From NCBI RefSeq assembly GCF_002305875.1, contig NZ_CP022098.1, positions 2,418,001 through 2,482,000 on the forward strand: a DNA stretch of 64,000 nucleotides, written 5' to 3'. This stretch comes from Cystobacter fuscus (GTDB lineage Bacteria > Myxococcota > Myxococcia > Myxococcales > Myxococcaceae). The notes under the pieces were generated by a model. It had not been told where the DNA came from, made no database searches, and saw only the letters and a program-made list of their open reading frames with translations. Position numbers and translations under genes: made by a program. This document shows positions 1 through 64,000 of the stretch, in pieces (the stretch's first letter is position 1; every line of letters begins with the position of its first letter).

Positions 1-708
1 TCGCAGTTCACACTGGCGGAGGCGCACCGGCTGGTCGCGAAGATCCTCGAGTCGAAGAAGACGCTGAAGACGATCCTGATCACCCATGGACACCCGGACC
101 ACTACTTCGGCCTCGAGGTGGTGCGCGCCGCCTTCCCCCAGGCGCGGCTCGTCGCCGCACCCGCTGTCATCGCGGAGCTCAAGGCGCTCGCGCCGAAGCA
201 GCTCGCGCAGTGGAAGCCGCTCTTCGGCGCCAATCTCACCTCCGAGCCGGTGATTCCGTCCCCGCTCGCGGCGGACCATCTGGAGCTGGAGGGGCAGCGA
301 CTCGAACTCATCGGCCTGAACCCCGGTGAGAGCGAGGCGGCCACGGCGGTGTGGATTCCTTCTACCCGGACGCTCATCGCGGGGGATACGGCCTACCAGC
401 AGGTCCATGCGTATCTCGTGAACGCGGACGCCACGTGGCGGGCACAGTGGCTCAAGAACATCGAGCAGCTCGACAAGCGTGGCGCCACTACGGTCATCCC
501 GGGCCACCGGGCGGAGAAGGCGGCCCTGGGCCCCGCGGCCCTGCGTGAGACGGCGGCCTACATCCGCGACTTCGAGGCCTCGCTCGTGGCGGCCAAGGAC
601 GTGGACGGCCTCAAGCGCCCCGTGCTCGCGAAGTACAGCGCGTTCGAACTCCCCATCATCCTCGACTTCAGCGCGCAGGCGGCGATTGCGGGGAAGGCGA
701 AGCGCTGA
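1..708 (+). CDS. Metallo-beta-lactamase-fold hydrolase (5' end missing)
   Basis: The reading frame is open from the first base, so the gene begins outside the window; 235 residues remain. Around residue 34 it carries the HxHxDH metal-binding motif (HGHPDH, followed by YFGLE), the signature of the metallo-beta-lactamase fold. Further on, GDTAYQQVHAY and a late PGHR give the usual later Asp and His ligands. The family hydrolyses many substrates (thioesters, lactones, phosphodiesters) and nothing here fixes which. The visible part starts close to the motif, so a signal peptide could lie upstream. A 9-bp-stem hairpin follows the stop within about 15 bases. The fold is sure, the substrate unknown. 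Confidence 0.85.
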   Translation, partial: SQFTLAEAHRLVAKILESKKTLKTILITHGHPDHYFGLEVVRAAFPQARLVAAPAVIAELKALAPKQLAQWKPLFGANLTSEPVIPSPLAADHLELEGQRLELIGLNPGESEAATAVWIPSTRTLIAGDTAYQQVHAYLVNADATWRAQWLKNIEQLDKRGATTVIPGHRAEKAALGPAALRETAAYIRDFEASLVAAKDVDGLKRPVLAKYSAFELPIILDFSAQAAIAGKAKR

Positions 709-721
709 TCCTTGAACACCC

Positions 722-757
722 AGGCCGCGCTGACCGGACTACCGGACGGCGCGGCCT
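722..757 (+). terminator. Hairpin after the metallo-hydrolase gene
   Basis: AGGCCGCGC (722-730) is perfectly complementary to GCGCGGCCT (749-757), with CCGG repeats in the loop. The stem starts 14 bases after the stop codon. No long T run follows, so termination may be inefficient or Rho-assisted. Confidence 0.5.
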
Positions 758-884
758 TGCAGTCCATTGAGATGACCATGCGAAAAGCGGCGTTTGGGGC
801 CGCCTGCGCTCTGTGATTGTTTCTGTCGGCCGGCCAGGCGATGGCCGCGCCTGCCTTGTCAGAGGCACGCGAGCGGAGGCCGTG

Positions 885-1901
885 TCACGAGTCCTTTCGC
901 CGAGGCGCGTGTGCTCCGACGTCCAGCAACTCGGACAGGGTCGTGGCCTGGAGGGCCCGGTCGAACCAGCTGTCGAGCGTGTCCATGTCCGTGCAGTCGA
1001 GGATGCGCTGCCGGGCTCCTTCCTCCACGTGAATCCCCCGGAGGGTGAGAATCCGTAGGATGTCCTCGGCACGTCCTCGGCTCATCCCCTGCTGACGTCC
1101 CTGCTCGATGAGTTCCTCGCCATAGCTCCGCATCAACTCCTCCGCGCGTTGCTCGTCCTGGACTGAATGTAGCACCTGACCTGTAACGTTGTGGACGGCC
1201 TTGTCCCCGGTCCACAGCAGGTAACGGATGACCACCCGCAGATGTTCGGCGCCCTCTGGCGCCGCCTGGACCTGGGCGAAGAGGCCTACCCACTCGGGCA
1301 GCTTTCTCGCCAGTTCCTCAGTACGTCCGTAGCGCAGCACCAACCACGCCAGCCGGGCCAGCGCAGGCCCGGGTCGTGCTTTCAACGCCTCTTCCCGTTC
1401 GGCTGTCAGGTCATCGAGCAGGTACTCGAAGCGCGGCACCCAGGCTCGCCAGCGCGCCCGCTCCTCCTCGCTCTCCCCCGGCAGCTCGAACAGGTCCTCC
1501 ACCCGCCGCGGTGCGCTCCAGGCCCCCTCGGGCCCGTGGTACATCACCAGCGGGAGGATGACGGGCAACCCCGAGCACTCCGGGTGTTCCTGACGCCAGC
1601 GCTCCACCTGACGCACCACGTAGCGCAGCATCCTCAGAGCCATCCACTTGTCCACCGAGGACTGGTGCTCCAGCAGTACGTACAGCAGCAGCGGGCGGCC
1701 CGAGCGCAGGCGGGCGGTGAAGAGCAGGTCGCTCTCCGTTTCTCGCAGCTCCGGGTCCACCACGCTGCCGGGCTCCAGGCGCAGACTCGACCAGTCCACC
1801 GCGGAGACGAGCTGGGCGGGCAGGACGGCACGCAACTCGGCCTCGGCCCGCTCGGGGCGGCCAAAGGTATAGCGGGCGAAGAGATCATGAGGACCGGGCA
1901 T
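885..1901 (-). CDS. Rpn/YhgA-family putative recombination-promoting nuclease
   Basis: The 338-residue protein starts at the ATG giving MPGPHDLFARYTF; an in-frame start 18 codons upstream exists but precedes the family's conserved beginning. The N-terminal half has the Rpn pattern (HDLFARYTF, then a D..LLFT..L strand, then LLYVLLEHQSSVD). The Asp and the E-x-Q form the core of a PD-(D/E)XK nuclease (Transposase_31/YhgA-like family). The C-terminal part is helical and charged, with EQGRQQGMSRGRAEDILRIL, a feature common in these proteins. E. coli Rpn proteins are Ca-dependent DNA endonucleases that raise RecA-independent recombination, and they multiply within genomes. No terminal inverted repeats or target duplication are visible, so it is not a complete mobile element. 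Exact cellular role is unknown. Confidence 0.8.
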   Translation of the reverse strand: MPGPHDLFARYTFGRPERAEAELRAVLPAQLVSAVDWSSLRLEPGSVVDPELRETESDLLFTARLRSGRPLLLYVLLEHQSSVDKWMALRMLRYVVRQVERWRQEHPECSGLPVILPLVMYHGPEGAWSAPRRVEDLFELPGESEEERARWRAWVPRFEYLLDDLTAEREEALKARPGPALARLAWLVLRYGRTEELARKLPEWVGLFAQVQAAPEGAEHLRVVIRYLLWTGDKAVHNVTGQVLHSVQDEQRAEELMRSYGEELIEQGRQQGMSRGRAEDILRILTLRGIHVEEGARQRILDCTDMDTLDSWFDRALQATTLSELLDVGAHAPRRKDS

Positions 1902-2087
1902 GGCGCACGGTGCCTTCAGCACGGAGCGGGCCAGGAGCTCCCTGGAGGGAGTCAACAGGCCGTGGACGTCCGTGTCCGCCCCCCTTCGTCTCCTGGGCGA
2001 GATGCCCTTCTCCCGGGAGCGGTCTCCAACGGGCTCGCCCGAGTCGTACGAATCATCTCTACAAATCGTCTGACACCTTCTCCAGGC

Positions 2088-2477
2088 TCACACGGTGATT
2101 TCGATGCGGTTGCCGTCGGGGTCGAGCACGACGCATTCGTAGTAGCCGTCCCCCGTCTGCCGGGGGCCATCCACCACGGGGAGCCCGTTTTGGCGGAAGC
2201 GCTCGGCCATGGCGTCCACCTCCTCGCGCGAGCCCACCGAGAGCGCCAGGTGTGCATAGCCGGTGGGTGGCGTGTCGGCGTTGCCGCTCGCGTCCACCAG
2301 AAGGGGCTTCGCCATGAGTTCCAGGCGCGCGCCCGAGGCGAAGCTCAGGAAGTACGAGGAGAAGCGCTTGCGCTCGTTGACGTACCGAGGCCCCGCGCTG
2401 GCCTGGAAATACGTCTCGTAGAACGAGCGGAGCCGCTCGAGGTCCCGCGTCCAGATGGCGATGTGTTCGATGCGCAT
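2088..2477 (-). CDS. VOC-family (glyoxalase/bleomycin-resistance-like) protein
   Basis: The 129-residue protein is a complete single vicinal-oxygen-chelate domain made of two beta-alpha-beta-beta-beta modules. The first opens MRIEHIAIWTRDLERLRSFY with His5 as a likely metal ligand. The second begins at GYAHLALSVGSREEVD and ends DPDGNRIEITV, where the terminal Glu is the usual last ligand. The family includes glyoxalase I, dioxygenases, epimerases and drug-binding proteins; this short form is usually annotated as glyoxalase/bleomycin resistance protein. AGGATGA lies 3-9 bases upstream of the ATG. The gene lies between the TetR and Rpn genes on the same strand, but with gaps of 117 and 186 bases, so operon membership is uncertain. 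Confidence 0.85.
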   Translation of the reverse strand: MRIEHIAIWTRDLERLRSFYETYFQASAGPRYVNERKRFSSYFLSFASGARLELMAKPLLVDASGNADTPPTGYAHLALSVGSREEVDAMAERFRQNGLPVVDGPRQTGDGYYECVVLDPDGNRIEITV

Positions 2478-2594
2478 GGACTCATCCTACCGGGAGCCGT
2501 CCTGATCCAGCGGCACCCATTCCTACGCCGTGGCCCTGGCATGTCGTGCGCTTCATCTCCAAGCGCGGCCGCGCGCGGGGAACTGGAGGACTGC

Positions 2595-3308
2595 CTACCT
2601 GCGTCCCTGGCGGGATCGCTGGGGTGGCGGGCGTCTCACGGGCTGGCGTCCGCCCGCGGGCTCCTCGAACAGGGTCGGGCCGAGCAACTCGAGGCACTCG
2701 GCGAGAACCTTGCTCGCGTCGCGCTTGCGCCCCGCGGAGAACGGCTGCTCCATCGCGAGGCGTCCCGCGGTGGCCAGGACGGCGCCGGCCAGGCGCGCCC
2801 GCTGCGAGTCCGGGGAGAGACCCAGCCGCTCGGCGACGACGCGCGCGAGCGCGACCTCCGCGTCGGTGAGGATCTGCAGCCACACCGCGCGGAAACTCTC
2901 CGTCTCGTTCACCACGGAGAGGAAGTTCTCCCAGTTCAGGGTGTTCTCCTGCGCGAGGCTCTGGCTGAGCGCCTCCTCCATCGTCTCGCGCAGGGGCTTG
3001 TCTCGGGGGGCGGCGCGCATGTCGGAGACGATGCGCGCGAGCGACGCGTCGACGACCGGGCGGATGGCGTCCTCCTTCCGGGGGAAGTACCGGTAGAAGG
3101 TCCGCTCGGACAGGCCCGCGTGGGCCGCGAGTTCCTTGACGGAGAAGTCGCTCGTGCGCTCCCGCAGGAACAGGTCGATGACGGCGCGCGAGGCCTCGAG
3201 CATCGCCTGGTCGCGCCCCTCGCGCGGTTCGAGGGTGAGGCGCGGATGCTCCCGGTCCGCACCTGCGGCCGGTCGTTCCTGTGGGCGAGGACTCACTCGC
3301 TGGGGCAT
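2595..3308 (-). CDS. TetR-family transcriptional regulator
   Basis: Translation probably starts at MPQRVSPRPQ; the open frame continues 37 codons further but runs into the operator region. Of 237 residues, an N-terminal HTH at about 50-80 reads DFSVKELAAHAGLSERTFYRYFPRKED, the TetR recognition-helix pattern. The helical remainder is the ligand-binding and dimerisation domain. The C-terminal tail is very rich in Pro, Arg and Gln. The gene diverges from the Coq4-P450-P450 operon, and two phased palindromes lie between them, so it most likely represses that operon and itself. The ligand is unknown; a P450 substrate or product is a reasonable guess. Confidence 0.88.
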   Translation of the reverse strand: MPQRVSPRPQERPAAGADREHPRLTLEPREGRDQAMLEASRAVIDLFLRERTSDFSVKELAAHAGLSERTFYRYFPRKEDAIRPVVDASLARIVSDMRAAPRDKPLRETMEEALSQSLAQENTLNWENFLSVVNETESFRAVWLQILTDAEVALARVVAERLGLSPDSQRARLAGAVLATAGRLAMEQPFSAGRKRDASKVLAECLELLGPTLFEEPAGGRQPVRRPPPQRSRQGRR

Positions 3309-3382
3309 GGCGTGGAGCCTAACAAGTCGTGGCGGGAACTGTCTCCTGGCCCGTCGCGCACCCATCCCCACCCTGACGCATG

Positions 3383-3419
3383 TGGCGGTTTCTGCCAGTT
3401 CCGTGGCATAAACTGCCAC
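3383..3419. promoter_or_regulatory. Two phased inverted repeats, candidate TetR operators
   Basis: TGGC-N7-GCCA occurs twice: at 3383-3397 and, extended by one pair on each side to GTGGC-N7-GCCAC, at 3403-3419. The cores at 3383 and 3404 are 21 bp apart, two helical turns, so dimers would sit on the same face of the DNA. They lie between the divergent TetR gene and the Coq4/P450 operon, 53 bases before the latter's ATG. This arrangement is typical of an autoregulated TetR repressor. Binding is inferred. Confidence 0.7.
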
Positions 3420-3425
3420 GAAGTC

Positions 3426-3448
3426 CAGGTGCCTTCATGGGGCACCTG
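3426..3448. promoter_or_regulatory. Perfect 8-bp inverted repeat in the operon leader
   Basis: CAGGTGCC (3426-3433) and GGCACCTG (3441-3448) are exact reverse complements separated by 7 bases. The repeat sits 23 bases before the Coq4-like ATG and just before the GGAGA ribosome site. It could be a third operator of a different specificity, or an mRNA hairpin affecting translation. Confidence 0.5.
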
Positions 3449-3471
3449 CCTGTCATCAGCGGAGAATCGAG

Positions 3472-4182
3472 ATGAACTTCAGCTCACCCACCTCACGCAT
3501 CGAAGACGGCCTCTTCCTGCCCGAAGGCGCATCCCTGTTCACCCGCCTGCGGGTGGCGGTCCGGGCACTGAAGGTCCTCGAGAAGCGCCCCGATGACGGC
3601 ATCGCGGCGCCGTTGTTCAACGCGAGCCTCGACGGCGACGTCTTCCAGCGGCTCTGCTCGGAGCTGGCGAAGAGCGAGGACGGCCGGGAGTTGCTCGCCG
3701 CTCGCCCCAGCCTCCAGGGTCGCAGCATCGACCTCGATGCGCTCGGCCGGCTCCCGGCTGGGACGCTCGGGAACGCGTTCGCCCGCTACTTCTCGGACAA
3801 CGGCATCCACCCGTTCGAGAGCCCGTACGAGGTCCGCAACGACGTGGACTACCTCGTCAAGTGGTACCGGGAGACGCATGACCTTCACCACGTGGTGACC
3901 GGCTACGCGACGGACGCCGTCGGCGAGATGGAGCTCCAGGCCTTCGTGGCCGGCAACCTTGGACTCCGCACGAGCGTCCTCATCCTCCTGTTCGCCGCGG
4001 TGCTTCGGCCGCATGGCCTCCCTCCTTTCTGGAAGTACGCGCGAAGGCTGCGCGCGGCGTACCGGCGGGGCCAGCGGTCCGAGAAGCTTGTCCGCATCCG
4101 GTACGACCACTTTTGGGCGGCGACGGTCGAGGTGGTGCGCCAGCGGCTCAGGATTCCCTCTTCGACCCCGGCCCGCGCGTGA
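3472..4182 (+). CDS. Coq4-family protein
   Basis: The 236-residue protein carries the defining Coq4 motif HDxxHx11E at His136-Asp137, His140 and Glu152 (in ETHDLHHVVTGY...GEMELQAF). This forms the metal-binding centre of the family. Mitochondrial Coq4 takes part in ubiquinone synthesis, recently assigned to C1 oxidative decarboxylation of the ring. Bacterial relatives also occur outside ubiquinone pathways. GGAGA lies 6 bases before the ATG. It is the first gene of an operon with two P450s (35 and 43 base gaps), opposite a TetR gene. Since myxobacteria are generally regarded as menaquinone users, a role in tailoring another ring compound with the P450s is more likely than ubiquinone synthesis; that is inference. 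Confidence 0.82.
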   Translation: MNFSSPTSRIEDGLFLPEGASLFTRLRVAVRALKVLEKRPDDGIAAPLFNASLDGDVFQRLCSELAKSEDGRELLAARPSLQGRSIDLDALGRLPAGTLGNAFARYFSDNGIHPFESPYEVRNDVDYLVKWYRETHDLHHVVTGYATDAVGEMELQAFVAGNLGLRTSVLILLFAAVLRPHGLPPFWKYARRLRAAYRRGQRSEKLVRIRYDHFWAATVEVVRQRLRIPSSTPARA

Positions 4183-4217
4183 GCCGTGCTGAACCCCTCT
4201 CCAAGGACTCCACGACC

Positions 4218-5597
4218 ATGAATCCAGCACTCGCCATCGACACGCCTCGCCCCCTCAAGGAGTACGCCCCCTCCACCCTCGAGCTGCTCAAGGCGATCCG
4301 GCGAGAGGGGTTTCTCGGCTGGATGACGAACACCTGGCGCCAGCATGGGGATCTGCTCCGCATCCGGATGGGCTCGCAGTCGCTCGTGCTGGTGACCCAC
4401 CCGGACCACGTGCGCCACGTCAACGTCACGCGCCGCGAGAGCTACGACAAGGGCGAGAGCTACGACGTCCTCCGCGAGCTGCTGCTCGGCAATGGCATCG
4501 TCACCGCCACCGGGGAGGACTGGCGCTGGCAGCGCAGGCTCATGGCGCCGTTCTTCACCCCTCGTGGCGTGGAGAAGTTCTATCCCATCTTCCTCTCCGA
4601 CACGCAGCAGCTCATCGAGCGCTGGCGGTCCCAGCTCCAGGGCTCCGGCCGCCCTGTCGAGATGCTCGACGAGATGATGCGGGTCACCGCCTCCGTCATC
4701 CTCCACTCGGTCTTCAGCACCGAGTCGGACGAGGCCCTGCTGCGCATCAAGAACTCGATCGAGACGATGGTTTCCCACATCTCGGAAACGGGGATGCGCC
4801 CCGTCCAGGTGCCCCAGTGGGTGCCCACCCCCGGGAACCTGCGGTTCCGCCGGGCCCATAAGCTCGTGACGGCCTACATCCGCGAGCTCATCGCGCGGCG
4901 CCGGGCCATCCCCACCGAGCAGTGGCCGGATGATCTGCTGACGAAGATGATGACGATCCGGGACGAGGAGACGGGGAGGCTCATGGCGGAGCAGCTCCTC
5001 ATCGACAACGGCCTGACCATGTTCGCCGCCGGGCATGAGACCACGGCGCGGACGCTCTCGTTCTTGTGGTACGCGCTGTCCCAGAACCCGGAGGTGGAGC
5101 GGCGGCTGCACGTCGAGCTGGACTCGGTGCTGGGCGACGCGCCTCCGACGCTCAACGACTTGAAGAAGCTCCCCTACACCCTCCAGGTCGTGAAGGAGGT
5201 CCTCCGGCTCTATCCGGCCGCGCCGATGTACGCCCGTGACGCCGTTGCCGACGACGAGCTCGATGGGGTCCGCATCCCGGCCGGCACGAGGATGATTGTC
5301 TTCTCCTACGGCACCCACCGGCACCCGGCGTTCTGGGACGAGCCGGAGCGCTTCGATCCCGACCGCTGGTTGCCCGAGCGCGAGGCCGCGCGCCATGCGC
5401 ACGCCTACCACCCGTTCGCCGCCGGACCGCGCATCTGTCTGGGCAATAATTTCTCCCTGCTCGAGACACACGTGATGGCGGCGATGCTCGCACGCCGCTT
5501 CAAGCTGCGCCTGAAGCCCGGCCACGTGCCGCGAATCGACATGTTCGGCACCCTCGGCTCGAGCAACGGCTTGCCGATGCTGATCGAGGCGCGGTGA
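4218..5597 (+). CDS. Cytochrome P450 (first of pair)
   Basis: A 459-residue soluble P450 starting at MNPALAIDTPRP. Seen motifs: I-helix oxygen-activation AGHETTA (271-277), K-helix ExxR in KEVLR (Glu327-Arg330), PERF (376-379) and the haem loop FAAGPRICLG (400-409) with Cys407 as thiolate ligand. The AGHETT I-helix and the length resemble class II-like bacterial P450s (CYP102-haem-domain/CYP110 type), many of which act on fatty acids or terpenes. No reductase domain is fused, so redox partners must come from elsewhere. It follows the Coq4-like gene by 35 bases. Substrate unknown; family assignment needs a phylogeny. Confidence 0.93.
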   Translation: MNPALAIDTPRPLKEYAPSTLELLKAIRREGFLGWMTNTWRQHGDLLRIRMGSQSLVLVTHPDHVRHVNVTRRESYDKGESYDVLRELLLGNGIVTATGEDWRWQRRLMAPFFTPRGVEKFYPIFLSDTQQLIERWRSQLQGSGRPVEMLDEMMRVTASVILHSVFSTESDEALLRIKNSIETMVSHISETGMRPVQVPQWVPTPGNLRFRRAHKLVTAYIRELIARRRAIPTEQWPDDLLTKMMTIRDEETGRLMAEQLLIDNGLTMFAAGHETTARTLSFLWYALSQNPEVERRLHVELDSVLGDAPPTLNDLKKLPYTLQVVKEVLRLYPAAPMYARDAVADDELDGVRIPAGTRMIVFSYGTHRHPAFWDEPERFDPDRWLPEREAARHAHAYHPFAAGPRICLGNNFSLLETHVMAAMLARRFKLRLKPGHVPRIDMFGTLGSSNGLPMLIEAR

Positions 5598-5640
5598 GCC
5601 CCTCCGTCACCGTTTCTCCAACACCCAGAGAGGTTCGACC

Positions 5641-6858
5641 ATGAATGCCTTCAACGGACAGAAGTTGGACAAGATCCCCGCGCACGTTCCGCCGGAGCTG
5701 GTCTACGAGTACGACATCGCCGGGGATCCGCGGGTGCTCGAGGATCCGCACGCCCGGATGCGCTCCCTCATCCTCGAGGCCCCTCCCATCTTCTTTTCCC
5801 CGTTCAATGGGGGCCATTGGTTCGTGACCCGGAAGAAGGCCATCGTGGACATCACGATGAACCCGGAGGTCTACAGCAGCAAGAACCCGGGGGAACACGG
5901 CAAGGAAGCAACGGGGGGCTTGTCGCTGTTGCCCATCTCGGTGGATCCGCCGCAGCACACCCTGTACCGGACCCCGCTCAACCAGCCGCTGTCAGCCAAA
6001 TCCGTTGCCGGACTGGAGACGGCGATCCGGGCCATGACGAACGAGCTCATCGACAAGGTGCTCGCCGCGGGACGCTGCGACTTCCTCCCGGACATCGCCG
6101 AGCCGCTGCCCGTCACGTTGTTCCTGAAGCTGGCCGGCATGCCGACCAATCGCCTGGCCGAGTTCCGTGAGCTGGCCTTGCAGGCGGCGTCCGCCACGGT
6201 GGAGCCCGCGACTCGCGCGGAGACGTTCAAACGCATCGCGGGAATCCTGGCGGAGACCATCGAGGCCCGGCAGGAGAAGCGCGAGGATGACCTGATCAGC
6301 CGGCTGCTCGACGCGAACCTCGACGGCCGCAACCCCACGTTCCAGGAGATGATGGGCTACAGCATCCTCCTGTTCCTCGGGGGGCTGGACACGGTGGTGA
6401 ATGCCCTGTGCTTTGGTGTCCGGCACCTGGCGCGCGATCAGGAGTTGCAGGCGAAGCTTCGGGCCGACCCCAGCCTGCTGCCCGGAGCCATCGAGGAGCT
6501 GCTGCGGCTCTATGGTATTGCGTCCATTCCCCGGCACGTGACGCGCGACACGGTCTGCCATGGCGTCCAGTTCAAGCAGGGTGACGCGCTGTTGTTGCTC
6601 CTGCCCGCGGCCAACTACGACGACACGGCGTTCCCCAACCCCGAGCAGTTCATCCTGGGCCGGACGGAGCAGCACATGACGTTCAATACGGGTCCGCACC
6701 GGTGCGTCGGCCTGAACCTGGCCCGTCTGGAGATGAAGGTGTTCTACCAGGAGTGGTTGAAGCGCGTGCCGCCGTTCCGGCTGGACCCCCAGGCCCCGCC
6801 GCGGTTCTCGGGTGGCTTCGCTCTGGCCCTCACGAGCCTGCCGCTGAGCTGGGCATAG
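5641..6858 (+). CDS. Cytochrome P450 (second of pair)
   Basis: A 405-residue soluble P450 of the shorter bacterial class I type. Motifs: I-helix LFLGGLDTVVN with Asp250-Thr251, K-helix EELLR (Glu286-Arg289), and haem loop FNTGPHRCVG with Cys355. Where typical P450s have FGxG, this one has FNTG. The GGLDT I-helix is reminiscent of the P450cam and CYP111 type. Sequence similarity to the adjacent P450 is low by eye, so this is not a recent tandem duplication but two different enzymes in one operon. GAGAGG lies 7 bases upstream of the ATG. It needs ferredoxin and ferredoxin reductase, neither encoded here. No terminator is evident after it. Confidence 0.93.
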   Translation: MNAFNGQKLDKIPAHVPPELVYEYDIAGDPRVLEDPHARMRSLILEAPPIFFSPFNGGHWFVTRKKAIVDITMNPEVYSSKNPGEHGKEATGGLSLLPISVDPPQHTLYRTPLNQPLSAKSVAGLETAIRAMTNELIDKVLAAGRCDFLPDIAEPLPVTLFLKLAGMPTNRLAEFRELALQAASATVEPATRAETFKRIAGILAETIEARQEKREDDLISRLLDANLDGRNPTFQEMMGYSILLFLGGLDTVVNALCFGVRHLARDQELQAKLRADPSLLPGAIEELLRLYGIASIPRHVTRDTVCHGVQFKQGDALLLLLPAANYDDTAFPNPEQFILGRTEQHMTFNTGPHRCVGLNLARLEMKVFYQEWLKRVPPFRLDPQAPPRFSGGFALALTSLPLSWA

Positions 6859-7013
6859 GGAGAGAACACACGGGCGGGCCGCGGTGTAGAACAAGAGACG
6901 CTGGCCCCTGGGGGGAGTGCGCGGCTGGATGGATGGCCTTCGGGGAGGGGCGACACCGTGGGGCGCGGTGGCCAGATGTTCCATGTGGATGATGGGACAC
7001 GGGGACCGGCGCC

Positions 7014-8354
7014 ATGAGCGAGTCTGGGCATTCGGTGTGGAGGGTGCTCGTGCTGGGGATGGTGATGCTCTGCCAGGCAACCAGCCATGCGGATGCTCCT
7101 CCGCCAGCCATGGTCTCCCGCTGCGTCCTGGAGGGCACGGTGGATGCTGGCTCCAGTGCCTTCCTCGTCGATTGTGTCCGCCGCGCGCAGCAGGCCGGTC
7201 ATCAGGCCCTGCTCGTCCGGCTCGACACTCCCGGCGGAGAGCTCGAGTCCACCCGCGACATCGTCCGTGCCTTCCTGGGAGCCCGCGTCCCCGTCCTCGT
7301 GTGGGTTGGCCCCTCCGGCGCCCGGGCTGGCAGTGCCGGAGTCTTCATCACCCTGGCCTCCCACCTCGCGGGCATGGCGCCCGGCACCAACATCGGCGCC
7401 GCCCACCCCGTCTCCGGCCTCTCCGGGCAGGACCCCGAACAGAGCGGAGGCAAGGAGATGGCCCGGAAGATCGAGAACGACGCCGTCGCCTTCGTCGAGT
7501 CCATCGCCAGACAGCGCGGCCGCAATGCCGAGTGGGCCATCAGCGCCGTCCGTCAGAGCGAGAGCGTCTCCGCCGAGAAGGCCCTCGAGCTCCACGTCAT
7601 CGAGCACGTTGCCCCCACCGAGGAGGCCTTTCTCCAGTGGGCCGATGGCCGTTCCGTCACCGTCGCCGACTCCCCCGTCACGTTGCGCACCGCCAACGCC
7701 TGGCTCGTGGAGCTGGAACCCTCCTTTTCCCAGCGCGTCCTCCACGCCCTCGCCCAGCCGGCCGTCGTCTACATCCTCTTCCTCCTCGCGGGTCTCGGCT
7801 TCGCCGTGGAGTTCACCCACCCCGGCCTCTTCGCCCCCGGCCTCGTCGGCGTGGTGTGCCTCGTGTTGGCCCTGCTCGCCTCCTCGGCCCTGCCCGTGCG
7901 CGCTGGCGCCATCGTGCTGCTGCTGCTGGGGGTCGCCCTGCTCGTGGCCGAGCTCTTCGTCACCAGCGGCCTGCTCGGCGCCGCCGGCCTTGGGCTGCTC
8001 GTGCTCGGCGGCGTGTTCCTGGTGGATCGTTTCGATCCGGAGTGGTTCCTCGACAGCCCGCCGAGGGTTCCCCTGTCCACGCTGCTACCCACCGCCGTCT
8101 TCGTCGCCGGGGCGGCTGTCTATCTCGCCTTTCGTGCCGCCGAGACCCGCCGCCAACCCCAGTTGGGTGGAGACCTGGGCCTCGTCGGCGAGGTGGGTCG
8201 GACGCTCGACACCGTCTCGCCCTCCGGCGGCGCGGTGTTCGTCCATGGCGAGCGCTGGTCCGCTGTCTCCTCCACCCCCCTTCCTGCTGGCGCCCGCGTG
8301 GTGGTGCGCCGGGTGGAGGGGCTCATCCTGTTCGTCGATGAGGTCAAGACATGA
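7014..8354 (+). CDS. nfeD: NfeD-family membrane serine protease
   Basis: The 446-residue protein is a long NfeD. After a signal peptide (about 1-28, ending ATSHADA) comes a ClpP/SppA-like protease domain with [10 protein letters not shown] and [11 protein letters not shown], in which Ser107 is the expected nucleophile. Lys147 or Lys152 would complete the Ser-Lys dyad by comparison with the archaeal 1510-N protease. Four or five membrane segments follow (about 245-345), then a soluble C-terminal OB-fold NfeD domain from [10 protein letters not shown]. Its stop overlaps the slipin start by 4 bases. The NfeD-stomatin pair is widely conserved; the archaeal protease cleaves the C-terminal region of its partner stomatin, implying a role in membrane protein quality control. 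Confidence 0.9.
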
Positions 8355-9109
8355 ACGACATCTATGGCGCTCTTGGGTTGATCATTCCCCTGGGCATCTT
8401 CGTGCTCGCCTTCCTCTCCGGCGCTCGCATCGTGAATGAGTATGAGAACGGCGTCGTCTTCCGGCTTGGCCGCTTCGTGGGCATCAAGCGCGCCGGCTTC
8501 CGGTGGATCATCCCCTTCGTCGAGCGCATCGTCATCATCGACCTGCGCACCGTCGCGCGTGACGTGCCTCCCCAGGACGTCATCACCAAGGACAACGTCA
8601 GCGTGAAGGTGAACGCCGTCGTCTACTTCCGCGTCATCCACGCCGACAAGGCGGTGCTCCAGGTGGAGGACTACCTCTACGCCACCAGCCAGCTCTCCCA
8701 GACCACCCTTCGCGCCATCCTCGGCCAGGTCGAGCTGGACCAGCTGCTCTCCGAACGCGAGCGCGTCAACCGGGAGATCCAGAAGGTGCTGGATGCCCAC
8801 ACCGACCCATGGGGCATCAAGGTCTCCAACGTGGAGGTGAAGCACATCGATCTGCCGGTGGAGATGCAGCGCGCCATCGCCCGGCAGGCGGAGGCCGAGC
8901 GCGAGCGCCGCGCCAAGATCATCGCCGCCGAGGGTGAGCATCAGGCCGCCGAGAAGCTCAGCCTGGCCGCCGAGGTGCTCAACCGCAATCCCATCACCCT
9001 CCAACTGCGCTACCTGCAGACGCTGGTGGAAATCACCGGAGGAGGCAATCAGACCATCATTCCCATCCCCCTGGACCTGATGCGCGCGCTCGACCTCACG
9101 CGGAAGTGA
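8351..9109 (+). CDS. Slipin (stomatin/prohibitin-like SPFH protein)
   Basis: 252 residues with an N-terminal membrane segment (about 5-27), then a full SPFH/band-7 domain: [36 protein letters not shown], and [30 protein letters not shown] helical C-terminal coil ends in [12 protein letters not shown]. Such slipins oligomerise at the inner membrane and scaffold lipid domains and proteases. The ATG overlaps the nfeD stop (ATGA), so the two are translationally coupled and probably form one complex. The hydrophobic tail of archaeal p-stomatin that NfeD cleaves may correspond to the end here ([13 protein letters not shown]). Confidence 0.93.
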
Positions 9110-9152
9110 CGGATGGCTCAGGCCGACGCAGGTCACCGTCAGGCCGGCCCAT

Positions 9153-9599
9153 TCACGCGAGGAGCAACAAGACGCACGCCACGGCATTGGCGGCCATCAA
9201 CACGAAGTCCGTCAGGAAGATGAAGGACATGGTGCCGCGCATCACGGGCCAGAGTTCTTCGCGCAGACGCCGCTTCCGTGTCTCGACCCGGACGTTGCCC
9301 GCGAACTGACTGCCGTGGCCCACGGTGAACACCGCCGCGAACACCGCCTGTTGTTCGGGCTGGGGAAACACCGAGCTACACAGGAGCAGCAGCGCCGCGA
9401 ACACGGTCATCGCGAGATTCATCCCCCCGAGGAACGGCAGGGTGGCCGCGAGTGTTGGATACAAGGGAGACCCTCGCGCTGACGGGTGCACGAGCAGTCT
9501 GGCGGAGGCCTGGGGGGTCAGCCCGAAGTAACAAGCACCCGCGCCGAACCACAGCACGTTCAACACGAGCACGGCCTTGAAGAAAACAAATATCCCCAT
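9153..9599 (-). CDS. Small four-helix membrane protein of unknown function
   Basis: 148 residues from the ATG giving MGIFVFFKAVLVLNVLWFG; a TTG three codons earlier is possible. Hydrophobic stretches at about 4-24, 50-72, 78-100 and 125-147 suggest four membrane helices. A basic loop (VRVETRKRRLREELW) lies before the last helix. No catalytic motif was recognised. It begins 32 bases downstream of the marR stop on the same strand, so the two are probably co-transcribed and the membrane protein may be the regulator's target (for example in stress or efflux). Function unknown. Confidence 0.65.
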   Translation of the reverse strand: MGIFVFFKAVLVLNVLWFGAGACYFGLTPQASARLLVHPSARGSPLYPTLAATLPFLGGMNLAMTVFAALLLLCSSVFPQPEQQAVFAAVFTVGHGSQFAGNVRVETRKRRLREELWPVMRGTMSFIFLTDFVLMAANAVACVLLLLA

Positions 9600-9631
9600 G
9601 GCCCACAAGGTAACGGTGTCCCGGGCTCAGG

Positions 9632-10108
9632 TCAACGTTGTTGACCTGTGTTGGAGTCACCTTCACCGCTCCGCGCGATCGCCGCCATGACCGCGGACCA
9701 GGCGTCTCGACCGCTGTGCCCGACGTGCTCGAACGCTCGCCGCATCACTTCCCGCTCGTGGCTGGACGCCCGGTGCTCAACCGCCTGTCCGGCGGGGGTG
9801 AGCGCCAGGATCTTGTAGCGATGACGAGACGGATCCCGCTCCGTCACCACATAGCCGCCGTCAATCAATTGCTTCATCGGGCGGTGCAGTGCTTGTTTCG
9901 TGACGCCCAGGGTCTCGAGCAGGTCCGTGATGGTGATGCCCTCGCGGCGGGCGATGGCATAGAGAATGCGGTGATGCACCCGGGAGAGCCCGAGCGTGGC
10001 CAGGTATTGGTCGGCCTCACGCGTCATGCCGCGCCAGCCGAAATACATCGCCTCCAGCGCATCATCCAAGGGGTGAAGCCTTCTCAGTCCCCTCTCGTTG
10101 GTCTTCAC
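9632..10108 (-). CDS. MarR-family transcriptional regulator
   Basis: 158 residues from a GTG start preceded by AGGA about 11 bases upstream; a GTG further upstream lies inside the terminator hairpin of the previous gene and is unlikely. The winged-helix core reads LGLSRVHHRILYAIARREGITITDLLETLGVTKQALHRPMKQLIDGGYVVTERDPSRHRYKILALTPAG, a standard MarR recognition helix plus wing (DPSRHRY). MarR dimers usually repress adjacent genes and respond to phenolics or oxidants. The gene directly downstream encodes a small membrane protein. Ligand unknown. Confidence 0.85.
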   Translation of the reverse strand: MKTNERGLRRLHPLDDALEAMYFGWRGMTREADQYLATLGLSRVHHRILYAIARREGITITDLLETLGVTKQALHRPMKQLIDGGYVVTERDPSRHRYKILALTPAGQAVEHRASSHEREVMRRAFEHVGHSGRDAWSAVMAAIARSGEGDSNTGQQR

Positions 10109-10156
10109 GGTGTGATGTGTCCTGTGGGTGCCCAGGTGGGCGTGGGGAACGCCAGG

Positions 10157-10182
10157 ACGGCGGCCCCACACGGGGCCGCCGT
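10157..10182 (-). terminator. Strong GC hairpin after the beta-galactosidase gene
   Basis: ACGGCGGCCCC (10157-10167) pairs fully with GGGGCCGCCGT (10172-10182) around a 4-base loop. It lies 28 bases after the stop of the leftward beta-galactosidase gene and before the marR start. A T-rich tail is lacking. Confidence 0.6.
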
Positions 10183-10210
10183 GGCTCTCTTCTTCAGAGC
10201 ATGTACCACC

Positions 10211-13200
10211 TCATGGGCTGGTGCAGCCGGTGACCTTCGCCGAGGCCCAATCCGCATGGTCCTTGCCGTTGCTCCCGAGGTCGTCGACGACCAGGCGCAA
10301 CTGGGTCACGCCCGTGACATCGACGCTCACGGGCAGTGGCGCGCTGCTCCCCGTCACGGTCGGGGATTTCCACAAGGACTTGCCGTCCCCGAGGACCTCG
10401 AACGTGACATCTCCCCGGTCTCCGACCTCGTCGTCCACGCCGACGATCGCGGTGAAGGACGCGCAGCCCCTCAGGGTCACCGTGACGGACGAATCCGCGT
10501 GCGTGCCGAGGCCCTTGGCGTGCTCGGTGCCGCCCACCGTGAGCGGACGCCCGTCCCCGGCCGCCTGCTCCCCGTTGGACATGTCTCGCTCCACGGGGCC
10601 CCAGCCGTTGGTGCTGGCGTCGAAGGTCATGTCGCTGATCCACTGCTCGCCGGCCACCGGCGGAGGAACCGGACGGCCGACGAAGCGAACGTCGCTGGAC
10701 GAGCGGGCCGCGTTGCCCTGCGTGTAGGTGGCCGTTGCCCGCAGCAGCGCGGGCGGAGACGCCGGCGTGCGGCCCGTGGAGGGGACCGTGACCTTCCAGG
10801 ACGCGATGCCGTCGGGGGTGGTACCCGTCGGCTCGGACGTCCAGCCGCTCGGGACCTCCAGGGTGAATTGCACCCCCGTGGCCGCTGGCTCCCCCGAGGG
10901 AACCTCCAACCGCGCGGTGGCCGTGAAGGACGCACCATCCTCGGCCTCCGCGGGCAGCGCGAGCCGCACCGTGGTCGCCCGTTGCTCGGCGTAGCGCACC
11001 GGCGCGTACGAGGGTCTCTCCACGTCACGAACCACGAGCCCCGTCACGGCGTTCGCCTTCGTCACGAATTCCACCGGGCCCGGTCCCGCGCCGTCGTCGC
11101 TCCACACCGCGAGCGCGAGCGTGTTCTTCCCGCGATGGCGCAGGATGCCCTGGGGTAGCGAGAAGTCTCGCTGGGGACCGACGTCATTGACGTACTGACC
11201 CAGGTTGTAGCCGTTGACGAAGATCAACGCGCGGTACTTCGGAGTCGTCTCTCCGCCGAAGCGCAGCGCGATGGGGATGTCCTGTCCCTCGGGGAGTTCG
11301 AGCTGGACCTCCGTGCGATACCAATGCAGGCCCGGGGCCACCGTTGCTTGCGGCAGGGTGGCGGACTCCCACGTCTCGTCGGGGAAGCCCGGCAGGGTGT
11401 AGCCGGCCCGCTCTCCGTGCAGTCCTCCATTGTTCTGGGGCCCGGTCAGTGGCTCGACGAGGCTCTCGCCGCCGCGTACGCCCTGGAGGCGCCAGGAGAT
11501 CACGGACCCGGAACCCATCATCTTCGCCGCGAGCAGACCCCGGGGATTCTTGTGCCCGTCGTTGCTGCCACCGTCCTCGTTGTGCCCCATGTTGCGCACC
11601 AGCACGGAGAGCTGGTTCTCCTGCCCCGGTTTGAGCAGCCCGCTGGGGAAGGGGATGTCCTTGCTCGAGTTCTGCGCCTGGGGGCTCGTGCGCACCGTGC
11701 CGAGGTAGGTGCCGTTGAGCCAGACGGCCCAGGCTCCCGCCTTGCCGGTGCCCGCGGTCAGTGAGATGCCCGTCTCGTCGCCGACGGCCTGGAAGCGCCC
11801 GCGATACCAGACGTCTCCATAGTGGAACCCGTAATCGTCGGCGTAGAGGACGGGCAGGGTGGAGGGCTTCGTCGGGTTGTTCGTCGTCGTATGCGCGGCG
11901 ACGAGCCATGCCGAGTCATCGAAGGAGGGAGCCGCCTCGGGCTGATCCACGGTGTGCTTCCAGGAGGTCAGCGAGGGCAGTGTCACCGGCTGGGGACCGG
12001 TCACGGAGAGGACCTTCGTGCCGTACTCCGTCTCCGACCAGGTCTGCTCGCCACGGTTCCAGGTGAGCTGACAGAACGGAGCACCCGCCCAGATTTCGAT
12101 GTCCGCCGCCGCGCTGACGTCGCCCACCAGCCGGAGGGCGGCGTCATCCTGCTGGACCTCGCGGATCAACTGTGCGCCGCGGACGAGCACCGGGCCGCGT
12201 GCGGTGTGGGCCGTCCAGAAGGTCGAAGCGGTGTCGCTGTCGGCGAGCAGGAGCTCCAGCGGTGCGCGACCTTCCTCGGTGACGTGGACCCGGGCGAGTC
12301 CGTCCGCGGACCAGTTGAGGCGCAGGTCGTTCTTCGTGCTGTCCCACGTGGAGGTGACGCCGCCGGAGAGCACCTGGACGGAGGGCTCCGCCGTGTAGCG
12401 CAACACCAGCTCCGCGGCCTCGCCCTTGCGCGTGTGGAGCACGGCGACGTCCCGCTCGCCGATGCGCTGGTGCGTATAGATTTCAGCGGTGGAATAGACG
12501 AGTCGCTGTGCGCCCAGGTCGTATCCGGCGACGAGGATCTTGTAGTCCTGGCCATTGATCGTCAGCGCCGTGTCCGCTTGCTGGGGCACGGTGTAGTCGC
12601 CGTCGGAGACCTGTACCCGCAGCGTGGTGTCCTGGCGCGAGACCGACTTGATGTTCTCCTGCCGCACGAAGAAGAACCGCGCCCCGGTGACGGGATTGAC
12701 GTCTCCATCGACGTGGAGCTCGGGGTTGCCGTGTTCCACCTGCTCCGGAAGGTTGTCGAGCTGGCGCAGGTCCGCGACGGCATCGACGAGGTAGCCCTGC
12801 TGCTTCAGCGGAGGAATCTTGTTCGTCTGCTGGCGGTACTCGTCGAAGGCCGCGTGGTAGTCATACGACGTGTAGACGACGTTGGGGTCCGCCTGCCAGC
12901 CCCAGTTCGTCCCGCCGTAGAGCATGTAGAGGTTCTGGAGCGTGAAGTGGTTGTTGATGTTGTTGCCGTAGGTGATGCGCTCGAACGTGGGCCCGTACGC
13001 GTCGCGGTTGTCCTCGTACAGCTTGCCTCCCCAGGGTTGGAACCACCCGCCCTGGAACTCCGCCCAGAAGAACGGCCGGTCCTCGACACCACACCGGGGG
13101 GGCGTGAACTTCTCGCCATGGCGGAGGAACTCGTAATCCGTGACGGAGGTGCCCGGGTAGGTGTCGGTGGCGTAGAGGTCGGGCGCCCCCTTACCGCACG

Positions 13201-14026
13201 CCCAGCGCAGCTCACGGCCCTTGTCGTTGTGGAAGAGGGGAACCGTGATGCCATCCGCGCGGACGGCGGCCTTGAGCTCCTCCATGTAGTTCTGCGCGGT
13301 ACCATCCGTCCGGTCGTACTCGTTCTCGATCTGGTAGAGAATCACCGAGCCGCCGCCGTCGGTGAGCTGGTGGCGGGCGAGGATCGGGTTGATCGCGTCG
13401 AAGTACTGCTCCCATGCGGCCTGGTAGTCGTCGGCATCGCTGCGGGCGCGCCCGGCCTGGGTCTGGAGCCAGCCGGGGAAGCCACCGGAGTCGACCTCGG
13501 CGTTGATGTACGGACCGGGCCGGGCAATGACATAGAGGCCGACCTCTTCGGCGATGTCGAGCAACTGCTCGACGTCCCGCACGGAGCTGAAGTCATACAC
13601 TCCGGGTGCTGACGAGTGGTACGCCCAGCTGAAGTAGAAGGAGACCGCGTTCATGCCGATCGCCTTGTACTTCTGGAGCATGTCCCGCCAGAGGTCGGGG
13701 TTGGGCAGCCGGAAAGGGTGGAACTCGCCGGACCAGATGTACTCGCGCTTGCCATCGATCATCAGCGAGTACTTGTCGTAGGTGATTTGATGGGGCTTGC
13801 CATCACCGAAGGCCTCGACCGCCGCCCCATACACGGGCACGCCCGCGCCAGGAGGGCTCGCCGGGGCCTCGCCTCCGCAGGTGGGCGGCTGGGGTTCGGG
13901 CGGTGGCTTCGGGGGCTTGTCACAGGACAGCGAGGCCACTGACAGCGCCGCCACCCACGAGGCCATCATGGTTCCGCCCAGCCAGCGTGTCCTTCGGGAG
14001 GTCCGTCCGCCTGCCTGCTGCTTCAT
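10211..14026 (-). CDS. Large secreted GH35 beta-galactosidase with C-terminal NPCBM domain
   Basis: 1271 residues starting at MKQQAGGRTSRR, chosen because AGAAGGA lies 6 bases upstream. A twin-Arg-like/hydrophobic leader ends at Cys35 (VASLSC, an imperfect lipobox), followed by a Pro-rich linker, so it is exported and perhaps lipidated. The GH35 domain spans about 75-470, with the IENEY motif (Glu234/Glu236, acid/base) and WAEFQGGW (Glu323, likely nucleophile). Beta-sandwich regions with jelly-roll repeats follow. The last about 140 residues form an NPCBM carbohydrate-binding module (GTEHAKGLGTHADSSVTVTL...VDDEVGDRGDVTFEV). It is about twice the length of simple GH35 enzymes. Expected to remove beta-galactose from plant-type polysaccharide side chains; substrate is inferred. 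Confidence 0.9.
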   Translation of the reverse strand: MKQQAGGRTSRRTRWLGGTMMASWVAALSVASLSCDKPPKPPPEPQPPTCGGEAPASPPGAGVPVYGAAVEAFGDGKPHQITYDKYSLMIDGKREYIWSGEFHPFRLPNPDLWRDMLQKYKAIGMNAVSFYFSWAYHSSAPGVYDFSSVRDVEQLLDIAEEVGLYVIARPGPYINAEVDSGGFPGWLQTQAGRARSDADDYQAAWEQYFDAINPILARHQLTDGGGSVILYQIENEYDRTDGTAQNYMEELKAAVRADGITVPLFHNDKGRELRWACGKGAPDLYATDTYPGTSVTDYEFLRHGEKFTPPRCGVEDRPFFWAEFQGGWFQPWGGKLYEDNRDAYGPTFERITYGNNINNHFTLQNLYMLYGGTNWGWQADPNVVYTSYDYHAAFDEYRQQTNKIPPLKQQGYLVDAVADLRQLDNLPEQVEHGNPELHVDGDVNPVTGARFFFVRQENIKSVSRQDTTLRVQVSDGDYTVPQQADTALTINGQDYKILVAGYDLGAQRLVYSTAEIYTHQRIGERDVAVLHTRKGEAAELVLRYTAEPSVQVLSGGVTSTWDSTKNDLRLNWSADGLARVHVTEEGRAPLELLLADSDTASTFWTAHTARGPVLVRGAQLIREVQQDDAALRLVGDVSAAADIEIWAGAPFCQLTWNRGEQTWSETEYGTKVLSVTGPQPVTLPSLTSWKHTVDQPEAAPSFDDSAWLVAAHTTTNNPTKPSTLPVLYADDYGFHYGDVWYRGRFQAVGDETGISLTAGTGKAGAWAVWLNGTYLGTVRTSPQAQNSSKDIPFPSGLLKPGQENQLSVLVRNMGHNEDGGSNDGHKNPRGLLAAKMMGSGSVISWRLQGVRGGESLVEPLTGPQNNGGLHGERAGYTLPGFPDETWESATLPQATVAPGLHWYRTEVQLELPEGQDIPIALRFGGETTPKYRALIFVNGYNLGQYVNDVGPQRDFSLPQGILRHRGKNTLALAVWSDDGAGPGPVEFVTKANAVTGLVVRDVERPSYAPVRYAEQRATTVRLALPAEAEDGASFTATARLEVPSGEPAATGVQFTLEVPSGWTSEPTGTTPDGIASWKVTVPSTGRTPASPPALLRATATYTQGNAARSSSDVRFVGRPVPPPVAGEQWISDMTFDASTNGWGPVERDMSNGEQAAGDGRPLTVGGTEHAKGLGTHADSSVTVTLRGCASFTAIVGVDDEVGDRGDVTFEVLGDGKSLWKSPTVTGSSAPLPVSVDVTGVTQLRLVVDDLGSNGKDHADWASAKVTGCTSP

Positions 14027-14067
14027 GTGCGATCCTTCTCCCGCCGATGTCCTCGATGAATTGACAT

Positions 14068-14085
14068 ACGGCGTCATGATGCCGT
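14068..14085. promoter_or_regulatory. 18-bp palindrome upstream of the beta-galactosidase, candidate operator
   Basis: ACGGCGTCATGATGCCGT reads the same on both strands at 16 of 18 positions and is centred on TCATGA. It lies 42 bases before the beta-galactosidase ATG, between its ribosome site and the preceding terminator. Size and symmetry suit a LacI- or GntR-type sugar regulator; no regulator gene is adjacent. Confidence 0.5.
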
Positions 14086-14244
14086 GGCTTTGATTCCAAG
14101 CCACCATACACCACGGCTCGCCGGACGATTGACTCCCACCCATCGGTGACACCCAAGCGTCGGACCTTGGACTTCACCGCGGGCCTCGATTCATACGGCC
14201 ATGCCGTTGTCGGGTTCACCCCGGTGCCGAGCCGCTCCTGGAGT

Positions 14245-14272
14245 GCGGCCAGGCCTTCACTGGCCTGGCCGC
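14245..14272 (-). terminator. 11-bp-stem hairpin just after the SDR gene
   Basis: GCGGCCAGGCC (14245-14255) pairs perfectly with GGCCTGGCCGC (14262-14272). It begins 5 bases after the leftward SDR stop codon. It separates the SDR from the beta-galactosidase transcript. Confidence 0.65.
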
Positions 14273-14277
14273 GTGCC

Positions 14278-15030
14278 CTACCGGGCCGTATACCCGCCGT
14301 CGATGGTGAGCGCCGTGCCGGTGATGTACGTCGCCCAGTCGGACAGCAGGAACAGCACGGGCCGGGCCACCTCCTCCGAGCGGGCCGAGCGCTGCATGGG
14401 CACGCCCGAGATGAAGGCATTGAAGACCGGATCTCCATGCTCCAGGTGGCTCCAGAGCTCCGTCTCGATCGGGCCGGGCAGCACCGCGTTCACGCGGATG
14501 CCCTCCGTCGCGTAGTCGAGCGCCGCGGCCTTGGTCATGCCCAGCAGCGCATGCTTGGCCGACACATAGGCGCCGAAGGTGGGCCCCGCCACGTGCGAGA
14601 GGATGGAGGCGCAGTTGACGATGGCGCCGCCGCCGCTCTTCTTCATGGCGGGGATTTCATGGCGCATGCAGAGCAGGGCGGAGTCCAGGTTGACCGACAT
14701 GAGCTGGCGGTACTCGGCCGGCGGGATGTCGGCGAGCTTGCCGAGAGGGCCGGGGATGCCGGCGTTGTTGAAGGCGCCATCCAGTCTGCCGTACTCGGCG
14801 ACGGTGCGCGTGACGAGCGCCTCGACCTCGGCCTCCCGCGTCACGTCCGTGCGGACGAAGAGCGCCTGACCTCCCTGGGCGCGGATGCGGCCCACTACCT
14901 CCTCACCCTTGTCGACGCGGCGTCCCGCGACCACCACCCGGGCTCCCTGTCGGGCCGCCTCCACTGCGGTGGCGGAACCAATGCCAGACGTGGCGCCGGT
15001 GACGATGATGACCTTGTTCTCGAGCAGCAT
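14278..15030 (-). CDS. Short-chain dehydrogenase/reductase
   Basis: 250 residues, a classical SDR. The NAD(P) loop TGATSGIG is at 11-18, NNAG at 88-91, catalytic Ser142, and Tyr155-x3-Lys159 (YVSAK). VLPGPIETE follows the active site and the end is DWATYITGTALTIDGGYTAR, the usual C-terminal pattern. Arg37-Arg38 after the second strand (VVVAGRRVD) suggests NADP preference. A GGGAGGGG ribosome site precedes the ATG. Such proteins reduce or oxidise alcohols, sugars or acyl groups; this one resembles glucose-1-dehydrogenase/3-oxoacyl reductase-type SDRs, but the substrate cannot be fixed. It has its own terminator and divergent promoter region. Confidence 0.9.
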   Translation of the reverse strand: MLLENKVIIVTGATSGIGSATAVEAARQGARVVVAGRRVDKGEEVVGRIRAQGGQALFVRTDVTREAEVEALVTRTVAEYGRLDGAFNNAGIPGPLGKLADIPPAEYRQLMSVNLDSALLCMRHEIPAMKKSGGGAIVNCASILSHVAGPTFGAYVSAKHALLGMTKAAALDYATEGIRVNAVLPGPIETELWSHLEHGDPVFNAFISGVPMQRSARSEEVARPVLFLLSDWATYITGTALTIDGGYTAR

Positions 15031-15208
15031 GGCTTCCCCCTCCCATGGCGCGGAGCCACGGAAAGGGGCTTCCCGGCGCCTGGGGGGAGGGATGCTGGGC
15101 GGCGGGGCCCACATGTGTCAAGTCGCGAACATCCGGGTTGGGAATCAGTGATAGAGGGGTCCCCTGGCTTCGTGCACGCACTCGCGCGTGCCTTGCTCGA
15201 GGAGACTC

Positions 15209-15664
15209 ATGCACTCACGTTCTTTCGCTCGTACATTCCTCGCGATGGCAGGTGTTGCCCTGGCCTCATGTGGAGAGCCGGCCTCGGAGCAGATTTCTCC
15301 CCTGGACTGCACCACCGATACCGGTATCTCCCAGATTCCCACGTTGGTACCGGCGCCCGCGGGTTACTCCGTGAAGTACGAGGTCATCGGAAGCGGAGCG
15401 GGCACGATCACGAAAATCATCTACCGCGACGGTACTACCACTCCGGTGGTCGTGGAGAATCCGGTCTTGCCCTGGACGGAGACCGTCATCCTCTATCCCG
15501 ACATGGATGTGGGGATCGGAATGGAGGGCTCGGTGTCCAACGGACGCTTCGAGTTGAAGTACAACGGCACGTTGAACGCCGCGTCGGGAGGCAGCAGCGG
15601 CGCCCAGGTGTCGGGGAGCAAGGTGTGTGAGCAGCAGTTCCGCTCGAGCACGAGCGGGAACTGA
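15209..15664 (+). CDS. Small lipoprotein with MmpS-like beta fold
   Basis: 151 residues from the ATG after GAGGAG. The leader MHSRSFARTFLAMAGVALASC has a good lipobox (LASC), so this is a lipoprotein. The mature part has the pattern VKYEVIGSGAGTITKIIYRDG ... LPWTETVIL ... GSVSNGRFELKYNGTLNAASGG. This strongly resembles the MmpS/membrane-accessory beta-sandwich layout (VxYEVxGSG, IxYxDG, LPWxxxV, then a C-terminal segment). In mycobacteria MmpS proteins assist RND exporters; no exporter is adjacent here, so only the fold is suggested. Two Cys (mature 41 and near the C-terminus) might form a disulphide. Convergent with the pectate lyase gene. Confidence 0.7.
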   Translation: MHSRSFARTFLAMAGVALASCGEPASEQISPLDCTTDTGISQIPTLVPAPAGYSVKYEVIGSGAGTITKIIYRDGTTTPVVVENPVLPWTETVILYPDMDVGIGMEGSVSNGRFELKYNGTLNAASGGSSGAQVSGSKVCEQQFRSSTSGN

Positions 15665-15674
15665 CTGCCCCGCT

Positions 15675-15712
15675 GAGGGAGCCCTGACGGAAACCCCTCG
15701 GGGCCCTCCCTC
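15675..15712. terminator. Hairpin between convergent lipoprotein and pectate lyase genes
   Basis: GAGGGAG (15675-15681) pairs with CTCCCTC (15706-15712), with further GC pairing inside after a bulge. It occupies the 63-base gap between two converging genes and could serve both directions. Confidence 0.5.
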
Positions 15713-15727
15713 CTCACCCGGTGGTCA

Positions 15728-16609
15728 TCACCAGCTCTGCACGTTGCTCTGGCTCAGGCGGCAGGTCGGGGTGTTCCACTGGCTCTTGCCATCGTTGACC
15801 TTCGTCGACTCGCCGTTGTGATCCGTGACGCCGATGTACTCCGTGCAGATCTTCGGCTTGTCCTTCGAGGCGTTGTAGCCGCCCTTGACGAAGAGGTTGG
15901 TGATCGCGACGGTGTCGCCGTAGTTCTGGTTCGCACCCGCGAGGGCCGTCTTGACGTTCTCGACCTTGACGTTGTCGAGGATGAGGTTGCGCGGACCGCC
16001 GTTGGCCGTGCAGTCACCGCAGGAGCGCCAGAGCTTCCCGAAGTCACTGATGTAGGAGTTCTTGATGACGGTCTTGGAGTTGCCCTTGGCGTTGTGCTGG
16101 AAGACCTTGTCGCTGGCGTGCAGGGCGATGACATGGTTGAGCGTCATCGTCGCCCCGTCCTTGCTGTTCGTCGCCGCGTCCTCGCAGATATCCTCCCAGT
16201 AGACGTATTCGAGCGTGCAGTTGCCCAGACAAACGATTCCATTACCGCCGTAGGTTCCGCCCGCGATGATGAGGTTCTTGACCGTCACTCCGTCCTCGAC
16301 CTCGAACACCGTCAGCTGGCCTTCGCCGTCACACGACTTGGTGCTGTTCACACCGATCTTCTTGTTGGCGAAGTCGTAGGTATTCGATCCACCGTTGGCG
16401 GCATTCTTCAACCGGGTCGTGCTGCTCCTGAGCTCGCCAGCAGATCCGTTGCTGGGCGTCGGGATGGTGGTCGCGATGGTCTCCAGCGCGCCGGTCTGCT
16501 CGCTCAGGAGTTCCTCTTCCGCCGTCATTCCTCCGTCCAGGCACCCGGTTCCGAAAACTCCCACGGCGAGCAGCAGGGCAGGGGTACGCAGTGTCTTGGG
16601 GGTGAACAT
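15728..16609 (-). CDS. Secreted PL3-type pectate lyase
   Basis: 293 residues starting at MFTPKTLRTPALLLAVG with GGAGA 7 bases upstream. A hydrophobic leader ends at VFGTGC (Cys23, lipobox-like), so it is exported and possibly lipidated. The remainder is a right-handed beta-helix of the PL3 (pectate lyase class III) kind. Conserved runs include KNLIIAGGTYGGNGIVCLGNCTLEYVYWEDICEDAA, HNAKGNSKTVIKNSY and the late CTEYIGVTD. Many paired Cys are typical of PL3. It cleaves polygalacturonate by beta-elimination, Ca-dependently. With the nearby GH35 and GH3 it suggests plant-polysaccharide use, unusual for predatory myxobacteria. The upstream region is AT-rich. Confidence 0.85.
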   Translation of the reverse strand: MFTPKTLRTPALLLAVGVFGTGCLDGGMTAEEELLSEQTGALETIATTIPTPSNGSAGELRSSTTRLKNAANGGSNTYDFANKKIGVNSTKSCDGEGQLTVFEVEDGVTVKNLIIAGGTYGGNGIVCLGNCTLEYVYWEDICEDAATNSKDGATMTLNHVIALHASDKVFQHNAKGNSKTVIKNSYISDFGKLWRSCGDCTANGGPRNLILDNVKVENVKTALAGANQNYGDTVAITNLFVKGGYNASKDKPKICTEYIGVTDHNGESTKVNDGKSQWNTPTCRLSQSNVQSW

Positions 16610-17032
16610 GCTTTGGTTCTCCTTGGTGGTCCGGCGATTTGAACTCATGACGCATCCGGCCAATTCACACGCGCAGTGAACTGCGCGGTGCCCTTGGCCG
16701 AGGGGCACTTTCTTCGTGGAGGGTTTAGTATAACGTTTAACCTCGAAATTCAAGGACAAGTCGCCTTCGTTGATTTGCTGGTGATCTCGCATTGGTGGAG
16801 ATTTACTTTTTCAGGGCTGCTGTCGAGCTGATTACGCAAAGCGTCACAGCACGCTGATAACGGCAGCCATGGCGCCGCCGGAAATGTATTCGCTTGTCCG
16901 GACCTGTAATCCCAGGGACATACAGGTGGGGGCTGTCATGCCTGCTCGGAGGGCTCGCACGAAGAGTGCGTCTCTTGTCGACGTGTAATGGCATCTGTGC
17001 CGCACCTGCTCAGGTCGTGTAGGAAGGTGCTC
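16610..17032. other. Divergent intergenic region with AT-rich promoter segment
   Basis: Between the pectate lyase and the low-GC lipoprotein gene. The segment 16724-16760 is strikingly AT-rich for this genome. On the minus strand it contains TTGAAT, then 15 bases, then TATACT, a plausible if tight -35/-10 pair for the pectate lyase. No gene is evident; an ATG at 16988 is in frame with the lipoprotein but lacks a ribosome site. Confidence 0.45.
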
Positions 17033-18094
17033 GTGCGTGTCTTCGTCTGGTGTGGGTCCCTGTCCAGGAGCGCTCGGGCTGGGGCGGCCCTGTGGTTCAC
17101 CGCAGTGCTCGCGGGCTGCGCCTCGACCTCTGGTGAACGGGCTTCTTCAGCCTGGAGTCAGGTGCCACCGTTCAGGGCGACGCAGGCTTCCGCTCCGTCT
17201 CCACGGCTCTTGTTGGTCATGAGCGATGGGCTGGTAACGGGCGGACAGCCCGCAGACCCCACGGTCCAGGGCTACGAGGTTCCTGGCCGGAATCCGCATT
17301 CTCGAATGCCCTGGGAGTTCTTCTTGGGCAATGCTTCGCACCGGCTGGTTGCCTTCATGTACAGCGTCAATCACCCGCGAAGCATCGCCTATTACAATAC
17401 CAAGTCAATCAAACTCATCCTTGATGAAACGGAACTGGGAGACTCGTCCCTCTTGCGAGAGGATGAGAGTGCTCTGCGGCCAGACATCACCGATGTTTCC
17501 CTCCGGAGCCTTTTCGAAATCAAACCCTGGGGCGAACAGGCTCTCCGGGAAGGTCGCGAAGAGGCTCGCAGGTATCTTGCCGCATTGAACCGAACCATCT
17601 TGAACGGAAGGCGGTTCATGGGGGGCACCAATTTCCAGGGTGAGATCCTCGTTCGTTTCGCGAGAGGGCAATACATCTGGCGGCTGGAATGGAACAGCCC
17701 AGAACCCGGAGTCACCCAATACAGGTGGACGCGCAGCCAACAACCATTTGAATCCGAGGCTGCGGCGTTCGAAGCCGCGCAATGGGTGGAACTCACTGAA
17801 CAAGAACTGCGGCAGTACGGTGGATGGGTAGGTCAGGCCGTGGACGGAATGGTCAACCGACGTGAGAAGCTCGCGACCGTCAGCGGAACCGTGGGAATGG
17901 TCATCGACCTCGTTGGAGGAGTCGCGACGACAATTTTGTGGAGAGCGCTTCTAGGCCGGATGAGCACGGGATCGGGTTCCCAGCAACCACCAGCAGAGGG
18001 AGGTGGCCAGGTCATTCCCTTCCCGGCGCGGCCCTCACCCACCGCGCTCCCAGGTCGGGTTCCAGCCGCCGCTGGCATGTCCCTTCCTCGCTGA
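17033..18094 (+). CDS. Low-GC lipoprotein of unknown function, possible contact-dependent toxin
   Basis: About 353 residues from a GTG with AGGAAGG 5 bases upstream; an ATG 45 bases earlier has no ribosome site. A signal sequence ends in LAGC, an ideal lipobox, so the protein is lipidated. The middle has no motif that I recognise (SRMPWEFFLGNASHRLVAFMYS, a Trp/Tyr-rich segment IWRLEWNSP). Near the C-terminus there is a Gly-rich hydrophobic stretch (GTVGMVIDLVGGVATTILW) and a Pro-rich tail. Bases 17330-17830 have clearly lower GC and less biased codons than neighbours, suggesting transfer. A gene of unknown function follows after 26 bases. This layout recalls SitA lipoprotein toxins with SitI immunity in Myxococcus; homology is not shown. 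Confidence 0.6.
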   Translation: MRVFVWCGSLSRSARAGAALWFTAVLAGCASTSGERASSAWSQVPPFRATQASAPSPRLLLVMSDGLVTGGQPADPTVQGYEVPGRNPHSRMPWEFFLGNASHRLVAFMYSVNHPRSIAYYNTKSIKLILDETELGDSSLLREDESALRPDITDVSLRSLFEIKPWGEQALREGREEARRYLAALNRTILNGRRFMGGTNFQGEILVRFARGQYIWRLEWNSPEPGVTQYRWTRSQQPFESEAAAFEAAQWVELTEQELRQYGGWVGQAVDGMVNRREKLATVSGTVGMVIDLVGGVATTILWRALLGRMSTGSGSQQPPAEGGGQVIPFPARPSPTALPGRVPAAAGMSLPR

Positions 18095-18120
18095 GGGGTT
18101 GCTTTGCTAGGACGCGCACC

Positions 18121-18918
18121 ATGACGCCAGGACAGTCCACTTCACTGCAACTGCCGTCGTTCCTCCATGGCTCCTTCCGCTCGGTGCAGCAGAAGACGCG
18201 CGCGGAGGGACTGCGGTGTGGAGCGCAGTACCAAGGGGGAGGAACCTTTCCTGCACCTCGGAGGATGCTGGAGGTCCCCGAGGGCGGAATAGTGGTGGCG
18301 CACGATGTGGTGGACTTCCAACGAGAGCGCCCGGCCTGGCGGCTATATATGATGTCGCATGTCATGGGGGCCCTGGCCTCGGAAGGTCAGAAACCGTTTC
18401 CCGTGAGGCATGCCTACGAAGCGTTCTTCCGAGAGACGGCTTGGGGGGCCCTGTTCTTCGCGACGACGCACATGGGCGCGGTGAGCGCGGAGCGCACGGC
18501 GCAACGCCTTCAGGCGGTGCTGCGTTTCTGGGAGCCGCTCCAGTGCGCGAGCTATCTCTTCAAGAGACCGGGGGCAGCTCATACGCTCGAGGAGTTGATG
18601 GTCGCTGCTTGTGACTGGGCCATGGATGTGTGGTGCCCGGTGCGACATTCCTCGGTACGCGTTCGCCTGGAAATGGCGGCGGAGCGCATGGCGAGGGCGA
18701 CGCGGGAGGACTGTATCGAGGCCATCTTCCGGGAGATGCCTCGGGCTCTCGCTCATGCCGGTCATTTGAAGCACAGGGAACTGGTGGCCGACCCTGCCTT
18801 CCAACGCGAGCACCTCGCCACGCTCGACTCATGGTCTTTCGAACGGGTGTCTGGTGCACGCACGGGAGATCTGATCAGCTTGTTGCACGATTGGGATCAT
18901 GAACTCGGCCCACGATAG
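18121..18918 (+). CDS. Unknown soluble protein paired with the low-GC lipoprotein
   Basis: 265 residues, start MTPGQSTSLQLPSFLHGSF, with no signal peptide or membrane segment. It is largely helical and rich in Trp, His, Arg and Met (RPAWRLYMMSHVMGALAS; FFRETAWGALFFATTHMGAVSAERTAQRLQ; EELMVAACDWAMDVWCPV). Not a family that I recognise. It follows the lipoprotein by 26 bases on the same strand and ends at a strong terminator, so the two form a two-gene unit. By position it would be the cytoplasmic immunity partner if the lipoprotein is a toxin; otherwise function unknown. Confidence 0.6.
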   Translation: MTPGQSTSLQLPSFLHGSFRSVQQKTRAEGLRCGAQYQGGGTFPAPRRMLEVPEGGIVVAHDVVDFQRERPAWRLYMMSHVMGALASEGQKPFPVRHAYEAFFRETAWGALFFATTHMGAVSAERTAQRLQAVLRFWEPLQCASYLFKRPGAAHTLEELMVAACDWAMDVWCPVRHSSVRVRLEMAAERMARATREDCIEAIFREMPRALAHAGHLKHRELVADPAFQREHLATLDSWSFERVSGARTGDLISLLHDWDHELGPR

Positions 18919-18987
18919 GTGCTGGGTTGGTCAGCCCCTTCCGTGCAACGTGCGCATCAATGCGCGAACGGGTGCCGTGGTCGCCGG

Positions 18988-19020
18988 AACATCCGAGGGG
19001 CTGTATTTCCCCCGGATGTT
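18988..19020. terminator. Bidirectional terminator between convergent genes
   Basis: AACATCCG (18988-18995) pairs with CGGATGTT (19013-19020), extended by GGGG/CCCC after one bulged A, with a T-rich loop. It lies between the two-gene unit ending at 18918 and the leftward lipin-like gene ending at 19050. Confidence 0.7.
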
Positions 19021-19049
19021 GGCCCTTGTCCGGCGTGGTGGTTTCCCGG

Positions 19050-20045
19050 TTAGCGGGGAGTGCACCCGGCGCCGGGCGTGGAGGCCACGACCGTGTTCAG
19101 GTGCTGGAGATAGTCGTTGCGGATGGGCATGGTGCCCTCACTTCCCGCGTGCTCGCCGATGATAAAGGTCTCGGACTTGGGCAGGCCCACGGCCGCGTAG
19201 GCGCCGATGTCCGTGGTCGCGTTGCCGTACACGCGGACGATGTCGAGCCCGACATCCTCGAGCAGGTAGGTGAGGTAATCGGTCTTGTATTGCTGGGTGT
19301 CCGGCGGGATGGGACCGTCCCCATAGGGATTGGTGTGCACGTGCCCCTCCAGCAGGCCCTGGTAGTCAATCCACTCGCGCGTGTCCTTGGCCACCCAGTA
19401 GGGCCGGGCCGTCAGGTAGATGATCTGGTAGCCCAGGGCCGCGTAGCTGTTCACCACCTCGACCGCGTGCGCGTAGGCCTGGGCCGTGCTGACACCCAGG
19501 TAGTCGCCCACCGCTTCGAAGTCATTGAGCGTCAAGGTTCCATCGATGTCGAACAGGACGCTCTTCCGGCCCGGTTCCACCACGGAGACGAAGCCGGTGG
19601 CCGAGCTGAGATCGCCCTCGACGATCATCTTCACCCGGTACTCGCCCACCGGGCGGGTGAGGGGCACGTAGACCTTGCCATCCGTGTCCGTGCGGTACTT
19701 GCCGACGTACTCCCAACCCGGCGTGAGGGTTCCCATGAGGTAGACATGGACGTCCTCGTCCTCGAGGTCCTTGTGGAAGACGCCGCCGTAGTCGAACTTG
19801 CCCACGACCGTGGCCGGGGTTCCCACGGGGACGAGCTGGTCATGCACCATGTGGTAGGGCGGATTCGTCCAGGACAGGATCTGATTGCCCGAGTGCCGGA
19901 AGCTTTTGCGCGCCGGGCCCTGGAGCGCCGGGGGATTGGCGACCGAGGCATAGTCCGGGCAGGTGAGCTGCGCGGACGCGGAAGAGGGAATGGCACTCAG
20001 AATCCAGAGCATCAACGCCAACGGCTGGGTCACGGTTCGTGTCAT
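19050..20045 (-). CDS. Secreted lipin/Ned1/Smp2 (LNS2)-like HAD phosphatase
   Basis: 331 residues with a signal peptide cleaved after SSASA (about residue 25), so the protein is exported. Residues 75-157 form a beta-rich domain. From 161 comes the LNS2 domain: KSVLFDIDGTLT with the HAD catalytic pair Asp166 and Asp168, then GYQIIYLTARPYWVAKDTREWI and KTDYLTYLL, then VYGNATTDIGAYAAVGLP. Eukaryotic lipins dephosphorylate phosphatidic acid in the cytosol with this DxDGT motif. A secreted bacterial version is odd and might act on phosphatidate or phosphoinositide head groups outside the cell. Diverges from the GH3 gene. Confidence 0.8.
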   Translation of the reverse strand: MTRTVTQPLALMLWILSAIPSSASAQLTCPDYASVANPPALQGPARKSFRHSGNQILSWTNPPYHMVHDQLVPVGTPATVVGKFDYGGVFHKDLEDEDVHVYLMGTLTPGWEYVGKYRTDTDGKVYVPLTRPVGEYRVKMIVEGDLSSATGFVSVVEPGRKSVLFDIDGTLTLNDFEAVGDYLGVSTAQAYAHAVEVVNSYAALGYQIIYLTARPYWVAKDTREWIDYQGLLEGHVHTNPYGDGPIPPDTQQYKTDYLTYLLEDVGLDIVRVYGNATTDIGAYAAVGLPKSETFIIGEHAGSEGTMPIRNDYLQHLNTVVASTPGAGCTPR

Positions 20046-20168
20046 GAGGAACTCCTGGGTTGGGGGGGCTGGCTCGAGCGGAATGGGGGCCGCCCGAGGC
20101 CGGTCCGCCTCATACCCCTCGACGCGGGCGGACGTCCCCCGACTTCTCGCGTCATGGCACTTTCAAAC

Positions 20169-20185
20169 ATGACGTCGTGCGTCAT
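20169..20185. promoter_or_regulatory. Inverted repeat between the lipin-like and GH3 genes
   Basis: ATGACG (20169-20174) and CGTCAT (20180-20185) are exact reverse complements around TCGTG. Downstream at 20215-20220 is TATATT in an AT-rich stretch, a good -10 for the GH3 gene. Repeat and -10 are spaced as for a repressor or activator site. Confidence 0.45.
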
Positions 20186-20283
20186 CGTGCCGGATGGCGT
20201 GTTCGTGTTGCGAATATATTGCAAAAATGTCGGTACACCAAATATTACCTGCCCCCTGGCTCTGGACGTGGGTGATATCGGGT

Positions 20284-22188
20284 ATGGGATTGTTGATGTC
20301 TCAGGTGGAACTCGGGAGCAGGGGAGTTGGCTTCATCGTCAAGGAGGGCCTTCGGTTCAAGGACTTGAACAAGAATGGCCAGGTCGAGGTCTACGAGGAC
20401 TGGCGGCGGACTCCTGAAGAACGGGCGAGAGATCTCCTCGGCCGGATGACGCCGCGGGAAAAAGCGGGCGTCATGATGCATGGAACGGCTCCCACCCACA
20501 TGACGGAAGGCGTCAGCCGTTATGACCGGGCACTCGCCACCCGGATGATCTCGGAGAAGGGGGTCAACAGCCTCATCACGAGGCTGGAAGGCAATGGCCG
20601 GTTCCTCGCGGGGGAGAACAATGCGTTGCAGGAGATCGCGGAGGCGACGCGCCTGGGCATTCCGGCCACCATCAGCACGGACCCCCGCAACCACTTTCAA
20701 TTCACGCTGGGCGCCAGTGTCGCCGCGGGGGGCTTCTCCCAGTGGCCAGAGGTGCTCGGGTTCGCGGCCATCGGGGACGAGGCCCTGATGCGGCGCTTCG
20801 GAGACATCGCCCGGCGGGAGTACCGCGCGGTGGGTATCCAGGAGGCGCTCTCTCCGCAGGCCGATCTCGCCACCGAGCCGCGCTGGGCGCGCATCCATGG
20901 AACCTTCGGCGAGGATGCCGACCTCGCCAGGACGCTCGTGCGAGCCTACATCGAGGGCTTCCAGGACGGTGGCCACGGCATTGGCAAGGGCAGCGTGGTG
21001 GCCGTCGTGAAGCATTGGGCCGGCTACGGCGCCGCGAAGGATGGTTTCGACAGCCACAATGCCTACGGTCAATACGCGGTGTTCCCGGGCAAGAACTTCG
21101 AGTACCACCTCAAGCCCTTCGAGGGCGCGTTCGCCGCGAGGACCGGCGGGGTGATGCCGACCTACTCCATCCTCCAAGGCGTCACCTTGAATGGCCAGCC
21201 CCTGGAGCAGGTGGGCGGGGGCTTCAACAAGCAGCTCCTGATGGAACTGCTGCGAGGCCGGTATGGTTTCGATGGCGTCATCCTCTCGGATTGGGCCATC
21301 ACCAACGATTGTGACGAGGCGTGCCGCCATGGCGCGCCTCCCGGGCAGACTCCCTCCTTCGTGGGGTTTGGAACGCCCTGGGGCGTGGAGCACCTGTCCA
21401 AGGTGGAGCGTTTCGCCAAGAGCGTGAACGCGGGCATGGATCAGTTCGGTGGCGTCGATGACTCCGACGCGCTCGTGGAAGCCGTCAACGCCGGCTTGGT
21501 GACCGAGGCACGCCTGGATGAGTCGGTGTACCGGATCCTGCTGCAGAAGTTCCAGCAAGGCCTGTTCGAGAACCCCTACGTCGATGTGGAGCGGGCGGGC
21601 GAGGTGGTGGGCCACTCCGCCTTCCAGGCCGAGGCGACGGAGGCCCAGCGGCGTTCACTCGTCCTGCTGGAGAACAAGGACAAGCTGCTCCCGCTGGGGG
21701 CCCACATCCGCAAGGTCTACCTCCATGGCATCGATGGTGCCGTCGCCGCCGGGTATGGACTGACGGTCGTCAACACCCCCGAGGAGGCGGATGTCGCGAT
21801 CATTCGGACGGTGACTCCGTTCGAGACGCTCCATCCCCAGTACGTGTTCGGACTCCGGCAACACGAAGGCAACCTCGCCTTCGAGGACGGCAACGCCGAC
21901 TATGAAGTCATCAAGCGCGTGAGCGCCAGGGTGCCCACCATCGTCACGGTCTACCTGGACCGCCCGGCGATCCTGACGAACGTGAAGGACAAGGTCGGCG
22001 CGCTCCTCGGCAACTTCGGTGTGAGCGATTCCGCTCTGTTCGATGTCCTGACGGGCAAGGCCTCGCCCCAAGGCAAGCTGCCCTTCGAACTGCCCTCGTC
22101 GATGGCGGAAGTGGAGGCGAAGCGCTCGGACATGCCGCAGGACACGGCCCATCCGCTGTACCCCCTCTTCTTCGGGTTGAGTTACTGA
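20284..22188 (+). CDS. Glycoside hydrolase family 3 beta-glucosidase
   Basis: About 634 residues. The start is uncertain: ATGs at 20227, 20284 and 20296 are in frame and none has a strong ribosome site. The family's conserved beginning is LRFKDLNKNGQVEVYEDWRRTPEERARDLLGRMTPREK, which includes an EF-hand-like D-x-N-x-N-G loop ending in Glu. The GH3 N-domain shows VVAVVKHWAGYGAAKDG and the nucleophile in VILSDW (Asp). A shortened GH3 C-domain follows (RRSLVLLENKDKLLPL ... GNFGVSDSALFDVLTGKASPQGKLPFELP). It hydrolyses beta-glucosides or xylosides. An export signal is possible but unclear. Fits with the pectate lyase and GH35 as a small plant-polymer set. Confidence 0.85.
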   Translation: MGLLMSQVELGSRGVGFIVKEGLRFKDLNKNGQVEVYEDWRRTPEERARDLLGRMTPREKAGVMMHGTAPTHMTEGVSRYDRALATRMISEKGVNSLITRLEGNGRFLAGENNALQEIAEATRLGIPATISTDPRNHFQFTLGASVAAGGFSQWPEVLGFAAIGDEALMRRFGDIARREYRAVGIQEALSPQADLATEPRWARIHGTFGEDADLARTLVRAYIEGFQDGGHGIGKGSVVAVVKHWAGYGAAKDGFDSHNAYGQYAVFPGKNFEYHLKPFEGAFAARTGGVMPTYSILQGVTLNGQPLEQVGGGFNKQLLMELLRGRYGFDGVILSDWAITNDCDEACRHGAPPGQTPSFVGFGTPWGVEHLSKVERFAKSVNAGMDQFGGVDDSDALVEAVNAGLVTEARLDESVYRILLQKFQQGLFENPYVDVERAGEVVGHSAFQAEATEAQRRSLVLLENKDKLLPLGAHIRKVYLHGIDGAVAAGYGLTVVNTPEEADVAIIRTVTPFETLHPQYVFGLRQHEGNLAFEDGNADYEVIKRVSARVPTIVTVYLDRPAILTNVKDKVGALLGNFGVSDSALFDVLTGKASPQGKLPFELPSSMAEVEAKRSDMPQDTAHPLYPLFFGLSY

Positions 22189-22205
22189 GCACCCGCCGGG
22201 GGCTC

Positions 22206-22760
22206 CTACTGGGGGGCGTGGCGCCACCGGGCGAGCAGTTCCCGCATCCTGTCCACGAAGAAGAGGGGGATGTCCGCGAGCAGGTTGCCCGGCGGCCGGC
22301 GCGAAATTCCTGAATGGGCTCGGTTGGGTGCTCCCCTCTTCGCGGTGGCCCAGGTGGTGCCCAGCCGCGTCAACTCCTCTCGGTCCAGGTGCTGCGCCAG
22401 CGCGGCCAGCAGTCGCTCCTCCTCGTCGCGAACGTCCGCGCGCAGCAAGGGGAAGAGCTCCCTGGCGCGTGTCTCGAAACCGGCCTCACCCGGTGAGAAC
22501 CCATCCATCTCCTTCAGGAGTTCGTTGATGCGCTGGTGCCGTGATGCGAGCTCCGACGTGATGGCTTCCGCCGAGGTGAGCACCCAGCGCGAGAACGGGA
22601 AGAGCACCGTCTCTTCCGCGAAGGCGTGGGTCGTGACCAGGTTCACGATCTCCCTGAACGTGTCACGGCGCCCGATCGGAGTGGCGCGCTCGTGGCGTTG
22701 CAGCAACTCGTCGAGAAGCATGTGGTCACGCTTCTGCAGGTCGATGATCGTGTCGCTCAT
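22206..22760 (-). CDS. Hemerythrin-like HHE domain protein
   Basis: 184 residues; GGAGAC precedes the ATG. The four-helix HHE fold shows LQKRDHMLLDELL (His13), THAFAEETVLFP (His45, Glu49) and SRHQRINELL (His75, Glu80). In the last helix the usual HxxxEE is DVRDEEERLL, so one His ligand seems replaced by Asp or Arg. The extended C-terminus contains RRPPGNLLADIPLFFVDRMRELLARWR. Such proteins bind a di-iron centre and sense O2 or NO, or relate to iron homeostasis. The altered last ligand may mean different metal occupancy. It converges on the GH3 gene with only 17 bases between stops. Confidence 0.85.
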   Translation of the reverse strand: MSDTIIDLQKRDHMLLDELLQRHERATPIGRRDTFREIVNLVTTHAFAEETVLFPFSRWVLTSAEAITSELASRHQRINELLKEMDGFSPGEAGFETRARELFPLLRADVRDEEERLLAALAQHLDREELTRLGTTWATAKRGAPNRAHSGISRRPPGNLLADIPLFFVDRMRELLARWRHAPQ

Positions 22761-22785
22761 GCCGTCTCCACGGTTGTCCCCTGGC

Positions 22786-22995
22786 TCAGCGGTGCGTACC
22801 GGGGGAGGGTGAGTCCAAGAGCAACCTGCGCACCACCGGAGCGCGCGTCAGGTGCAAGCTGTCGGAGAGGTTCAGCTCGATGAGCTGCTCCAGCCGATGG
22901 GGCGTGGCACTGGCGAGCCGACACGTGTGGCTCGCTCCCAGGCCGAGCGAGAGACAGTTGGCCACATAGCCGAGACGGTAGGTCGGGAGTCCTTC
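22786..22995 (-). pseudogene. Possible C-terminal gene remnant
   Basis: About 67 codons that read naturally (TYRLGYVANCLSLGLGAS then TPHRLEQLIELNLSDSLHL and a stop). The same frame upstream becomes Arg/Pro/Ser-rich and antisense-like where it overlaps the neighbouring unknown gene. There is no start codon with a ribosome site at the beginning of the natural part. This looks like the tail of a gene whose 5' part was lost or frameshifted. Low confidence; family not recognised. Confidence 0.3.
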
Positions 22996-23005
22996 TTGCA
23001 CCCCT

Positions 23006-23455
23006 CTAGGATTCGTCCGGAGGGACGGCCCGCTCAGCCTCGCTGAACCGGACGGCCGGGCGGCCAGGCTTGTTGGGACTCGCTCCCTCCGCCGCTGACC
23101 GAGCGCAATACCGGTAGCGGTGCGTGTGATCGTAGAAGTAGCTCCACTTGCGGCGCCGCGTGCCGTCGTAGTGGGGCTTCCCATCCAGGTCGTTCAACCC
23201 GGGCAGGTAGGGCTCGGACCAGATCTCCTGGGTCCACGTGGTCCACTTCACCTGGTAGTAGTCGATGGCACAGCGCTCCCCGGGCCGAGCGCACTCGGCC
23301 GGGTGGTACTCCGCGAGCAACGCCTCCTCGATGACGAGCGACATGCCCTGGAGCCACCGCGGGTCCCGTGTCGGCGCCTGCTCGACGAGGAAACACCGCT
23401 CCGGCGCCTGGCTGTCCGTGGTCCTGGTTCTGGACCCCTCCGCCGCGTCGTACAT
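23006..23455 (-). CDS. Unknown protein, uncertain gene
   Basis: 149 residues (start at MYDAAEGS; a second Met at 23344 gives MSLVIEEALLAEYHP). The middle looks protein-like, with DYYQVKWTTWTQEIWSEPYLPGLNDLDGKPHYDG and WSYFYDHTHRYRYC, rich in Trp, Tyr and His. The last 35 residues are low-complexity. No family recognised. It is followed by the remnant at 22786-22995 in another frame, so the two could be parts of one gene broken by a frameshift. It lies 42 bases after the kinase stop on the same strand. Confidence 0.45.
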   Translation of the reverse strand: MYDAAEGSRTRTTDSQAPERCFLVEQAPTRDPRWLQGMSLVIEEALLAEYHPAECARPGERCAIDYYQVKWTTWTQEIWSEPYLPGLNDLDGKPHYDGTRRRKWSYFYDHTHRYRYCARSAAEGASPNKPGRPAVRFSEAERAVPPDES

Positions 23456-23497
23456 CGCGCCGTGCGCCCCTTGGGGGCCGCGAGCGGGTGCGAGCCC

Positions 23498-25081
23498 TCA
23501 GCGCCGGGTGTTCATCTTCCGCAGCAGGTTGGACGCGCGGGCGCGGACGTTGGCGTAGGAGTCCGAGCGCGCCGCCTCCTCGAGGAAGGGCTCCGCGGGA
23601 GCCCCCACCTCACGGACGAGGAAGTCCGCGCACCTCGTGTGGAAGCCGTCGCTCACCAGGCAGCGGATGACGTTGCGGATGAGCTTCGCGTCCGTGCGGT
23701 AGGCCGCGTTGTTCCTCATGGCCGCCCCATAGGAGGCGAGGCCATCCGCCCAGCGCAGATTGTCGAAGTTGACGTGTCCCTCCAGATAGGGGGCGTAGGC
23801 GCTCTGGGGGTACTGCGCGCGCAGGCTGGCGAGCGCACGGAGCGTCTGATCCCTCCGTCGCTCTCCCTCCTTCACCCAGCGTTCGATCTGCTCGATGTTG
23901 GGCAGGTCCTCGGGCGGGACGCTCTCCTCCTGGGCGGAGGAGGCGGACCTGTCGCCGGAGGTGGGTGGCGCGCCCTTCGCGGTGGAAGGCTCGGTCGTGC
24001 CGGGCCCCTGCTTCGTCTGCCAGAGGAGCGCCGCGCCGAGGCCGACCAGGAGCGCGCCCGCGGCCCCCACGGCCAGCATCGGCCGCTTGTTCCGGGAGGG
24101 CAGCGGTGCTCGTGGGTCGGGCGCCGCCTTCGGTTGGGGCCGGCTGGGCACGGTGGCCTCGTGGCCCGAGGACGGGGAGGGCGTGTGGGCCTTCACCCGG
24201 GGGGCTTCGGAGGGAGCACCCACGTCCGGAAGCGCGTCCAGCGCGGCGGCGAAGTCCGAGGCCGACTGGAAGCGGTCTCCGGGCTTTTTCGCCATCGCCT
24301 TGTGGACCACCGCCTCCAGCTCCTGGGAGAACCCCGCCTCGGGCTGGATGCTGCCCAGGGTCGGTGGCGCGTCCTCCTGGTGCTGGCGCATCACCTCCGT
24401 CATCCGCTCGCTGTCGAAGGGCTTGGCACCGGTGAGCAGCTCGAAGAGGAGCACGCCGACGGCGTACAGGTCCGTCCGGGCATCGATCTCCCCGGCGCGG
24501 ATCTGCTCCGGCGCCATGTAGCTGGGCGTGCCCACGGCCAGACCCGTGGTCAGGCCCGAGACCGTGTCGCGCAGCTTCGCCAGCCCGAAGTCGAGGATGC
24601 GGAGCTGATCGCCCAGCCCCGTGGCCTCGGCCAGGATGAGGTTGTCCGGCTTGATGTCCCGGTGGACGATGTTCTGGGCATGGGCGTGGGCCAGCCCCGC
24701 GAGCACCTGCCGCACGATGCCCAGCGCCCGCTTCACCGGCAGGGGTCCGCTCTCGCGCAGCAGCGTGCGCAGGGGCTGTCCCGTGACGAAGTCCATCACC
24801 ATGAAGGGGGCGCCGTCCTGCACGCCGAAGTCGATGACCGAGACGCAGCACGGGTGCGACAGCCGGCTCATGGCCTGCGCTTCGATCTGGAAGCGCCGCT
24901 GGAAGCTCGGCTCCGTCGCCATCCAGGAGTGGAGGAACTTGATGGCCACGGCCCGGCCGAGCTCGATGCGCTCGCCGCGGTACACCACTCCCATGCCTCC
25001 CGCGGAGATCCGCTGGAGGATCCGGTAGCGCTCCTGCAAGACGGTGCCAATACGGGGGTCGACGACAGCGGTTGAGTCCAT
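23498..25081 (-). CDS. Membrane Ser/Thr protein kinase
   Basis: 527 residues. A eukaryote-type kinase domain spans about 17-290: ISAGGMGVVYRG, Lys48 (VAIKFL), HRDIKPDN (Asp142), DFG (164-166), GTPSYMAPEQ. A Pro/Ser-rich linker is followed by one membrane segment (about 333-355), then a 170-residue outer domain with helical ranks (LRALASLRAQYPQSAYAPYLEGHVNF ... NVRARASNLLRKM) like a short HEAT/TPR solenoid. The catalytic residues are all present, so it should be active. It diverges from the hybrid histidine kinase across a 0.4-kb gap. Targets unknown; the outside domain may sense wall or proteins. Confidence 0.92.
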   Translation of the reverse strand: MDSTAVVDPRIGTVLQERYRILQRISAGGMGVVYRGERIELGRAVAIKFLHSWMATEPSFQRRFQIEAQAMSRLSHPCCVSVIDFGVQDGAPFMVMDFVTGQPLRTLLRESGPLPVKRALGIVRQVLAGLAHAHAQNIVHRDIKPDNLILAEATGLGDQLRILDFGLAKLRDTVSGLTTGLAVGTPSYMAPEQIRAGEIDARTDLYAVGVLLFELLTGAKPFDSERMTEVMRQHQEDAPPTLGSIQPEAGFSQELEAVVHKAMAKKPGDRFQSASDFAAALDALPDVGAPSEAPRVKAHTPSPSSGHEATVPSRPQPKAAPDPRAPLPSRNKRPMLAVGAAGALLVGLGAALLWQTKQGPGTTEPSTAKGAPPTSGDRSASSAQEESVPPEDLPNIEQIERWVKEGERRRDQTLRALASLRAQYPQSAYAPYLEGHVNFDNLRWADGLASYGAAMRNNAAYRTDAKLIRNVIRCLVSDGFHTRCADFLVREVGAPAEPFLEEAARSDSYANVRARASNLLRKMNTRR

Positions 25082-25552
25082 GGTGCTTGGGGGGGAGCCT
25101 ATCAGGCTCGCCTCCTTCGGGGGGGACGGCGGTCACGGGTCGCGGAACCTCGAAGTCCATGACGAAGTCGCTCGGCACCTCGGTGTTTGTCTTTGGTCTC
25201 CCACCCCGGTGGGCGGCGGTCGCGCGGGGTCCTTCTCACCCGCACGGCGCTCCCCTGGCGCGCTGCCCCAGCGGCGTCCATGCGTCGGCGGCGGTTCAAG
25301 CACGACCCTCGCGAGTCGCCTCGAGTGCCTCCGCCGGGAGCCGAGCTCTTCCCGCGCTGGAGCGCATGAGGGAACCCTTGTCCACCGGGCAGGCAAGCCA
25401 ACTTTCAGCCTGTCGACACTTCAGGTTCATCCCCTCTCACAAGAGAATTCCACCGGTGGGATTCTTACCCGGTGCGCCGTTTGTCGTGAGACGAATATCG
25501 TGGATGCACTAAGCACATGGTCGCGCCCTGGGGCGCCATCTCCTGGTTCCGC
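25082..25552. other. Long divergent intergenic region between kinases
   Basis: About 0.47 kb with no convincing gene on either strand (possible frames are short and of random composition). It must hold the promoters of the Ser/Thr kinase and the hybrid histidine kinase. A less GC-rich segment at 25395-25510 contains the palindrome listed separately. Confidence 0.5.
25444..25465. promoter_or_regulatory. 22-bp palindrome upstream of the hybrid histidine kinase
   Basis: The core CCACCGGTGG (25450-25459) is a perfect palindrome flanked by AGAAT (25444-25448) and ATTCT (25461-25465), also complementary. One unpaired base separates core and arm on each side. It is about 90-110 bases before the likely ATG and suits a dimeric regulator site. 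Confidence 0.5.
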
Positions 25553-28192
25553 ATGTCCGACATGATCGATTCCCAGAAACTGTTCGACTCCGCCCCCGCT
25601 CCGCTCATGGTCCTGGATCGGGAACTGAAATATGTCGCGGCCAACCAGGCCTACCTGCGGGCTACGTCGCTACGGCGTGACGAGATCATCGGGCGCAACC
25701 TCTTCGAGGTGCTCCCCCAGGGCTCGGATCCCGCGGATCCCGATGGCGCGGGGAAGCTCCGGGAGTCGCTCGAGCGGGTGCTCGCCAGTCGCATGCCGGA
25801 CCTGCTCGCGATGGCGGTCCAGCCCATCGCTCGTCCCGGCGAGGGCGGCCCCGTGCTCGAGAAGCGCGTGTGGACCTACTCCCACAAGCCCCTGCTGGAT
25901 TCCACGGGCAACGTGGCCTTCATCCTCCAGCACGCCGTGGACGTCACGGATCTGCGCACCTCGAATGGCGCGAGTGGAGCCAAGGGGCAGCGGCTGGAAG
26001 GGGTCTCCGGGGAGCAGCTCGCTTCCCTCCTCGGTCAGGCGTGGACCGTTCAGGAGAACAACAAGGAGCTGGACTACGAGCGCCGCTATCTCCGCCAGCT
26101 GATCGATCTGCTTCCCGGGGTCGTGGGGGTCCTACGCGGTCCTGACTACGTCTTCGACATGATGAACGCCAACTACCTGCCCTACGTTGGCTTCCGGGAC
26201 GTCATCGGCCTGCCGCTGCTCAAGGCGCGGCCCGAGCTCACGGGCAACGACTCCATCTTCGACATGCTCCGGCGGGTGTTCCACCAGGGCGAGACGATCT
26301 CCATGAAGGGTTTCAATCTCTCCATCCGCTTGAAGAAGGATGGGCCGATCGAGAACCTCGTCGTGGACTTCGAGTACCGGCCCGTGCGCGTGTCGGGCGG
26401 TCCCGTCATGGCCATCCTCATCTACGGCCAGGACGTCACCGAGAAGGCGAAAGCCGAGGCCCAGGTGCGCCACTACCAGGAACACCTGGAGCAGTTGGTG
26501 CGCGAGCGGACCCGCGCGCTCGAGGAGAGCGAGGCCGAGCGGCGCAAGACCGAGGAGCAGCTGCGCCAGTCCCAGAAGATGGAGGCGGTGGGCAAGCTCA
26601 CCGGCGGCGTGGCGCACGACTTCAACAACCTGCTCCAGGTCATCGCCGGCAACCTCCAACTGCTGCAGCGCGACGTGGGGGGCAACGAGCGCGCCCTGCA
26701 TCGCGTGCAGACGGCCACCCGCGCCGTGGAGCGCGGTGCCAAGCTCGCCTCCCAGTTGCTCTCCTTCGCGCGCCGCCAGCCGCTCCAGCCCATCGTCGTC
26801 AACCTGAGCCGGTTGGTGCGCGGCATGGACGAGCTGCTGCGCCGCACGCTGGGCGAGGACGTGGAGCTGGAGACCGTCACCGCTGGAGGGCTGTGGAACA
26901 CGGCCATCGATCCCAACCAGCTCGAGAACGTCATCCTCAACCTGGCCATCAACGCCCGGGACGCGATGAGCAACAACGGCAAGCTGACGATCGAGGTCAG
27001 CAATGCCGTGCTCGATGATCGCTACTGCCGGATGCACCCCGAGGTGCTTCCCGGCCAGTACGTGTTGCTGGCCGTGTCGGACACGGGCAGCGGCATGACG
27101 CCGGAGGTGATGGAGCGGGCCTTCGAGCCGTTCTTCACCACCAAGCCCGAGGGCCGCGGCACTGGCCTGGGCCTGAGCATGGTGTACGGCTTCGTCAAGC
27201 AGAGTGGCGGTCACATCAAGCTCTACAGCGAGCTGGGGCATGGCACGACCATCAAGCTCTACATGCCCCGCGCGGTGGAGGCCGAGTCGATGGACGCCCA
27301 GGTCATCACCGGCCCCATCGAGGGAGGCTCGGAGACCATCCTGGTGGTGGAGGACGATCCCGAGGTGCGCACCACGGTGGTGGAGATGGTGAGCGAGCTG
27401 GGCTACCGCGTGCTCAAGGCCGTGGACGCGCAGAGCGCGCTGGTGATCCTCCAGAGCGGTGTGCCCATCGAGCTGTTGTTCACCGACGTGGTGATGCCCG
27501 GTCCGGTGCGCAGCCCCGAGCTGGCCAAGCAGGCCAAGGCGCTCCACCCGGACATCGAGGTGCTCTTCACCTCGGGCTACACGGAGAACGCCATCGTCCA
27601 TGGCGGACGGTTGGATCCGGGCGTGCAGTTGCTGAGCAAGCCCTACAGCCGGGATGACCTGGCCCGCAAGCTGAGGCAGTTGCTCAACGGCCGCCAGCAG
27701 CGGCTGGCGGTCCGCGGCGCCGCCCGCGTGGTGCCCACGTCCCCCGCGTCCCCGGCCCCCGCGGCTCCTTCTCCCAAGCCTCCCACGGCCTCCTCGCCCG
27801 CGAGTGCTCCCGCGCCCTCCGCGTCGCGCCGGCTGCGCGTGCTGCTGGTGGAGGACGACGAGGACGTGCGCTCCTCGGCGTGCGAGCTGATGGATCTGCT
27901 GGGCCACGAGGTGCTGGCGGTCACCAGCGCCGAGGAAGCCAAGGGCGCATTGGCCGCCAGCGGCTTCGACGTGTTGTTCACGGACGTGACGCTGCCCGGG
28001 GCGTCGGGCGTGGACCTGGCGCGCGAGGTGGCGGGCCGCAAGACGGGCATCAAGATCATCCTCGCCTCGGGCCATGGTCACGTGGCGCTGCCCCGGGGAG
28101 AGGCGCCGCTGGAGGGCGTGGTGGTGCTGCCCAAGCCCTACGCGCTGCCGCAGATCCAGGCGGCGCTGGAGCAGGCGGTGGCCCTGCCTTGA
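25553..28192 (+). CDS. Hybrid sensor histidine kinase with two receiver domains
   Basis: 879 residues from MSDMIDSQK (an ATG 12 codons earlier is possible). There are no membrane segments. Order: PAS domain (about 5-140), second PAS-like domain (about 165-310), coiled coil (RERTRALEESEAERRKTEEQLRQ), HisKA with GGVAHDFNNLL (His355), HATPase with NARD, SDTGSGM and GRGTGLGLSM, receiver 1 (VVEDD, Asp645 in LLFTDVVMPG), Pro/Ala linker, receiver 2 (VEDDED, Asp811 in LFTDVTLPG). The layout is a cytoplasmic phosphorelay kinase. No separate output protein is adjacent, so phosphate probably passes to an unlinked Hpt or regulator. Convergent with the sigma factor gene. Confidence 0.93.
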   Translation: MSDMIDSQKLFDSAPAPLMVLDRELKYVAANQAYLRATSLRRDEIIGRNLFEVLPQGSDPADPDGAGKLRESLERVLASRMPDLLAMAVQPIARPGEGGPVLEKRVWTYSHKPLLDSTGNVAFILQHAVDVTDLRTSNGASGAKGQRLEGVSGEQLASLLGQAWTVQENNKELDYERRYLRQLIDLLPGVVGVLRGPDYVFDMMNANYLPYVGFRDVIGLPLLKARPELTGNDSIFDMLRRVFHQGETISMKGFNLSIRLKKDGPIENLVVDFEYRPVRVSGGPVMAILIYGQDVTEKAKAEAQVRHYQEHLEQLVRERTRALEESEAERRKTEEQLRQSQKMEAVGKLTGGVAHDFNNLLQVIAGNLQLLQRDVGGNERALHRVQTATRAVERGAKLASQLLSFARRQPLQPIVVNLSRLVRGMDELLRRTLGEDVELETVTAGGLWNTAIDPNQLENVILNLAINARDAMSNNGKLTIEVSNAVLDDRYCRMHPEVLPGQYVLLAVSDTGSGMTPEVMERAFEPFFTTKPEGRGTGLGLSMVYGFVKQSGGHIKLYSELGHGTTIKLYMPRAVEAESMDAQVITGPIEGGSETILVVEDDPEVRTTVVEMVSELGYRVLKAVDAQSALVILQSGVPIELLFTDVVMPGPVRSPELAKQAKALHPDIEVLFTSGYTENAIVHGGRLDPGVQLLSKPYSRDDLARKLRQLLNGRQQRLAVRGAARVVPTSPASPAPAAPSPKPPTASSPASAPAPSASRRLRVLLVEDDEDVRSSACELMDLLGHEVLAVTSAEEAKGALAASGFDVLFTDVTLPGASGVDLAREVAGRKTGIKIILASGHGHVALPRGEAPLEGVVVLPKPYALPQIQAALEQAVALP

Positions 28193-28210
28193 GCCACTCC
28201 CTCCAGGTCT

Positions 28211-28231
28211 GGCGGCCCGGATGCGGCCGCC
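28211..28231. terminator. Hairpin between convergent hybrid kinase and sigma factor genes
   Basis: GGCGGCC (28211-28217) pairs with GGCCGCC (28225-28231), loop 7 bases. It lies in the 54-base gap between two convergent stops. No T tail. Confidence 0.4.
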
Positions 28232-28246
28232 GGGCCCGGAGGCCCT

Positions 28247-29140
28247 TCAGTCCATCAACCCACCGAGGTTGAGATCCAACCGGCTGCGCACGAGCCCGAG
28301 GAGGCTCTCCAGCTCGCGTCCCTCGAGCTTCAGCCGGGCCGCCAGCTCGTGGCGGGTGAGCCGCAGCAGCCGCTCGCGGGCCTGGGCCACGTGGCGCGCG
28401 ACGCTGGAGCGTGACTCGCCATACATCGTCGCGAGCCGGTCCATGGTGAGGCCATGCAGGTGGTGCATGCGCAAGAGGGCGCGCTCGCGCTCGGGCAGGG
28501 CCGCCAGCGCCGCTCGCAGCGCCGAGGAGAGCGCCTCGGAGGAGTCGGCGCGCAGCACCTCGCGCTCCGGGTTGTCCGGGGCCAGCAACTGCTCGAGCGC
28601 CTCGGGGGGCTCGGAGAAGAGCTCCTGGCGTCCACTCTGGTTGGACATCGCGCCCACCAGGCGCGCGGCGACGATGCGCACCCAGGCGCGCAGGGGGCCC
28701 CGGCCCGCGTAGTCGGCGATGCGCGGAGGCGCTCCCCCCATGCCCAGCAGCAGCCGCTGGCGCAACATCTGGAGCACCTCGTCCAGGGTGGCGGCCGGCA
28801 GCGAGCCGAGGCGCGCGGGCACCTTGCGCAGCACGTGCTGCTCGAAGGCGAGCAGGGCCTGGGGCTCGCCCTCGGCGCAGGCGCACGCCAGATAGAGATC
28901 GGCCGCGTGGAGCTGTCGCAGCGCTTCCTCGGGAGTCCCCGGAGCGGGCAGGTGCCGGGCCAGGTGGCGCAGGAATGCCTCCGGCGCGAGCTTCACCGTG
29001 GGCCAGGCCCCTTCTCCCGCGGCGAGGTGTCCCGCGAGCAGCGTCTCCAGTCCGGGCCACTCCCGGAGCCAGTTCCGGCGATCCTCGGGGGCCCACGCCA
29101 GCAGGACCCGCGTGAGGGGAACGTGCTCTCCGCTCGTCAT
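28247..29140 (-). CDS. Sigma-70-family (ECF-like) sigma factor coupled to a kinase
   Basis: 297 residues starting at MTSGEHVPLTRV. Its ATG overlaps the kinase TGA (ATGA), giving tight coupling. An unusual N-terminal part of about 90 residues precedes region 2 (DEVLQMLRQRLLLG ... GRGPLRAWVRIVAARLVGAM). Region 4 is LPERERALLRMHHLHGLTMDRLATMYGESRSSVARHVAQARERLLRLT. A C-terminal tail of 40 residues follows. The two-domain sigma2/sigma4 layout is that of ECF factors. ECF groups linked to Ser/Thr kinases are known and several are activated by phosphorylation rather than by a classic anti-sigma. Here the kinase also has an anti-sigma-type zinc finger, so both modes are possible. Confidence 0.85.
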   Translation of the reverse strand: MTSGEHVPLTRVLLAWAPEDRRNWLREWPGLETLLAGHLAAGEGAWPTVKLAPEAFLRHLARHLPAPGTPEEALRQLHAADLYLACACAEGEPQALLAFEQHVLRKVPARLGSLPAATLDEVLQMLRQRLLLGMGGAPPRIADYAGRGPLRAWVRIVAARLVGAMSNQSGRQELFSEPPEALEQLLAPDNPEREVLRADSSEALSSALRAALAALPERERALLRMHHLHGLTMDRLATMYGESRSSVARHVAQARERLLRLTRHELAARLKLEGRELESLLGLVRSRLDLNLGGLMD

Positions 29141-32100
29141 GGGGTGTGCCCTCGCTCGGCCATCAGGGGGTGCCGGGCCTGCCATTCCATCAGCGCGCGG
29201 TGCTCCACGCGGGCGCGTGTCCCCAGCGCATCCATCTGGCTCCGGGCCTCTTCCAGCAGGGCGGCCACGCGTTTCCTCTCCTCGGCCGTGCCGTGCTCGA
29301 GCGCCCGGGCCAGGAGGAAGGAGGCCCAGGCCGCGTCCAGCTTGTCTCCGGGGGCTCGCTCGTGGATGTGCCGGGCACGCTCGAGCAGCGGCACCGCCCG
29401 CTCGGGGGCCCCGAGTTCCAGGTGGGCCTCGCCGAGACAGGCGAGGTCCAACGCCACGTCCGGGCTCTCCGCGCCCTGCGCCGGCTCGTCGAGCTCGAGG
29501 GCGCGTTGGCAGCGCGCGAGGCCCTCACGGGCAGCTCCCGAGCGCAGGTTCACGACGCCCAGCTCGCGCGTCACGCCCGTGAGCACCGCGCTGTCCGGGC
29601 CGTTCGCCTTCTCCAAGAGACGCAGGGCGCGCGTGAGGTGCTCGCGCGCCAGGGCGGGGCGGCCCGCGCGCAGGTGGACGGCGGCGAGGGTGCGCAGCGG
29701 CAGCTCGGCGCGCGGCGTGTCCGGCCCCAGGCTGCGTTGGATGCGCTCGAGGGCTTGCTGGGCGTAGCCGAGCGCCTTGTCGAGGTTCTGCTCGTCGTAG
29801 GCCACCATGCCCAGTCCGCCGAGCGCGGTGATGGTGTTGGGGTGATCCGGGCCCTTGCCGCGCTCGAAGATGGCGAGCGCGCGCTCGAAGTACCGCCGGG
29901 ACTCCTCCAGCCGGCCCGCGAGCCGTAGCAGGACGGCCAGGTTGTTGATCGGCGCGGCGAGGCTCGGGTGGTCCGGGGAGCGCGCCGCTTCCAGCAGGGA
30001 CAGGGCGCGGCGGAAGGTGGCGAGCGCCTCCTCGGGCCGGCCCTGCTGCTGCAACTGGGTGGCGATGTTGTTGAGGTTGAGCGCGAGCGTGGGGTGATCC
30101 GGTCCCCACATCCGCTCGCGCAGCTCCTGGGCCTGGCGGAAGAACGCCAGGGCTTCCGCGCCGCGCATCTGCCGCGAGCGCACCCGCCCCAGTCCGGCCA
30201 GCAGGTACGAGGTGCGCAGGCTCTCCGGGCCCAGGGTCCGGCGCGACAGCTCCAGCCCCTGGGTGAACTCCGCCTCCGCCTCGTCCAGCTTGCCCTGCAT
30301 CAGCAAGAGCCCGCCCATGCGCAGGTTCAGATCCGTGGCGAGCGCCGGGACGCGCTCTCGCCCCAGCCGCTCCACGGCGGCCCGGGCGTGGTGGACGATG
30401 CGGTTGGCCTCGTCCATGCGCGCCATCTGGTCCCCCACCACCCACAGCAGGAGGTTCCACGCGCGCGCCACCATCTCGTCATCGCGCCCGGCCTCGGCGG
30501 CCCACACGGCGCGGTAGAGGAGCTCCTCTGCCTCCTTGGTCTTGCCGAGCAGGCCGAGCAGCTGTCCGTGCTGGGCGAGTACCTCGGCCTCCAGGGGGCG
30601 GAAGTCGAGCCCCTCGATTTCCTTCAGGAGCGCGGTGGTGACCTCGAGGCCGGAGGCGTGGTTGCCGATCTCCAGGCGGGCACGGGCCTCGGCGAGGCGG
30701 CGGCGCGCGGCGTCCACCCGGGGGCGCAGGGCGTCGGGGGGTTGGGGCCGGGTGGCGACCTGGGGGACTTCCATGCACCCGGCGAGTCCCTCGAGCGAGG
30801 CCACCATCTGGGGCGCGTTCTGCACCGTCTGGGCGTCCGCCTTCTCCAGCACGTCGGTGACGGCGGCGAAGTGCCACAGCCGGGTGTCGAGGCAGGCCGT
30901 CTTCAGCCACGCGGTGTGGTAGTCGTCCCGGGTCGCCGCCAGGCAGGACTCGGTGCGCAGCGTGCGCCAGGTGGCGGCGTGGGCATCCAGCGCGCGGGAG
31001 ACGGCCTCCCAGGCGGCGGCGGCGTAGGGCTTGCCGGTGGCGAGGAAGGCCTCGCGTACGTGTTCGCGCCGCTCGGGGCTCCAGGCGGCGGCGAGTTTCT
31101 CCGTCTCCTGCTCGCAGCGCACCTCGCGTCGGTGGGCCGCCACGTAGCCCAGGGACACCCCCAGCAGGCTGGCGGCGACGGCGGAGGCGGCCACCCACGT
31201 CCGCACGCGCTGGGTGGCGGGGGCGAGCTGGGCCAGCAGCGCCTCCATGGAGGGGTGACGCTCGCCAGGCGAGGCCTTCAGGCCCCTCCGCACCGCGCGC
31301 CGCACCCGGGCGGGCACCTTCGATTCGCCGCCGGGGGGACGGAGCCGCTCCTCGTGCATGGCCTGCCGCAGCTCCTCGAGCGTCTTGCCCTCGAAGGGCC
31401 GCACGCCGTGGAGCGCCTCGTGGAGCGCCACGCAGAAGCTGAACTGGTCCGACAGCGCGTCCGCGCTCTGTCCGGCGAACTGCTCGGGAGCCATGTAGGC
31501 CGGTGTGCCCAGCAGCGCGCCCGTCCGGGTGAGCGGAGAGCGGACGTCATCGGGCCCCCGGTGGGAGGACAGGGGGCCGGAATCCTCCTCGGGCGTGGGT
31601 TCCCGATCGGAGCTGCGCGCCAGCCCGAAGTCCGTCACCCGCACGCGGCCGTCCCGGCCCACGAGGACGTTGGCGGGCTTGAAGTCGCGATGGACCAGGC
31701 CCGCCGCGTGCGCCGCCGCCAGCCCCCGTCCCGCGTCGACGAAGACGCGCAGCACCTCGGGCCAGGGGCGCGGCTGCTTCAGCCAGTCCGCCAGCGTGCA
31801 GCCCTCCACCAGCTCCATGGCCAGGAAGAGCACCTGGTCGCACACGCCCACGTCGTGCACGACAACGACGTGCGGGTGGGACAGCCGGGCCAGTGCCTGG
31901 GCCTCGCGCAGCAGCCGCTGCCGCAGCTCCTCCACGTGCCGGCCCTCCGGGCGCAGCAGCTTGAGGGCCACCTGCCGCTCCAGCTGGGGATCGTGCGCCG
32001 CGTACACCTCGCCCATGGAGCCCCGGCCGATGCGCCCGAGCACCACGTAGCGCGCGAGCCGGGCTCCCGGGGCCAGAGGCGTGTCCGCCGCCTCCTCCTC

Positions 32101-32262
32101 CGGCACACCCGGGGAGGAGCTGGCGCCCAGCGCCACTTGACGCTGGCACCCCTCGCACCCATCCAGGTGCGCGAGCACCCGCGTCCGCTCTTCCTCCGCG
32201 AGCATCCCCGCGAGGAAGTCACTCAGCGTCGTCTCGTCCGGACACGTTGGAGGGGTAGTCAC
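29137..32262 (-). CDS. Ser/Thr kinase with N-terminal anti-sigma-type zinc finger and TPR domain
   Basis: 1041 residues. Residues 1-45 contain HxxxCxxC (His32, Cys36, Cys39), the zinc-binding motif of anti-sigma ZAS domains, plus Cys7. The kinase domain spans about 70-345 (GRIGRGSMGEV, Lys101, HRDFKPAN with Asp193, DFG 211-213, GTPAYMAPEQ). One membrane segment (about 362-382) is followed by about 650 residues with many TPRs (GPDHPTLALNLNNIATQLQQQGRPEEAL and similar). The start is GTG; AGGAGG lies only 2 bases before it, and an in-frame stop close upstream excludes an earlier start. It is translationally coupled to the sigma factor gene downstream. It probably senses through the TPR part and controls that sigma factor. 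Confidence 0.9.
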   Translation of the reverse strand: MTTPPTCPDETTLSDFLAGMLAEEERTRVLAHLDGCEGCQRQVALGASSSPGVPEEEAADTPLAPGARLARYVVLGRIGRGSMGEVYAAHDPQLERQVALKLLRPEGRHVEELRQRLLREAQALARLSHPHVVVVHDVGVCDQVLFLAMELVEGCTLADWLKQPRPWPEVLRVFVDAGRGLAAAHAAGLVHRDFKPANVLVGRDGRVRVTDFGLARSSDREPTPEEDSGPLSSHRGPDDVRSPLTRTGALLGTPAYMAPEQFAGQSADALSDQFSFCVALHEALHGVRPFEGKTLEELRQAMHEERLRPPGGESKVPARVRRAVRRGLKASPGERHPSMEALLAQLAPATQRVRTWVAASAVAASLLGVSLGYVAAHRREVRCEQETEKLAAAWSPERREHVREAFLATGKPYAAAAWEAVSRALDAHAATWRTLRTESCLAATRDDYHTAWLKTACLDTRLWHFAAVTDVLEKADAQTVQNAPQMVASLEGLAGCMEVPQVATRPQPPDALRPRVDAARRRLAEARARLEIGNHASGLEVTTALLKEIEGLDFRPLEAEVLAQHGQLLGLLGKTKEAEELLYRAVWAAEAGRDDEMVARAWNLLLWVVGDQMARMDEANRIVHHARAAVERLGRERVPALATDLNLRMGGLLLMQGKLDEAEAEFTQGLELSRRTLGPESLRTSYLLAGLGRVRSRQMRGAEALAFFRQAQELRERMWGPDHPTLALNLNNIATQLQQQGRPEEALATFRRALSLLEAARSPDHPSLAAPINNLAVLLRLAGRLEESRRYFERALAIFERGKGPDHPNTITALGGLGMVAYDEQNLDKALGYAQQALERIQRSLGPDTPRAELPLRTLAAVHLRAGRPALAREHLTRALRLLEKANGPDSAVLTGVTRELGVVNLRSGAAREGLARCQRALELDEPAQGAESPDVALDLACLGEAHLELGAPERAVPLLERARHIHERAPGDKLDAAWASFLLARALEHGTAEERKRVAALLEEARSQMDALGTRARVEHRALMEWQARHPLMAERGHTP

Positions 32263-32317
32263 GTCCTCCTAGGAGTACAACTTTTCCCGATTCCTGGGAA
32301 ATCTCCCCGCGGAGTTG

Positions 32318-32845
32318 CTAGCCGACGGTGCCGACGACCTCGTCCCGGTCCAGGAACTCGCCCTTGACGGTGCCCGAGTACCAGGAGGTGCTGTTGGTGC
32401 CGCTCTTGTCGTACTGCATGTGGGTGTGGGGACCGGTGACGTTGCCCGTGCCGCCCTCGTCGCCGATCTGGCAGCGGTCGCACGTCTTGTCCTTGGAGGT
32501 GGTGGACACGTAGAGGAAGTGCCACTGGCGGAAGGTGTAGCCGTTGGCGAAGGTGTGCTTCACCTCGTTCTGGTTGCCGCTGCCGTTGCCGTAGCAGACC
32601 TTCTCGGTGGTGCGGATGGTGACGTTCCAGGAGAGCGAGGCCTTCACCGCCGTCTCCACGCCCCAGTAGCCGCAGGCGTTGGCGCTGGAGAGGTCCACCG
32701 CGCCGTGGAAGGAGCCGCTCGAGTAGTAGGTGGTGGCCGTCACGGTGCCCGGGAAGGGCGCGCCCACGGTGTACGCGGTCGCGGCCGTGGGCAGCAGGGC
32801 CAGGGTCATCAGGGAGGCCAGGGTCGTCTTCAGGGTGTTACGCAT
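32318..32845 (-). CDS. Secreted M23 (LytM-like) peptidase
   Basis: 175 residues with signal peptide cleaved after TAATA (about residue 24). The metal motif HxxxD is in SFHGAVDLSS (His47, Asp51), and the HxH motif in GPHTHMQY (His140, His142), with His109 (RQWHFLYVS) between: a full LytM active site. Three Cys pairs could form disulphides. It would cut peptide cross-links in peptidoglycan or exported proteins. GAGAGGAA precedes the ATG. It is the last of three genes in one direction; the two upstream encode HEAT-like proteins. At 150 mature residues it is a minimal catalytic domain without targeting repeats. Confidence 0.85.
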   Translation of the reverse strand: MRNTLKTTLASLMTLALLPTAATAYTVGAPFPGTVTATTYYSSGSFHGAVDLSSANACGYWGVETAVKASLSWNVTIRTTEKVCYGNGSGNQNEVKHTFANGYTFRQWHFLYVSTTSKDKTCDRCQIGDEGGTGNVTGPHTHMQYDKSGTNSTSWYSGTVKGEFLDRDEVVGTVG

Positions 32846-32905
32846 CGGAGGTTCCTCTCGGGCCGGTGGTCCGGCCCCCGTGGGGGGTGCTGCTTGAGGT
32901 GCTAC

Positions 32906-33904
32906 TCAGCGAGCCTGGGTGAGCTGCTGCTTCGCTCGCAGGATCAGGCTCCACTCCTGGAGGTTCTGGTTGAGCACGCGCGTCCACGCGTCGACTTCCG
33001 GTGCCAGGCGCGGATCCACGTCGCGCAGGCGTTGCAGCTCGGGCACCGCGCTGGAGAAGCCGAGCCGGGCGATGCCCGCGAGCATGGCCTTGCGCGCCTG
33101 GGGGTCCGTCTCGGCGCGGTACTGGGCGCTGAGCGCCTGGCGCGCGCTGGCCATCTGCGCCGCGGGCACGCCGCCGAGCGCGGTGCTCGCCGCCGCGCGC
33201 ACCTCCGGGGACTCGCTGCCGAGCAACCGCTCGAGCTTGCGCGCCGAGTCGGCGCTCACCTCGCCCGTCATGATGTTGCCGAGGATCCGGGCCGTCACCT
33301 TGGGATCCGACGAGGCCGCCGCCGCCGCCACCGCGGTGTCCGCCGCTTCGGCATGGCGCCCGCCGTACACCTCGAGGTTGTCCGTGACGAGGTTGGTGGC
33401 GGCCTCCTGGCGCACCTCGGGGGAGGGGTCTCGCACCAGGCGCTCGTACATGTCGCCCGTGCGCTCCAGCGCGCCTGTCTGCCGCATGGCCCGGACGGTG
33501 GCGGCGCGCAGGGCCGGGTCGCGGTCGTTCAGGGCGCGCTGGGCCACCTGCTCCAGCGACGTGTCCTCCAGGCCGCGCTCGGTGCGCGCGACGAGCGCGG
33601 CCGCGAGGTGCTCGACCATGACCGGGTCGTACTCGCGCTCGAAGGCCGCGCGCAGCTCCTCCAGGGGCAGCGTGGTGGCGGACTCGCGCAGGAGCGTGCG
33701 CAGGTAGCGCTTGTAGGCCTCGGACTTCGAGCCGAGCCCGCGGCGGATTTGATCCATCAGGCCCGCCGTCGAGCACGTCTCGCCCTGGAGCGCGGGAGCC
33801 TCGGCCGCGGAGGTGGACGTCTGCGCGGGCGAGAGGGCCGGGGCGAGCAGGCCCAGGCCGAGCACCAGGGCGGACAGCGGGTTCTTGCGAGGGGCAAGGG
33901 TCAT
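32906..33904 (-). CDS. Secreted HEAT-repeat-like protein
   Basis: 332 residues starting at MTLAPRKNPLSALVLGLG with GGAGA 6 bases upstream. The signal peptide is cleaved near SPAQ. The rest consists of helical pairs with HEAT/PBS-lyase character: DRDPALRAATVRAMRQTGALERTGDMYERLVRDPSPEVRQEAATNLV, SDPKVTARILGNIM, ESPEVRAAASTALGGV, TDPQARKAMLAGIARLG. Two Cys near the mature N-terminus are absent from the repeats. No catalytic motif. It begins 16 bases after the stop of another HEAT-like gene and precedes the M23 peptidase by 60 bases, so it likely scaffolds or restrains that enzyme in the periplasm. Confidence 0.78.
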   Translation of the reverse strand: MTLAPRKNPLSALVLGLGLLAPALSPAQTSTSAAEAPALQGETCSTAGLMDQIRRGLGSKSEAYKRYLRTLLRESATTLPLEELRAAFEREYDPVMVEHLAAALVARTERGLEDTSLEQVAQRALNDRDPALRAATVRAMRQTGALERTGDMYERLVRDPSPEVRQEAATNLVTDNLEVYGGRHAEAADTAVAAAAASSDPKVTARILGNIMTGEVSADSARKLERLLGSESPEVRAAASTALGGVPAAQMASARQALSAQYRAETDPQARKAMLAGIARLGFSSAVPELQRLRDVDPRLAPEVDAWTRVLNQNLQEWSLILRAKQQLTQAR

Positions 33905-33920
33905 GGGGAGTCTCCGGGCC

Positions 33921-35144
33921 TCAGCCGTCATGGTGATCCAGACAGCCATGGGGGTCCTGCGACGGCAGGCTGAACCAGATGCGGTCGTAGTCGACGATGC
34001 CGCTGGCGTAGAGCCGCTCGAAGTCCTGGTAGTCGCCCTGGAAGCGAGGGTCGGTGAGGGCCATGTTCGCCATCACGGGCAGCGCGTCCTTGCCGGCGGC
34101 GCGGGCGGAGAAGCGGAAGAGGGCCCAGCGCACGCACAGGTCACGCTCGGTGGCGAAGGCCCGGGCGTAGATGTCCAGCACCTGGGCCTTGTCCTGGGCG
34201 AGCGACAGGTCGTGCGCGGCCACCTGCCGCACGTCGCCGCTGCCCTCGGTGGTGAGCACCTGGGCCAGCCGCGCGGTGGTCTGTGGGTCGAGCGGCGCGT
34301 CGGCGTGCATCTCCATCTCGAGCGCGAGGTAGCGCACCGGCTCGTCCATCGACTCGCTGCCGATGGCGAGGAGCTTGTCGAGGTAGGGCTTGACGTTGCC
34401 CGTGCGCTCGAAGTCCTGCTTCATCACCCGGCCGATGGCGCGCGTGGTGACCCAGCCCGCCTCGCCCGAGGCGGCGTCCTTGGCGAAGTGGGTGAGCCGC
34501 TCGAGCTGCGCGGGCTCGAGCCGGGGCAGCTTCTGCAGTCCGTCCAGGAAGCCCGCGCGCCGTCCCAGGTCCAGCTTCTCGTCGAGCCCCAGGGTCATCA
34601 ACTGCTCGACGACCCGGGGCTTGAGCAGCGCCGGAGCGCCCCGGACGCCCGCCAGGAACAGCTTGAACTCCACGGCCGAGGCCTCGCGCGCCCAGCCGAG
34701 CACATCGAGCGCCCGGCCCTCGTCCTCGCCGATGAGCTCGGCGAGACGCTCCTTGAGGTAGGCGAGCACGTGGGGATCCCTCGATGCGAGCAGGGGCGCG
34801 GCCCAGTCCCGGAACGTGCCGAGCGTCACCGACTCGTTGAAGCGCTCCAGGTCCTGCCAGCAGGTGGTTTTCGAGAAGCGCGGAGCCTTCTCCTGGGGCT
34901 GCTCGGGTCCGCCCTGGCCGGTGGTGGAGCCCGGGGCCGCACGCGCCGTGCTCGCCGAGGGCACGCGCGGGGTGGGGGCCGGGGCTGACCCGGACGCGTC
35001 GCCCTGCTGCTCGGCGCCCCGGGTGAGCAGCGCCACGGCCGAGAGCAGCGCCACGGCGCCGAGCGCGACCGCGATCGTCGGACCGCGTCGGGACGATGGA
35101 CTCACCGGGGCGGGCCCGGAGCGGGAGGGGACGTCAGGGTTCAT
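33921..35144 (-). CDS. Membrane-anchored HEAT-like protein
   Basis: 407 residues starting at MNPDVPSRSGP. A membrane anchor lies at about 22-42 (GPTIAVALGAVALLSAVALLT), then a Pro/Ala-rich linker (to about 85) and an all-helical domain with weak HEAT-like pairs (DWAAPLLASRDPHVLAYLKERLAELIG; EPVRYLALEMEMHADAPLDPQTTARLAQVL; SGDVRQVAAHDLSLAQ). Two Cys (WQDLERFN preceded by Cys, and CVRWAL). First gene of the HEAT/HEAT/M23 operon. Just upstream is an AT-rich tract (35204-35235) that probably holds its promoter. Function unknown; the trio suggests an envelope-remodelling unit. Confidence 0.72.
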   Translation of the reverse strand: MNPDVPSRSGPAPVSPSSRRGPTIAVALGAVALLSAVALLTRGAEQQGDASGSAPAPTPRVPSASTARAAPGSTTGQGGPEQPQEKAPRFSKTTCWQDLERFNESVTLGTFRDWAAPLLASRDPHVLAYLKERLAELIGEDEGRALDVLGWAREASAVEFKLFLAGVRGAPALLKPRVVEQLMTLGLDEKLDLGRRAGFLDGLQKLPRLEPAQLERLTHFAKDAASGEAGWVTTRAIGRVMKQDFERTGNVKPYLDKLLAIGSESMDEPVRYLALEMEMHADAPLDPQTTARLAQVLTTEGSGDVRQVAAHDLSLAQDKAQVLDIYARAFATERDLCVRWALFRFSARAAGKDALPVMANMALTDPRFQGDYQDFERLYASGIVDYDRIWFSLPSQDPHGCLDHHDG

Positions 35145-35230
35145 GGCGTGCCAGGTGCGGGGTTGCACTGACTACGAGCCACCGGCCGGAGCGCCATCCC
35201 AGGAAAGAATTAAAAAATATTAGAAACCGA

Positions 35231-37087
35231 TTATCCCGTCATTTCCCGCGAACGCAGGGGCAGTTCGATGGTGAAGGTGGCGCCCTCGCCCTGCCCGGCG
35301 CTGTCGCAGCTCAGCCGTCCATCCATCTCCTGCGCGGCCAGGGCGCTGGCGTGCAGCCCGAAGCCGTGGCCGTCCTTCTTCGTGGTGAAGCCATGCTCGA
35401 ACATGCGCCGCATGTGCTCCGGGGTGATGCCCACCCCGTTGTCGCTCACCTCGATGCGCAGCCGCTCGTCATCGCCCTTGCGCACGCGCAGGGCGAGCAG
35501 CTTCGCGTCCCGTCCGCTCTCCAGCAGGGCGTGCCGGGCGTTGGTCAGCAGGTTCACGAGGATCTGCAGCAGCTTGTGCCGGTCCACCAGCACCTGGGGC
35601 AGCTCGTCGTACTCGCGCTGGATGCGGATGCCCAGCCGCTCGAAGGACGTCGCGTGCAGGCGCAGCGCGTCGTCGATGAGCTCCACCACGGAGATGGGCT
35701 CCACCTGGCCGCGGGAGCGGGCGTGCTCCTGTTGCAGGGTCACCACGGCCTTGATGTGCTCCATGTTGCGGATGAGCCGCTGCATCTCCTCATGCATCGT
35801 CGTGTGTTCCTGGCTCAGGTGCTGGGTGATGGAGGCGAGGTACTCGGGAAGCTGGCGGCCCCGGGCGTCGTCCGAGAGGAAGGCGGGCAGGTCGTTCGTG
35901 TGCTCCTTCATCAGCTCCACGGCGCGCGACAGCATGCGCAGGCGGGAGCCGCGCAACTGCTCGCTGACGAGCGAGGCCGAGACGTTGACGCTGTTGAGCG
36001 CGTTGCCCACGTTGTGCAGCACGCCCGTGGCCATCTCCGCCATGCCGGCCCGGCGCGAGGCCTCCACCAGGCCGCGGTGCAGCTCGTCCAGCCTGGCCTC
36101 GGCCCGCTTGCGCTCCCGGATGTCACGTCCGAAGAGCGTCACGCCCACCCCTTGTCCGTGCTCGTCCAGGATGGGGTTGAGCGACATGTCCATGTCCAGG
36201 ATTTCGTTGTTGGCCAGGGGGTAGGCGACCTCGCGGCGGAAGGGCTGCCCCTGGCGCACCAGGGCCAGGGTCTTCTGCCAGTTGTCCCGGAGCTCGGGCG
36301 AGGCGCACTCGGCCAGTGAGTCGCCCGGGCGCGGTTCCCGTCCGTAGACATCGCGGAAGCGCCGTCTCGCGGCGGAGTTGATGGTGACGATGCGGCCCTG
36401 CGCGTCCAGCGAGCACACGATGTCGTCCGTGCTCTCCAGGAGGCTGGCCAGCTTGCGCTCGCGGTCGCGCACCGCGGCGTTCGCCGCATCGCGCGCGGAT
36501 CTGAACAACGCGCTCAGCGCCCAGGTGAGCAGCAGGACGATGATGTCGAGCACGCCGTTCATCCAGCTGTGGAGCTCGAGGAAGATCGGATGGTGGGTGC
36601 CGAAGCCCGACAGGTAGAGCGGGTGGAGCAGCCCCACGTTGACGCAGAAGACCAGGGTGAACAGCAGGCCCGTGCGGATTCCCACCAGATAGACCGCGAG
36701 CACGGGGACGAGCGCGATCGCGGAGGGCGCGCTCTCGTGGGGCGAGGTCACGCCCGGCGTGGTCACGACGTAGGTGAGCACCGAGAACGAGGCGGTGAAC
36801 AGGCCGCACGCCAGCAGCGCGGGAAGACGGGGCGAGGTGCGTCCGCGCATGAACACCAGCAGCGACACCCAGCCCACCGACATCACCAGCCCGAACACCA
36901 CGGGCCACTTCGCGGAGGAGAACAGGGGTCCCGTCACCACGTTCATCAGGGAGACGAACAACAGGATGAGCTTGGTGCCGACCAACACCCGGAAGCGTCC
37001 GAGTTCCTCGGGGGGCAGACGGCGCTGTTCCCGTGTGAGGAATGCGTCCAGTCGTCCGGGTATCCACGCGTGCGGCCCTTGACTCAT
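35231..37087 (-). CDS. Membrane PAS-histidine kinase
   Basis: 618 residues starting at MSQGPHAWIPGR. Six or so membrane helices at about 35-210 (ELGRFRVLVGTKLILLFVSLMN ... LDIIVLLLTWALSALF) form the sensor. A PAS domain (about 230-345: LLESTDDIVCSLDAQGRIVTINSAARRRF) follows. The phosphoacceptor is His358 in TGVLHNVGNALNSV, where the acidic residue usual after His is Asn, as in a class of myxobacterial kinases. The HATPase has NLLTNARHALLE, VSDNGVGI and HGFGLHASALAA. No receiver domain and no regulator gene next to it. It reads into the HEAT operon direction with an AT-rich gap after its stop. Confidence 0.9.
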   Translation of the reverse strand: MSQGPHAWIPGRLDAFLTREQRRLPPEELGRFRVLVGTKLILLFVSLMNVVTGPLFSSAKWPVVFGLVMSVGWVSLLVFMRGRTSPRLPALLACGLFTASFSVLTYVVTTPGVTSPHESAPSAIALVPVLAVYLVGIRTGLLFTLVFCVNVGLLHPLYLSGFGTHHPIFLELHSWMNGVLDIIVLLLTWALSALFRSARDAANAAVRDRERKLASLLESTDDIVCSLDAQGRIVTINSAARRRFRDVYGREPRPGDSLAECASPELRDNWQKTLALVRQGQPFRREVAYPLANNEILDMDMSLNPILDEHGQGVGVTLFGRDIRERKRAEARLDELHRGLVEASRRAGMAEMATGVLHNVGNALNSVNVSASLVSEQLRGSRLRMLSRAVELMKEHTNDLPAFLSDDARGRQLPEYLASITQHLSQEHTTMHEEMQRLIRNMEHIKAVVTLQQEHARSRGQVEPISVVELIDDALRLHATSFERLGIRIQREYDELPQVLVDRHKLLQILVNLLTNARHALLESGRDAKLLALRVRKGDDERLRIEVSDNGVGITPEHMRRMFEHGFTTKKDGHGFGLHASALAAQEMDGRLSCDSAGQGEGATFTIELPLRSREMTG

Positions 37088-37133
37088 GGCCGCGAAGTCT
37101 AACGTGGAGTCCTGCCGAAGCAGGAAGGGAGGG

Positions 37134-38789
37134 TTACTCCCGCGTGACCGCGCGCAGCACCACTTCCTTGCGTTGCTCGAGCAGTCGCAGGCCGAGCGGG
37201 AGCAGCGCGCGGTAGAGCGCTCCATTGAGCGCGGCGCACAGGGCGAGCAGGGCCAGGGTGCGCCCCTCGGGGCCGGCCGTTCCGGTGGAGCGCAGGGCCC
37301 AGACGAAGGGGGCGCAGCCCACGCTCGCCGCGCCAATGCCCAGCAGGGAGGCGGTGAGGGGCAGCTTGTCCCGGCGCTTGAGGCTCGCGTGGAACTTCAC
37401 CGGGAAGAACAGGGACAGGAAGTTGCCCGCGGTGAGGAGCACCGGAATCACCGCCAGTACGGCCGCCATGGCACACAGGAAGTCCAGCGCCGAGCCGTGG
37501 CCGAAATACACCCGGTAGAAGACGCCCACCCCCAGCGCCATGCCGCCGGCCGCCAGGCCCTGCACCCGGTTCTTCGCTCGGAGTACGTCGCCCAGCTCCA
37601 CCGGCGCCGCGAGCAGCAGGGCGAGTCCGTGTCCGTCATAGGCGAAGGTGTTCTGCGAGAAGGTGGAGGCCATGACCACCGCGCCATAGATGCACAGGCC
37701 GCCCATCAGCCAGGCATCCGCGCTCGCGCCAAGCGCGTACCCGGCCAGGGCGCGCGCGGAGGTGAGCTTCATGAGGATGGCCAGCACGAAGGGCACGGCG
37801 GCGAGCAGCCGGGCGCGGGGGTTGCGCCACAGGTCCAGCGCCTCGCGCGCGAGCAGCGTGGTGAAGCGGGTGCGCGTGTGGGCGAAGGGGTCGCTGTCGC
37901 CAGCCTCCTTGACCGCCGGGCCCGCGCGGCCCACGCCCCGGTGGAAGCGCAGGAGCAGCGCATAGGCGAGCGCCATGCCCAGGAAGGTGAAGACGAGCAT
38001 GCCCAGCCCATCGGCCAGGGCGTGGCGCGTGAAGCCGTAGGTGAGCTCCAGGAGAGCGTCCCCGAAGAGCCCCGAGGGGACGCGGCCGAGCGCGAGCGTG
38101 GCGTCGACGATGAGGGCCATGTCCAGCTTGTCCACGCCGCCCTCGCCCACGGCGGTGAGCCACGAGGTGTCGATGGGGGGGATGAACGAGGCGGCCGTGA
38201 GGAAGAGCACGAAGCCGCCGCCGAGCAACTGGGCGCTGTTCTTCGCGCGCAGCACGTTGAGCACCAGGTGCAGTCCCACCCGGCTCCAGGCGGCGTTGAG
38301 CAGGGCGAAGAGCACGTAGAGCGCGAGGGCGAGCAGCCGGTGGCGCACCGGGTGTACCGAGGCGTAGCCGAGCGTTGCTCCCGTCAGGGGCGCGTAGAAG
38401 ACGAGCGCGCGCGGCTCCAGGAGGCTCGCGCCCGTGGAGGCGATGAGCAGGCGCAGGGGGGAGATGGGGAAGGGGGCGTAGCGGCCCAGCTCCGAGTGGT
38501 CATCCACGCCCGCGCTCATCAGCGGCCAGGCCACCCAGACCGCCGAGGTGACGAAGCACAGCAGGTTGAGGATGAAGAAGGGCCAGACGCCGTCCTGGGC
38601 CACGGCGGGCAGGCGCATGAGCCCGTAGAACGTCATGCCCAGGCCCCAGGCGGGGGCGCTCGACAGGAGGAAGGCGCCCACCGCGAGCAGCCGGCTGCCG
38701 CCCCGGCCCTGGTTGAGTCCGAGGTTGAGGCGCAGGCCCCAGAGCAACCACAGGTGGCGCAACAGCCCCGGCGCGGCGGGGCGGCTCAC
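37134..38789 (-). CDS. ABC transporter permease
   Basis: 551 residues with about 12 hydrophobic segments and few charged residues between them, in two halves. Start is GTG within a GTGA overlap with the ATPase gene, so the pair is coupled. It resembles the large ABC-2-like export permeases (GRYAPFPISPLRLLIAS, LRAKNSAQLLGGG, AYDGHGLALLLAAPVELGDVLRAKN). The substrate cannot be told; relatives are often linked to export of lipids, antibiotics or to gliding. With the ATPase it should make a homo- or pseudo-dimeric exporter. Confidence 0.8.
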   Translation of the reverse strand: MSRPAAPGLLRHLWLLWGLRLNLGLNQGRGGSRLLAVGAFLLSSAPAWGLGMTFYGLMRLPAVAQDGVWPFFILNLLCFVTSAVWVAWPLMSAGVDDHSELGRYAPFPISPLRLLIASTGASLLEPRALVFYAPLTGATLGYASVHPVRHRLLALALYVLFALLNAAWSRVGLHLVLNVLRAKNSAQLLGGGFVLFLTAASFIPPIDTSWLTAVGEGGVDKLDMALIVDATLALGRVPSGLFGDALLELTYGFTRHALADGLGMLVFTFLGMALAYALLLRFHRGVGRAGPAVKEAGDSDPFAHTRTRFTTLLAREALDLWRNPRARLLAAVPFVLAILMKLTSARALAGYALGASADAWLMGGLCIYGAVVMASTFSQNTFAYDGHGLALLLAAPVELGDVLRAKNRVQGLAAGGMALGVGVFYRVYFGHGSALDFLCAMAAVLAVIPVLLTAGNFLSLFFPVKFHASLKRRDKLPLTASLLGIGAASVGCAPFVWALRSTGTAGPEGRTLALLALCAALNGALYRALLPLGLRLLEQRKEVVLRAVTRE

Positions 38790-39628
38790 GCGGAGCCCCG
38801 GCGCAGCGCCACTTCGGGCACCTCGGTCGCTCCGGGCACCTCCCCATAGAAGGACAGCCTCGCGTTGCGCGCGGCCGGCACGGAGATGAGCTTCTCGAAC
38901 ACGGCCTCCAGCGAGGGCGCGCCGTGGCGCTCCTTCAACTGCTCCACCGTGCCCTCGTCCACCATCTTCCCGCCGCGGATGACGCCCGCGTGCGTGGCCA
39001 GCCGCTCGGCGATCTCCAGCACGTGCGTGGTGAGCAGCAGCGTCACCCCGCGCCGGCTCAGCTCGCGCAAGAGCTCGCGGATGACGCCCGCGGCCAGCAC
39101 GTCGATGCCCTCGAAGGGCTCGTCCAGCAGCACCAGCTCGGGCGCGTGGATGAGCGCCGCGGCGATCGCCAGCCGCCGCCGCATGCCCTTGGAGTACTCG
39201 GCCACCAGCGCGCCCGCCTTGTAGGTGAGCTCGGTGAGCTCGAGCAGCTCCGCCGCCCGTGCCGACGCCTCGTCGCCCGCCAGCCCGTACATGCGCCCGC
39301 AGAAGGTGAGGTACTGCCGCCCGCTCAGCCGCTCGAAGAGGCTCAGCTCCTCGGGCACCACGCCGATGCGGCGTTTGATCTCCAGGGGCCGCGCCACCGC
39401 GTCCACGCCCAGCAGCTGGATGTGTCCGGCGTCGGGTGCGTACACGCCGGTGAGCAGCGCGATGGTGGTGGACTTGCCTGCTCCGTTGGGCCCCAGGAAC
39501 GCATAGAAGGCGCCCTTGGGGATGTTCAGGTCCATGCCTTGCAGCGCGGTGAAGCCGCCAAAGCGCTTCACGAGCCCACGGGCGTCGACGGCCAGTTCAG
39601 GGGGAGGGGGTGCCATGCGCGAGCCCAT
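38786..39628 (-). CDS. ABC transporter ATP-binding protein
   Basis: 280 residues from the ATG after GGATGA (a second Met follows 4 codons on). Walker A GPNGAGKST, Q-loop region VVPEELSLFERLSG, signature YSKGMRRRLAIAAAL (a variant of LSGGQ typical of the ABC-2/DrrA/CcmA group), Walker B LVLLDEPFEG, and H-loop LTTHVLE. The C-terminal part after about 230 is a short extension. Its stop overlaps the permease start (GTGA). An exporter ATPase. It diverges from bfd across a gap with a Fur-box candidate. Confidence 0.92.
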   Translation of the reverse strand: MGSRMAPPPPELAVDARGLVKRFGGFTALQGMDLNIPKGAFYAFLGPNGAGKSTTIALLTGVYAPDAGHIQLLGVDAVARPLEIKRRIGVVPEELSLFERLSGRQYLTFCGRMYGLAGDEASARAAELLELTELTYKAGALVAEYSKGMRRRLAIAAALIHAPELVLLDEPFEGIDVLAAGVIRELLRELSRRGVTLLLTTHVLEIAERLATHAGVIRGGKMVDEGTVEQLKERHGAPSLEAVFEKLISVPAARNARLSFYGEVPGATEVPEVALRRGSA

Positions 39629-39764
39629 GATCTCATCCGACGCCCGCTCCCGTTGACAATCCCCCTTCTGGCCCGCTCCGCCCACCTTGGCCCACCCGGC
39701 AGAGGGGGGCCCCGTCCTGGGGGTCCGGGCGAGCTTCCGGGGGTGACTTGACCGGGGCGTTTTT

Positions 39765-39783
39765 GAAACCTATTCTCATTATC
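39765..39783 (+). promoter_or_regulatory. Candidate Fur box upstream of bfd-bfr
   Basis: The 19 bases ending CTCATTATC match the Fur consensus GATAATGATAATCATTATC at 13 positions, with the right half almost perfect. The site lies 48 bases before the bfd ATG in an AT-rich island of an otherwise GC-rich region. bfd and bfr are classic iron-regulated genes, which supports it. Confidence 0.55.
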
Positions 39784-39830
39784 ACTTGGACCGCCGCGAT
39801 CCGCGGCCTTCACCGTCGTGAGCCTCTCCT

Positions 39831-40067
39831 ATGATCGTCTGCCTGTGCCGTGCTGTTTCGGATCGGACCATTCGTGCCCGCATCTCCGAGGGAGCCCACA
39901 CAGTCGAGGAGCTGGGATCGGCCTGTGGGGCGGGGACAGGGTGCGGTGGTTGTCATGATCAGCTCAGTCAGCTCATCGGCGAGGCCCGTCAGTCCAACAC
40001 CGTGCGGCCCGCGTGCCGCGAGAGTTGTGCCGCGGCGACCCTGCGGGTAGCTTCCGTGGCCCTATGA
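39831..40067 (+). CDS. bfd: Bacterioferritin-associated ferredoxin
   Basis: 78 residues. Four cysteines at 4, 6, 38 and 41 (CLC ... TGCGGC) are exactly the [2Fe-2S] ligands of E. coli Bfd. Bfd delivers electrons to bacterioferritin to release stored iron. The C-terminal tail (after about 55) is longer than in E. coli and includes two extra Cys. The stop overlaps the bfr start (ATGA), so the partners are coupled. A Fur-box candidate lies upstream, fitting use under low iron. Confidence 0.9.
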
Positions 40068-40540
40068 AAGGCCATTCCCAGGTCATCGACCTGCTCAACG
40101 ACGTCCTGACGACCGAGCTGACGGCGATCAACGAGTACTTCCTGCACGCGCGTATCGCCCAGAACTGGGGGTACGAGCGGATCGGGAAGAAAATCTACGA
40201 AGAGTCGATCGGCGAGATGAAGCACGCGGACAGGCTCGTCAAGCGCATCCTCTTCCTGGAGGGGCTGCCGAACCTGCAGCGTCTGGCCAAGGTGAACGTG
40301 GGCGAGAGCATCCCGGAGATGCTCCGTCTGGACCTGGCCCTGGAGCAGGGCTCCCAGAAGCGCCTCAACGAGGGCATCGAGCTGTGCCGCTCGCTGGCGG
40401 ACAATGGCAGCCGGGAAGTGCTCGAGCGCATCCTCGAGGACACCGAGGAGCACATCGACTGGATCGAGGCCCAGCTCGAGCTCATCAAGCAGGTGGGTGA
40501 GACGAACTACCTGGCCCAGCAGATCAAGAAGGAAAGCTGA
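40064..40540 (+). CDS. bfr: Bacterioferritin
   Basis: 158 residues, the length of E. coli Bfr. By position the ferroxidase ligands are Glu18, Glu51, His54, Glu94 and His130; Met52 is the haem ligand. The remaining ligand (Glu127 in E. coli) falls on Thr127 here, with Glu128 and Glu129 after it (DTEEHIDW), which is worth checking in an alignment. The 24-mer stores iron as ferric mineral; Bfd reduces it. The start ATG is inside the bfd stop overlap. No fusion or truncation. Confidence 0.93.
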
Positions 40541-40614
40541 GCGCGCCGCCTCCCGCTCTTCCCAGGGGGGAGGGGAGTGTGGGGGGCCTGCCTCCGGTCC
40601 GTGAACCCCTTGCG

Positions 40615-41502
40615 ATGAGTGCCCCCATGCCTTCCCTCGTCCGTCCGAGCGCGGAGCGCGCCCGGCTGCTGATTTCCTGCGCGGATCGTCCCGGCGTGGT
40701 CGCGACGGTGACGCGGTTGCTGTTCGAGCACGGCGCCAACGTGGTCGACTCGGATCAGCACACCGAGCCGGATGATCTGCGCTTCTTCATGCGGCTGGAG
40801 TTCGACCTGCCCGGGCTGCCGGAGCGGCTGGGGGCGCTGGAGGAGGCCTTCGCGCCCGTGGCCGAGCGCTTCGGCATGCAGTGGCGGCTCATCCCCGCCG
40901 CGCGCGTCAAGCGCATGGCGCTCTTCGTCTCCAAGCAGGACCACTGTCTGCAGGAGCTGTTGTGGCTGTGGAAGAAGGGGGAGCTCACCGCCGACATCCC
41001 GCTGGTGGTGAGCAATCACCCGGACGCGCGCGAGGTGGTGGCCCCCTTCGACATTCCCCTGCACCACGTGCCGGTGACGGCGGACACCAAGGCGCAGGCG
41101 GAGGCGGCCACGCTGGAGCTCTTGCGCGCGCACCAGGTGGACCTGGTCGTGCTCGCCCGCTACATGCAGATCCTCAGCGGGGACTTCATCGCGAGCTTCG
41201 GGGGTCCCATCATCAACATCCACCACAGCTTCCTGCCGGCCTTCGTGGGCGCCAACCCCTATGCCCAGGCGCACTCGCGGGGCGTGAAGCTCATCGGTGC
41301 CACGGCCCACTACGTGACGGCGGAACTCGACGCCGGGCCCATCATCGAGCAGGACGTGCACCGGGTGGGGCATCGGGACGCGGTGGCGGATCTGGTGCGC
41401 ATCGGTCGCCGGGTGGAACGCACCGTGCTCGCGCGCGCTGTCTCGTGGCACCTGGAGGACCGGGTGTTGCCGCACGGCAACAAGACCGTCGTCTTCTCCT
41501 GA
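40615..41502 (+). CDS. purU: Formyltetrahydrofolate deformylase
   Basis: 295 residues from MSAPMPSLVRPS. The N-terminal ACT domain (ARLLISCADRPGVVATVTRLLFEHGANVVDSDQHT) is typical. The formyltransferase-fold domain begins at MALFVSKQDHCLQELLWLW and shows INIHHSFLPAFVGANPYAQAHSRGVKLIGATAHYVT and DAGPIIEQDV, with the catalytic Asn/His/Asp set. It hydrolyses 10-formyl-THF to formate and THF, balancing one-carbon units for purines. Convergent with a lone receiver-domain gene. Confidence 0.95.
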   Translation: MSAPMPSLVRPSAERARLLISCADRPGVVATVTRLLFEHGANVVDSDQHTEPDDLRFFMRLEFDLPGLPERLGALEEAFAPVAERFGMQWRLIPAARVKRMALFVSKQDHCLQELLWLWKKGELTADIPLVVSNHPDAREVVAPFDIPLHHVPVTADTKAQAEAATLELLRAHQVDLVVLARYMQILSGDFIASFGGPIINIHHSFLPAFVGANPYAQAHSRGVKLIGATAHYVTAELDAGPIIEQDVHRVGHRDAVADLVRIGRRVERTVLARAVSWHLEDRVLPHGNKTVVFS

Positions 41503-41524
41503 GCCCGCCGGGAGGTGGGGCCCT

Positions 41525-41902
41525 TCAGTGCATCATCGCCACTTCGGGCGGTCCGATGATGCGCTGCACGGTCATCCTCACCTTGTCGAGGTCCACCGGC
41601 TTGGAGATGTAGCCCGCGGCGCCCACGAGCTCGGCCTCCCACTCGAAGCCGTAGCCGGAGATGATGATGATGGGCAGTCCGCGCGCCCGCGGCATCTTCT
41701 TGAGGGCATCCAGGAGCCCCCAGCCGCTCATGACGGGCATGCGCAGGTCCAGGAGCACCGCCTGGGGCAGTTCTCCCTCGAAGACATCCAGGGCTTCCCG
41801 CCCATTGGCGGCCTGCCCCGTGCGGTAGCCCATTTCCTCAAGGGCATCGCAGATGAGCGTGCGGTGGCTCGCGTCGTCATCGACGACCAAGATGTAGGAC
41901 AT
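41525..41902 (-). CDS. Single-domain response regulator
   Basis: 125 residues, receiver domain only: VVDDDASHRTLIC acidic pocket, phospho-acceptor Asp in AVLLDLRMPVMSG, IIISGYG and the Lys in ISKPVD. No output domain, so it acts in phosphorelay or by protein contact, as CheY- and FrzZ-like proteins do. Sits alone between purU and an amidohydrolase; no kinase is adjacent. Confidence 0.9.
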   Translation of the reverse strand: MSYILVVDDDASHRTLICDALEEMGYRTGQAANGREALDVFEGELPQAVLLDLRMPVMSGWGLLDALKKMPRARGLPIIIISGYGFEWEAELVGAAGYISKPVDLDKVRMTVQRIIGPPEVAMMH

Positions 41903-41995
41903 GGAAGCCTCGAAGCGTATCCGGTGACAAAGCCGGATTCTATGGGGGGCAAGATGCGAACGGCCCGTCAGTTGCGGAAGGGGTCTGCCCGCTTT

Positions 41996-42940
41996 TCAAC
42001 ACCCTTCGAAGAGGCGCAAGGCGTTCTGGCCGAGGATGCCCGCTTCTACCTCGTCGTCGAGTCCGAGCTCCAGCAACCGCCGGAGTTCGCGATCCCACGC
42101 ATAGGGCAGATGGGGGAAGTCCGTCCCGTAGAGGATGCGCTCGGGACGCACCTCCAGCAGGCGGCGCGGCGGGGTGAGGGGGAAGTAGCCCGCGAGCGCC
42201 ATGGTGGTGTCCAGCCAGAGGTTGTCATGGCGCTCGAGCAGCCGCGCGTAGGCGTCGAACTCGTCCGCGCCCAGGTGGGGGATGCACAGGCGCAGGTCCG
42301 GATGGTCCTCGAGCACCCGCTCCACGCGCTCGGCCGAGCACAGGGCGTGGACATCGCACGAGTAGTGGGGACTGGCGGGCTCGCGGCCCGCGTGGAGCAC
42401 CAGGGGCTTTCCGGCCCGGGCGCACGCCGCGTACACCTCGTGCAGGGCGGGCGCGTCCGGGGCGAAGCACTGCACGTGGCAGTGCAACTTCACCCCCTTG
42501 AGCCCGGCGGCGAAGGCCTCGGCGAGGATGTCCTCCGCGCCCGCCTCCCCGGGGAGCACGGTGGCCAGCCCCAGCACGCGCGGCTCGGCGCGGACCACCT
42601 CGGCCATGTAGGTGTTGAGGAAGCGCGCCATGCCCGGCTTGTGGGCGTAGTGCAGCGCCACCACCCGGTGCACGCCCCGTGACAGCAGGAAGGAGAGCAC
42701 CTGGGGGGTGTGCAGCTTGTAGCGGATGGGCCAGCCGTACTGCTCGAACCAGCGCCAGATGGCCTCGAACACCCGATCCGGGAAGAGGTGCACGTGGGCA
42801 TCCACCACGGGTGGTAGCCCCTCGGGCAGCCGGGGCCCTTCCTCATCCTCCAGGGCGGGCAGCGGCGGCCCCCTGGTTTCGCCGGGCGCCAGCCATCCCG
42901 CGGCGCCCAGGCAGGCGGGAAGCTGTTCGAAGGGATCCAT
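41996..42940 (-). CDS. Amidohydrolase-2 (ACMSD-like) metal-dependent hydrolase
   Basis: 314 residues starting at MDPFEQLPACLGAAG. A TIM-barrel amidohydrolase: metal motif VVDAHVHLFPD, then GVKLHCHVQC, VLHAGREPASPH, CIPHLGADE and the final acid in LYGTDFPHLPYAWD. ACMSD/amidohydrolase-2 type enzymes decarboxylate or hydrolyse ring acids or lactones; substrate unknown. It is 14 bases downstream of a small unknown gene on the same strand, so co-transcribed. A different TatD-like hydrolase lies 1 kb away. Confidence 0.85.
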   Translation of the reverse strand: MDPFEQLPACLGAAGWLAPGETRGPPLPALEDEEGPRLPEGLPPVVDAHVHLFPDRVFEAIWRWFEQYGWPIRYKLHTPQVLSFLLSRGVHRVVALHYAHKPGMARFLNTYMAEVVRAEPRVLGLATVLPGEAGAEDILAEAFAAGLKGVKLHCHVQCFAPDAPALHEVYAACARAGKPLVLHAGREPASPHYSCDVHALCSAERVERVLEDHPDLRLCIPHLGADEFDAYARLLERHDNLWLDTTMALAGYFPLTPPRRLLEVRPERILYGTDFPHLPYAWDRELRRLLELGLDDEVEAGILGQNALRLFEGC

Positions 42941-42954
42941 GCGGTGGGGCGCGG

Positions 42955-43185
42955 CTACTGCTTCTTGCGCGCCTCCTCGTCCTCGGGCGTGTCCAGGCGC
43001 CGCAGCAGGGTGTTCTGCGCGTAGCCGGCACGCTCCAGGCGCTGGGTCTCGATGACATCGGCGACCTTGGTGCATACCTGACCGAGCACACGCAGCGACT
43101 CGGCCAGGACCTTCTCCACCTGGTCCTGTGCATCCGCCCGCTTGATGACGGTCCGTTCTCGGCGGAACAACGAGGGCAACTTCAT
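42955..43185 (-). CDS. Small conserved-looking protein of unknown function
   Basis: 76 residues from the ATG giving MKLPSLFRRERTVIKR (a TTG 3 codons earlier is possible). Largely one amphipathic helix: DAQDQVEKVLAESLRVLGQVCTKVADVIETQRLERAGYAQNTLLRRL, with a highly charged end (DTPEDEEARKKQ). No motif recognised. The short gap to the amidohydrolase suggests it is translated from the same message. Confidence 0.6.
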   Translation of the reverse strand: MKLPSLFRRERTVIKRADAQDQVEKVLAESLRVLGQVCTKVADVIETQRLERAGYAQNTLLRRLDTPEDEEARKKQ

Positions 43186-43477
43186 CCCAGGCAATCTAAG
43201 GGATGACCCGTTCGGGGGCCACTGTCGCTCGCTTCCTCCAGACCGTGGGGCGGCCGGGCGGGTCGATCAACAGATTGACACCACAGCAAATTTACAAAGT
43301 GTACGCCGCCTGTCGGTGGACGGGGGCGGCTTCGAGGGAAAGCGTTTTCTATAGGACCGTGGAGACGGCCTTTCACGAATTTTCAAAGGGGGGGATGGCG
43401 CGCGGAAAATTTGTGACTACAGTGATTCCACTCACGTGCCGGCAATCGTGTCGGACGGTCGAAAGGGGGACTGCGCA
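43186..43477. other. Intergenic region with possible promoter
   Basis: 0.29 kb without a gene. It contains a perfect -35 TTGACA at 43275-43280 followed at 17 bases by AGTGTA, a weak -10, and two AT-richer patches around 43285-43300 and 43405-43425. GTGA...CACTCAC inverted elements near 43413-43435 may be regulatory. Probably the promoter region of the small downstream gene. Confidence 0.4.
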
Positions 43478-43750
43478 ATGGCTTATGACGGCGAATTGGT
43501 GAAGATGGCGAACGGCCGCTGGGCGCGGTTCCAGCGCTGCCAGGTGTACCGCCCGGGCGTCGATGACGCGGGCGAGACGATGATGTTGATCGCAGTGGAG
43601 TTGGACGAGCGCTACCAGCGCTTGTTGGATGAGGCAGCGGACTCGCTGGCGGATTACCGGCAGAGAGGCATCGTGGTGCAGGCGACGCTGGATGATGCAG
43701 CGCAGCGTCTGACCTTGCAGACGGAGTTGCAGTCGAGTGCGGTGAATTAG
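43478..43750 (+). CDS. Small protein of unknown function
   Basis: 90 residues, start MAYDGELVKMANG with GGGGA 7 bases upstream. One compact mixed domain (RWARFQRCQVYRPGVDDAGETMMLIAVELDERYQRLLDEAADSLADYRQRGIVVQATLDDAAQRLTLQTEL), acidic, no signal or membrane segment. No family recognised. It stops immediately where the convergent TatD-like gene stops: zero bases between the two stop codons. Confidence 0.6.
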   Translation: MAYDGELVKMANGRWARFQRCQVYRPGVDDAGETMMLIAVELDERYQRLLDEAADSLADYRQRGIVVQATLDDAAQRLTLQTELQSSAVN

Positions 43751-44530
43751 TCAGCGGGGCTGGTAGAAGCGCGCGGCGTTTTCATGGGCCACGCGCTTCA
43801 CCACCCTCTCCGACAGCTTCGCCTTGGTCAGCAGGTTGGCCAGGCGTGCCAGTCCGAGGATGTCCCCGGCGCCATCGCCGGCATCGGAGTTGAGCACCAG
43901 CCGCTCGCTGCCCAACCGGCGCACCAGCGCCACGGCGCGTTCGGCCCGGAGCGCCTCCGGATGGAGGGTCAATCCCGCCCAATGCCCACAACCGAGGATG
44001 TTGCGCACGGTGCGGCCGTTGGCGTGGTCCACGAGCACGCGCGAGGGCAGCACGCCGGAGTCGCGCAAGAGGGTGAGGATGCGCCGGGTGTGGCGTTCCT
44101 TGTCGAGCACGGGCGTGTGCACCACCACCTTGAGCTTGAGCTGGCGCGCGAGCGCGAGCTGCTCGATGAAGGCCTCTTCCTCCTCGATGCCGCCCGAGTG
44201 CAGACCCGTCTCGCCCAGGGCCACGACGCGGCCACCCCGGAAGTAGTCGGGTAGGTGGGAGAGCACCTCGGACAGGCCTCGGCGGGGGATGCAGCGCGGG
44301 TGCACGCCCAGCACCGCCCAGGCGCGGATGCCCAGCCGCTCCAGGCGCGGCAGTTGCTTGAGCACCAGGTCGTCGAAGTGCTTGCGCAGCGCCTTGGGCG
44401 TGGGCTCGGGCAGGTGGTGGGCCACCACGATGGCCCGCTCCACCCCGAAATAGCGCATGGACTCGAGGTCCTGATCGCTCAGGGACTCGGGGTGGAGGTG
44501 TGCGTCGAAGAGTTCGGGCAGTTCGGGCAC
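43751..44530 (-). CDS. TatD-like metal-dependent hydrolase
   Basis: 259 residues from a GTG giving VPELPELFDAHLHPES, preceded by AGAGGA about 11 bases upstream. Signature residues: HxH in DAHLHPE, GETGLHSGG (Glu), VVHTPVLD (His), LVDHANG (His) and LNSDAGDG (Asp), the TatD-type TIM barrel set. TatD enzymes are 3'-5' DNases or D-aminoacyl/other hydrolases; function not fixed. Starts 20 bases after the gamma-glutamyltransferase stop on the same strand. Confidence 0.82.
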   Translation of the reverse strand: MPELPELFDAHLHPESLSDQDLESMRYFGVERAIVVAHHLPEPTPKALRKHFDDLVLKQLPRLERLGIRAWAVLGVHPRCIPRRGLSEVLSHLPDYFRGGRVVALGETGLHSGGIEEEEAFIEQLALARQLKLKVVVHTPVLDKERHTRRILTLLRDSGVLPSRVLVDHANGRTVRNILGCGHWAGLTLHPEALRAERAVALVRRLGSERLVLNSDAGDGAGDILGLARLANLLTKAKLSERVVKRVAHENAARFYQPR

Positions 44531-44550
44531 GGTGGCGCGCGTCCTCTCGG

Positions 44551-46326
44551 TCAGTCCTGGCCCAGGGCGGTGCCTTCGTTGCGCGGGTCGCTCGCCGCGC
44601 TGCGCAGGTTCGTCCGGGGATCGCTGTAGACGGCCTCCGCGTCGCCCCAGGCCGGCAGCCGGCGCAGCTTGTGGCCCTTGGCCTCCAGCGCCTGGAGCGT
44701 GGCCGTCTCCAGCCCCCACTGGTCCACCCACAGTTCATCCGGGAGGTACTGGTGGTGAAGACGGCCCTGTCCCACCGCGCGCGTCACGTCCATGCCCTGG
44801 TCCACGACGTTGGAGATGACCTGGATGACGGTGGTGGGGATGGTGGAGCCCCCGGGGCTGCCCACCGCGAGCATCACCTTCTTCGGGTCCTCCTTGGAGA
44901 AGACGAGCGTGGGGGACATGGAGGACAGGGGCACCTTGCCCGGAGCGATGGCGTTGGCCTCGTAGCCCACGAGCCCGTAGGCATTGGGCACCCCGGGCCG
45001 CGCGGAGAAGTCGTCCATCTGGTCGTTGAGCAGGATGCCCGTGCCCTTGGCCACCACGCACGAGCCGAAGCCGTAGTTCACCGTGGTGGTGAGCGCCACG
45101 GCGTTGCCGTCCTTGTCGATGACGGACACGTGCGTGGTGTTCTTCTTCTCCGAGGACGTGGAGGGATCATACCAGCCGGCATCCTGCTTCTTGAGCGTGG
45201 AGCCGCCCGCGTCCTCTCCGGGAGGCAGGAGCGAGGCGCTGGGGGTGGCCTTCTTCGGATCGATGCTGCCGGCCAGGTCCGCGAGGTAGCCGGACGAGGT
45301 GAGGCGCTCCAGGGGGATCTGCACCATGGCGGGGTCTCCCAGGAACTTCGTGCGGTCCACGTACGCGCGACGCAGCGTCTCGGCGTACAGGTGGAGCTCC
45401 TCCGGGTCGCGGAAGGCGAGTCCCTGGGGCCGCAGCTTCTCCAGCACGCCGAGCGTCTGCACCACCGCGACTCCCCCCGCGCTCGGCGGCGGCATGGTGA
45501 GCAGCCGGTGGCCGCGGTAGCTGCCCTCCATGGGCGCGTGGGTGCGCGTCTTGTAGGCCTTCAGGTCCTCGCGGGTGAGCAGGCCGCCTCCGGCCTTCAC
45601 CGTGTCCACCATCGCCTGGGCGAGCGCGCCCGTGTAGAAGGGCGCCGGGCCGCTCTTGGCGAGCGTGGTGAGCGTGCGGGCCAGGTCCGGCTGGCGCAGC
45701 GTGTGCCCGATGGGCGGCGCCTCCAGCTCGCCCTCGGCGTTCTTCACGAGGAAGATGCGCGTGGCCTCCGGATCCCGACCCAGGCAGTCGCGCCGCGCCC
45801 TCGCCATGGCCTGGTACTTGGGCGACACCCAGAAGCCCGCGCGCGCCGCCTCGATGGCCGGCTGCAACACCACCGCGCGCGACAGCTTGCCGTGCTTCTC
45901 GAGCAGCTCGAGATAGCCCGCCACCGCCCCGGGCACGGCCACGCTCAGCACGCCGTCCGTGGACAGTCCCGGCACCACCTTGCCGTCCTTGACGTACATG
46001 TCCCGGGTGGCGGCCTGGGGAGCCACCTCGCGGAAGTCCAACGCCCGCGTCTCGCCCGTCTTCGCGTCATGCACCAGCGCGAACCCACCCCCGCCCAGCC
46101 CCGAGTGGTAGGGCCCCACCACCGCCAGGGTGAAGACCGCCGCCACCGCCGCGTCCACCGCGTTGCCGCCCTTGTCCAGCATCTTCAGCGCGGCCTCGCT
46201 CGCCATCGGGTGGGCCGTCGCCACCGCGCCGCCCCGGTACTGTCGCGCCGCCCCCGCCGGACCCGCCGCGAGCAATACGCCCAGTGCCAGCGACCAGCTC
46301 TTCCGGAGAGTCCACATCTTTCCCAT
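44551..46326 (-). CDS. ggt: Gamma-glutamyltransferase
   Basis: 591 residues from MGKMWTLRKSW (another ATG lies 3 codons on). A signal peptide ends near GPAGAA, so it is periplasmic or secreted. It is an N-terminal nucleophile hydrolase cleaved before Thr397 (KKNTTHVSVID). The large-subunit motif GGNAVDAAVAAVFTLAVVGPYHSGLGGGGF and the small-subunit run SMSPTLVFSKED, VGSPGGSTIPTTVIQVISN are standard. It cleaves gamma-glutamyl bonds of glutathione and transfers the glutamyl group to water or amino acids. Followed closely by the TatD-like gene. Diverges from glmU. Confidence 0.93.
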   Translation of the reverse strand: MGKMWTLRKSWSLALGVLLAAGPAGAARQYRGGAVATAHPMASEAALKMLDKGGNAVDAAVAAVFTLAVVGPYHSGLGGGGFALVHDAKTGETRALDFREVAPQAATRDMYVKDGKVVPGLSTDGVLSVAVPGAVAGYLELLEKHGKLSRAVVLQPAIEAARAGFWVSPKYQAMARARRDCLGRDPEATRIFLVKNAEGELEAPPIGHTLRQPDLARTLTTLAKSGPAPFYTGALAQAMVDTVKAGGGLLTREDLKAYKTRTHAPMEGSYRGHRLLTMPPPSAGGVAVVQTLGVLEKLRPQGLAFRDPEELHLYAETLRRAYVDRTKFLGDPAMVQIPLERLTSSGYLADLAGSIDPKKATPSASLLPPGEDAGGSTLKKQDAGWYDPSTSSEKKNTTHVSVIDKDGNAVALTTTVNYGFGSCVVAKGTGILLNDQMDDFSARPGVPNAYGLVGYEANAIAPGKVPLSSMSPTLVFSKEDPKKVMLAVGSPGGSTIPTTVIQVISNVVDQGMDVTRAVGQGRLHHQYLPDELWVDQWGLETATLQALEAKGHKLRRLPAWGDAEAVYSDPRTNLRSAASDPRNEGTALGQD

Positions 46327-46742
46327 CCGCACGTGCCACGCCTCCATCTCAGGCCTGCAACTCGTTCTTCCCCGCGCCGGGGGTTCTGGAGTATCCCGGC
46401 CGCCGGCCGGACCCACCACAACGCATTTCATTTCGAAGTGTCCGGCGGACGCCACCCACGATGGACCACGGATGGACGGGACCTGGCGGGCCCGGCATCT
46501 TGCGTGGGACGTCGCCATGGCGCCGGGGAACCATGAACGCCGAGCCGAACCCAGTCAATCCAACGATGCCACCGCCACCGGATGTGTCCGTGACGACGCT
46601 CTTCCTCAAGCCCGTCTATGGCATCACCGTGAGCCGCAACACCCTGTCCGTGTCCGTCAGGGCGCATCTGGAGGATGCTCGCGGGCCCCGTTCCGCGGCT
46701 CGTGGTTGACGTGCCCTGAAGCGATCCCTAGTTATCGCCGAC
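46327..46742. other. Divergent ggt-glmU intergenic region
   Basis: 0.42 kb holding both promoters. It contains one plausible small gene, listed separately, and GC-rich inverted repeats (such as CGGCCGCCGGCCG near 46400) but no recognisable -35/-10 pair. Confidence 0.45.
46533..46709 (+). CDS. Possible small protein upstream of glmU
   Basis: 58 codons from MNAEPNPVNPTMPPPP, with GGGGA 3 bases before the ATG. A Pro-rich N-terminus is followed by SVTTLFLKPVYGITVSRNTLSVSVRAHLED, a natural-looking amphipathic beta stretch. No family known. It ends 33 bases before glmU. It may be real or chance; codon bias is moderate. Confidence 0.35.
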   Translation: MNAEPNPVNPTMPPPPDVSVTTLFLKPVYGITVSRNTLSVSVRAHLEDARGPRSAARG

Positions 46743-48179
46743 ATGACAACTCCTTTGGCGGCGGTGGTGCTGTGCGCGGGCAAGGGCACGCGGATGCGCT
46801 CGGAGAAGGCCAAGGTCCTTCACCCCATTCTCGGCAAGCCCCTGTGTTTCTATCCCCTGATGCGTGCGCTGGAGCTGGGCGCCTCGCCCGTGGTGCCGGT
46901 GGTGGGACACCAGGCGAGCGAGGTGGAGCGCTCCGTACGCGACCTCTTCGCCGCCGCGCCCCTGCGCTTCGCGCTCCAGAAGGAGCAGCGGGGCACGGCC
47001 GACGCGGTGCGCTCGGCCGAGGAGGCACTCAAGGACTTCAAGGGCCGCGTGCTCATCCTCTACGGGGACGTGCCGCTCGTGCGCCGCGAGACACTCGCCG
47101 CGCTCATCACCGCGCATGAGAAGGGCGGGGGCGTGCTCTCGCTCGTGTCCACCCGGCTGGAGGATCCCACCGGCTACGGGCGCGTCATCCGCGAGGGCGG
47201 CCTCGTCAAGCGCATCGTCGAGCACAAGGACTGCTCCCCCGAGGAGCGCCTGGTGCGCGAGTGCAACGCCGGCATCTACCTCGTCGACTCGTCCTTCCTC
47301 TGGGCGGCGCTGGCCAACATCAAGAGCACCAACGCCCAGGGCGAGTTCTACCTCACGGACCTGGTGGAGATGGCCGCCTCGCAGGGGCCGGTGCCCGCCA
47401 TCGAGGCGGACTTCAACGAGACGGCCGGGGTGAACGACCGCGTGGAGCTGGCCGCGCGCGCCAGGGACCTGCAGCAGCGCATCAACACCTGGCACATGCG
47501 CAACGGCGTCACCCTGGCCGACCCCGCCACCACCTACATCGAGGAGGGCGTGACGATCGGCCCGGACACCGAGGTGGCCCCGGGAGTCAGCCTGACGGGC
47601 GCCACCGTGGTGGGCAGCCGCGTCACTATCGGCCAGGGCTGCGTGCTGCACGCCTCCTCGGTCGCCGACGGAACGACCCTGAAGCCCTACACGGTGCTGG
47701 AGGAGGCCCGCGTCGGCGAGCGGTGTATCCTGGGGCCCTTCTCGCGGCTGCGGCCCGGGACGGAGCTCGCCGAGGAAGTACATCTGGGTAATTTCGTGGA
47801 GACGAAGAAGGCCCGCCTCGGCCGGGGCACCAAGGCCAACCATCTGGCCTACCTGGGCGACGCGAAGATCGGCTCCGGGGTGAACGTCGGCGCCGGCACC
47901 ATCACCTGCAACTATGACGGAGTGAACAAACACCTCACCGAACTCGGGGACGGAGTGTTCATTGGCTCCGACTCCCAGCTCGTCGCCCCGGTCAAGGTCG
48001 GCGACGGTGCCTATGTCGGTGCGGGCACCACGGTGACGAAAGATGTGCCCTCCGGGAGTCTCGCCGTGTCCCGTGCGCCGCAGGTGATCAAGGAAGGGTG
48101 GGTCGAGCGCCACAAGGCTCGGCTCAAGAAGTCCGCGGAATCAAGCCCGGCCAAGCCGGACAAGGTGTCGACGGGGTAG
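46743..48179 (+). CDS. glmU: Bifunctional UDP-GlcNAc pyrophosphorylase/glucosamine-1-phosphate acetyltransferase
   Basis: 478 residues. The N-terminal Rossmann pyrophosphorylase has LCAGKGTRM (10-18), the Lys of the KxKVLH region, and LYGDVPLV. From about 245 a left-handed beta-helix acetyltransferase follows (hexapeptide repeats [28 protein letters not shown]), with [24 protein letters not shown] and [19 protein letters not shown]. It makes UDP-GlcNAc for peptidoglycan and surface polysaccharide. The C-terminal tail is rich in Lys/Ser/Pro. glmS follows in the same direction, so both early and late steps of the pathway are co-expressed. Confidence 0.97.
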
Positions 48180-48288
48180 TGGCGTGGGTCTTGCTTGTCG
48201 TCAGGGCGATCGAGGTCGCCCGATGTAGGTGGGTTTGCTCCCCGGGTGGAAGCTCGGGGACCATGGGCGTGAGAGAGGACAGAACAAT

Positions 48289-50124
<1,836 letters not shown>

Positions 50125-50170
50125 TCCGCCTCGCTCCGGCCTCCGCTCCCCTCGCGGGGGACGGCGAACG

Positions 50171-50208
50171 ACGCCCGGGTGCCTCCCTCACGAGGCCCCG
50201 GGCGTTTT
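50171..50208 (+). terminator. Terminator of the glmU-glmS operon
   Basis: ACGCCCGGG (50171-50179) pairs with CCCGGGCGT (50197-50205), followed by TTTT. A textbook factor-independent terminator 46 bases after the glmS stop. Confidence 0.85.
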
Positions 50209-50382
50209 CATGTCCGGCCCGGCCCAGATGTTGATGCTCTGGGGAAGCTTTGTGGGATCCAGGTAGGTACGCTCCAGCAGGATTGTCACGGAATTTTAGC
50301 AATCCGCTTCTCGCCTTTTTCTCGACTTCTTGGTAATTGGTGTCGCGAAGTCAACGACTCCGGTGAGGAAAGGCCAAGAAGA

Positions 50383-51156
50383 ATGCGCACCATGAACGGG
50401 CTCTCGGTCGCGGTGGTGTCTGGCCTGTTGCTCGGCGGTTGCGGAGTCACGGACCTGGGCGGTGAAGGCGTCGCCAGCCAGCTCGAGCAAGACTTCGGTG
50501 GCCCGAGCGGCCTCATGGACTTCTTCGAGAGTCACACGGAGGAGGAGATCCGGGGGGCGATGGCGCTCTACGGCGTCGGCTACGTTGCCCACGGGAACGT
50601 CACCGCGGCGTTGATCAGCGACTGCCCGAAGTTCTTCCCGTCGGGAGACCGGAGCATCTGGCACAACTTCGACGGCGAGTACTACTTCATCGACAGCGCG
50701 GGCCGGCCGAACCGGGCGTACAAGTACCTGCCGCCGATCGTCGCCGCGCCGCGCATCGACTCCTGTCAGACGAGCGTGGGGCAGTGGGGCGACGCGGAAA
50801 ACCCCAGCAACGACTACGACGGGGGACACCTCATCGGTTCACAGCTCGGGGGCTGGGGCGGGCGGGCGAACATCGTGCCCCAGGATGCCAACTTCAACCG
50901 GGGCAACTGGGTGCAGCTCGAGAACAAGATGGCCAAGTGTGGGAGCCTGCCGAGCGGCCGGTTGCGCTACTACATCGGTGCGAACTACCCGAACTCCACC
51001 ACGCTCATCCCCAACACCATGACGATGGAGATCACCAACCAGTCCACGGGGAGCGCTGTGTCCATGTCTTTCTCGAACGTGGACTCCGGTGGCTCGAACG
51101 GCACGAACGAGCGGACCCGTGGCGTGAATTGGTTGTCGAGCCAAGGCTGCAACTGA
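50383..51156 (+). CDS. Secreted DNA/RNA non-specific endonuclease lipoprotein
   Basis: 257 residues starting at MRTMNGLSVAVVSG; AGGAAAGG and AAGAAGA precede the ATG. The lipobox LLGGC makes Cys20 the lipidated residue. The nuclease core contains YDGGHLIGSQLGGWGGRANIVPQDANFNRGNWVQLE: a beta-beta-alpha-metal nuclease of the Endonuclease_NS type with catalytic His149. The common DRGH is DGGH here. Three Cys suggest disulphides. It degrades nucleic acids outside the cell for nutrition or predation. It converges with the nrdAB operon. Confidence 0.85.
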   Translation: MRTMNGLSVAVVSGLLLGGCGVTDLGGEGVASQLEQDFGGPSGLMDFFESHTEEEIRGAMALYGVGYVAHGNVTAALISDCPKFFPSGDRSIWHNFDGEYYFIDSAGRPNRAYKYLPPIVAAPRIDSCQTSVGQWGDAENPSNDYDGGHLIGSQLGGWGGRANIVPQDANFNRGNWVQLENKMAKCGSLPSGRLRYYIGANYPNSTTLIPNTMTMEITNQSTGSAVSMSFSNVDSGGSNGTNERTRGVNWLSSQGCN

Positions 51157-51158
51157 TG

Positions 51159-51190
51159 CGTCCACCCCCAGCGCTCTCGGGGGGTGGACG
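51159..51190. terminator. Bidirectional terminator between nuclease and nrdB
   Basis: CGTCCACCCCC (51159-51169) pairs with GGGGGTGGACG (51180-51190), an 11-bp perfect stem in the 52 bases between two convergent stops. Serves both operons. Confidence 0.75.
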
Positions 51191-51208
51191 ATATCCAGGT
51201 CCAGGCGC

Positions 51209-52270
51209 CTAGAACGCGGCGTCGAAGGTCACTTCCCCGACGACGCCCACCTGGTAGGCGGACACGCGGCGCTCGAAGAAGTTGGCCAGCTCCTGCACGT
51301 CCTGCAGGTCCATGAAGCCGAACGGATTCTTGGCCCCGTAGCGCTTGGGCAGCTCCAGCAGGGTGAGGCGCTGATCCGCCACGTACTCGAGGTACTGGCG
51401 CATCTCGTTCACGGACAGCCCCGCCACGCCGCCGCCCAGCAGGTCCTCGGCGAAGCGCAGCTCACACGCCACCGCCTCCTCCATCATGGTCACCACGTCG
51501 CGCTCCATCTGCGCGTCGAAGAGGCCGGGCTCCTCGCGGCGCACGCACTTGACCACCTCGAAGGCGAACGCCATGTGGGCGCTCTCGTCGCGGAACACCC
51601 AGTTGGTGCCCCCGGCGAGGCCGTGGAGCAGCCCGCGCGAGCGCAGGAAGTACACGTAGGCGAAGGCCGCGAAGAAGAAGAGCCCCTCGATGCAGGCCGC
51701 GAAGCAGATGAGGTTGAGCAGGAAGGCGCGGCGCTGCTCGCGCGTCTCCAGCCTGTCGAGCTGGTGCACCGAGTCCATCCACTTGAAGCAGAAGGCGGCC
51801 TTCTCCTGGATGCTCGGGATGTTGTCGATGGCGGCGAACGCCTTGGCGCGCTCGGCGGGGTCCGGCACGTACGTGTCGAGCAGCGTGAGGTAGAACTGCA
51901 CGTGCAGTGCCTCCTCGTAGAGCTGGCGGGACAGGTACATGCGCGCCTCGGGCGCGTTCACGTGCTTGTACAGGTTGAGCACGAGGTTGTTGGACACGAT
52001 GGAGTCGCCCGTGGCGAAGAAGGCCACGAGGCGCTGGATGAGGTGGCGGTCCGCGGCCGACATCTTCGAGCGGAGATCTCCCACGTCCGTGGAGAAGTCC
52101 ACCTCCTCCACCGTCCAGGTGTTCTTGATGGCGTTGCGGTACATCTCGAAGAACGCCGGGTACTGCATGGGGCGCAGGGTGAGGTTGAGCCCCGGATCGA
52201 GCAGGCGCCCGCCCGTCTTGGGAGTCGCGTTGGAGGGCATGGGGGTCTCGAGCGGCTTGGCGGCGGTCAC
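51209..52270 (-). CDS. nrdB: Class I ribonucleotide reductase small subunit
   Basis: 353 residues. The start is taken as GTG overlapping the nrdA TGA (GTGA); an ATG 10 codons later (MPSNATPK) is the alternative. The di-iron site is intact: Asp in FFATGDSIVSNN, Glu and His in YEEALHVQF, the radical Tyr four residues after that His (HVQFY), Glu in CIEGLFFFAAF, and Glu and His in RDESAHMAF. The class Ia-like small subunit carries the tyrosyl radical for NrdA. Cotranslated with nrdA; the end shares a terminator with the opposite nuclease. Confidence 0.95.
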   Translation of the reverse strand: MTAAKPLETPMPSNATPKTGGRLLDPGLNLTLRPMQYPAFFEMYRNAIKNTWTVEEVDFSTDVGDLRSKMSAADRHLIQRLVAFFATGDSIVSNNLVLNLYKHVNAPEARMYLSRQLYEEALHVQFYLTLLDTYVPDPAERAKAFAAIDNIPSIQEKAAFCFKWMDSVHQLDRLETREQRRAFLLNLICFAACIEGLFFFAAFAYVYFLRSRGLLHGLAGGTNWVFRDESAHMAFAFEVVKCVRREEPGLFDAQMERDVVTMMEEAVACELRFAEDLLGGGVAGLSVNEMRQYLEYVADQRLTLLELPKRYGAKNPFGFMDLQDVQELANFFERRVSAYQVGVVGEVTFDAAF

Positions 52271-54657
52271 TGGCAGGCCTCGCAGGCTTCGGGGTTCTCC
52301 AGGGAGCAGGCGATGGCCTGCGCCTCGGTGGGCTTCTCCTCGCGGGGCGCCTCGACGGTGGCCTTGGCGATGCGCGTGGCGGGGCGCGAGCGCAGGTAGT
52401 ACGTCGTCTTCAGCCCCTTCTTCCAGGCGTACATGTACATGGAGCTGAGCTGCCCGATGTTGGGCGACTCCATGAACAGGTTGAGCGACTGGCTCTGATC
52501 GATGAAGGCGCCGCGGTCGGCCGCCATGTCGATGAGCGAGCGCATGGGCAGCTCCCACGCGGTGCGGTAGATGGCGCGCACCTCGGAGGGAATCTCCGAA
52601 ATCCCCTGGATGGAGCCCTCCGCGAGCTTGATGCGCGTGCGCATCTCCTCGTTCCACTTGCCCAGTTGCTTGAGCTCCTCGACCAGGTAGCGGTTGACCT
52701 GGAGGAAGTCCCCCGAGAGCGTCTCGCGCTTGAAGAGGTTGGACACCTGGGGCTCGATGCACTCGTAGCAGCCCGCGATGGAGGCGATGGTCGCCGTGGG
52801 CGCGATGGCGATGAGCAGCGAGTTGCGCAGGCCCGTCTGCTTCACCCGCGTGCGCAGCGCCTCCCAGCGCGCGCTGTCTTCGGGCGTCACGCCCCAGGCG
52901 TCGAACTGGAGCTCGCCCTGGGCGGCGCGCGTCTCGGGGAAGGAGGGGTGGGCGCCGTGCTCGGCCGCGAGCTCCGCGGACGCCGAGAGGGCGTGGAAGT
53001 AGATCTCCTCGGACACCTTGCGCGAGAGGGCACGCGCCTCGGGGGCGTCGAAGGGCAGGCGCATCTGGAAGAAGACGTCCTGCAGGCCCATGATGCCCAG
53101 GCCCACCGGGCGCCAGCGCCGGTTGGAGCTCTCGGCGGTGGGGATGGGGTAGTAGTTCAGGTCGATGACCCGGTCGAGCTGCCGCACCGCCGTGCGCACC
53201 GTCTGGGCGAGCTTCTCCCAGTCGAACGTCACCTTGCCCGCCGCGTCCGTGGAGGTGTGCCGCGCGAGGTTGATGGAGCCGAGGTTGCAGACGGCCGTCT
53301 CGTCCTTGTTCGTCACCTCGAGGATTTCCGTGCACAGGTTGGACAGGTGCACGACGCGGCCCGGGCGCGCCGTCTGGTTGCACGCGCGGTTGCTCTTGTC
53401 CTTGAACGTCATCCAGCCGTTACCCGTCTGGGCGAGCGTGCGCATCATGCGCGCGTACACCTCGCGCGCCTTGATGCTCTTGACCGCGAGCCCCCTGGCC
53501 TCCGCCTCGAGGTAGGCGCGCTCGAACTCCTCGCCGTACAGGTCGGTGAGGTGCGGCACCACCTTGGGATCGAAGAGCGACCAGGAGGCGTCCGTCTCGA
53601 CGCGCTTCATGAACAGATCGGGCACCCAGTTGGCGAGGTTCAGGTTGTGCGTGCGCCGGGCCTCGTCACCCGTGTTGTCGCGCAGCTCGAGGAACTCCTC
53701 CAGGTCCGCGTGCCACGTCTCCAGGTACACGCACGCCGCGCCCTTGCGCTTGCCGCCCTGGTTCACCGCCGCCACGGACGCGTCCAGCGTCTTGAGCCAC
53801 GGGACGATGCCGTTGCTGTGCCCGTTGGTGCTGGTGATGAGCGAGCCGCGCGAGCGGACGCGGTGGTAGGCGAGCCCGATGCCGCCCGAGAACTTCGAGA
53901 GCATGGCCACGTCGGTGTAGCGCTGGTAGATGCTGCCCAGCTCGTCCTCGGGCGAGTCGAGCAGGAAGCAGGAGGAGAGCTGCTCGTGCCGGGTGCCGGA
54001 GTTGAAGAGGGTGGGGGAGCTGGGCACGTACTCCAGGAGCGAGAAGCGCCGGTAGAGCTCCAGGGCCTCGGGCACGGTCTCGCCGAGCGCCACCGCGATG
54101 CGCATGAAGAAGTGCTGGGGCGTCTCCAGCACCGCGCGCGTGGTGGGGTGCTTGAGCAGGTAACGGTCGTAGACGGTGCGCAGGCCGAAGTACTCGAAGA
54201 GGCGGTTGCGCGTGGGATCGATGGAGTCGTTGAGCTTGCGCGCGTTGGCGGCGACGAGCTGGGCGACGCGCTCGTTGACGAGCCCCAGCCGGTGGGCCGC
54301 GGCGATGGACTGCGAGAAGGAGTGCACCTCCTGGCCCGACAGCTCCTTGTCGATGTAGGTCGCGAGCAGCCGCGCGGCGAGCCTGGCGTACTCGGGCTCC
54401 TCGAGCGTGAGCGAGGCCGCCGTCTGGATGGAGAGCTGATCCAACTCCTGGGTCGAGGCGCCGTCATAGAGGCCGGCGATCGTCTTGGTGGCCACGCGGA
54501 TGGCGTCCACCTGGCGCAGGCCCTCACAGCAGCGGCTGATGGCGCGGACGATTTTGTTCAGATCCGCGGCCTCGAGCGTCCCATTGCGCTTGCGTACCCG
54601 CATGGTGGTGGCGGTCGGCTGCGGGTTGGGGGGCGAGACGGGGATGGTGTCCAACAT
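52267..54657 (-). CDS. nrdA: Class Ia ribonucleotide reductase large subunit
   Basis: 796 residues, start MLDTIPVSPPNP with AGGAGGA 9 bases upstream. An ATP-cone (MRVRKRNGTLEAADLNKIVRAISRCC) lies at the N-terminus, so activity is allosterically controlled by ATP/dATP. The active site has SSCFLLDSPEDE (Cys), LSNLCTEI (Asn-x-Cys-x-Glu) and AVCNLGSINL (Cys). The C-terminal EACEACQ supplies the swivelling Cys pair. It reduces ribonucleoside diphosphates aerobically. The gene is preceded by a cobalamin riboswitch, so it should be lowered when B12 is plentiful and a B12-dependent class II enzyme can take over. Confidence 0.97.
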   Translation of the reverse strand: MLDTIPVSPPNPQPTATTMRVRKRNGTLEAADLNKIVRAISRCCEGLRQVDAIRVATKTIAGLYDGASTQELDQLSIQTAASLTLEEPEYARLAARLLATYIDKELSGQEVHSFSQSIAAAHRLGLVNERVAQLVAANARKLNDSIDPTRNRLFEYFGLRTVYDRYLLKHPTTRAVLETPQHFFMRIAVALGETVPEALELYRRFSLLEYVPSSPTLFNSGTRHEQLSSCFLLDSPEDELGSIYQRYTDVAMLSKFSGGIGLAYHRVRSRGSLITSTNGHSNGIVPWLKTLDASVAAVNQGGKRKGAACVYLETWHADLEEFLELRDNTGDEARRTHNLNLANWVPDLFMKRVETDASWSLFDPKVVPHLTDLYGEEFERAYLEAEARGLAVKSIKAREVYARMMRTLAQTGNGWMTFKDKSNRACNQTARPGRVVHLSNLCTEILEVTNKDETAVCNLGSINLARHTSTDAAGKVTFDWEKLAQTVRTAVRQLDRVIDLNYYPIPTAESSNRRWRPVGLGIMGLQDVFFQMRLPFDAPEARALSRKVSEEIYFHALSASAELAAEHGAHPSFPETRAAQGELQFDAWGVTPEDSARWEALRTRVKQTGLRNSLLIAIAPTATIASIAGCYECIEPQVSNLFKRETLSGDFLQVNRYLVEELKQLGKWNEEMRTRIKLAEGSIQGISEIPSEVRAIYRTAWELPMRSLIDMAADRGAFIDQSQSLNLFMESPNIGQLSSMYMYAWKKGLKTTYYLRSRPATRIAKATVEAPREEKPTEAQAIACSLENPEACEACQ

Positions 54658-54662
54658 GTTGC

Positions 54663-54692
54663 GGCTCCTCCTACACGACCGTGGCTGGAGCC
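54663..54692 (-). promoter_or_regulatory. Hairpin overlapping the nrdA ribosome site
   Basis: On the minus strand GGCTCC (54692-54687) pairs with GGAGCC (54668-54663), 18-base loop. The 3' arm covers part of the AGGAGG sequence (54672-54667). It could be the expression platform of the riboswitch by hiding the ribosome site. Only 6 bp, so tentative. Confidence 0.4.
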
Positions 54693-54806
54693 CGGACGGG
54701 TGAGGAGAGCAACGGGAGCCCGCACGCGACGAGCGGCGCTCGTGGCGTGTTGGACCGCGTCCCTCCCCCGAGGAACTCCAGGTCTGCGCCGCCCCGGGAT
54801 GTCTCT

Positions 54807-54990
54807 CCCGGACGCGGGTCGTTGGCAGGTCTTCGGGCTCGCGAGCGTTGGGGTGATGCCGCCTACACCGTTCCCTTCCCAGCTCCGAGGAGCCAGTGGT
54901 GTGAACGGCTTCGTTCTCGCTGACCGCTGCGGGGCAGCTCCGGATTCGCACCGGATTCCCTTTTGAGCCCGGGCGACGTGCGTCCGGGCA
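54807..54990 (-). promoter_or_regulatory. Cobalamin (AdoCbl) riboswitch upstream of nrdAB
   Basis: Read on the minus strand it has the family core GGGAATCCGGTGCGAATCC, then GCTGCCCCGCAGCGGT, and near the end GAGCCCGAAGACCTGCC (the B12 box). A closing P1 stem pairs CCCGGACGC (minus strand, from 54988) with GCGTCCGGG (minus strand, from 54815), nine perfect pairs. It sits about 150 bases before the nrdA ATG on the same strand. Cobalamin riboswitches upstream of nrdAB are known where class II and class I enzymes coexist. Ligand binding is inferred from sequence. Confidence 0.9.
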
Positions 54991-55139
54991 CCAGCGACGA
55001 GCGCTACATTCGCGGAAGGTGCCTCACCTGTCCAAAAAAGCGGCGCGCGCCGGGGGGTGTTGTCGGGTGCCCGACGGGGGCGCTGCTCTGGGCGGAACGC
55101 GTCGGCTTCGATGAGAGGCGATCATTATCTTCATGAGCC

Positions 55140-55907
55140 ATGAGCACGCTCCACCCTCCCCACCCCCTCTCTCCGGGCCCACGCGTCCGGGATGCCGGGC
55201 GGGAGCCGGAGGTGGCGTCGCTGGCCCCCTGGGAGCCGCTCCCCGATTCCCCCCAGGCTTCCCTCCCGGAGGCGACGCGGCGCGAGGTGCTGCGCCTCGT
55301 GGAGGCGGCCCGGAACGCCACGGGGGACGAGCGGGAGGGGCTGGCCGATCAGTTGGGAGCCCAACTGGAGGCGCTGGGGGAGGGAGGCGGCTCGCGGGAG
55401 GTGGCGGATCTGCTCCTGCACCTCCTGGAGAGCGGCCAGCTGGAGGGACTGGTGGAGCGCGGGGGCCGGACGAGCCGGAGCGTGGCCGTCGAGTCCCTGA
55501 CGCGGCTCGGCTTTCCCTATGCCCTGGAGGTCCGTCCCGAGGACCTGGAGCATCTCCGGGCGTGGACCCGGCGGCGGCGCGGTCCGGTGCTGCCCTCGGG
55601 CGTGGTGCCGGCGGGGGTGTTGGGGGTGGGCTTCGTCGGGCAGTGGTGGGCCCTGTCCCCCGAGGTGGCTTCCGAGGTGGGGGGGCTGGGGCCGTTCCTG
55701 GTGGTGCTCATGGGCCTGGCGCTGATGGGGCTGATGATGGCCCTGTTGGCCCCTGAACGTTCTCCCTCCAGGCGGGCGGGCCTGTTCGTGCTGACCCTGC
55801 TCTCCCTCGTCGAGGTGTTCTTGGGGGGGCCCGCCGGTTATCACGGAGCGGCGAGTGGCCTGGGCGGGCTGGTGGCCTGCCTGCTGCTCGTGCGGACACG
55901 ACGCTGA
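55140..55907 (+). CDS. Membrane protein of unknown function
   Basis: 255 residues (start MSTLHPPHPLSPG; ribosome site weak). The N-terminal 150 residues are soluble, Pro-rich at first then helical (ATRREVLRLVEAARNATGDEREGLADQLGAQLEALG ... REVADLLLHLLESGQLEGLVERGG). Three or four membrane helices at about 155-250 (GVVPAGVLGVGFVGQWW, GPFLVVLMGLALMGLMMALL, GLFVLTLLSLVEVFLG, GLGGLVACLLLV). No motif recognised. Divergent from the nrd riboswitch and upstream of recA in the same direction, separated from recA by a LexA-box promoter. Confidence 0.65.
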   Translation: MSTLHPPHPLSPGPRVRDAGREPEVASLAPWEPLPDSPQASLPEATRREVLRLVEAARNATGDEREGLADQLGAQLEALGEGGGSREVADLLLHLLESGQLEGLVERGGRTSRSVAVESLTRLGFPYALEVRPEDLEHLRAWTRRRRGPVLPSGVVPAGVLGVGFVGQWWALSPEVASEVGGLGPFLVVLMGLALMGLMMALLAPERSPSRRAGLFVLTLLSLVEVFLGGPAGYHGAASGLGGLVACLLLVRTRR

Positions 55908-55956
55908 ACGTTCTGGGTCATGTCAGACGGATGGACTAGGGTTTTCCCATCGCGTA

Positions 55957-55973
55957 CTAAACGTGAGTTCAGG
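55957..55973 (+). promoter_or_regulatory. Myxobacterial-type LexA box before recA
   Basis: CTAAACGTGAGTTCAGG matches the Myxococcus LexA consensus as I recall it (CTRHAMRYBYGTTCAGS) at 16 of 17 positions, failing only at position 10. It is 43 bases before the recA ATG, the expected place for SOS control. Supports both the regulation and the myxobacterial assignment. Confidence 0.75.
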
Positions 55974-56015
55974 TGAGCCGGGGTGGCTCGCCGCATACGC
56001 AAGGAGCAAGACGAA

Positions 56016-57113
56016 ATGGCCGTGAATCCGGAGAAGGAGAAGGCGATCGAGTTGGCGATGTCCGCGGTGGAGCGCCAGTTCGGTAAGGGGTCCATCATGC
56101 GGCTCGGTAACGAGGAGCCGCTGGTGAGGGATGTTCAGGCCATTTCGACGGGAAGCGTCTCGCTCGACATCGCCTTGGGCGTCGGAGGCGTGCCCAAGGG
56201 CCGTATCGTGGAGATCTACGGGCCGGAGTCCTCGGGTAAGACGACGTTGTGCCTCCATGTGGTGGCCGAGGCGCAGAAGCGCGGCGGCGTGGCGGGCTAC
56301 ATCGACGCCGAGCACGCGCTGGACATCGGCTACGCGCGCAAGTTGGGCGTGCGCACGGATGACCTGCTGCTGAGCCAGCCGGACACCGGTGAGCAGGCGC
56401 TGGAGATCGCCGAGATGCTGGTGCGCTCGGGCGCCATCGACGTGCTGGTGGTGGACTCGGTGGCCGCGCTCGTGCCGAAGGCGGAACTCGAGGGCGAGAT
56501 GGGCGATGCGCACATGGGCGTGCAGGCGCGCCTCATGAGCCAGGCGCTGCGCAAGCTCACGGGCACCATCAGCAAGAGCCAGACGTGCGTCATCTTCATC
56601 AATCAGATCCGCATGAAGATCGGCGTGATGTTCGGCAACCCCGAGACGACGACGGGCGGCAACGCGCTGAAGTTCTACGCGTCGCAGCGCCTGGACATCC
56701 GCCGCGTGGGCGCCATCAAGAATGGCGAGAACGTGGTGGGCAGCCGCACCCGCGTGAAGGTGGTGAAGAACAAGGTGGCGCCTCCGTTCAAGGAGGTCGA
56801 GTTCGACATCATGTACGGCTCGGGCATCTCGAGGGAGGGCGACCTCATCGACCTGGCGTCGACGGACAACATCATCGAGAAGAGCGGTAGCTGGTTCTCC
56901 TTCAAGGGAGAGCGCATCGGCCAGGGCCGCGAGAACGCCAAGGACTACCTGCGTGACCATCCCGAGGTCATGAAGGAAGTGGAGCGGCAGGTGTACGAGA
57001 AGTACGGCATTGGCAAGCCGGCCGTGGCGGCGGTGCCGACGCCTCCGGCCGATGGCGAGCCGCCGGCCGAGGGCCACGGCGAGAAGCGCCAGCGCGTGAA
57101 GGCCGTGAAGTAG
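56016..57113 (+). CDS. recA: Recombinase A
   Basis: 365 residues from [14 protein letters not shown] with AAGGAG 10 bases upstream. Walker A GPESSGKT (69-76), Walker [12 protein letters not shown], the L2 region [16 protein letters not shown], and the C-terminal acidic/basic tail typical of RecA. It drives homologous strand exchange and LexA self-cleavage. A LexA-box candidate lies upstream and a perfect terminator follows. Myxococcus has two recA genes; this one's promoter suggests the DNA-damage-inducible copy. Confidence 0.98.
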
Positions 57114-57150
57114 TCCACGCCCCTTCGTGCCTGACGTGCCTGAAGTCCCA

Positions 57151-57189
57151 GGGGCCGTCTCCCTTCACCGGGGGACGGCCCCTTCGCTT
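57151..57189 (+). terminator. Terminator of recA
   Basis: GGGGCCGTCTCCC (57151-57163) pairs with GGGGGACGGCCCC (57170-57182), 12 pairs plus one wobble, loop 6, then TTCGCTTTT. Begins 37 bases after the recA stop. Confidence 0.85.
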
Positions 57190-57364
57190 TTCGGCTCCAG
57201 GGCTGTCTGGCGGGACCCTGGCCTGGGAGGCGAGGGGAGCCTCGGTCCGACACTCCGGGGGGGACGTGGTGGTTCTCTGTGGACAACAGTGGGCCTTCCG
57301 CCGGAAGGTCTCTGTCCCCAACCGCGGGCCGCGCCGCGGTGAGGTACTGGAGACAAGGAGCCGC

Positions 57365-58735
57365 ATGATGCGTCGCATCGAGACCGCCCTGTTCGCCGCC
57401 GTCTGTGCCGTGGTTTTCGTGGCCTGTTCCGCGTGTGGAGGGAAGGACAATCCCAACGGCCCCGTCAGCAAGACGAGCCAGTTCTTCCTGCCCACGGGCG
57501 AGCCCCGCAACACGGGGGATCCGCACATCCAGGCGGATGCGCAGGGCAACTTCCACATCGTCTACCCGGCCTACTCCCGGGGCGATGCCTACTACGCCTT
57601 TTGCCCGTCCAATTGCAGCTCGGTCGAGCAGGCCAAGGTGGTGCAGTTGGAGACGCAGGGCACGGTGGACAACGCCCGGGTGGCGGTCGGTCCGGACGGC
57701 AAGCCGCAATTGCTGCTCAATACCCACGAGCGCGTCTACTACGCCACGTGCTCGGGCGACTGCACCCAGCGCACCTCGTGGACGGTGACGCCCATCCTCG
57801 AGCATGGCGGCGAGCGCGAGGTCTCCGGAGACGCGTTCGCCGTCACGCCCCAGGGCAAGCCGCGCTTCATCATGCACAGCTACCGCAGCATCGGCATCGG
57901 GGCGCCGACTCCCGCGACCTTCTACGTGCAGTGTGACAACAACTGCCAGAACCCGGGGAGCTGGACCCAGTCGCAGATCGCCACGCGCAACTGGCAGATG
58001 GGCTCGCTGCGCTTCACCCCCTCGGGCCAGCCGCGTCTGGTCAAGGCGGAGCTCGTCGATGGCGGCAATCACCTGAGCTATTACTACGAGTGCGACACGG
58101 ATTGCTCGTCGGCCGTCAACTGGAAGGGCACGGCCCTCTACAAGACGTTCTACGGCTTCTCCGAGGCGGTCCGCATGTACCCGGCCATGTCGCTGCGGCT
58201 CACGAGCCAGGGCAAGCCGCGCCTGGCGCTGATGGGCGATGACGGCAGCGGCCGCAACCTGCTCTACCTGGAGTGCGACACGAACTGCACCTCCCCGGAG
58301 GGCTGGTTCGCGCAGATCCTCCTGCCGGCCAACGAAGGGGGCGCGCAGCTCAAGGCGGGGCTCGAGCTCGCGCTCGACAGCAAGGATCAACCGCGCATCG
58401 CCTACGCGGCGGCCTACAACATCGTGATTGCCCACTGTGACGCCAACTGCACCGACGAGACGAAGTCGAAGTGGAACCTGGCCAAGGTGGAGTTCGCCTC
58501 GGACATGGAGAAGGACAAGATCATCCCCTATCCCGACTGCAACATCGCGGGGGGCTGGTTCCTGCACAGTCCGTCGATCACCCTGGGCAAGGAGGGCCTG
58601 CCCCGGGTGGCGTACCGCGCGCAGGACATCAGCGGCGGTGGCTCGAATCCCGGCCCCGGTGAGATCAAGTGCACGGCGGGCGCGGACATGACGTTCGCCC
58701 GCTTCGCCCAGATCGACGAGCTCCGCGCGCCGTGA
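57365..58735 (+). CDS. Lipoprotein with seven Cys-pair repeats (beta-propeller-like)
   Basis: 456 residues; AAGGAG precedes two tandem ATGs. The signal ends FVAC, so it is a lipoprotein (a second Cys follows). The mature part is seven repeats of about 55-60 residues. Each has a strand like SLRLTSQGKPRLALMGDDG, then an aromatic-x-x-Cys-x3-Cys pair (ATCSGDC, VQCDNNC, ECDTDC, ECDTNC, AHCDANC and similar) and a Trp. The periodic G-x-P-R and Cys-x3-Cys look like a disulphide-pinned beta-propeller. No known family recognised. Probably a surface or periplasmic binding protein of myxobacteria. Converges on the C39 peptidase gene. Confidence 0.75.
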   Translation: MMRRIETALFAAVCAVVFVACSACGGKDNPNGPVSKTSQFFLPTGEPRNTGDPHIQADAQGNFHIVYPAYSRGDAYYAFCPSNCSSVEQAKVVQLETQGTVDNARVAVGPDGKPQLLLNTHERVYYATCSGDCTQRTSWTVTPILEHGGEREVSGDAFAVTPQGKPRFIMHSYRSIGIGAPTPATFYVQCDNNCQNPGSWTQSQIATRNWQMGSLRFTPSGQPRLVKAELVDGGNHLSYYYECDTDCSSAVNWKGTALYKTFYGFSEAVRMYPAMSLRLTSQGKPRLALMGDDGSGRNLLYLECDTNCTSPEGWFAQILLPANEGGAQLKAGLELALDSKDQPRIAYAAAYNIVIAHCDANCTDETKSKWNLAKVEFASDMEKDKIIPYPDCNIAGGWFLHSPSITLGKEGLPRVAYRAQDISGGGSNPGPGEIKCTAGADMTFARFAQIDELRAP

Positions 58736-58763
58736 GCGGAGGCCTGGAGCTCCTCCGTGTGGC

Positions 58764-60017
58764 TCAGGGCACGAAGGTGAGCGCGCCCGGGGGGAGCTCC
58801 GTGCCCGCGGGCCACAGCAGGTAGGCCGAGCGGCGTGAATGGTCCCACGCCCGCAGCAGCTCCTCGCGACGGTACGTCACGCCCACCGTGTCGTCGCTGG
58901 GGAAGGCCGGGTCGTTGCAGACGACGTCGCCCTGGGGCGTGAAGCCCTTCACCACGAGCAGGTGCCCATCCGAGCGGGGCACGGGCGAGCCGGTCAGCTC
59001 GCCGCGCTCGTAGGCGACGCTGATGCTCACGGGGATGCCCTGGGCGATGAGCCGCTCCACCTGGGTGAAGGTGTCGAAGCGCGCCACCAGCCCGTGGAGC
59101 ACTCCGCCCGCCAGCGCCGAGGCATAGGCGGTGTTGAAGGGCCAGTTGCCCGTGCCCGCGTAGACCGCGTCGTGGACGGAGGCGGCCGCCACGGGCACGC
59201 TCACCTGGAGCTCTTCCTGGCCGAGCCGGTGGCTCCAGTACGCGAGCAGCATGGTGACCGAGGTGGGCGAGCACCAGGCGCCACCATGGGGCGGGTAGAG
59301 CATCTGCGAGCGGCCGGGCACCTCGAGCACCGTGCCCCAGGCGTGCCGGTCCGAGGGCTCCTCGGGCGCGGTGCGGCCCGTGTCGGTCACCGCCGCCGCG
59401 AGCGCGCGCACGCGAGGGCTCGTGCCGGGTCGGGTGGAGAAGAGCCACACCGTCATCCGCAGCCCGTCCGCCTTCTGCTTGAGCACGAGGGTGTCGGTGA
59501 GCACCTTGCCCCGCTCATCCTCCTGACGATCCACGCTGTGGCGCGTGACGGTGCCCGGCTCGAGCGCCCAGACGCCGAAGTCGTAGTCCTTCGTCCACTC
59601 GCCCTCCACGCGCGCCGCGAGCGTCAGCCGCACCCAGGTGCCCGGCGGGGTGTGCACGTCGAACGAGGGCACCACGTTGTCGAAGCCCCCTGGCACGGGT
59701 TGCACCTCGGAGCGGGCCCGGCCGACGAGCGCGCTGCCCTCGGGCAGGGGACTGTCCGTGCCGGGGAGGGTGTGGCCTGGGAAGGGATCCGCGGGGGCGG
59801 GGCCGGAGGAATCCAGCTCGAGCTGGCCCTCCGGGGTGAGCCGGGTGCCCTCGCGGGTGAAGCGCTCGAAGTCGCGCGCCTGGGCGCTCTTCCTCCAGAT
59901 TCTCGCCACGGGTGTTGCCTCCTCGGGGGATGGCCGGGTCTGCCAGCTACACGCCGTCAGCACCGCCGCCAGGAGGACCAGGGGCGTGCGGACTGAGGCC
60001 TTGGGGGGAGTCGTCAT
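58764..60017 (-). CDS. Lipoprotein with C39-like cysteine peptidase domain
   Basis: 417 residues; AGAGGA precedes the ATG. Lipobox LTAC (Cys23). An N-terminal beta-rich domain (about 80-220: FDNVVPSFDVHTPPGTWVRLTLAARVEGEW) is followed by a papain-fold C39-like domain. Cys249 (GGAWCSPTSVTML), His352 (SDGHLLVVKGF) and Asp369 (CNDPAF) make the triad. Such peptidases cut leader or structural peptides after double-Gly; here it is exported, not fused to an ABC transporter, so a different role is likely. Upstream on the same strand, 42 bases away, is an M20 peptidase. Confidence 0.8.
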   Translation of the reverse strand: MTTPPKASVRTPLVLLAAVLTACSWQTRPSPEEATPVARIWRKSAQARDFERFTREGTRLTPEGQLELDSSGPAPADPFPGHTLPGTDSPLPEGSALVGRARSEVQPVPGGFDNVVPSFDVHTPPGTWVRLTLAARVEGEWTKDYDFGVWALEPGTVTRHSVDRQEDERGKVLTDTLVLKQKADGLRMTVWLFSTRPGTSPRVRALAAAVTDTGRTAPEEPSDRHAWGTVLEVPGRSQMLYPPHGGAWCSPTSVTMLLAYWSHRLGQEELQVSVPVAAASVHDAVYAGTGNWPFNTAYASALAGGVLHGLVARFDTFTQVERLIAQGIPVSISVAYERGELTGSPVPRSDGHLLVVKGFTPQGDVVCNDPAFPSDDTVGVTYRREELLRAWDHSRRSAYLLWPAGTELPPGALTFVP

Positions 60018-60059
60018 GAGGTCCTCTCGGGATGAAGCGGAAGGGGAGGGCGCCAGGGC

Positions 60060-61457
60060 TCACTTCACCAACTCGGACAGGAGCCGGTGGACGAAGTCGG
60101 CGCCGGGCTGGAGCGAGGCCACGGGGATGCGCTCGTTGGGGGCGTGGGCCGTGCGAGCGTCCTCCGGCGTGAGGGCGAAGGGATCGATGCCGTAGGCGTG
60201 GATGCCCGCGCGGCGCAGGGCGGTGGACTCGGTGGTGCCGGTGGACATGCGGGGGAAGACGGGCGCGCCGGGCCAGACCCGGCCGGCGGCGGCGCGGGCG
60301 GCCCGGAACATCGCGTTGTCGCCCACGGGCGAGGCGGGTGAGTCCAGGGGCCGCGCGTTCCATTCCACCTGGATGTCCGGGTCCGCGATCGCCGCGACGA
60401 GCCGCGCGCGGACCTGCTCGGGGTCGTCGTCCGGGAGCAGCCGGCAGTTGAGGGTGGCCTCGGCGGTGGCGGGGATGACGTTGGGGCGGGTGCCCGCGGT
60501 GAAGACGGTGGGCACGCACGTGGTGCGCAGCACGGCGGCCAGGGCGGGCTCGAGCCGCGCGAGCGTGTCCACCGCGTCCTGGGGCGGAGCCTCCGGAGAG
60601 GCGGCGAGTCGCTTCAGGGCCTCGCCCGTCTCGCCGTCCGTCACCTTCAGCCGGCCCTCGATGTTCAGCCGGGTCACGGGGGTGAGTCGGGTGGGGAAGG
60701 TGACCGCTCCGACACGAGCCACCGCCGCCGCCAGCCGCACCAGGGGCGAGGGCGTGGCGGGTGGCACCGAGGAGTGACCGCCGGGACCCGTGGCGCGCAG
60801 CACCATGTGGCGCGAGACGCGCTCGGCGGCCTGGAGGTTGACGAAGCGCACCCGGCGGCGGTCCTCGCCCAGCTCCGTGAGCCCGCCTTCATTGAGGGCG
60901 AACTCCGCCTCGCGCAGCTCGGGGCGGCGCTCCAGCAGCCAGTCGATGCCGGCCTGGGAGCCCACCTCTTCGTCCGCGCTGAGCACGAGCACCACGTCGC
61001 GCGAGCGCTTCCCTCCCTCCCGAGCGAGCCGTCGCAGCGCGAGGATGCTGGCCGCGGCCATGCCCTTGTTGTCCTGGACGCCGCGCCCATACAGGAAGCC
61101 GTCGCGCTCGGTGAGCGTCCAGGGATCGGAGGCCCACTCCTCGCGCCGCGCGGGCACGGTGTCGAGGTGGGCGAGCACGAGCAGGGGCCTCGCGGCGCCG
61201 GAGCCCTCGAGCCGGGCGATGAGGTGGGCACGCCCTGGAGTGTCCTCGACGAGCGCGGAGGAGATGCCGGCCTCGCGCAGCCACCGCGCGGCCACCTGGG
61301 CGGCGGCGGCCTCGTTGCCCGGAGGGTTGGAGGTGTCCACGGCGATGAGCTCGGCGAGCAAGGCGCGCATCTCTCCCTTCGCCGGCGGCGGAGCGCTGGC
61401 GGCGAGTCCGCGGCCGGGCGCGAACAGGAGGGCGAGGGCCAACAGGAGGGGGCGCAT
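60060..61457 (-). CDS. M20-family metallopeptidase, exported
   Basis: 465 residues starting MRPLLLALALLFAPG, with a signal peptide. Metal ligands: LAHLDTVP (His97, Asp99), GRGVQDNKG (Asp129), DEEVGS (Glu163, Glu164). Dimerisation domain at about 235-355 and late STGTTESTALRRAGIHAYG. M20 enzymes cleave dipeptides, carboxypeptides or acyl-amino acids. With the C39 lipoprotein it suggests peptide processing outside the cell. Divergent from the dipeptide epimerase gene across only 67 bases, so the two units may be co-regulated. Confidence 0.88.
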   Translation of the reverse strand: MRPLLLALALLFAPGRGLAASAPPPAKGEMRALLAELIAVDTSNPPGNEAAAAQVAARWLREAGISSALVEDTPGRAHLIARLEGSGAARPLLVLAHLDTVPARREEWASDPWTLTERDGFLYGRGVQDNKGMAAASILALRRLAREGGKRSRDVVLVLSADEEVGSQAGIDWLLERRPELREAEFALNEGGLTELGEDRRRVRFVNLQAAERVSRHMVLRATGPGGHSSVPPATPSPLVRLAAAVARVGAVTFPTRLTPVTRLNIEGRLKVTDGETGEALKRLAASPEAPPQDAVDTLARLEPALAAVLRTTCVPTVFTAGTRPNVIPATAEATLNCRLLPDDDPEQVRARLVAAIADPDIQVEWNARPLDSPASPVGDNAMFRAARAAAGRVWPGAPVFPRMSTGTTESTALRRAGIHAYGIDPFALTPEDARTAHAPNERIPVASLQPGADFVHRLLSELVK

Positions 61458-61524
61458 GTGTGGGGAGTCTAGGGGAGTCGCTCGGGGCTGTGCTAATGCG
61501 GCTCCTTCCCCCAGGGTTCTCCGC

Positions 61525-62550
61525 ATGCCACTCCCCATGGATGTCCGAGTCCTCGAGCTTCCCCTGCGCCACGCGTGGACGATCGCGCGAGGGACGAGCA
61601 CCTTCAAACGCAACGTCATCGTCGAGCTGCGCGCGGACGGCGTGGTGGGTCGGGGCGAAGCGGCGCCGAACGTGCGTTACGGGGAGTCCGCCGACACCGT
61701 GACGGAGGCGCTCGGGCGGCTCGCTCCGGCGCTCGAGGGGGACCCATGGCACTTCCGGATCCTCTCCGAGCGCATCGACGAGGCCCTGCCGGGAAACCAT
61801 GCGGCCAAGGCGGCGTTGGACGTGGCTCTGCATGACCTGGCGGGCAAGCGGCTGGGGGTTCCGCTCTACCGGATGCTGGGGTTGGATCCGGCGCGCATGC
61901 CGATCACCTCCTTCTCCATCGGCATCGACGACGCGCAGACACTGGCGCGCAAGGTGCGCGAGGCGGAGCCGTATCCGGTGCTCAAGGTGAAGCTGGGTGC
62001 ACAGGCGGTGCGCGAGACCTTCGGCGCGGTGCGGGATGCCACGTCCAAGGTGGTGCGGGTAGACGCCAACGAGGCGTGGGGCCCCGAGGAAGCGCTGCGT
62101 CACATCGAGTGGCTGGCGGAGCGGGGAGTGGAGTTGGTGGAGCAGCCCTTGCCGGCGGCGGATGTCGAGGGGGCGAAGTGGCTGCGCGAGCGCTCGCCGC
62201 TGCCGCTGGTGGCGGACGAGGCGTTGATGAAGGCCTCGGACGTGCCGCGGCTGGCCGAGGGCTATCACGGCATCAACGTGAAGCTGCAGAAGTGCGGGGG
62301 CATCCGCGAGGCATTGCGCATCATCGAGACGGCGCGCGCCTGTGGGCTGAAGGTGATGTTGGGGTGCATGGTGGAGACGTCGGTGGGGATCGCGGCGGCG
62401 GCGCATCTGGGGCCGATGGCGGACTGGTTGGATCTGGACGGCAACCTGCTGCTGGCGGCGGACCCCTTCCAGGGACACCCGGTGGTGGGTGGGCGCATCC
62501 GCCTGGGGGATGGGCCCGGGCTCGGCGTGGAGCCTCAATCCCAACCATGA
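61525..62550 (+). CDS. L-Ala-D/L-Glu-type dipeptide epimerase
   Basis: 341 residues (MPLPMDVRVLEL; a second Met 4 codons on). Enolase-superfamily barrel: KVKLG (catalytic Lys pair LKVKLG), VDANEAW (Asp), ELVEQPL (Glu), VADEALMK (Asp), NVKLQKCGGI (second catalytic Lys) and GCMVETSVG. This is the muconate-lactonising/dipeptide epimerase group, epimerising L-Ala-D-Glu to L-Ala-L-Glu from recycled murein. The stop overlaps the DUF819 permease start (ATGA). It likely feeds murein peptide catabolism with that permease and perhaps the M20 peptidase. Confidence 0.9.
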   Translation: MPLPMDVRVLELPLRHAWTIARGTSTFKRNVIVELRADGVVGRGEAAPNVRYGESADTVTEALGRLAPALEGDPWHFRILSERIDEALPGNHAAKAALDVALHDLAGKRLGVPLYRMLGLDPARMPITSFSIGIDDAQTLARKVREAEPYPVLKVKLGAQAVRETFGAVRDATSKVVRVDANEAWGPEEALRHIEWLAERGVELVEQPLPAADVEGAKWLRERSPLPLVADEALMKASDVPRLAEGYHGINVKLQKCGGIREALRIIETARACGLKVMLGCMVETSVGIAAAAHLGPMADWLDLDGNLLLAADPFQGHPVVGGRIRLGDGPGLGVEPQSQP

Positions 62551-63749
62551 GTGGTCCGCTCATCCAGGAGCCCATGGCGGTGCTCACGGTGCTGCTGGCC
62601 GTGTTGGCGCTGCTGCTCTTCGTCGAGCGGCACCCGGTGCTCGGGCGCTTCTTCAAGGTCGTGCCTCTGCTGGTGCTCGTCTATTTCATTCCCACGCTGC
62701 TGTCGAACACGGGGGTCATTCCCACACAGTCGCCGCTGTATGGCTTCGTGTCGGCGTACCTGCTGCCCGCGAGCCTGGTGCTCCAGGTGTTGTCGATGGA
62801 CCTGGGAGCCATTGCCCGGCTGGGGCGCAACGCGGTGGTGCCCTTCCTGGCGGGGACGGCGGGCATCATGCTCGGGGGGCCGATCGCCTATCTGCTGCTG
62901 GGGCGGTGGATGCCGGCGGAACTGGGGGAGCAGGCGTGGAAGGGATTGGCGGCGCTGAGTGGCTCGTGGATTGGGGGGAGCGCGAACTTCGTGGCCATCG
63001 GGCGGAGCATCGGGGCGCACGAGGACACGTTGAGCATGATGGTGGTGGTGGACGTGGGGGTGTCGAACCTGTGGACGGCGGTGCTGCTGTGGTTCGCGGG
63101 CCAGGAGTTGAAGATGGACGCGCGCATGGGAGCGGACCGGAAGGCGCTCGATGAGGTGCGCGAGCAGGTGGCGCGCTTCCAGGCCTCGGTGGCGCGGCCC
63201 GTGACGCTGTCGGACCTGGTGTGGATGCTCACCCTGGGACTCGGGACGACGGTGGTGTGCACGGAGGTGGCGAGGCATCTGCCAGACGTGGGCACCTTCA
63301 TCACGGGTTTCACGTGGGTGGTGTTGTTGGTGACGACGGTGGGGGCGGCGATGTCTTTCACCCGTCTGCGAGAGCTGGAGGGGGCGGGGGCGAGCCGGGT
63401 GGGGGCGTTGTTCCTCTACGTGCTGGTGATGACCATCGGGGCCAAGGCGGACTTCCGGCGGTTGCTGGACGCGCCGGCGATGGTGGCGGTGGGGCTGGTG
63501 TGGATGGCGATCCACGCGGGCTTCATCCTGGCGGCGCGGCGGTGGCTGCGCGCGCCCATCTTCTTCGCGGCGGTGGGTTCGCAGGCGAACGTGGGGGGAG
63601 CGGCGTCGTCATCGGTGGTGGCGGCGGCGTTCCATCCCGCGCTGGCGCCCGTGGGCGTCATGCTGGCGGTGGCGGGCTACGTGCTGGGCACCTACGGCGG
63701 GCTCGTGTGCGCGGTGATGCTGGAGCAAGTGTACGGCTTGCTGCATTGA
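62547..63749 (+). CDS. DUF819-family integral membrane protein
   Basis: 400 residues with about 11 membrane helices in a pattern like the YjcL/DUF819 family (GRNAVVPFLAGTAGIMLGGPIAYLLLG, LSGSWIGGSANFVAIGRSIGAHEDTLSMMVVVDVGVSNLWTAVLLWF, VGSQANVGGAASSSVVAAAFHPALAPVGVMLAVAGYVLGTYGGL). The paired Gly/Ser/Asn-rich repeats suggest an inverted-repeat transporter fold. Function unknown in the family. Coupled to the epimerase by ATGA, which suggests transport of peptides or amino acids linked to D-Glu/murein. Confidence 0.85.
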   Translation: MSGPLIQEPMAVLTVLLAVLALLLFVERHPVLGRFFKVVPLLVLVYFIPTLLSNTGVIPTQSPLYGFVSAYLLPASLVLQVLSMDLGAIARLGRNAVVPFLAGTAGIMLGGPIAYLLLGRWMPAELGEQAWKGLAALSGSWIGGSANFVAIGRSIGAHEDTLSMMVVVDVGVSNLWTAVLLWFAGQELKMDARMGADRKALDEVREQVARFQASVARPVTLSDLVWMLTLGLGTTVVCTEVARHLPDVGTFITGFTWVVLLVTTVGAAMSFTRLRELEGAGASRVGALFLYVLVMTIGAKADFRRLLDAPAMVAVGLVWMAIHAGFILAARRWLRAPIFFAAVGSQANVGGAASSSVVAAAFHPALAPVGVMLAVAGYVLGTYGGLVCAVMLEQVYGLLH

Positions 63750-63809
63750 GTGAGTGCCTCGGTAGACGAGGCATTGGATCGCCTGATAAAGCTCAACAGG
63801 GGGGCATGA

Positions 63810-64000
63810 ATGAGCTTTGAGCGGCGGGTTGTCTCGGCATGGCACGGATGGGTCTTGCTGGGCTTGTTGCTGCTGGCCCCAGTATCCTGGGCACAGGTGG
63901 CAGGTACGGCGACTCAGCTGACAGGACGAGTGCTGACCAACACCCCTCCAGGGCCTCAGGACGATACCATCAGGGCTCGGCTCAAGGCCTGTCTGCTCAT
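63810..64000 (+). CDS. Exported protein, 3' end outside the window
   Basis: Begins ATG with AGGGGGG 7 bases upstream: MSFERRVVSAWHGWVLLGLL, continuing with a hydrophobic core and ending LLLAPVSWAQVAGT, a classic signal peptide cleaved near SWA. The mature start TATQLTGRVLTNTPPGPQDDTIRARLKACLL runs to the end of the window. Function not visible. It begins 60 bases after the DUF819 stop. Confidence 0.65.
   Translation, partial: MSFERRVVSAWHGWVLLGLLLLAPVSWAQVAGTATQLTGRVLTNTPPGPQDDTIRARLKACLL

Follow-up and report, generated by a model that had tools for sequence, protein, structure and literature searches.

The 163-bp intergenic region between a tetR-family regulator gene and a divergent coq4-family gene carries two 17-bp palindromes, sites B and C, set 21 bp apart. 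As judged from sequence and conservation, this array is real and very probably functional. In our preferred reading, to which we assign a probability of about 85%, B and C are phased dimer operators through which the adjacent TetR represses the coq4/P450 promoter, while a third site, A, serves tetR autoregulation and a ligand induces the operon. The features are listed below, numbered in the window, that is, the whole stretch of 64,000 nucleotides analysed here.

2595..3308, minus strand: tetR-family gene for a 237-aa SCO3201/MftR-like regulator, transcribed divergently from coq4 (Pfam TetR_N and TetR_C_14)
3316..3321, minus strand: possible tetR –10 hexamer TAGGCT, with an 18-bp gap to the –35-like edge of site A
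3329..3345, plus strand: site A, GTGGCGGGAACTGTCTC, candidate operator for tetR autoregulation, lying 20 bp off the start codon of this gene
3382..3398, plus strand: site B, GTGGCGGTTTCTGCCAG, the first of the two phased palindromes, 17/17 columns invariant in 10 loci
3403..3419, plus strand: site C, GTGGCATAAACTGCCAC, the second of them, starting 21 bp after B, with perfect 6-bp arms, 15/17 columns invariant in 10 loci
3426..3448, plus strand: leader inverted repeat CAGGTGCC-N7-GGCACCTG, arms at 3426–3433 and 3441–3448
3472..4182, plus strand: coq4-family gene opening the proposed operon (Pfam Coq4, 1.2e-27)
4218..5597, plus strand: cytochrome P450 gene, P450a (Pfam p450, 7.6e-90)
5641..6858, plus strand: second cytochrome P450 gene, P450b (Pfam p450, 2e-28)

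By its position, P450b would belong to the same transcription unit; following P450a, it is full-length in genome G074, and only a C-terminal piece is present in G045 and G046. An alternative GTG start of tetR at 3419, giving 274 aa, was dropped because the extension is interrupted by a stop in locus L019. Genome G000 holds seven Coq4-family matches (E 1e-10), a high number for a family that takes its name from ubiquinone synthesis.

The preliminary description of this DNA had pointed to TGGC-N7-GCCA occurring twice at a 21-bp distance, and we recovered exactly this pair, TGGCGGTTTCTGCCA at 3383–3397 and TGGCATAAACTGCCA at 3404–3418, measured start to start. Site C is an exact TGGCA-N5-TGCCA palindrome, and site B carries G in place of the first A. 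Comparison of the two sites revealed that B agrees with the reverse complement of C at 14/17 positions and with C read directly at 11/17; thus, the 38 bp spanning both sites jointly form a near-palindrome (28/38). The exact pair occurs only once in the 12.35-Mb genome.

Orthologs of the TetR protein, at 79–84% identity, were found at 10 loci in nine of the 145 genomes of the order (E 1e-15); a search of 195 genomes of the phylum added none (E 1e-12). The best 19 candidates per genome were scored in the order and the best 14 in the phylum, so that distant orthologs could escape. These 10 loci were picked via the TetR protein and not via the motif, and they represent three genera of one family and hence are not independent. 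The B–C spacing is 21 bp in all of them. Across the 10 loci, 17 of 17 columns are invariant in B and 15 of 17 in C, against one of four in the spacer and none in the flanks (0/21 and 0/23); the flanks were compared in ungapped register, which understates their conservation where indels occur. A gapped alignment gave the same B–C block, with scattered conserved columns elsewhere, chiefly near site A and the start codons. Wherever the TetR–Coq4 pair itself is conserved, the repeats are present (7/7 loci); loss of the repeats at such loci, named in the preliminary description as a refutation, did not occur.

The regulator itself is a member of the TetR family. It scored 31.4 bits against the N-terminal TetR helix-turn-helix family PF00440 (cut-off 24), whereas its 60.5 bits against the MftR equivalog TIGR03968 lie far below the cut-off of 224.9. 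The predicted structure is all-helical (mean pLDDT 74.5), and the top rows of both Foldseek and VIA-align are TetR-type regulators. A single-sequence search of the PDB gave SCO3201 as the best match (E 1.2e-12), with EthR (6.5e-5) scoring above MftR (8.6e-4); with a profile of the 10 orthologs, MftR came fifth, ahead of EthR. The EthR operator is not known to be of the TGGCA-N5-TGCCA form. VIA-align also ranked SCO3201 first (Z 18.6, rmsd 2.8, 186 residues aligned), and MftR (Z 16.5, rmsd 2.6, 175 aligned) and 2rae (Z 15.9) tied behind it; in Foldseek, 2rae, a TetR, was narrowly on top. At residues 52–84 of the regulator, 30 of 33 positions are invariant among the 10 orthologs, and the segment RTFYRYF is shared with SCO3201. 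The mycofactocin radical-SAM family TIGR03962, used as a single marker, exceeded its cut-off in three of the 145 genomes, none of which is among the nine with the TetR; its best score in the genome of the window is 114.2 bits against 265.

The operators of these relatives offer an independent comparison. According to the available text of its report, SCO3201 of Streptomyces coelicolor binds TGGCAGATTCTGCCA (PMC7324645). The excerpted MftR report describes a DNase I-mapped operator that contains TGGCACTCGATGCCA, with the palindrome T-N2-GGCA-N5-TGCC-N2-A (PMC8728441). Site B matches the SCO3201 site at 13/15 positions, as does site C when read in reverse; 14/15 is reached by the second site of an additional array in genome G073, described below. 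The protein family and the DNA motif were derived separately; therefore, their agreement argues strongly for B and C as operators of this regulator class and weakly for A, which matches the SCO3201 site at 10/15 at best (11/15 for its ortholog consensus) and that of MftR at 8/15. The motif of MabR/FasR was rejected as a candidate, since it is given in the accessible part of its report as TTTTGT-N9-ACAAAA (PMC5541348). Taken with the 10/10 loci and the diverged flanks, this form of the sites supports the earlier reading of B and C as operators of the divergent TetR.

Site A is a third related 17-mer, overlooked in the preliminary description, and lies at the tetR end of the intergenic region. 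It is weaker than B and C and does not fit TGGCA-N5-TGCCA. It is present in eight of the 10 ortholog loci as GTGGC[AG][GC]GAACTGTCAC, the copy in the window has one base changed, and L016 in genome G048 is without it; there, site B occupies the position of A relative to tetR. In the nine loci that have it, A keeps a constant distance to the tetR start, within 1 bp, and its spacing to B ranges from 29 to 70 with no shared phase; thus, constant spacing is confined to B–C. A scan for promoters and terminators, including sigma-70-type promoters, returned none. Inspection of the 10 loci by eye found the tetR hexamers GTGACA exactly in eight and TAGGCT in six, with both in five and a spacing of 18 throughout. 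In the window they read GAGACA (–35-like) and TAGGCT, with the start codon 7–8 bp beyond, so that the tetR mRNA is perhaps leaderless. The overlap of site A with this putative –35 element suggests autoregulation.

Combining these data, we propose a putative model for the switch. Sites B and C would each accommodate a dimer of the divergently encoded SCO3201/MftR-like TetR. Because 21 bp corresponds to two turns of 10.5 bp, the two dimers should lie on the same face of the DNA, and the integral number of turns together with its retention in all 10 loci is the geometry expected of a two-dimer complex. In the three most compact loci, only 26–27 bp, including an RBS-like GGAG, separate the core of C from the start codon; thus, the core promoter very likely lies over B–C, with B near –35 and C near –10, which is the position of a repressor. 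We infer that TetR binds here, probably cooperatively, and blocks RNA polymerase, while the weaker and independent site A would cover the –35 side of the tetR promoter. A ligand would then free TetR and induce the operon. The available text on MftR names long-chain acyl-CoAs as its effectors (PMC8728441), and the part of the FatR report at hand describes TetR-family repressors of P450 genes that are released by fatty acids (PMC3814354). By analogy, the best guess for the ligand is an acyl-CoA, or some other hydrophobic metabolite connected with the P450 substrate.

Among the alternatives, the one that best survives, though we consider it unlikely, is that TetR activates coq4/P450, or that B and C are independent, non-cooperative sites. 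SCO3201 is reported, in the accessible text, both to repress and to activate genes (PMC7324645), which speaks for activation. Against it, the compact loci very likely have their core promoter over B–C, and TetR-type regulators less than 200 bp from a divergent gene are described, in the portion of the review available, as mostly repressors (PMC3511530). The spacing of 21 bp in each of the 10 loci also counts against this alternative.

The same compact geometry gives some room to a second alternative, namely that some sigma factor uses the conserved block chiefly as its core promoter and the palindromes are incidental, since promoter elements at or over B–C would also be conserved. Such a reading is improbable: a related palindrome is met again at the tetR promoter, in the form of site A, the motif is shaped like operators of related regulators, and a P450a relative in genome G075 lacks it. 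For sigma-54, whose consensus places GG and GC 10 nt apart, the distance found here is 8 nt and does not fit.

Across the order, array and regulator occur together. The consensus array, searched across genomes at the 21-bp spacing only and with up to three mismatches, occurs in exactly the nine of 145 genomes that hold the TetR ortholog. Ten of the 11 arrays adjoin a TetR ortholog; the eleventh was not counted for spacing, as it was found by a pattern requiring 21. The coq4 gene is absent from L013 and L017 and reduced to a remnant of its first codons in L021, and in these loci the array still stands directly before P450a. The earlier claim that the array controls the Coq4/P450 genes is thus supported for the role as TetR operator but not for Coq4 as the target per se, which is gone or a remnant in three of 10 loci. 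In G073, the operon is split into two loci, one with the order TetR–array–P450a (L096, G073:C7), where a 12-codon frame remains at the former start of coq4, and the other with the order TetR–array–coq4 (L100, G073:C1).

The eleventh array, at L090 3996–4031 in G073, is an orphan that precedes a P450 gene. None of the neighbouring ORFs scanned, among them those of a histidine kinase and of an AAA protein, was recognised as a TetR. This arrangement, in which the site may act in trans, is what favours a third alternative, in which a regulator encoded elsewhere binds B and C. We regard this as very improbable, given that array and TetR ortholog share the same nine genomes, that G073 holds two copies of the ortholog, and that the motif fits relatives of the adjacent TetR. 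Nor does the orphan array travel with its P450: it is absent at a G074 P450 that is 98% identical from residue 24 and lacks the first 23 residues. A regulator exchange is seen in G075 (L175 2780–3000), where a P450 80% identical to P450a has as its neighbour a TetR with a different C-terminal family, TetR_C_16. This P450 carries TGTAAAC-N4-GTTTACA, and no TGGC-N7-GCCA was present in the 140 bp scanned. This swap of regulator together with operator, a single natural control, ties the array to the present TetR and not to the target gene.

Shuffling bears on the last alternative. Among 20,000 dinucleotide shuffles of the 163-bp stretch, 172 gave at least one TGGC-N7-GCCA and one gave two, and none gave two at the 21-bp distance; in the window as a whole the motif occurs 10 times, against a shuffle mean of 2.58, and none of 100 shuffles reached 10. 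Chance inverted repeats in G+C-rich DNA, despite the 851 copies of the loose motif in this G+C-rich genome and a loose 21-bp pair with other inner sequence in 30 further genomes of the order, are a negligible explanation, already excluded by the conservation in 10/10 loci.

The leader repeat differs in status from B and C. It is indeed a perfect 8-bp inverted repeat, as first described; its inclusion in the operator array did not hold up, as it is present in only four of the 10 loci (L012, L013, L017, and L021) and does not carry the operator sequence. We accordingly rejected it as a fourth operator; the TGGCA-N5-TGCCA form is missing from it. Its hairpin shows one paired change in L013 (T-A to C-G), but the four versions fold just 1.0–1.6 sd below shuffles, with 12 to 31 of 200 shuffles folding equally well. 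No other exact copy was found in the genome and no T run follows the repeat. It may be a lineage-specific 5'-UTR hairpin.

Twin sites of other sequence were also seen in the order. The loose 21-bp twin occurs in 39 genomes; in 30 of them the inner sequence is different, and 20 of these 30 share the middle GGAGATTGG, which perhaps marks one conserved gene. Allowing up to one mismatch, GTGGCRNNAACTGYCAS is found at eight places, A and C included; among the other six, the sixth being at window position 57933, five were inspected, four of which lie in large ORFs, the fifth being L092. A regulon based on TGGCRN5TGCCA, with 25 loci sorted by ORF, was dropped because the same rule labelled B and C as coding.

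Other Coq4 genes present a varied picture. Those of G051 and G129, 62–64% identical, have no orthologous TetR beside them, and inspection by eye of their upstream regions showed a different palindrome pair, again 21 bp apart (reversed L105 4332/4353 and reversed L107 4921/4942); a third such Coq4, in G133, has no pair of this kind in the 500 bp viewed. Coq4 paralogs of about 50% identity (L111, L116, L117, L118, L122, and L126) have, by eye, GTTTAC-like upstream sites, suggesting that different Coq4 paralogs are under other TetR regulators. These upstream sequences hint that twin TetR-type operators are frequent before Coq4 genes, with a sequence set by the regulator. More broadly, TGGCA-N5-TGCCA might be the shared operator of a lipid-sensing clade of actinobacterial and myxobacterial TetR proteins, which in Archangium-type myxobacteria has turned into a movable, phased two-turn unit that goes with the regulator and not with the target, and is swapped whole for another palindrome when enzymes change regulator; we put this forward tentatively, as a possibility about which we are more doubtful than confident.

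In summary, the placing of this array among the operators of SCO3201/MftR-type TetR regulators, a kind of gene switch already known and ordinary, is well supported. The novelty lies in the myxobacterial pairing of regulator and target, in the constancy of the two-turn pair, and in the control provided by the regulator swap. No paper on this array was found by title or opening of abstract among the open-access papers listed, and the available part of PMC6997564, which notes that an Archangium P450 responds to methyl jasmonate, gives no link to the present locus. The analysis provides a concrete candidate operator for an uncharacterised regulator of myxobacterial P450/Coq4-like enzymes. It also suggests that one operator half-site is kept across phyla in SCO3201/MftR-type regulators, and the constant 21-bp spacing amid free sequence points to helical phasing as a question.

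Compared with known systems, the array is closest to that of SCO3201, the nearest solved relative, with which it shares the half-sites TGGCA-N5-TGCCA and their spacing; however, SCO3201 belongs to another phylum, is about 26% identical, and has, in the available text, a single palindromic site described and not a 21-bp pair. MftR of mycobacteria shares the TetR_C_14 domain and GGCA-N5-TGCC within a footprinted 27-bp operator, but it governs the mycofactocin genes via this one operator, is 19% identical, and has no phased pair described in the excerpted report. With FatR, as far as its accessible description extends, the present system would have in common the control of P450 genes by a TetR-family repressor (PMC3814354). 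The classical tetR/tetA pair, as outlined in the portion of PMC3511530 available, likewise places two palindromic operators between the divergent regulator and its target; the targets here are different, and a two-turn pair at the target promoter is combined with a separate site at the regulator end.
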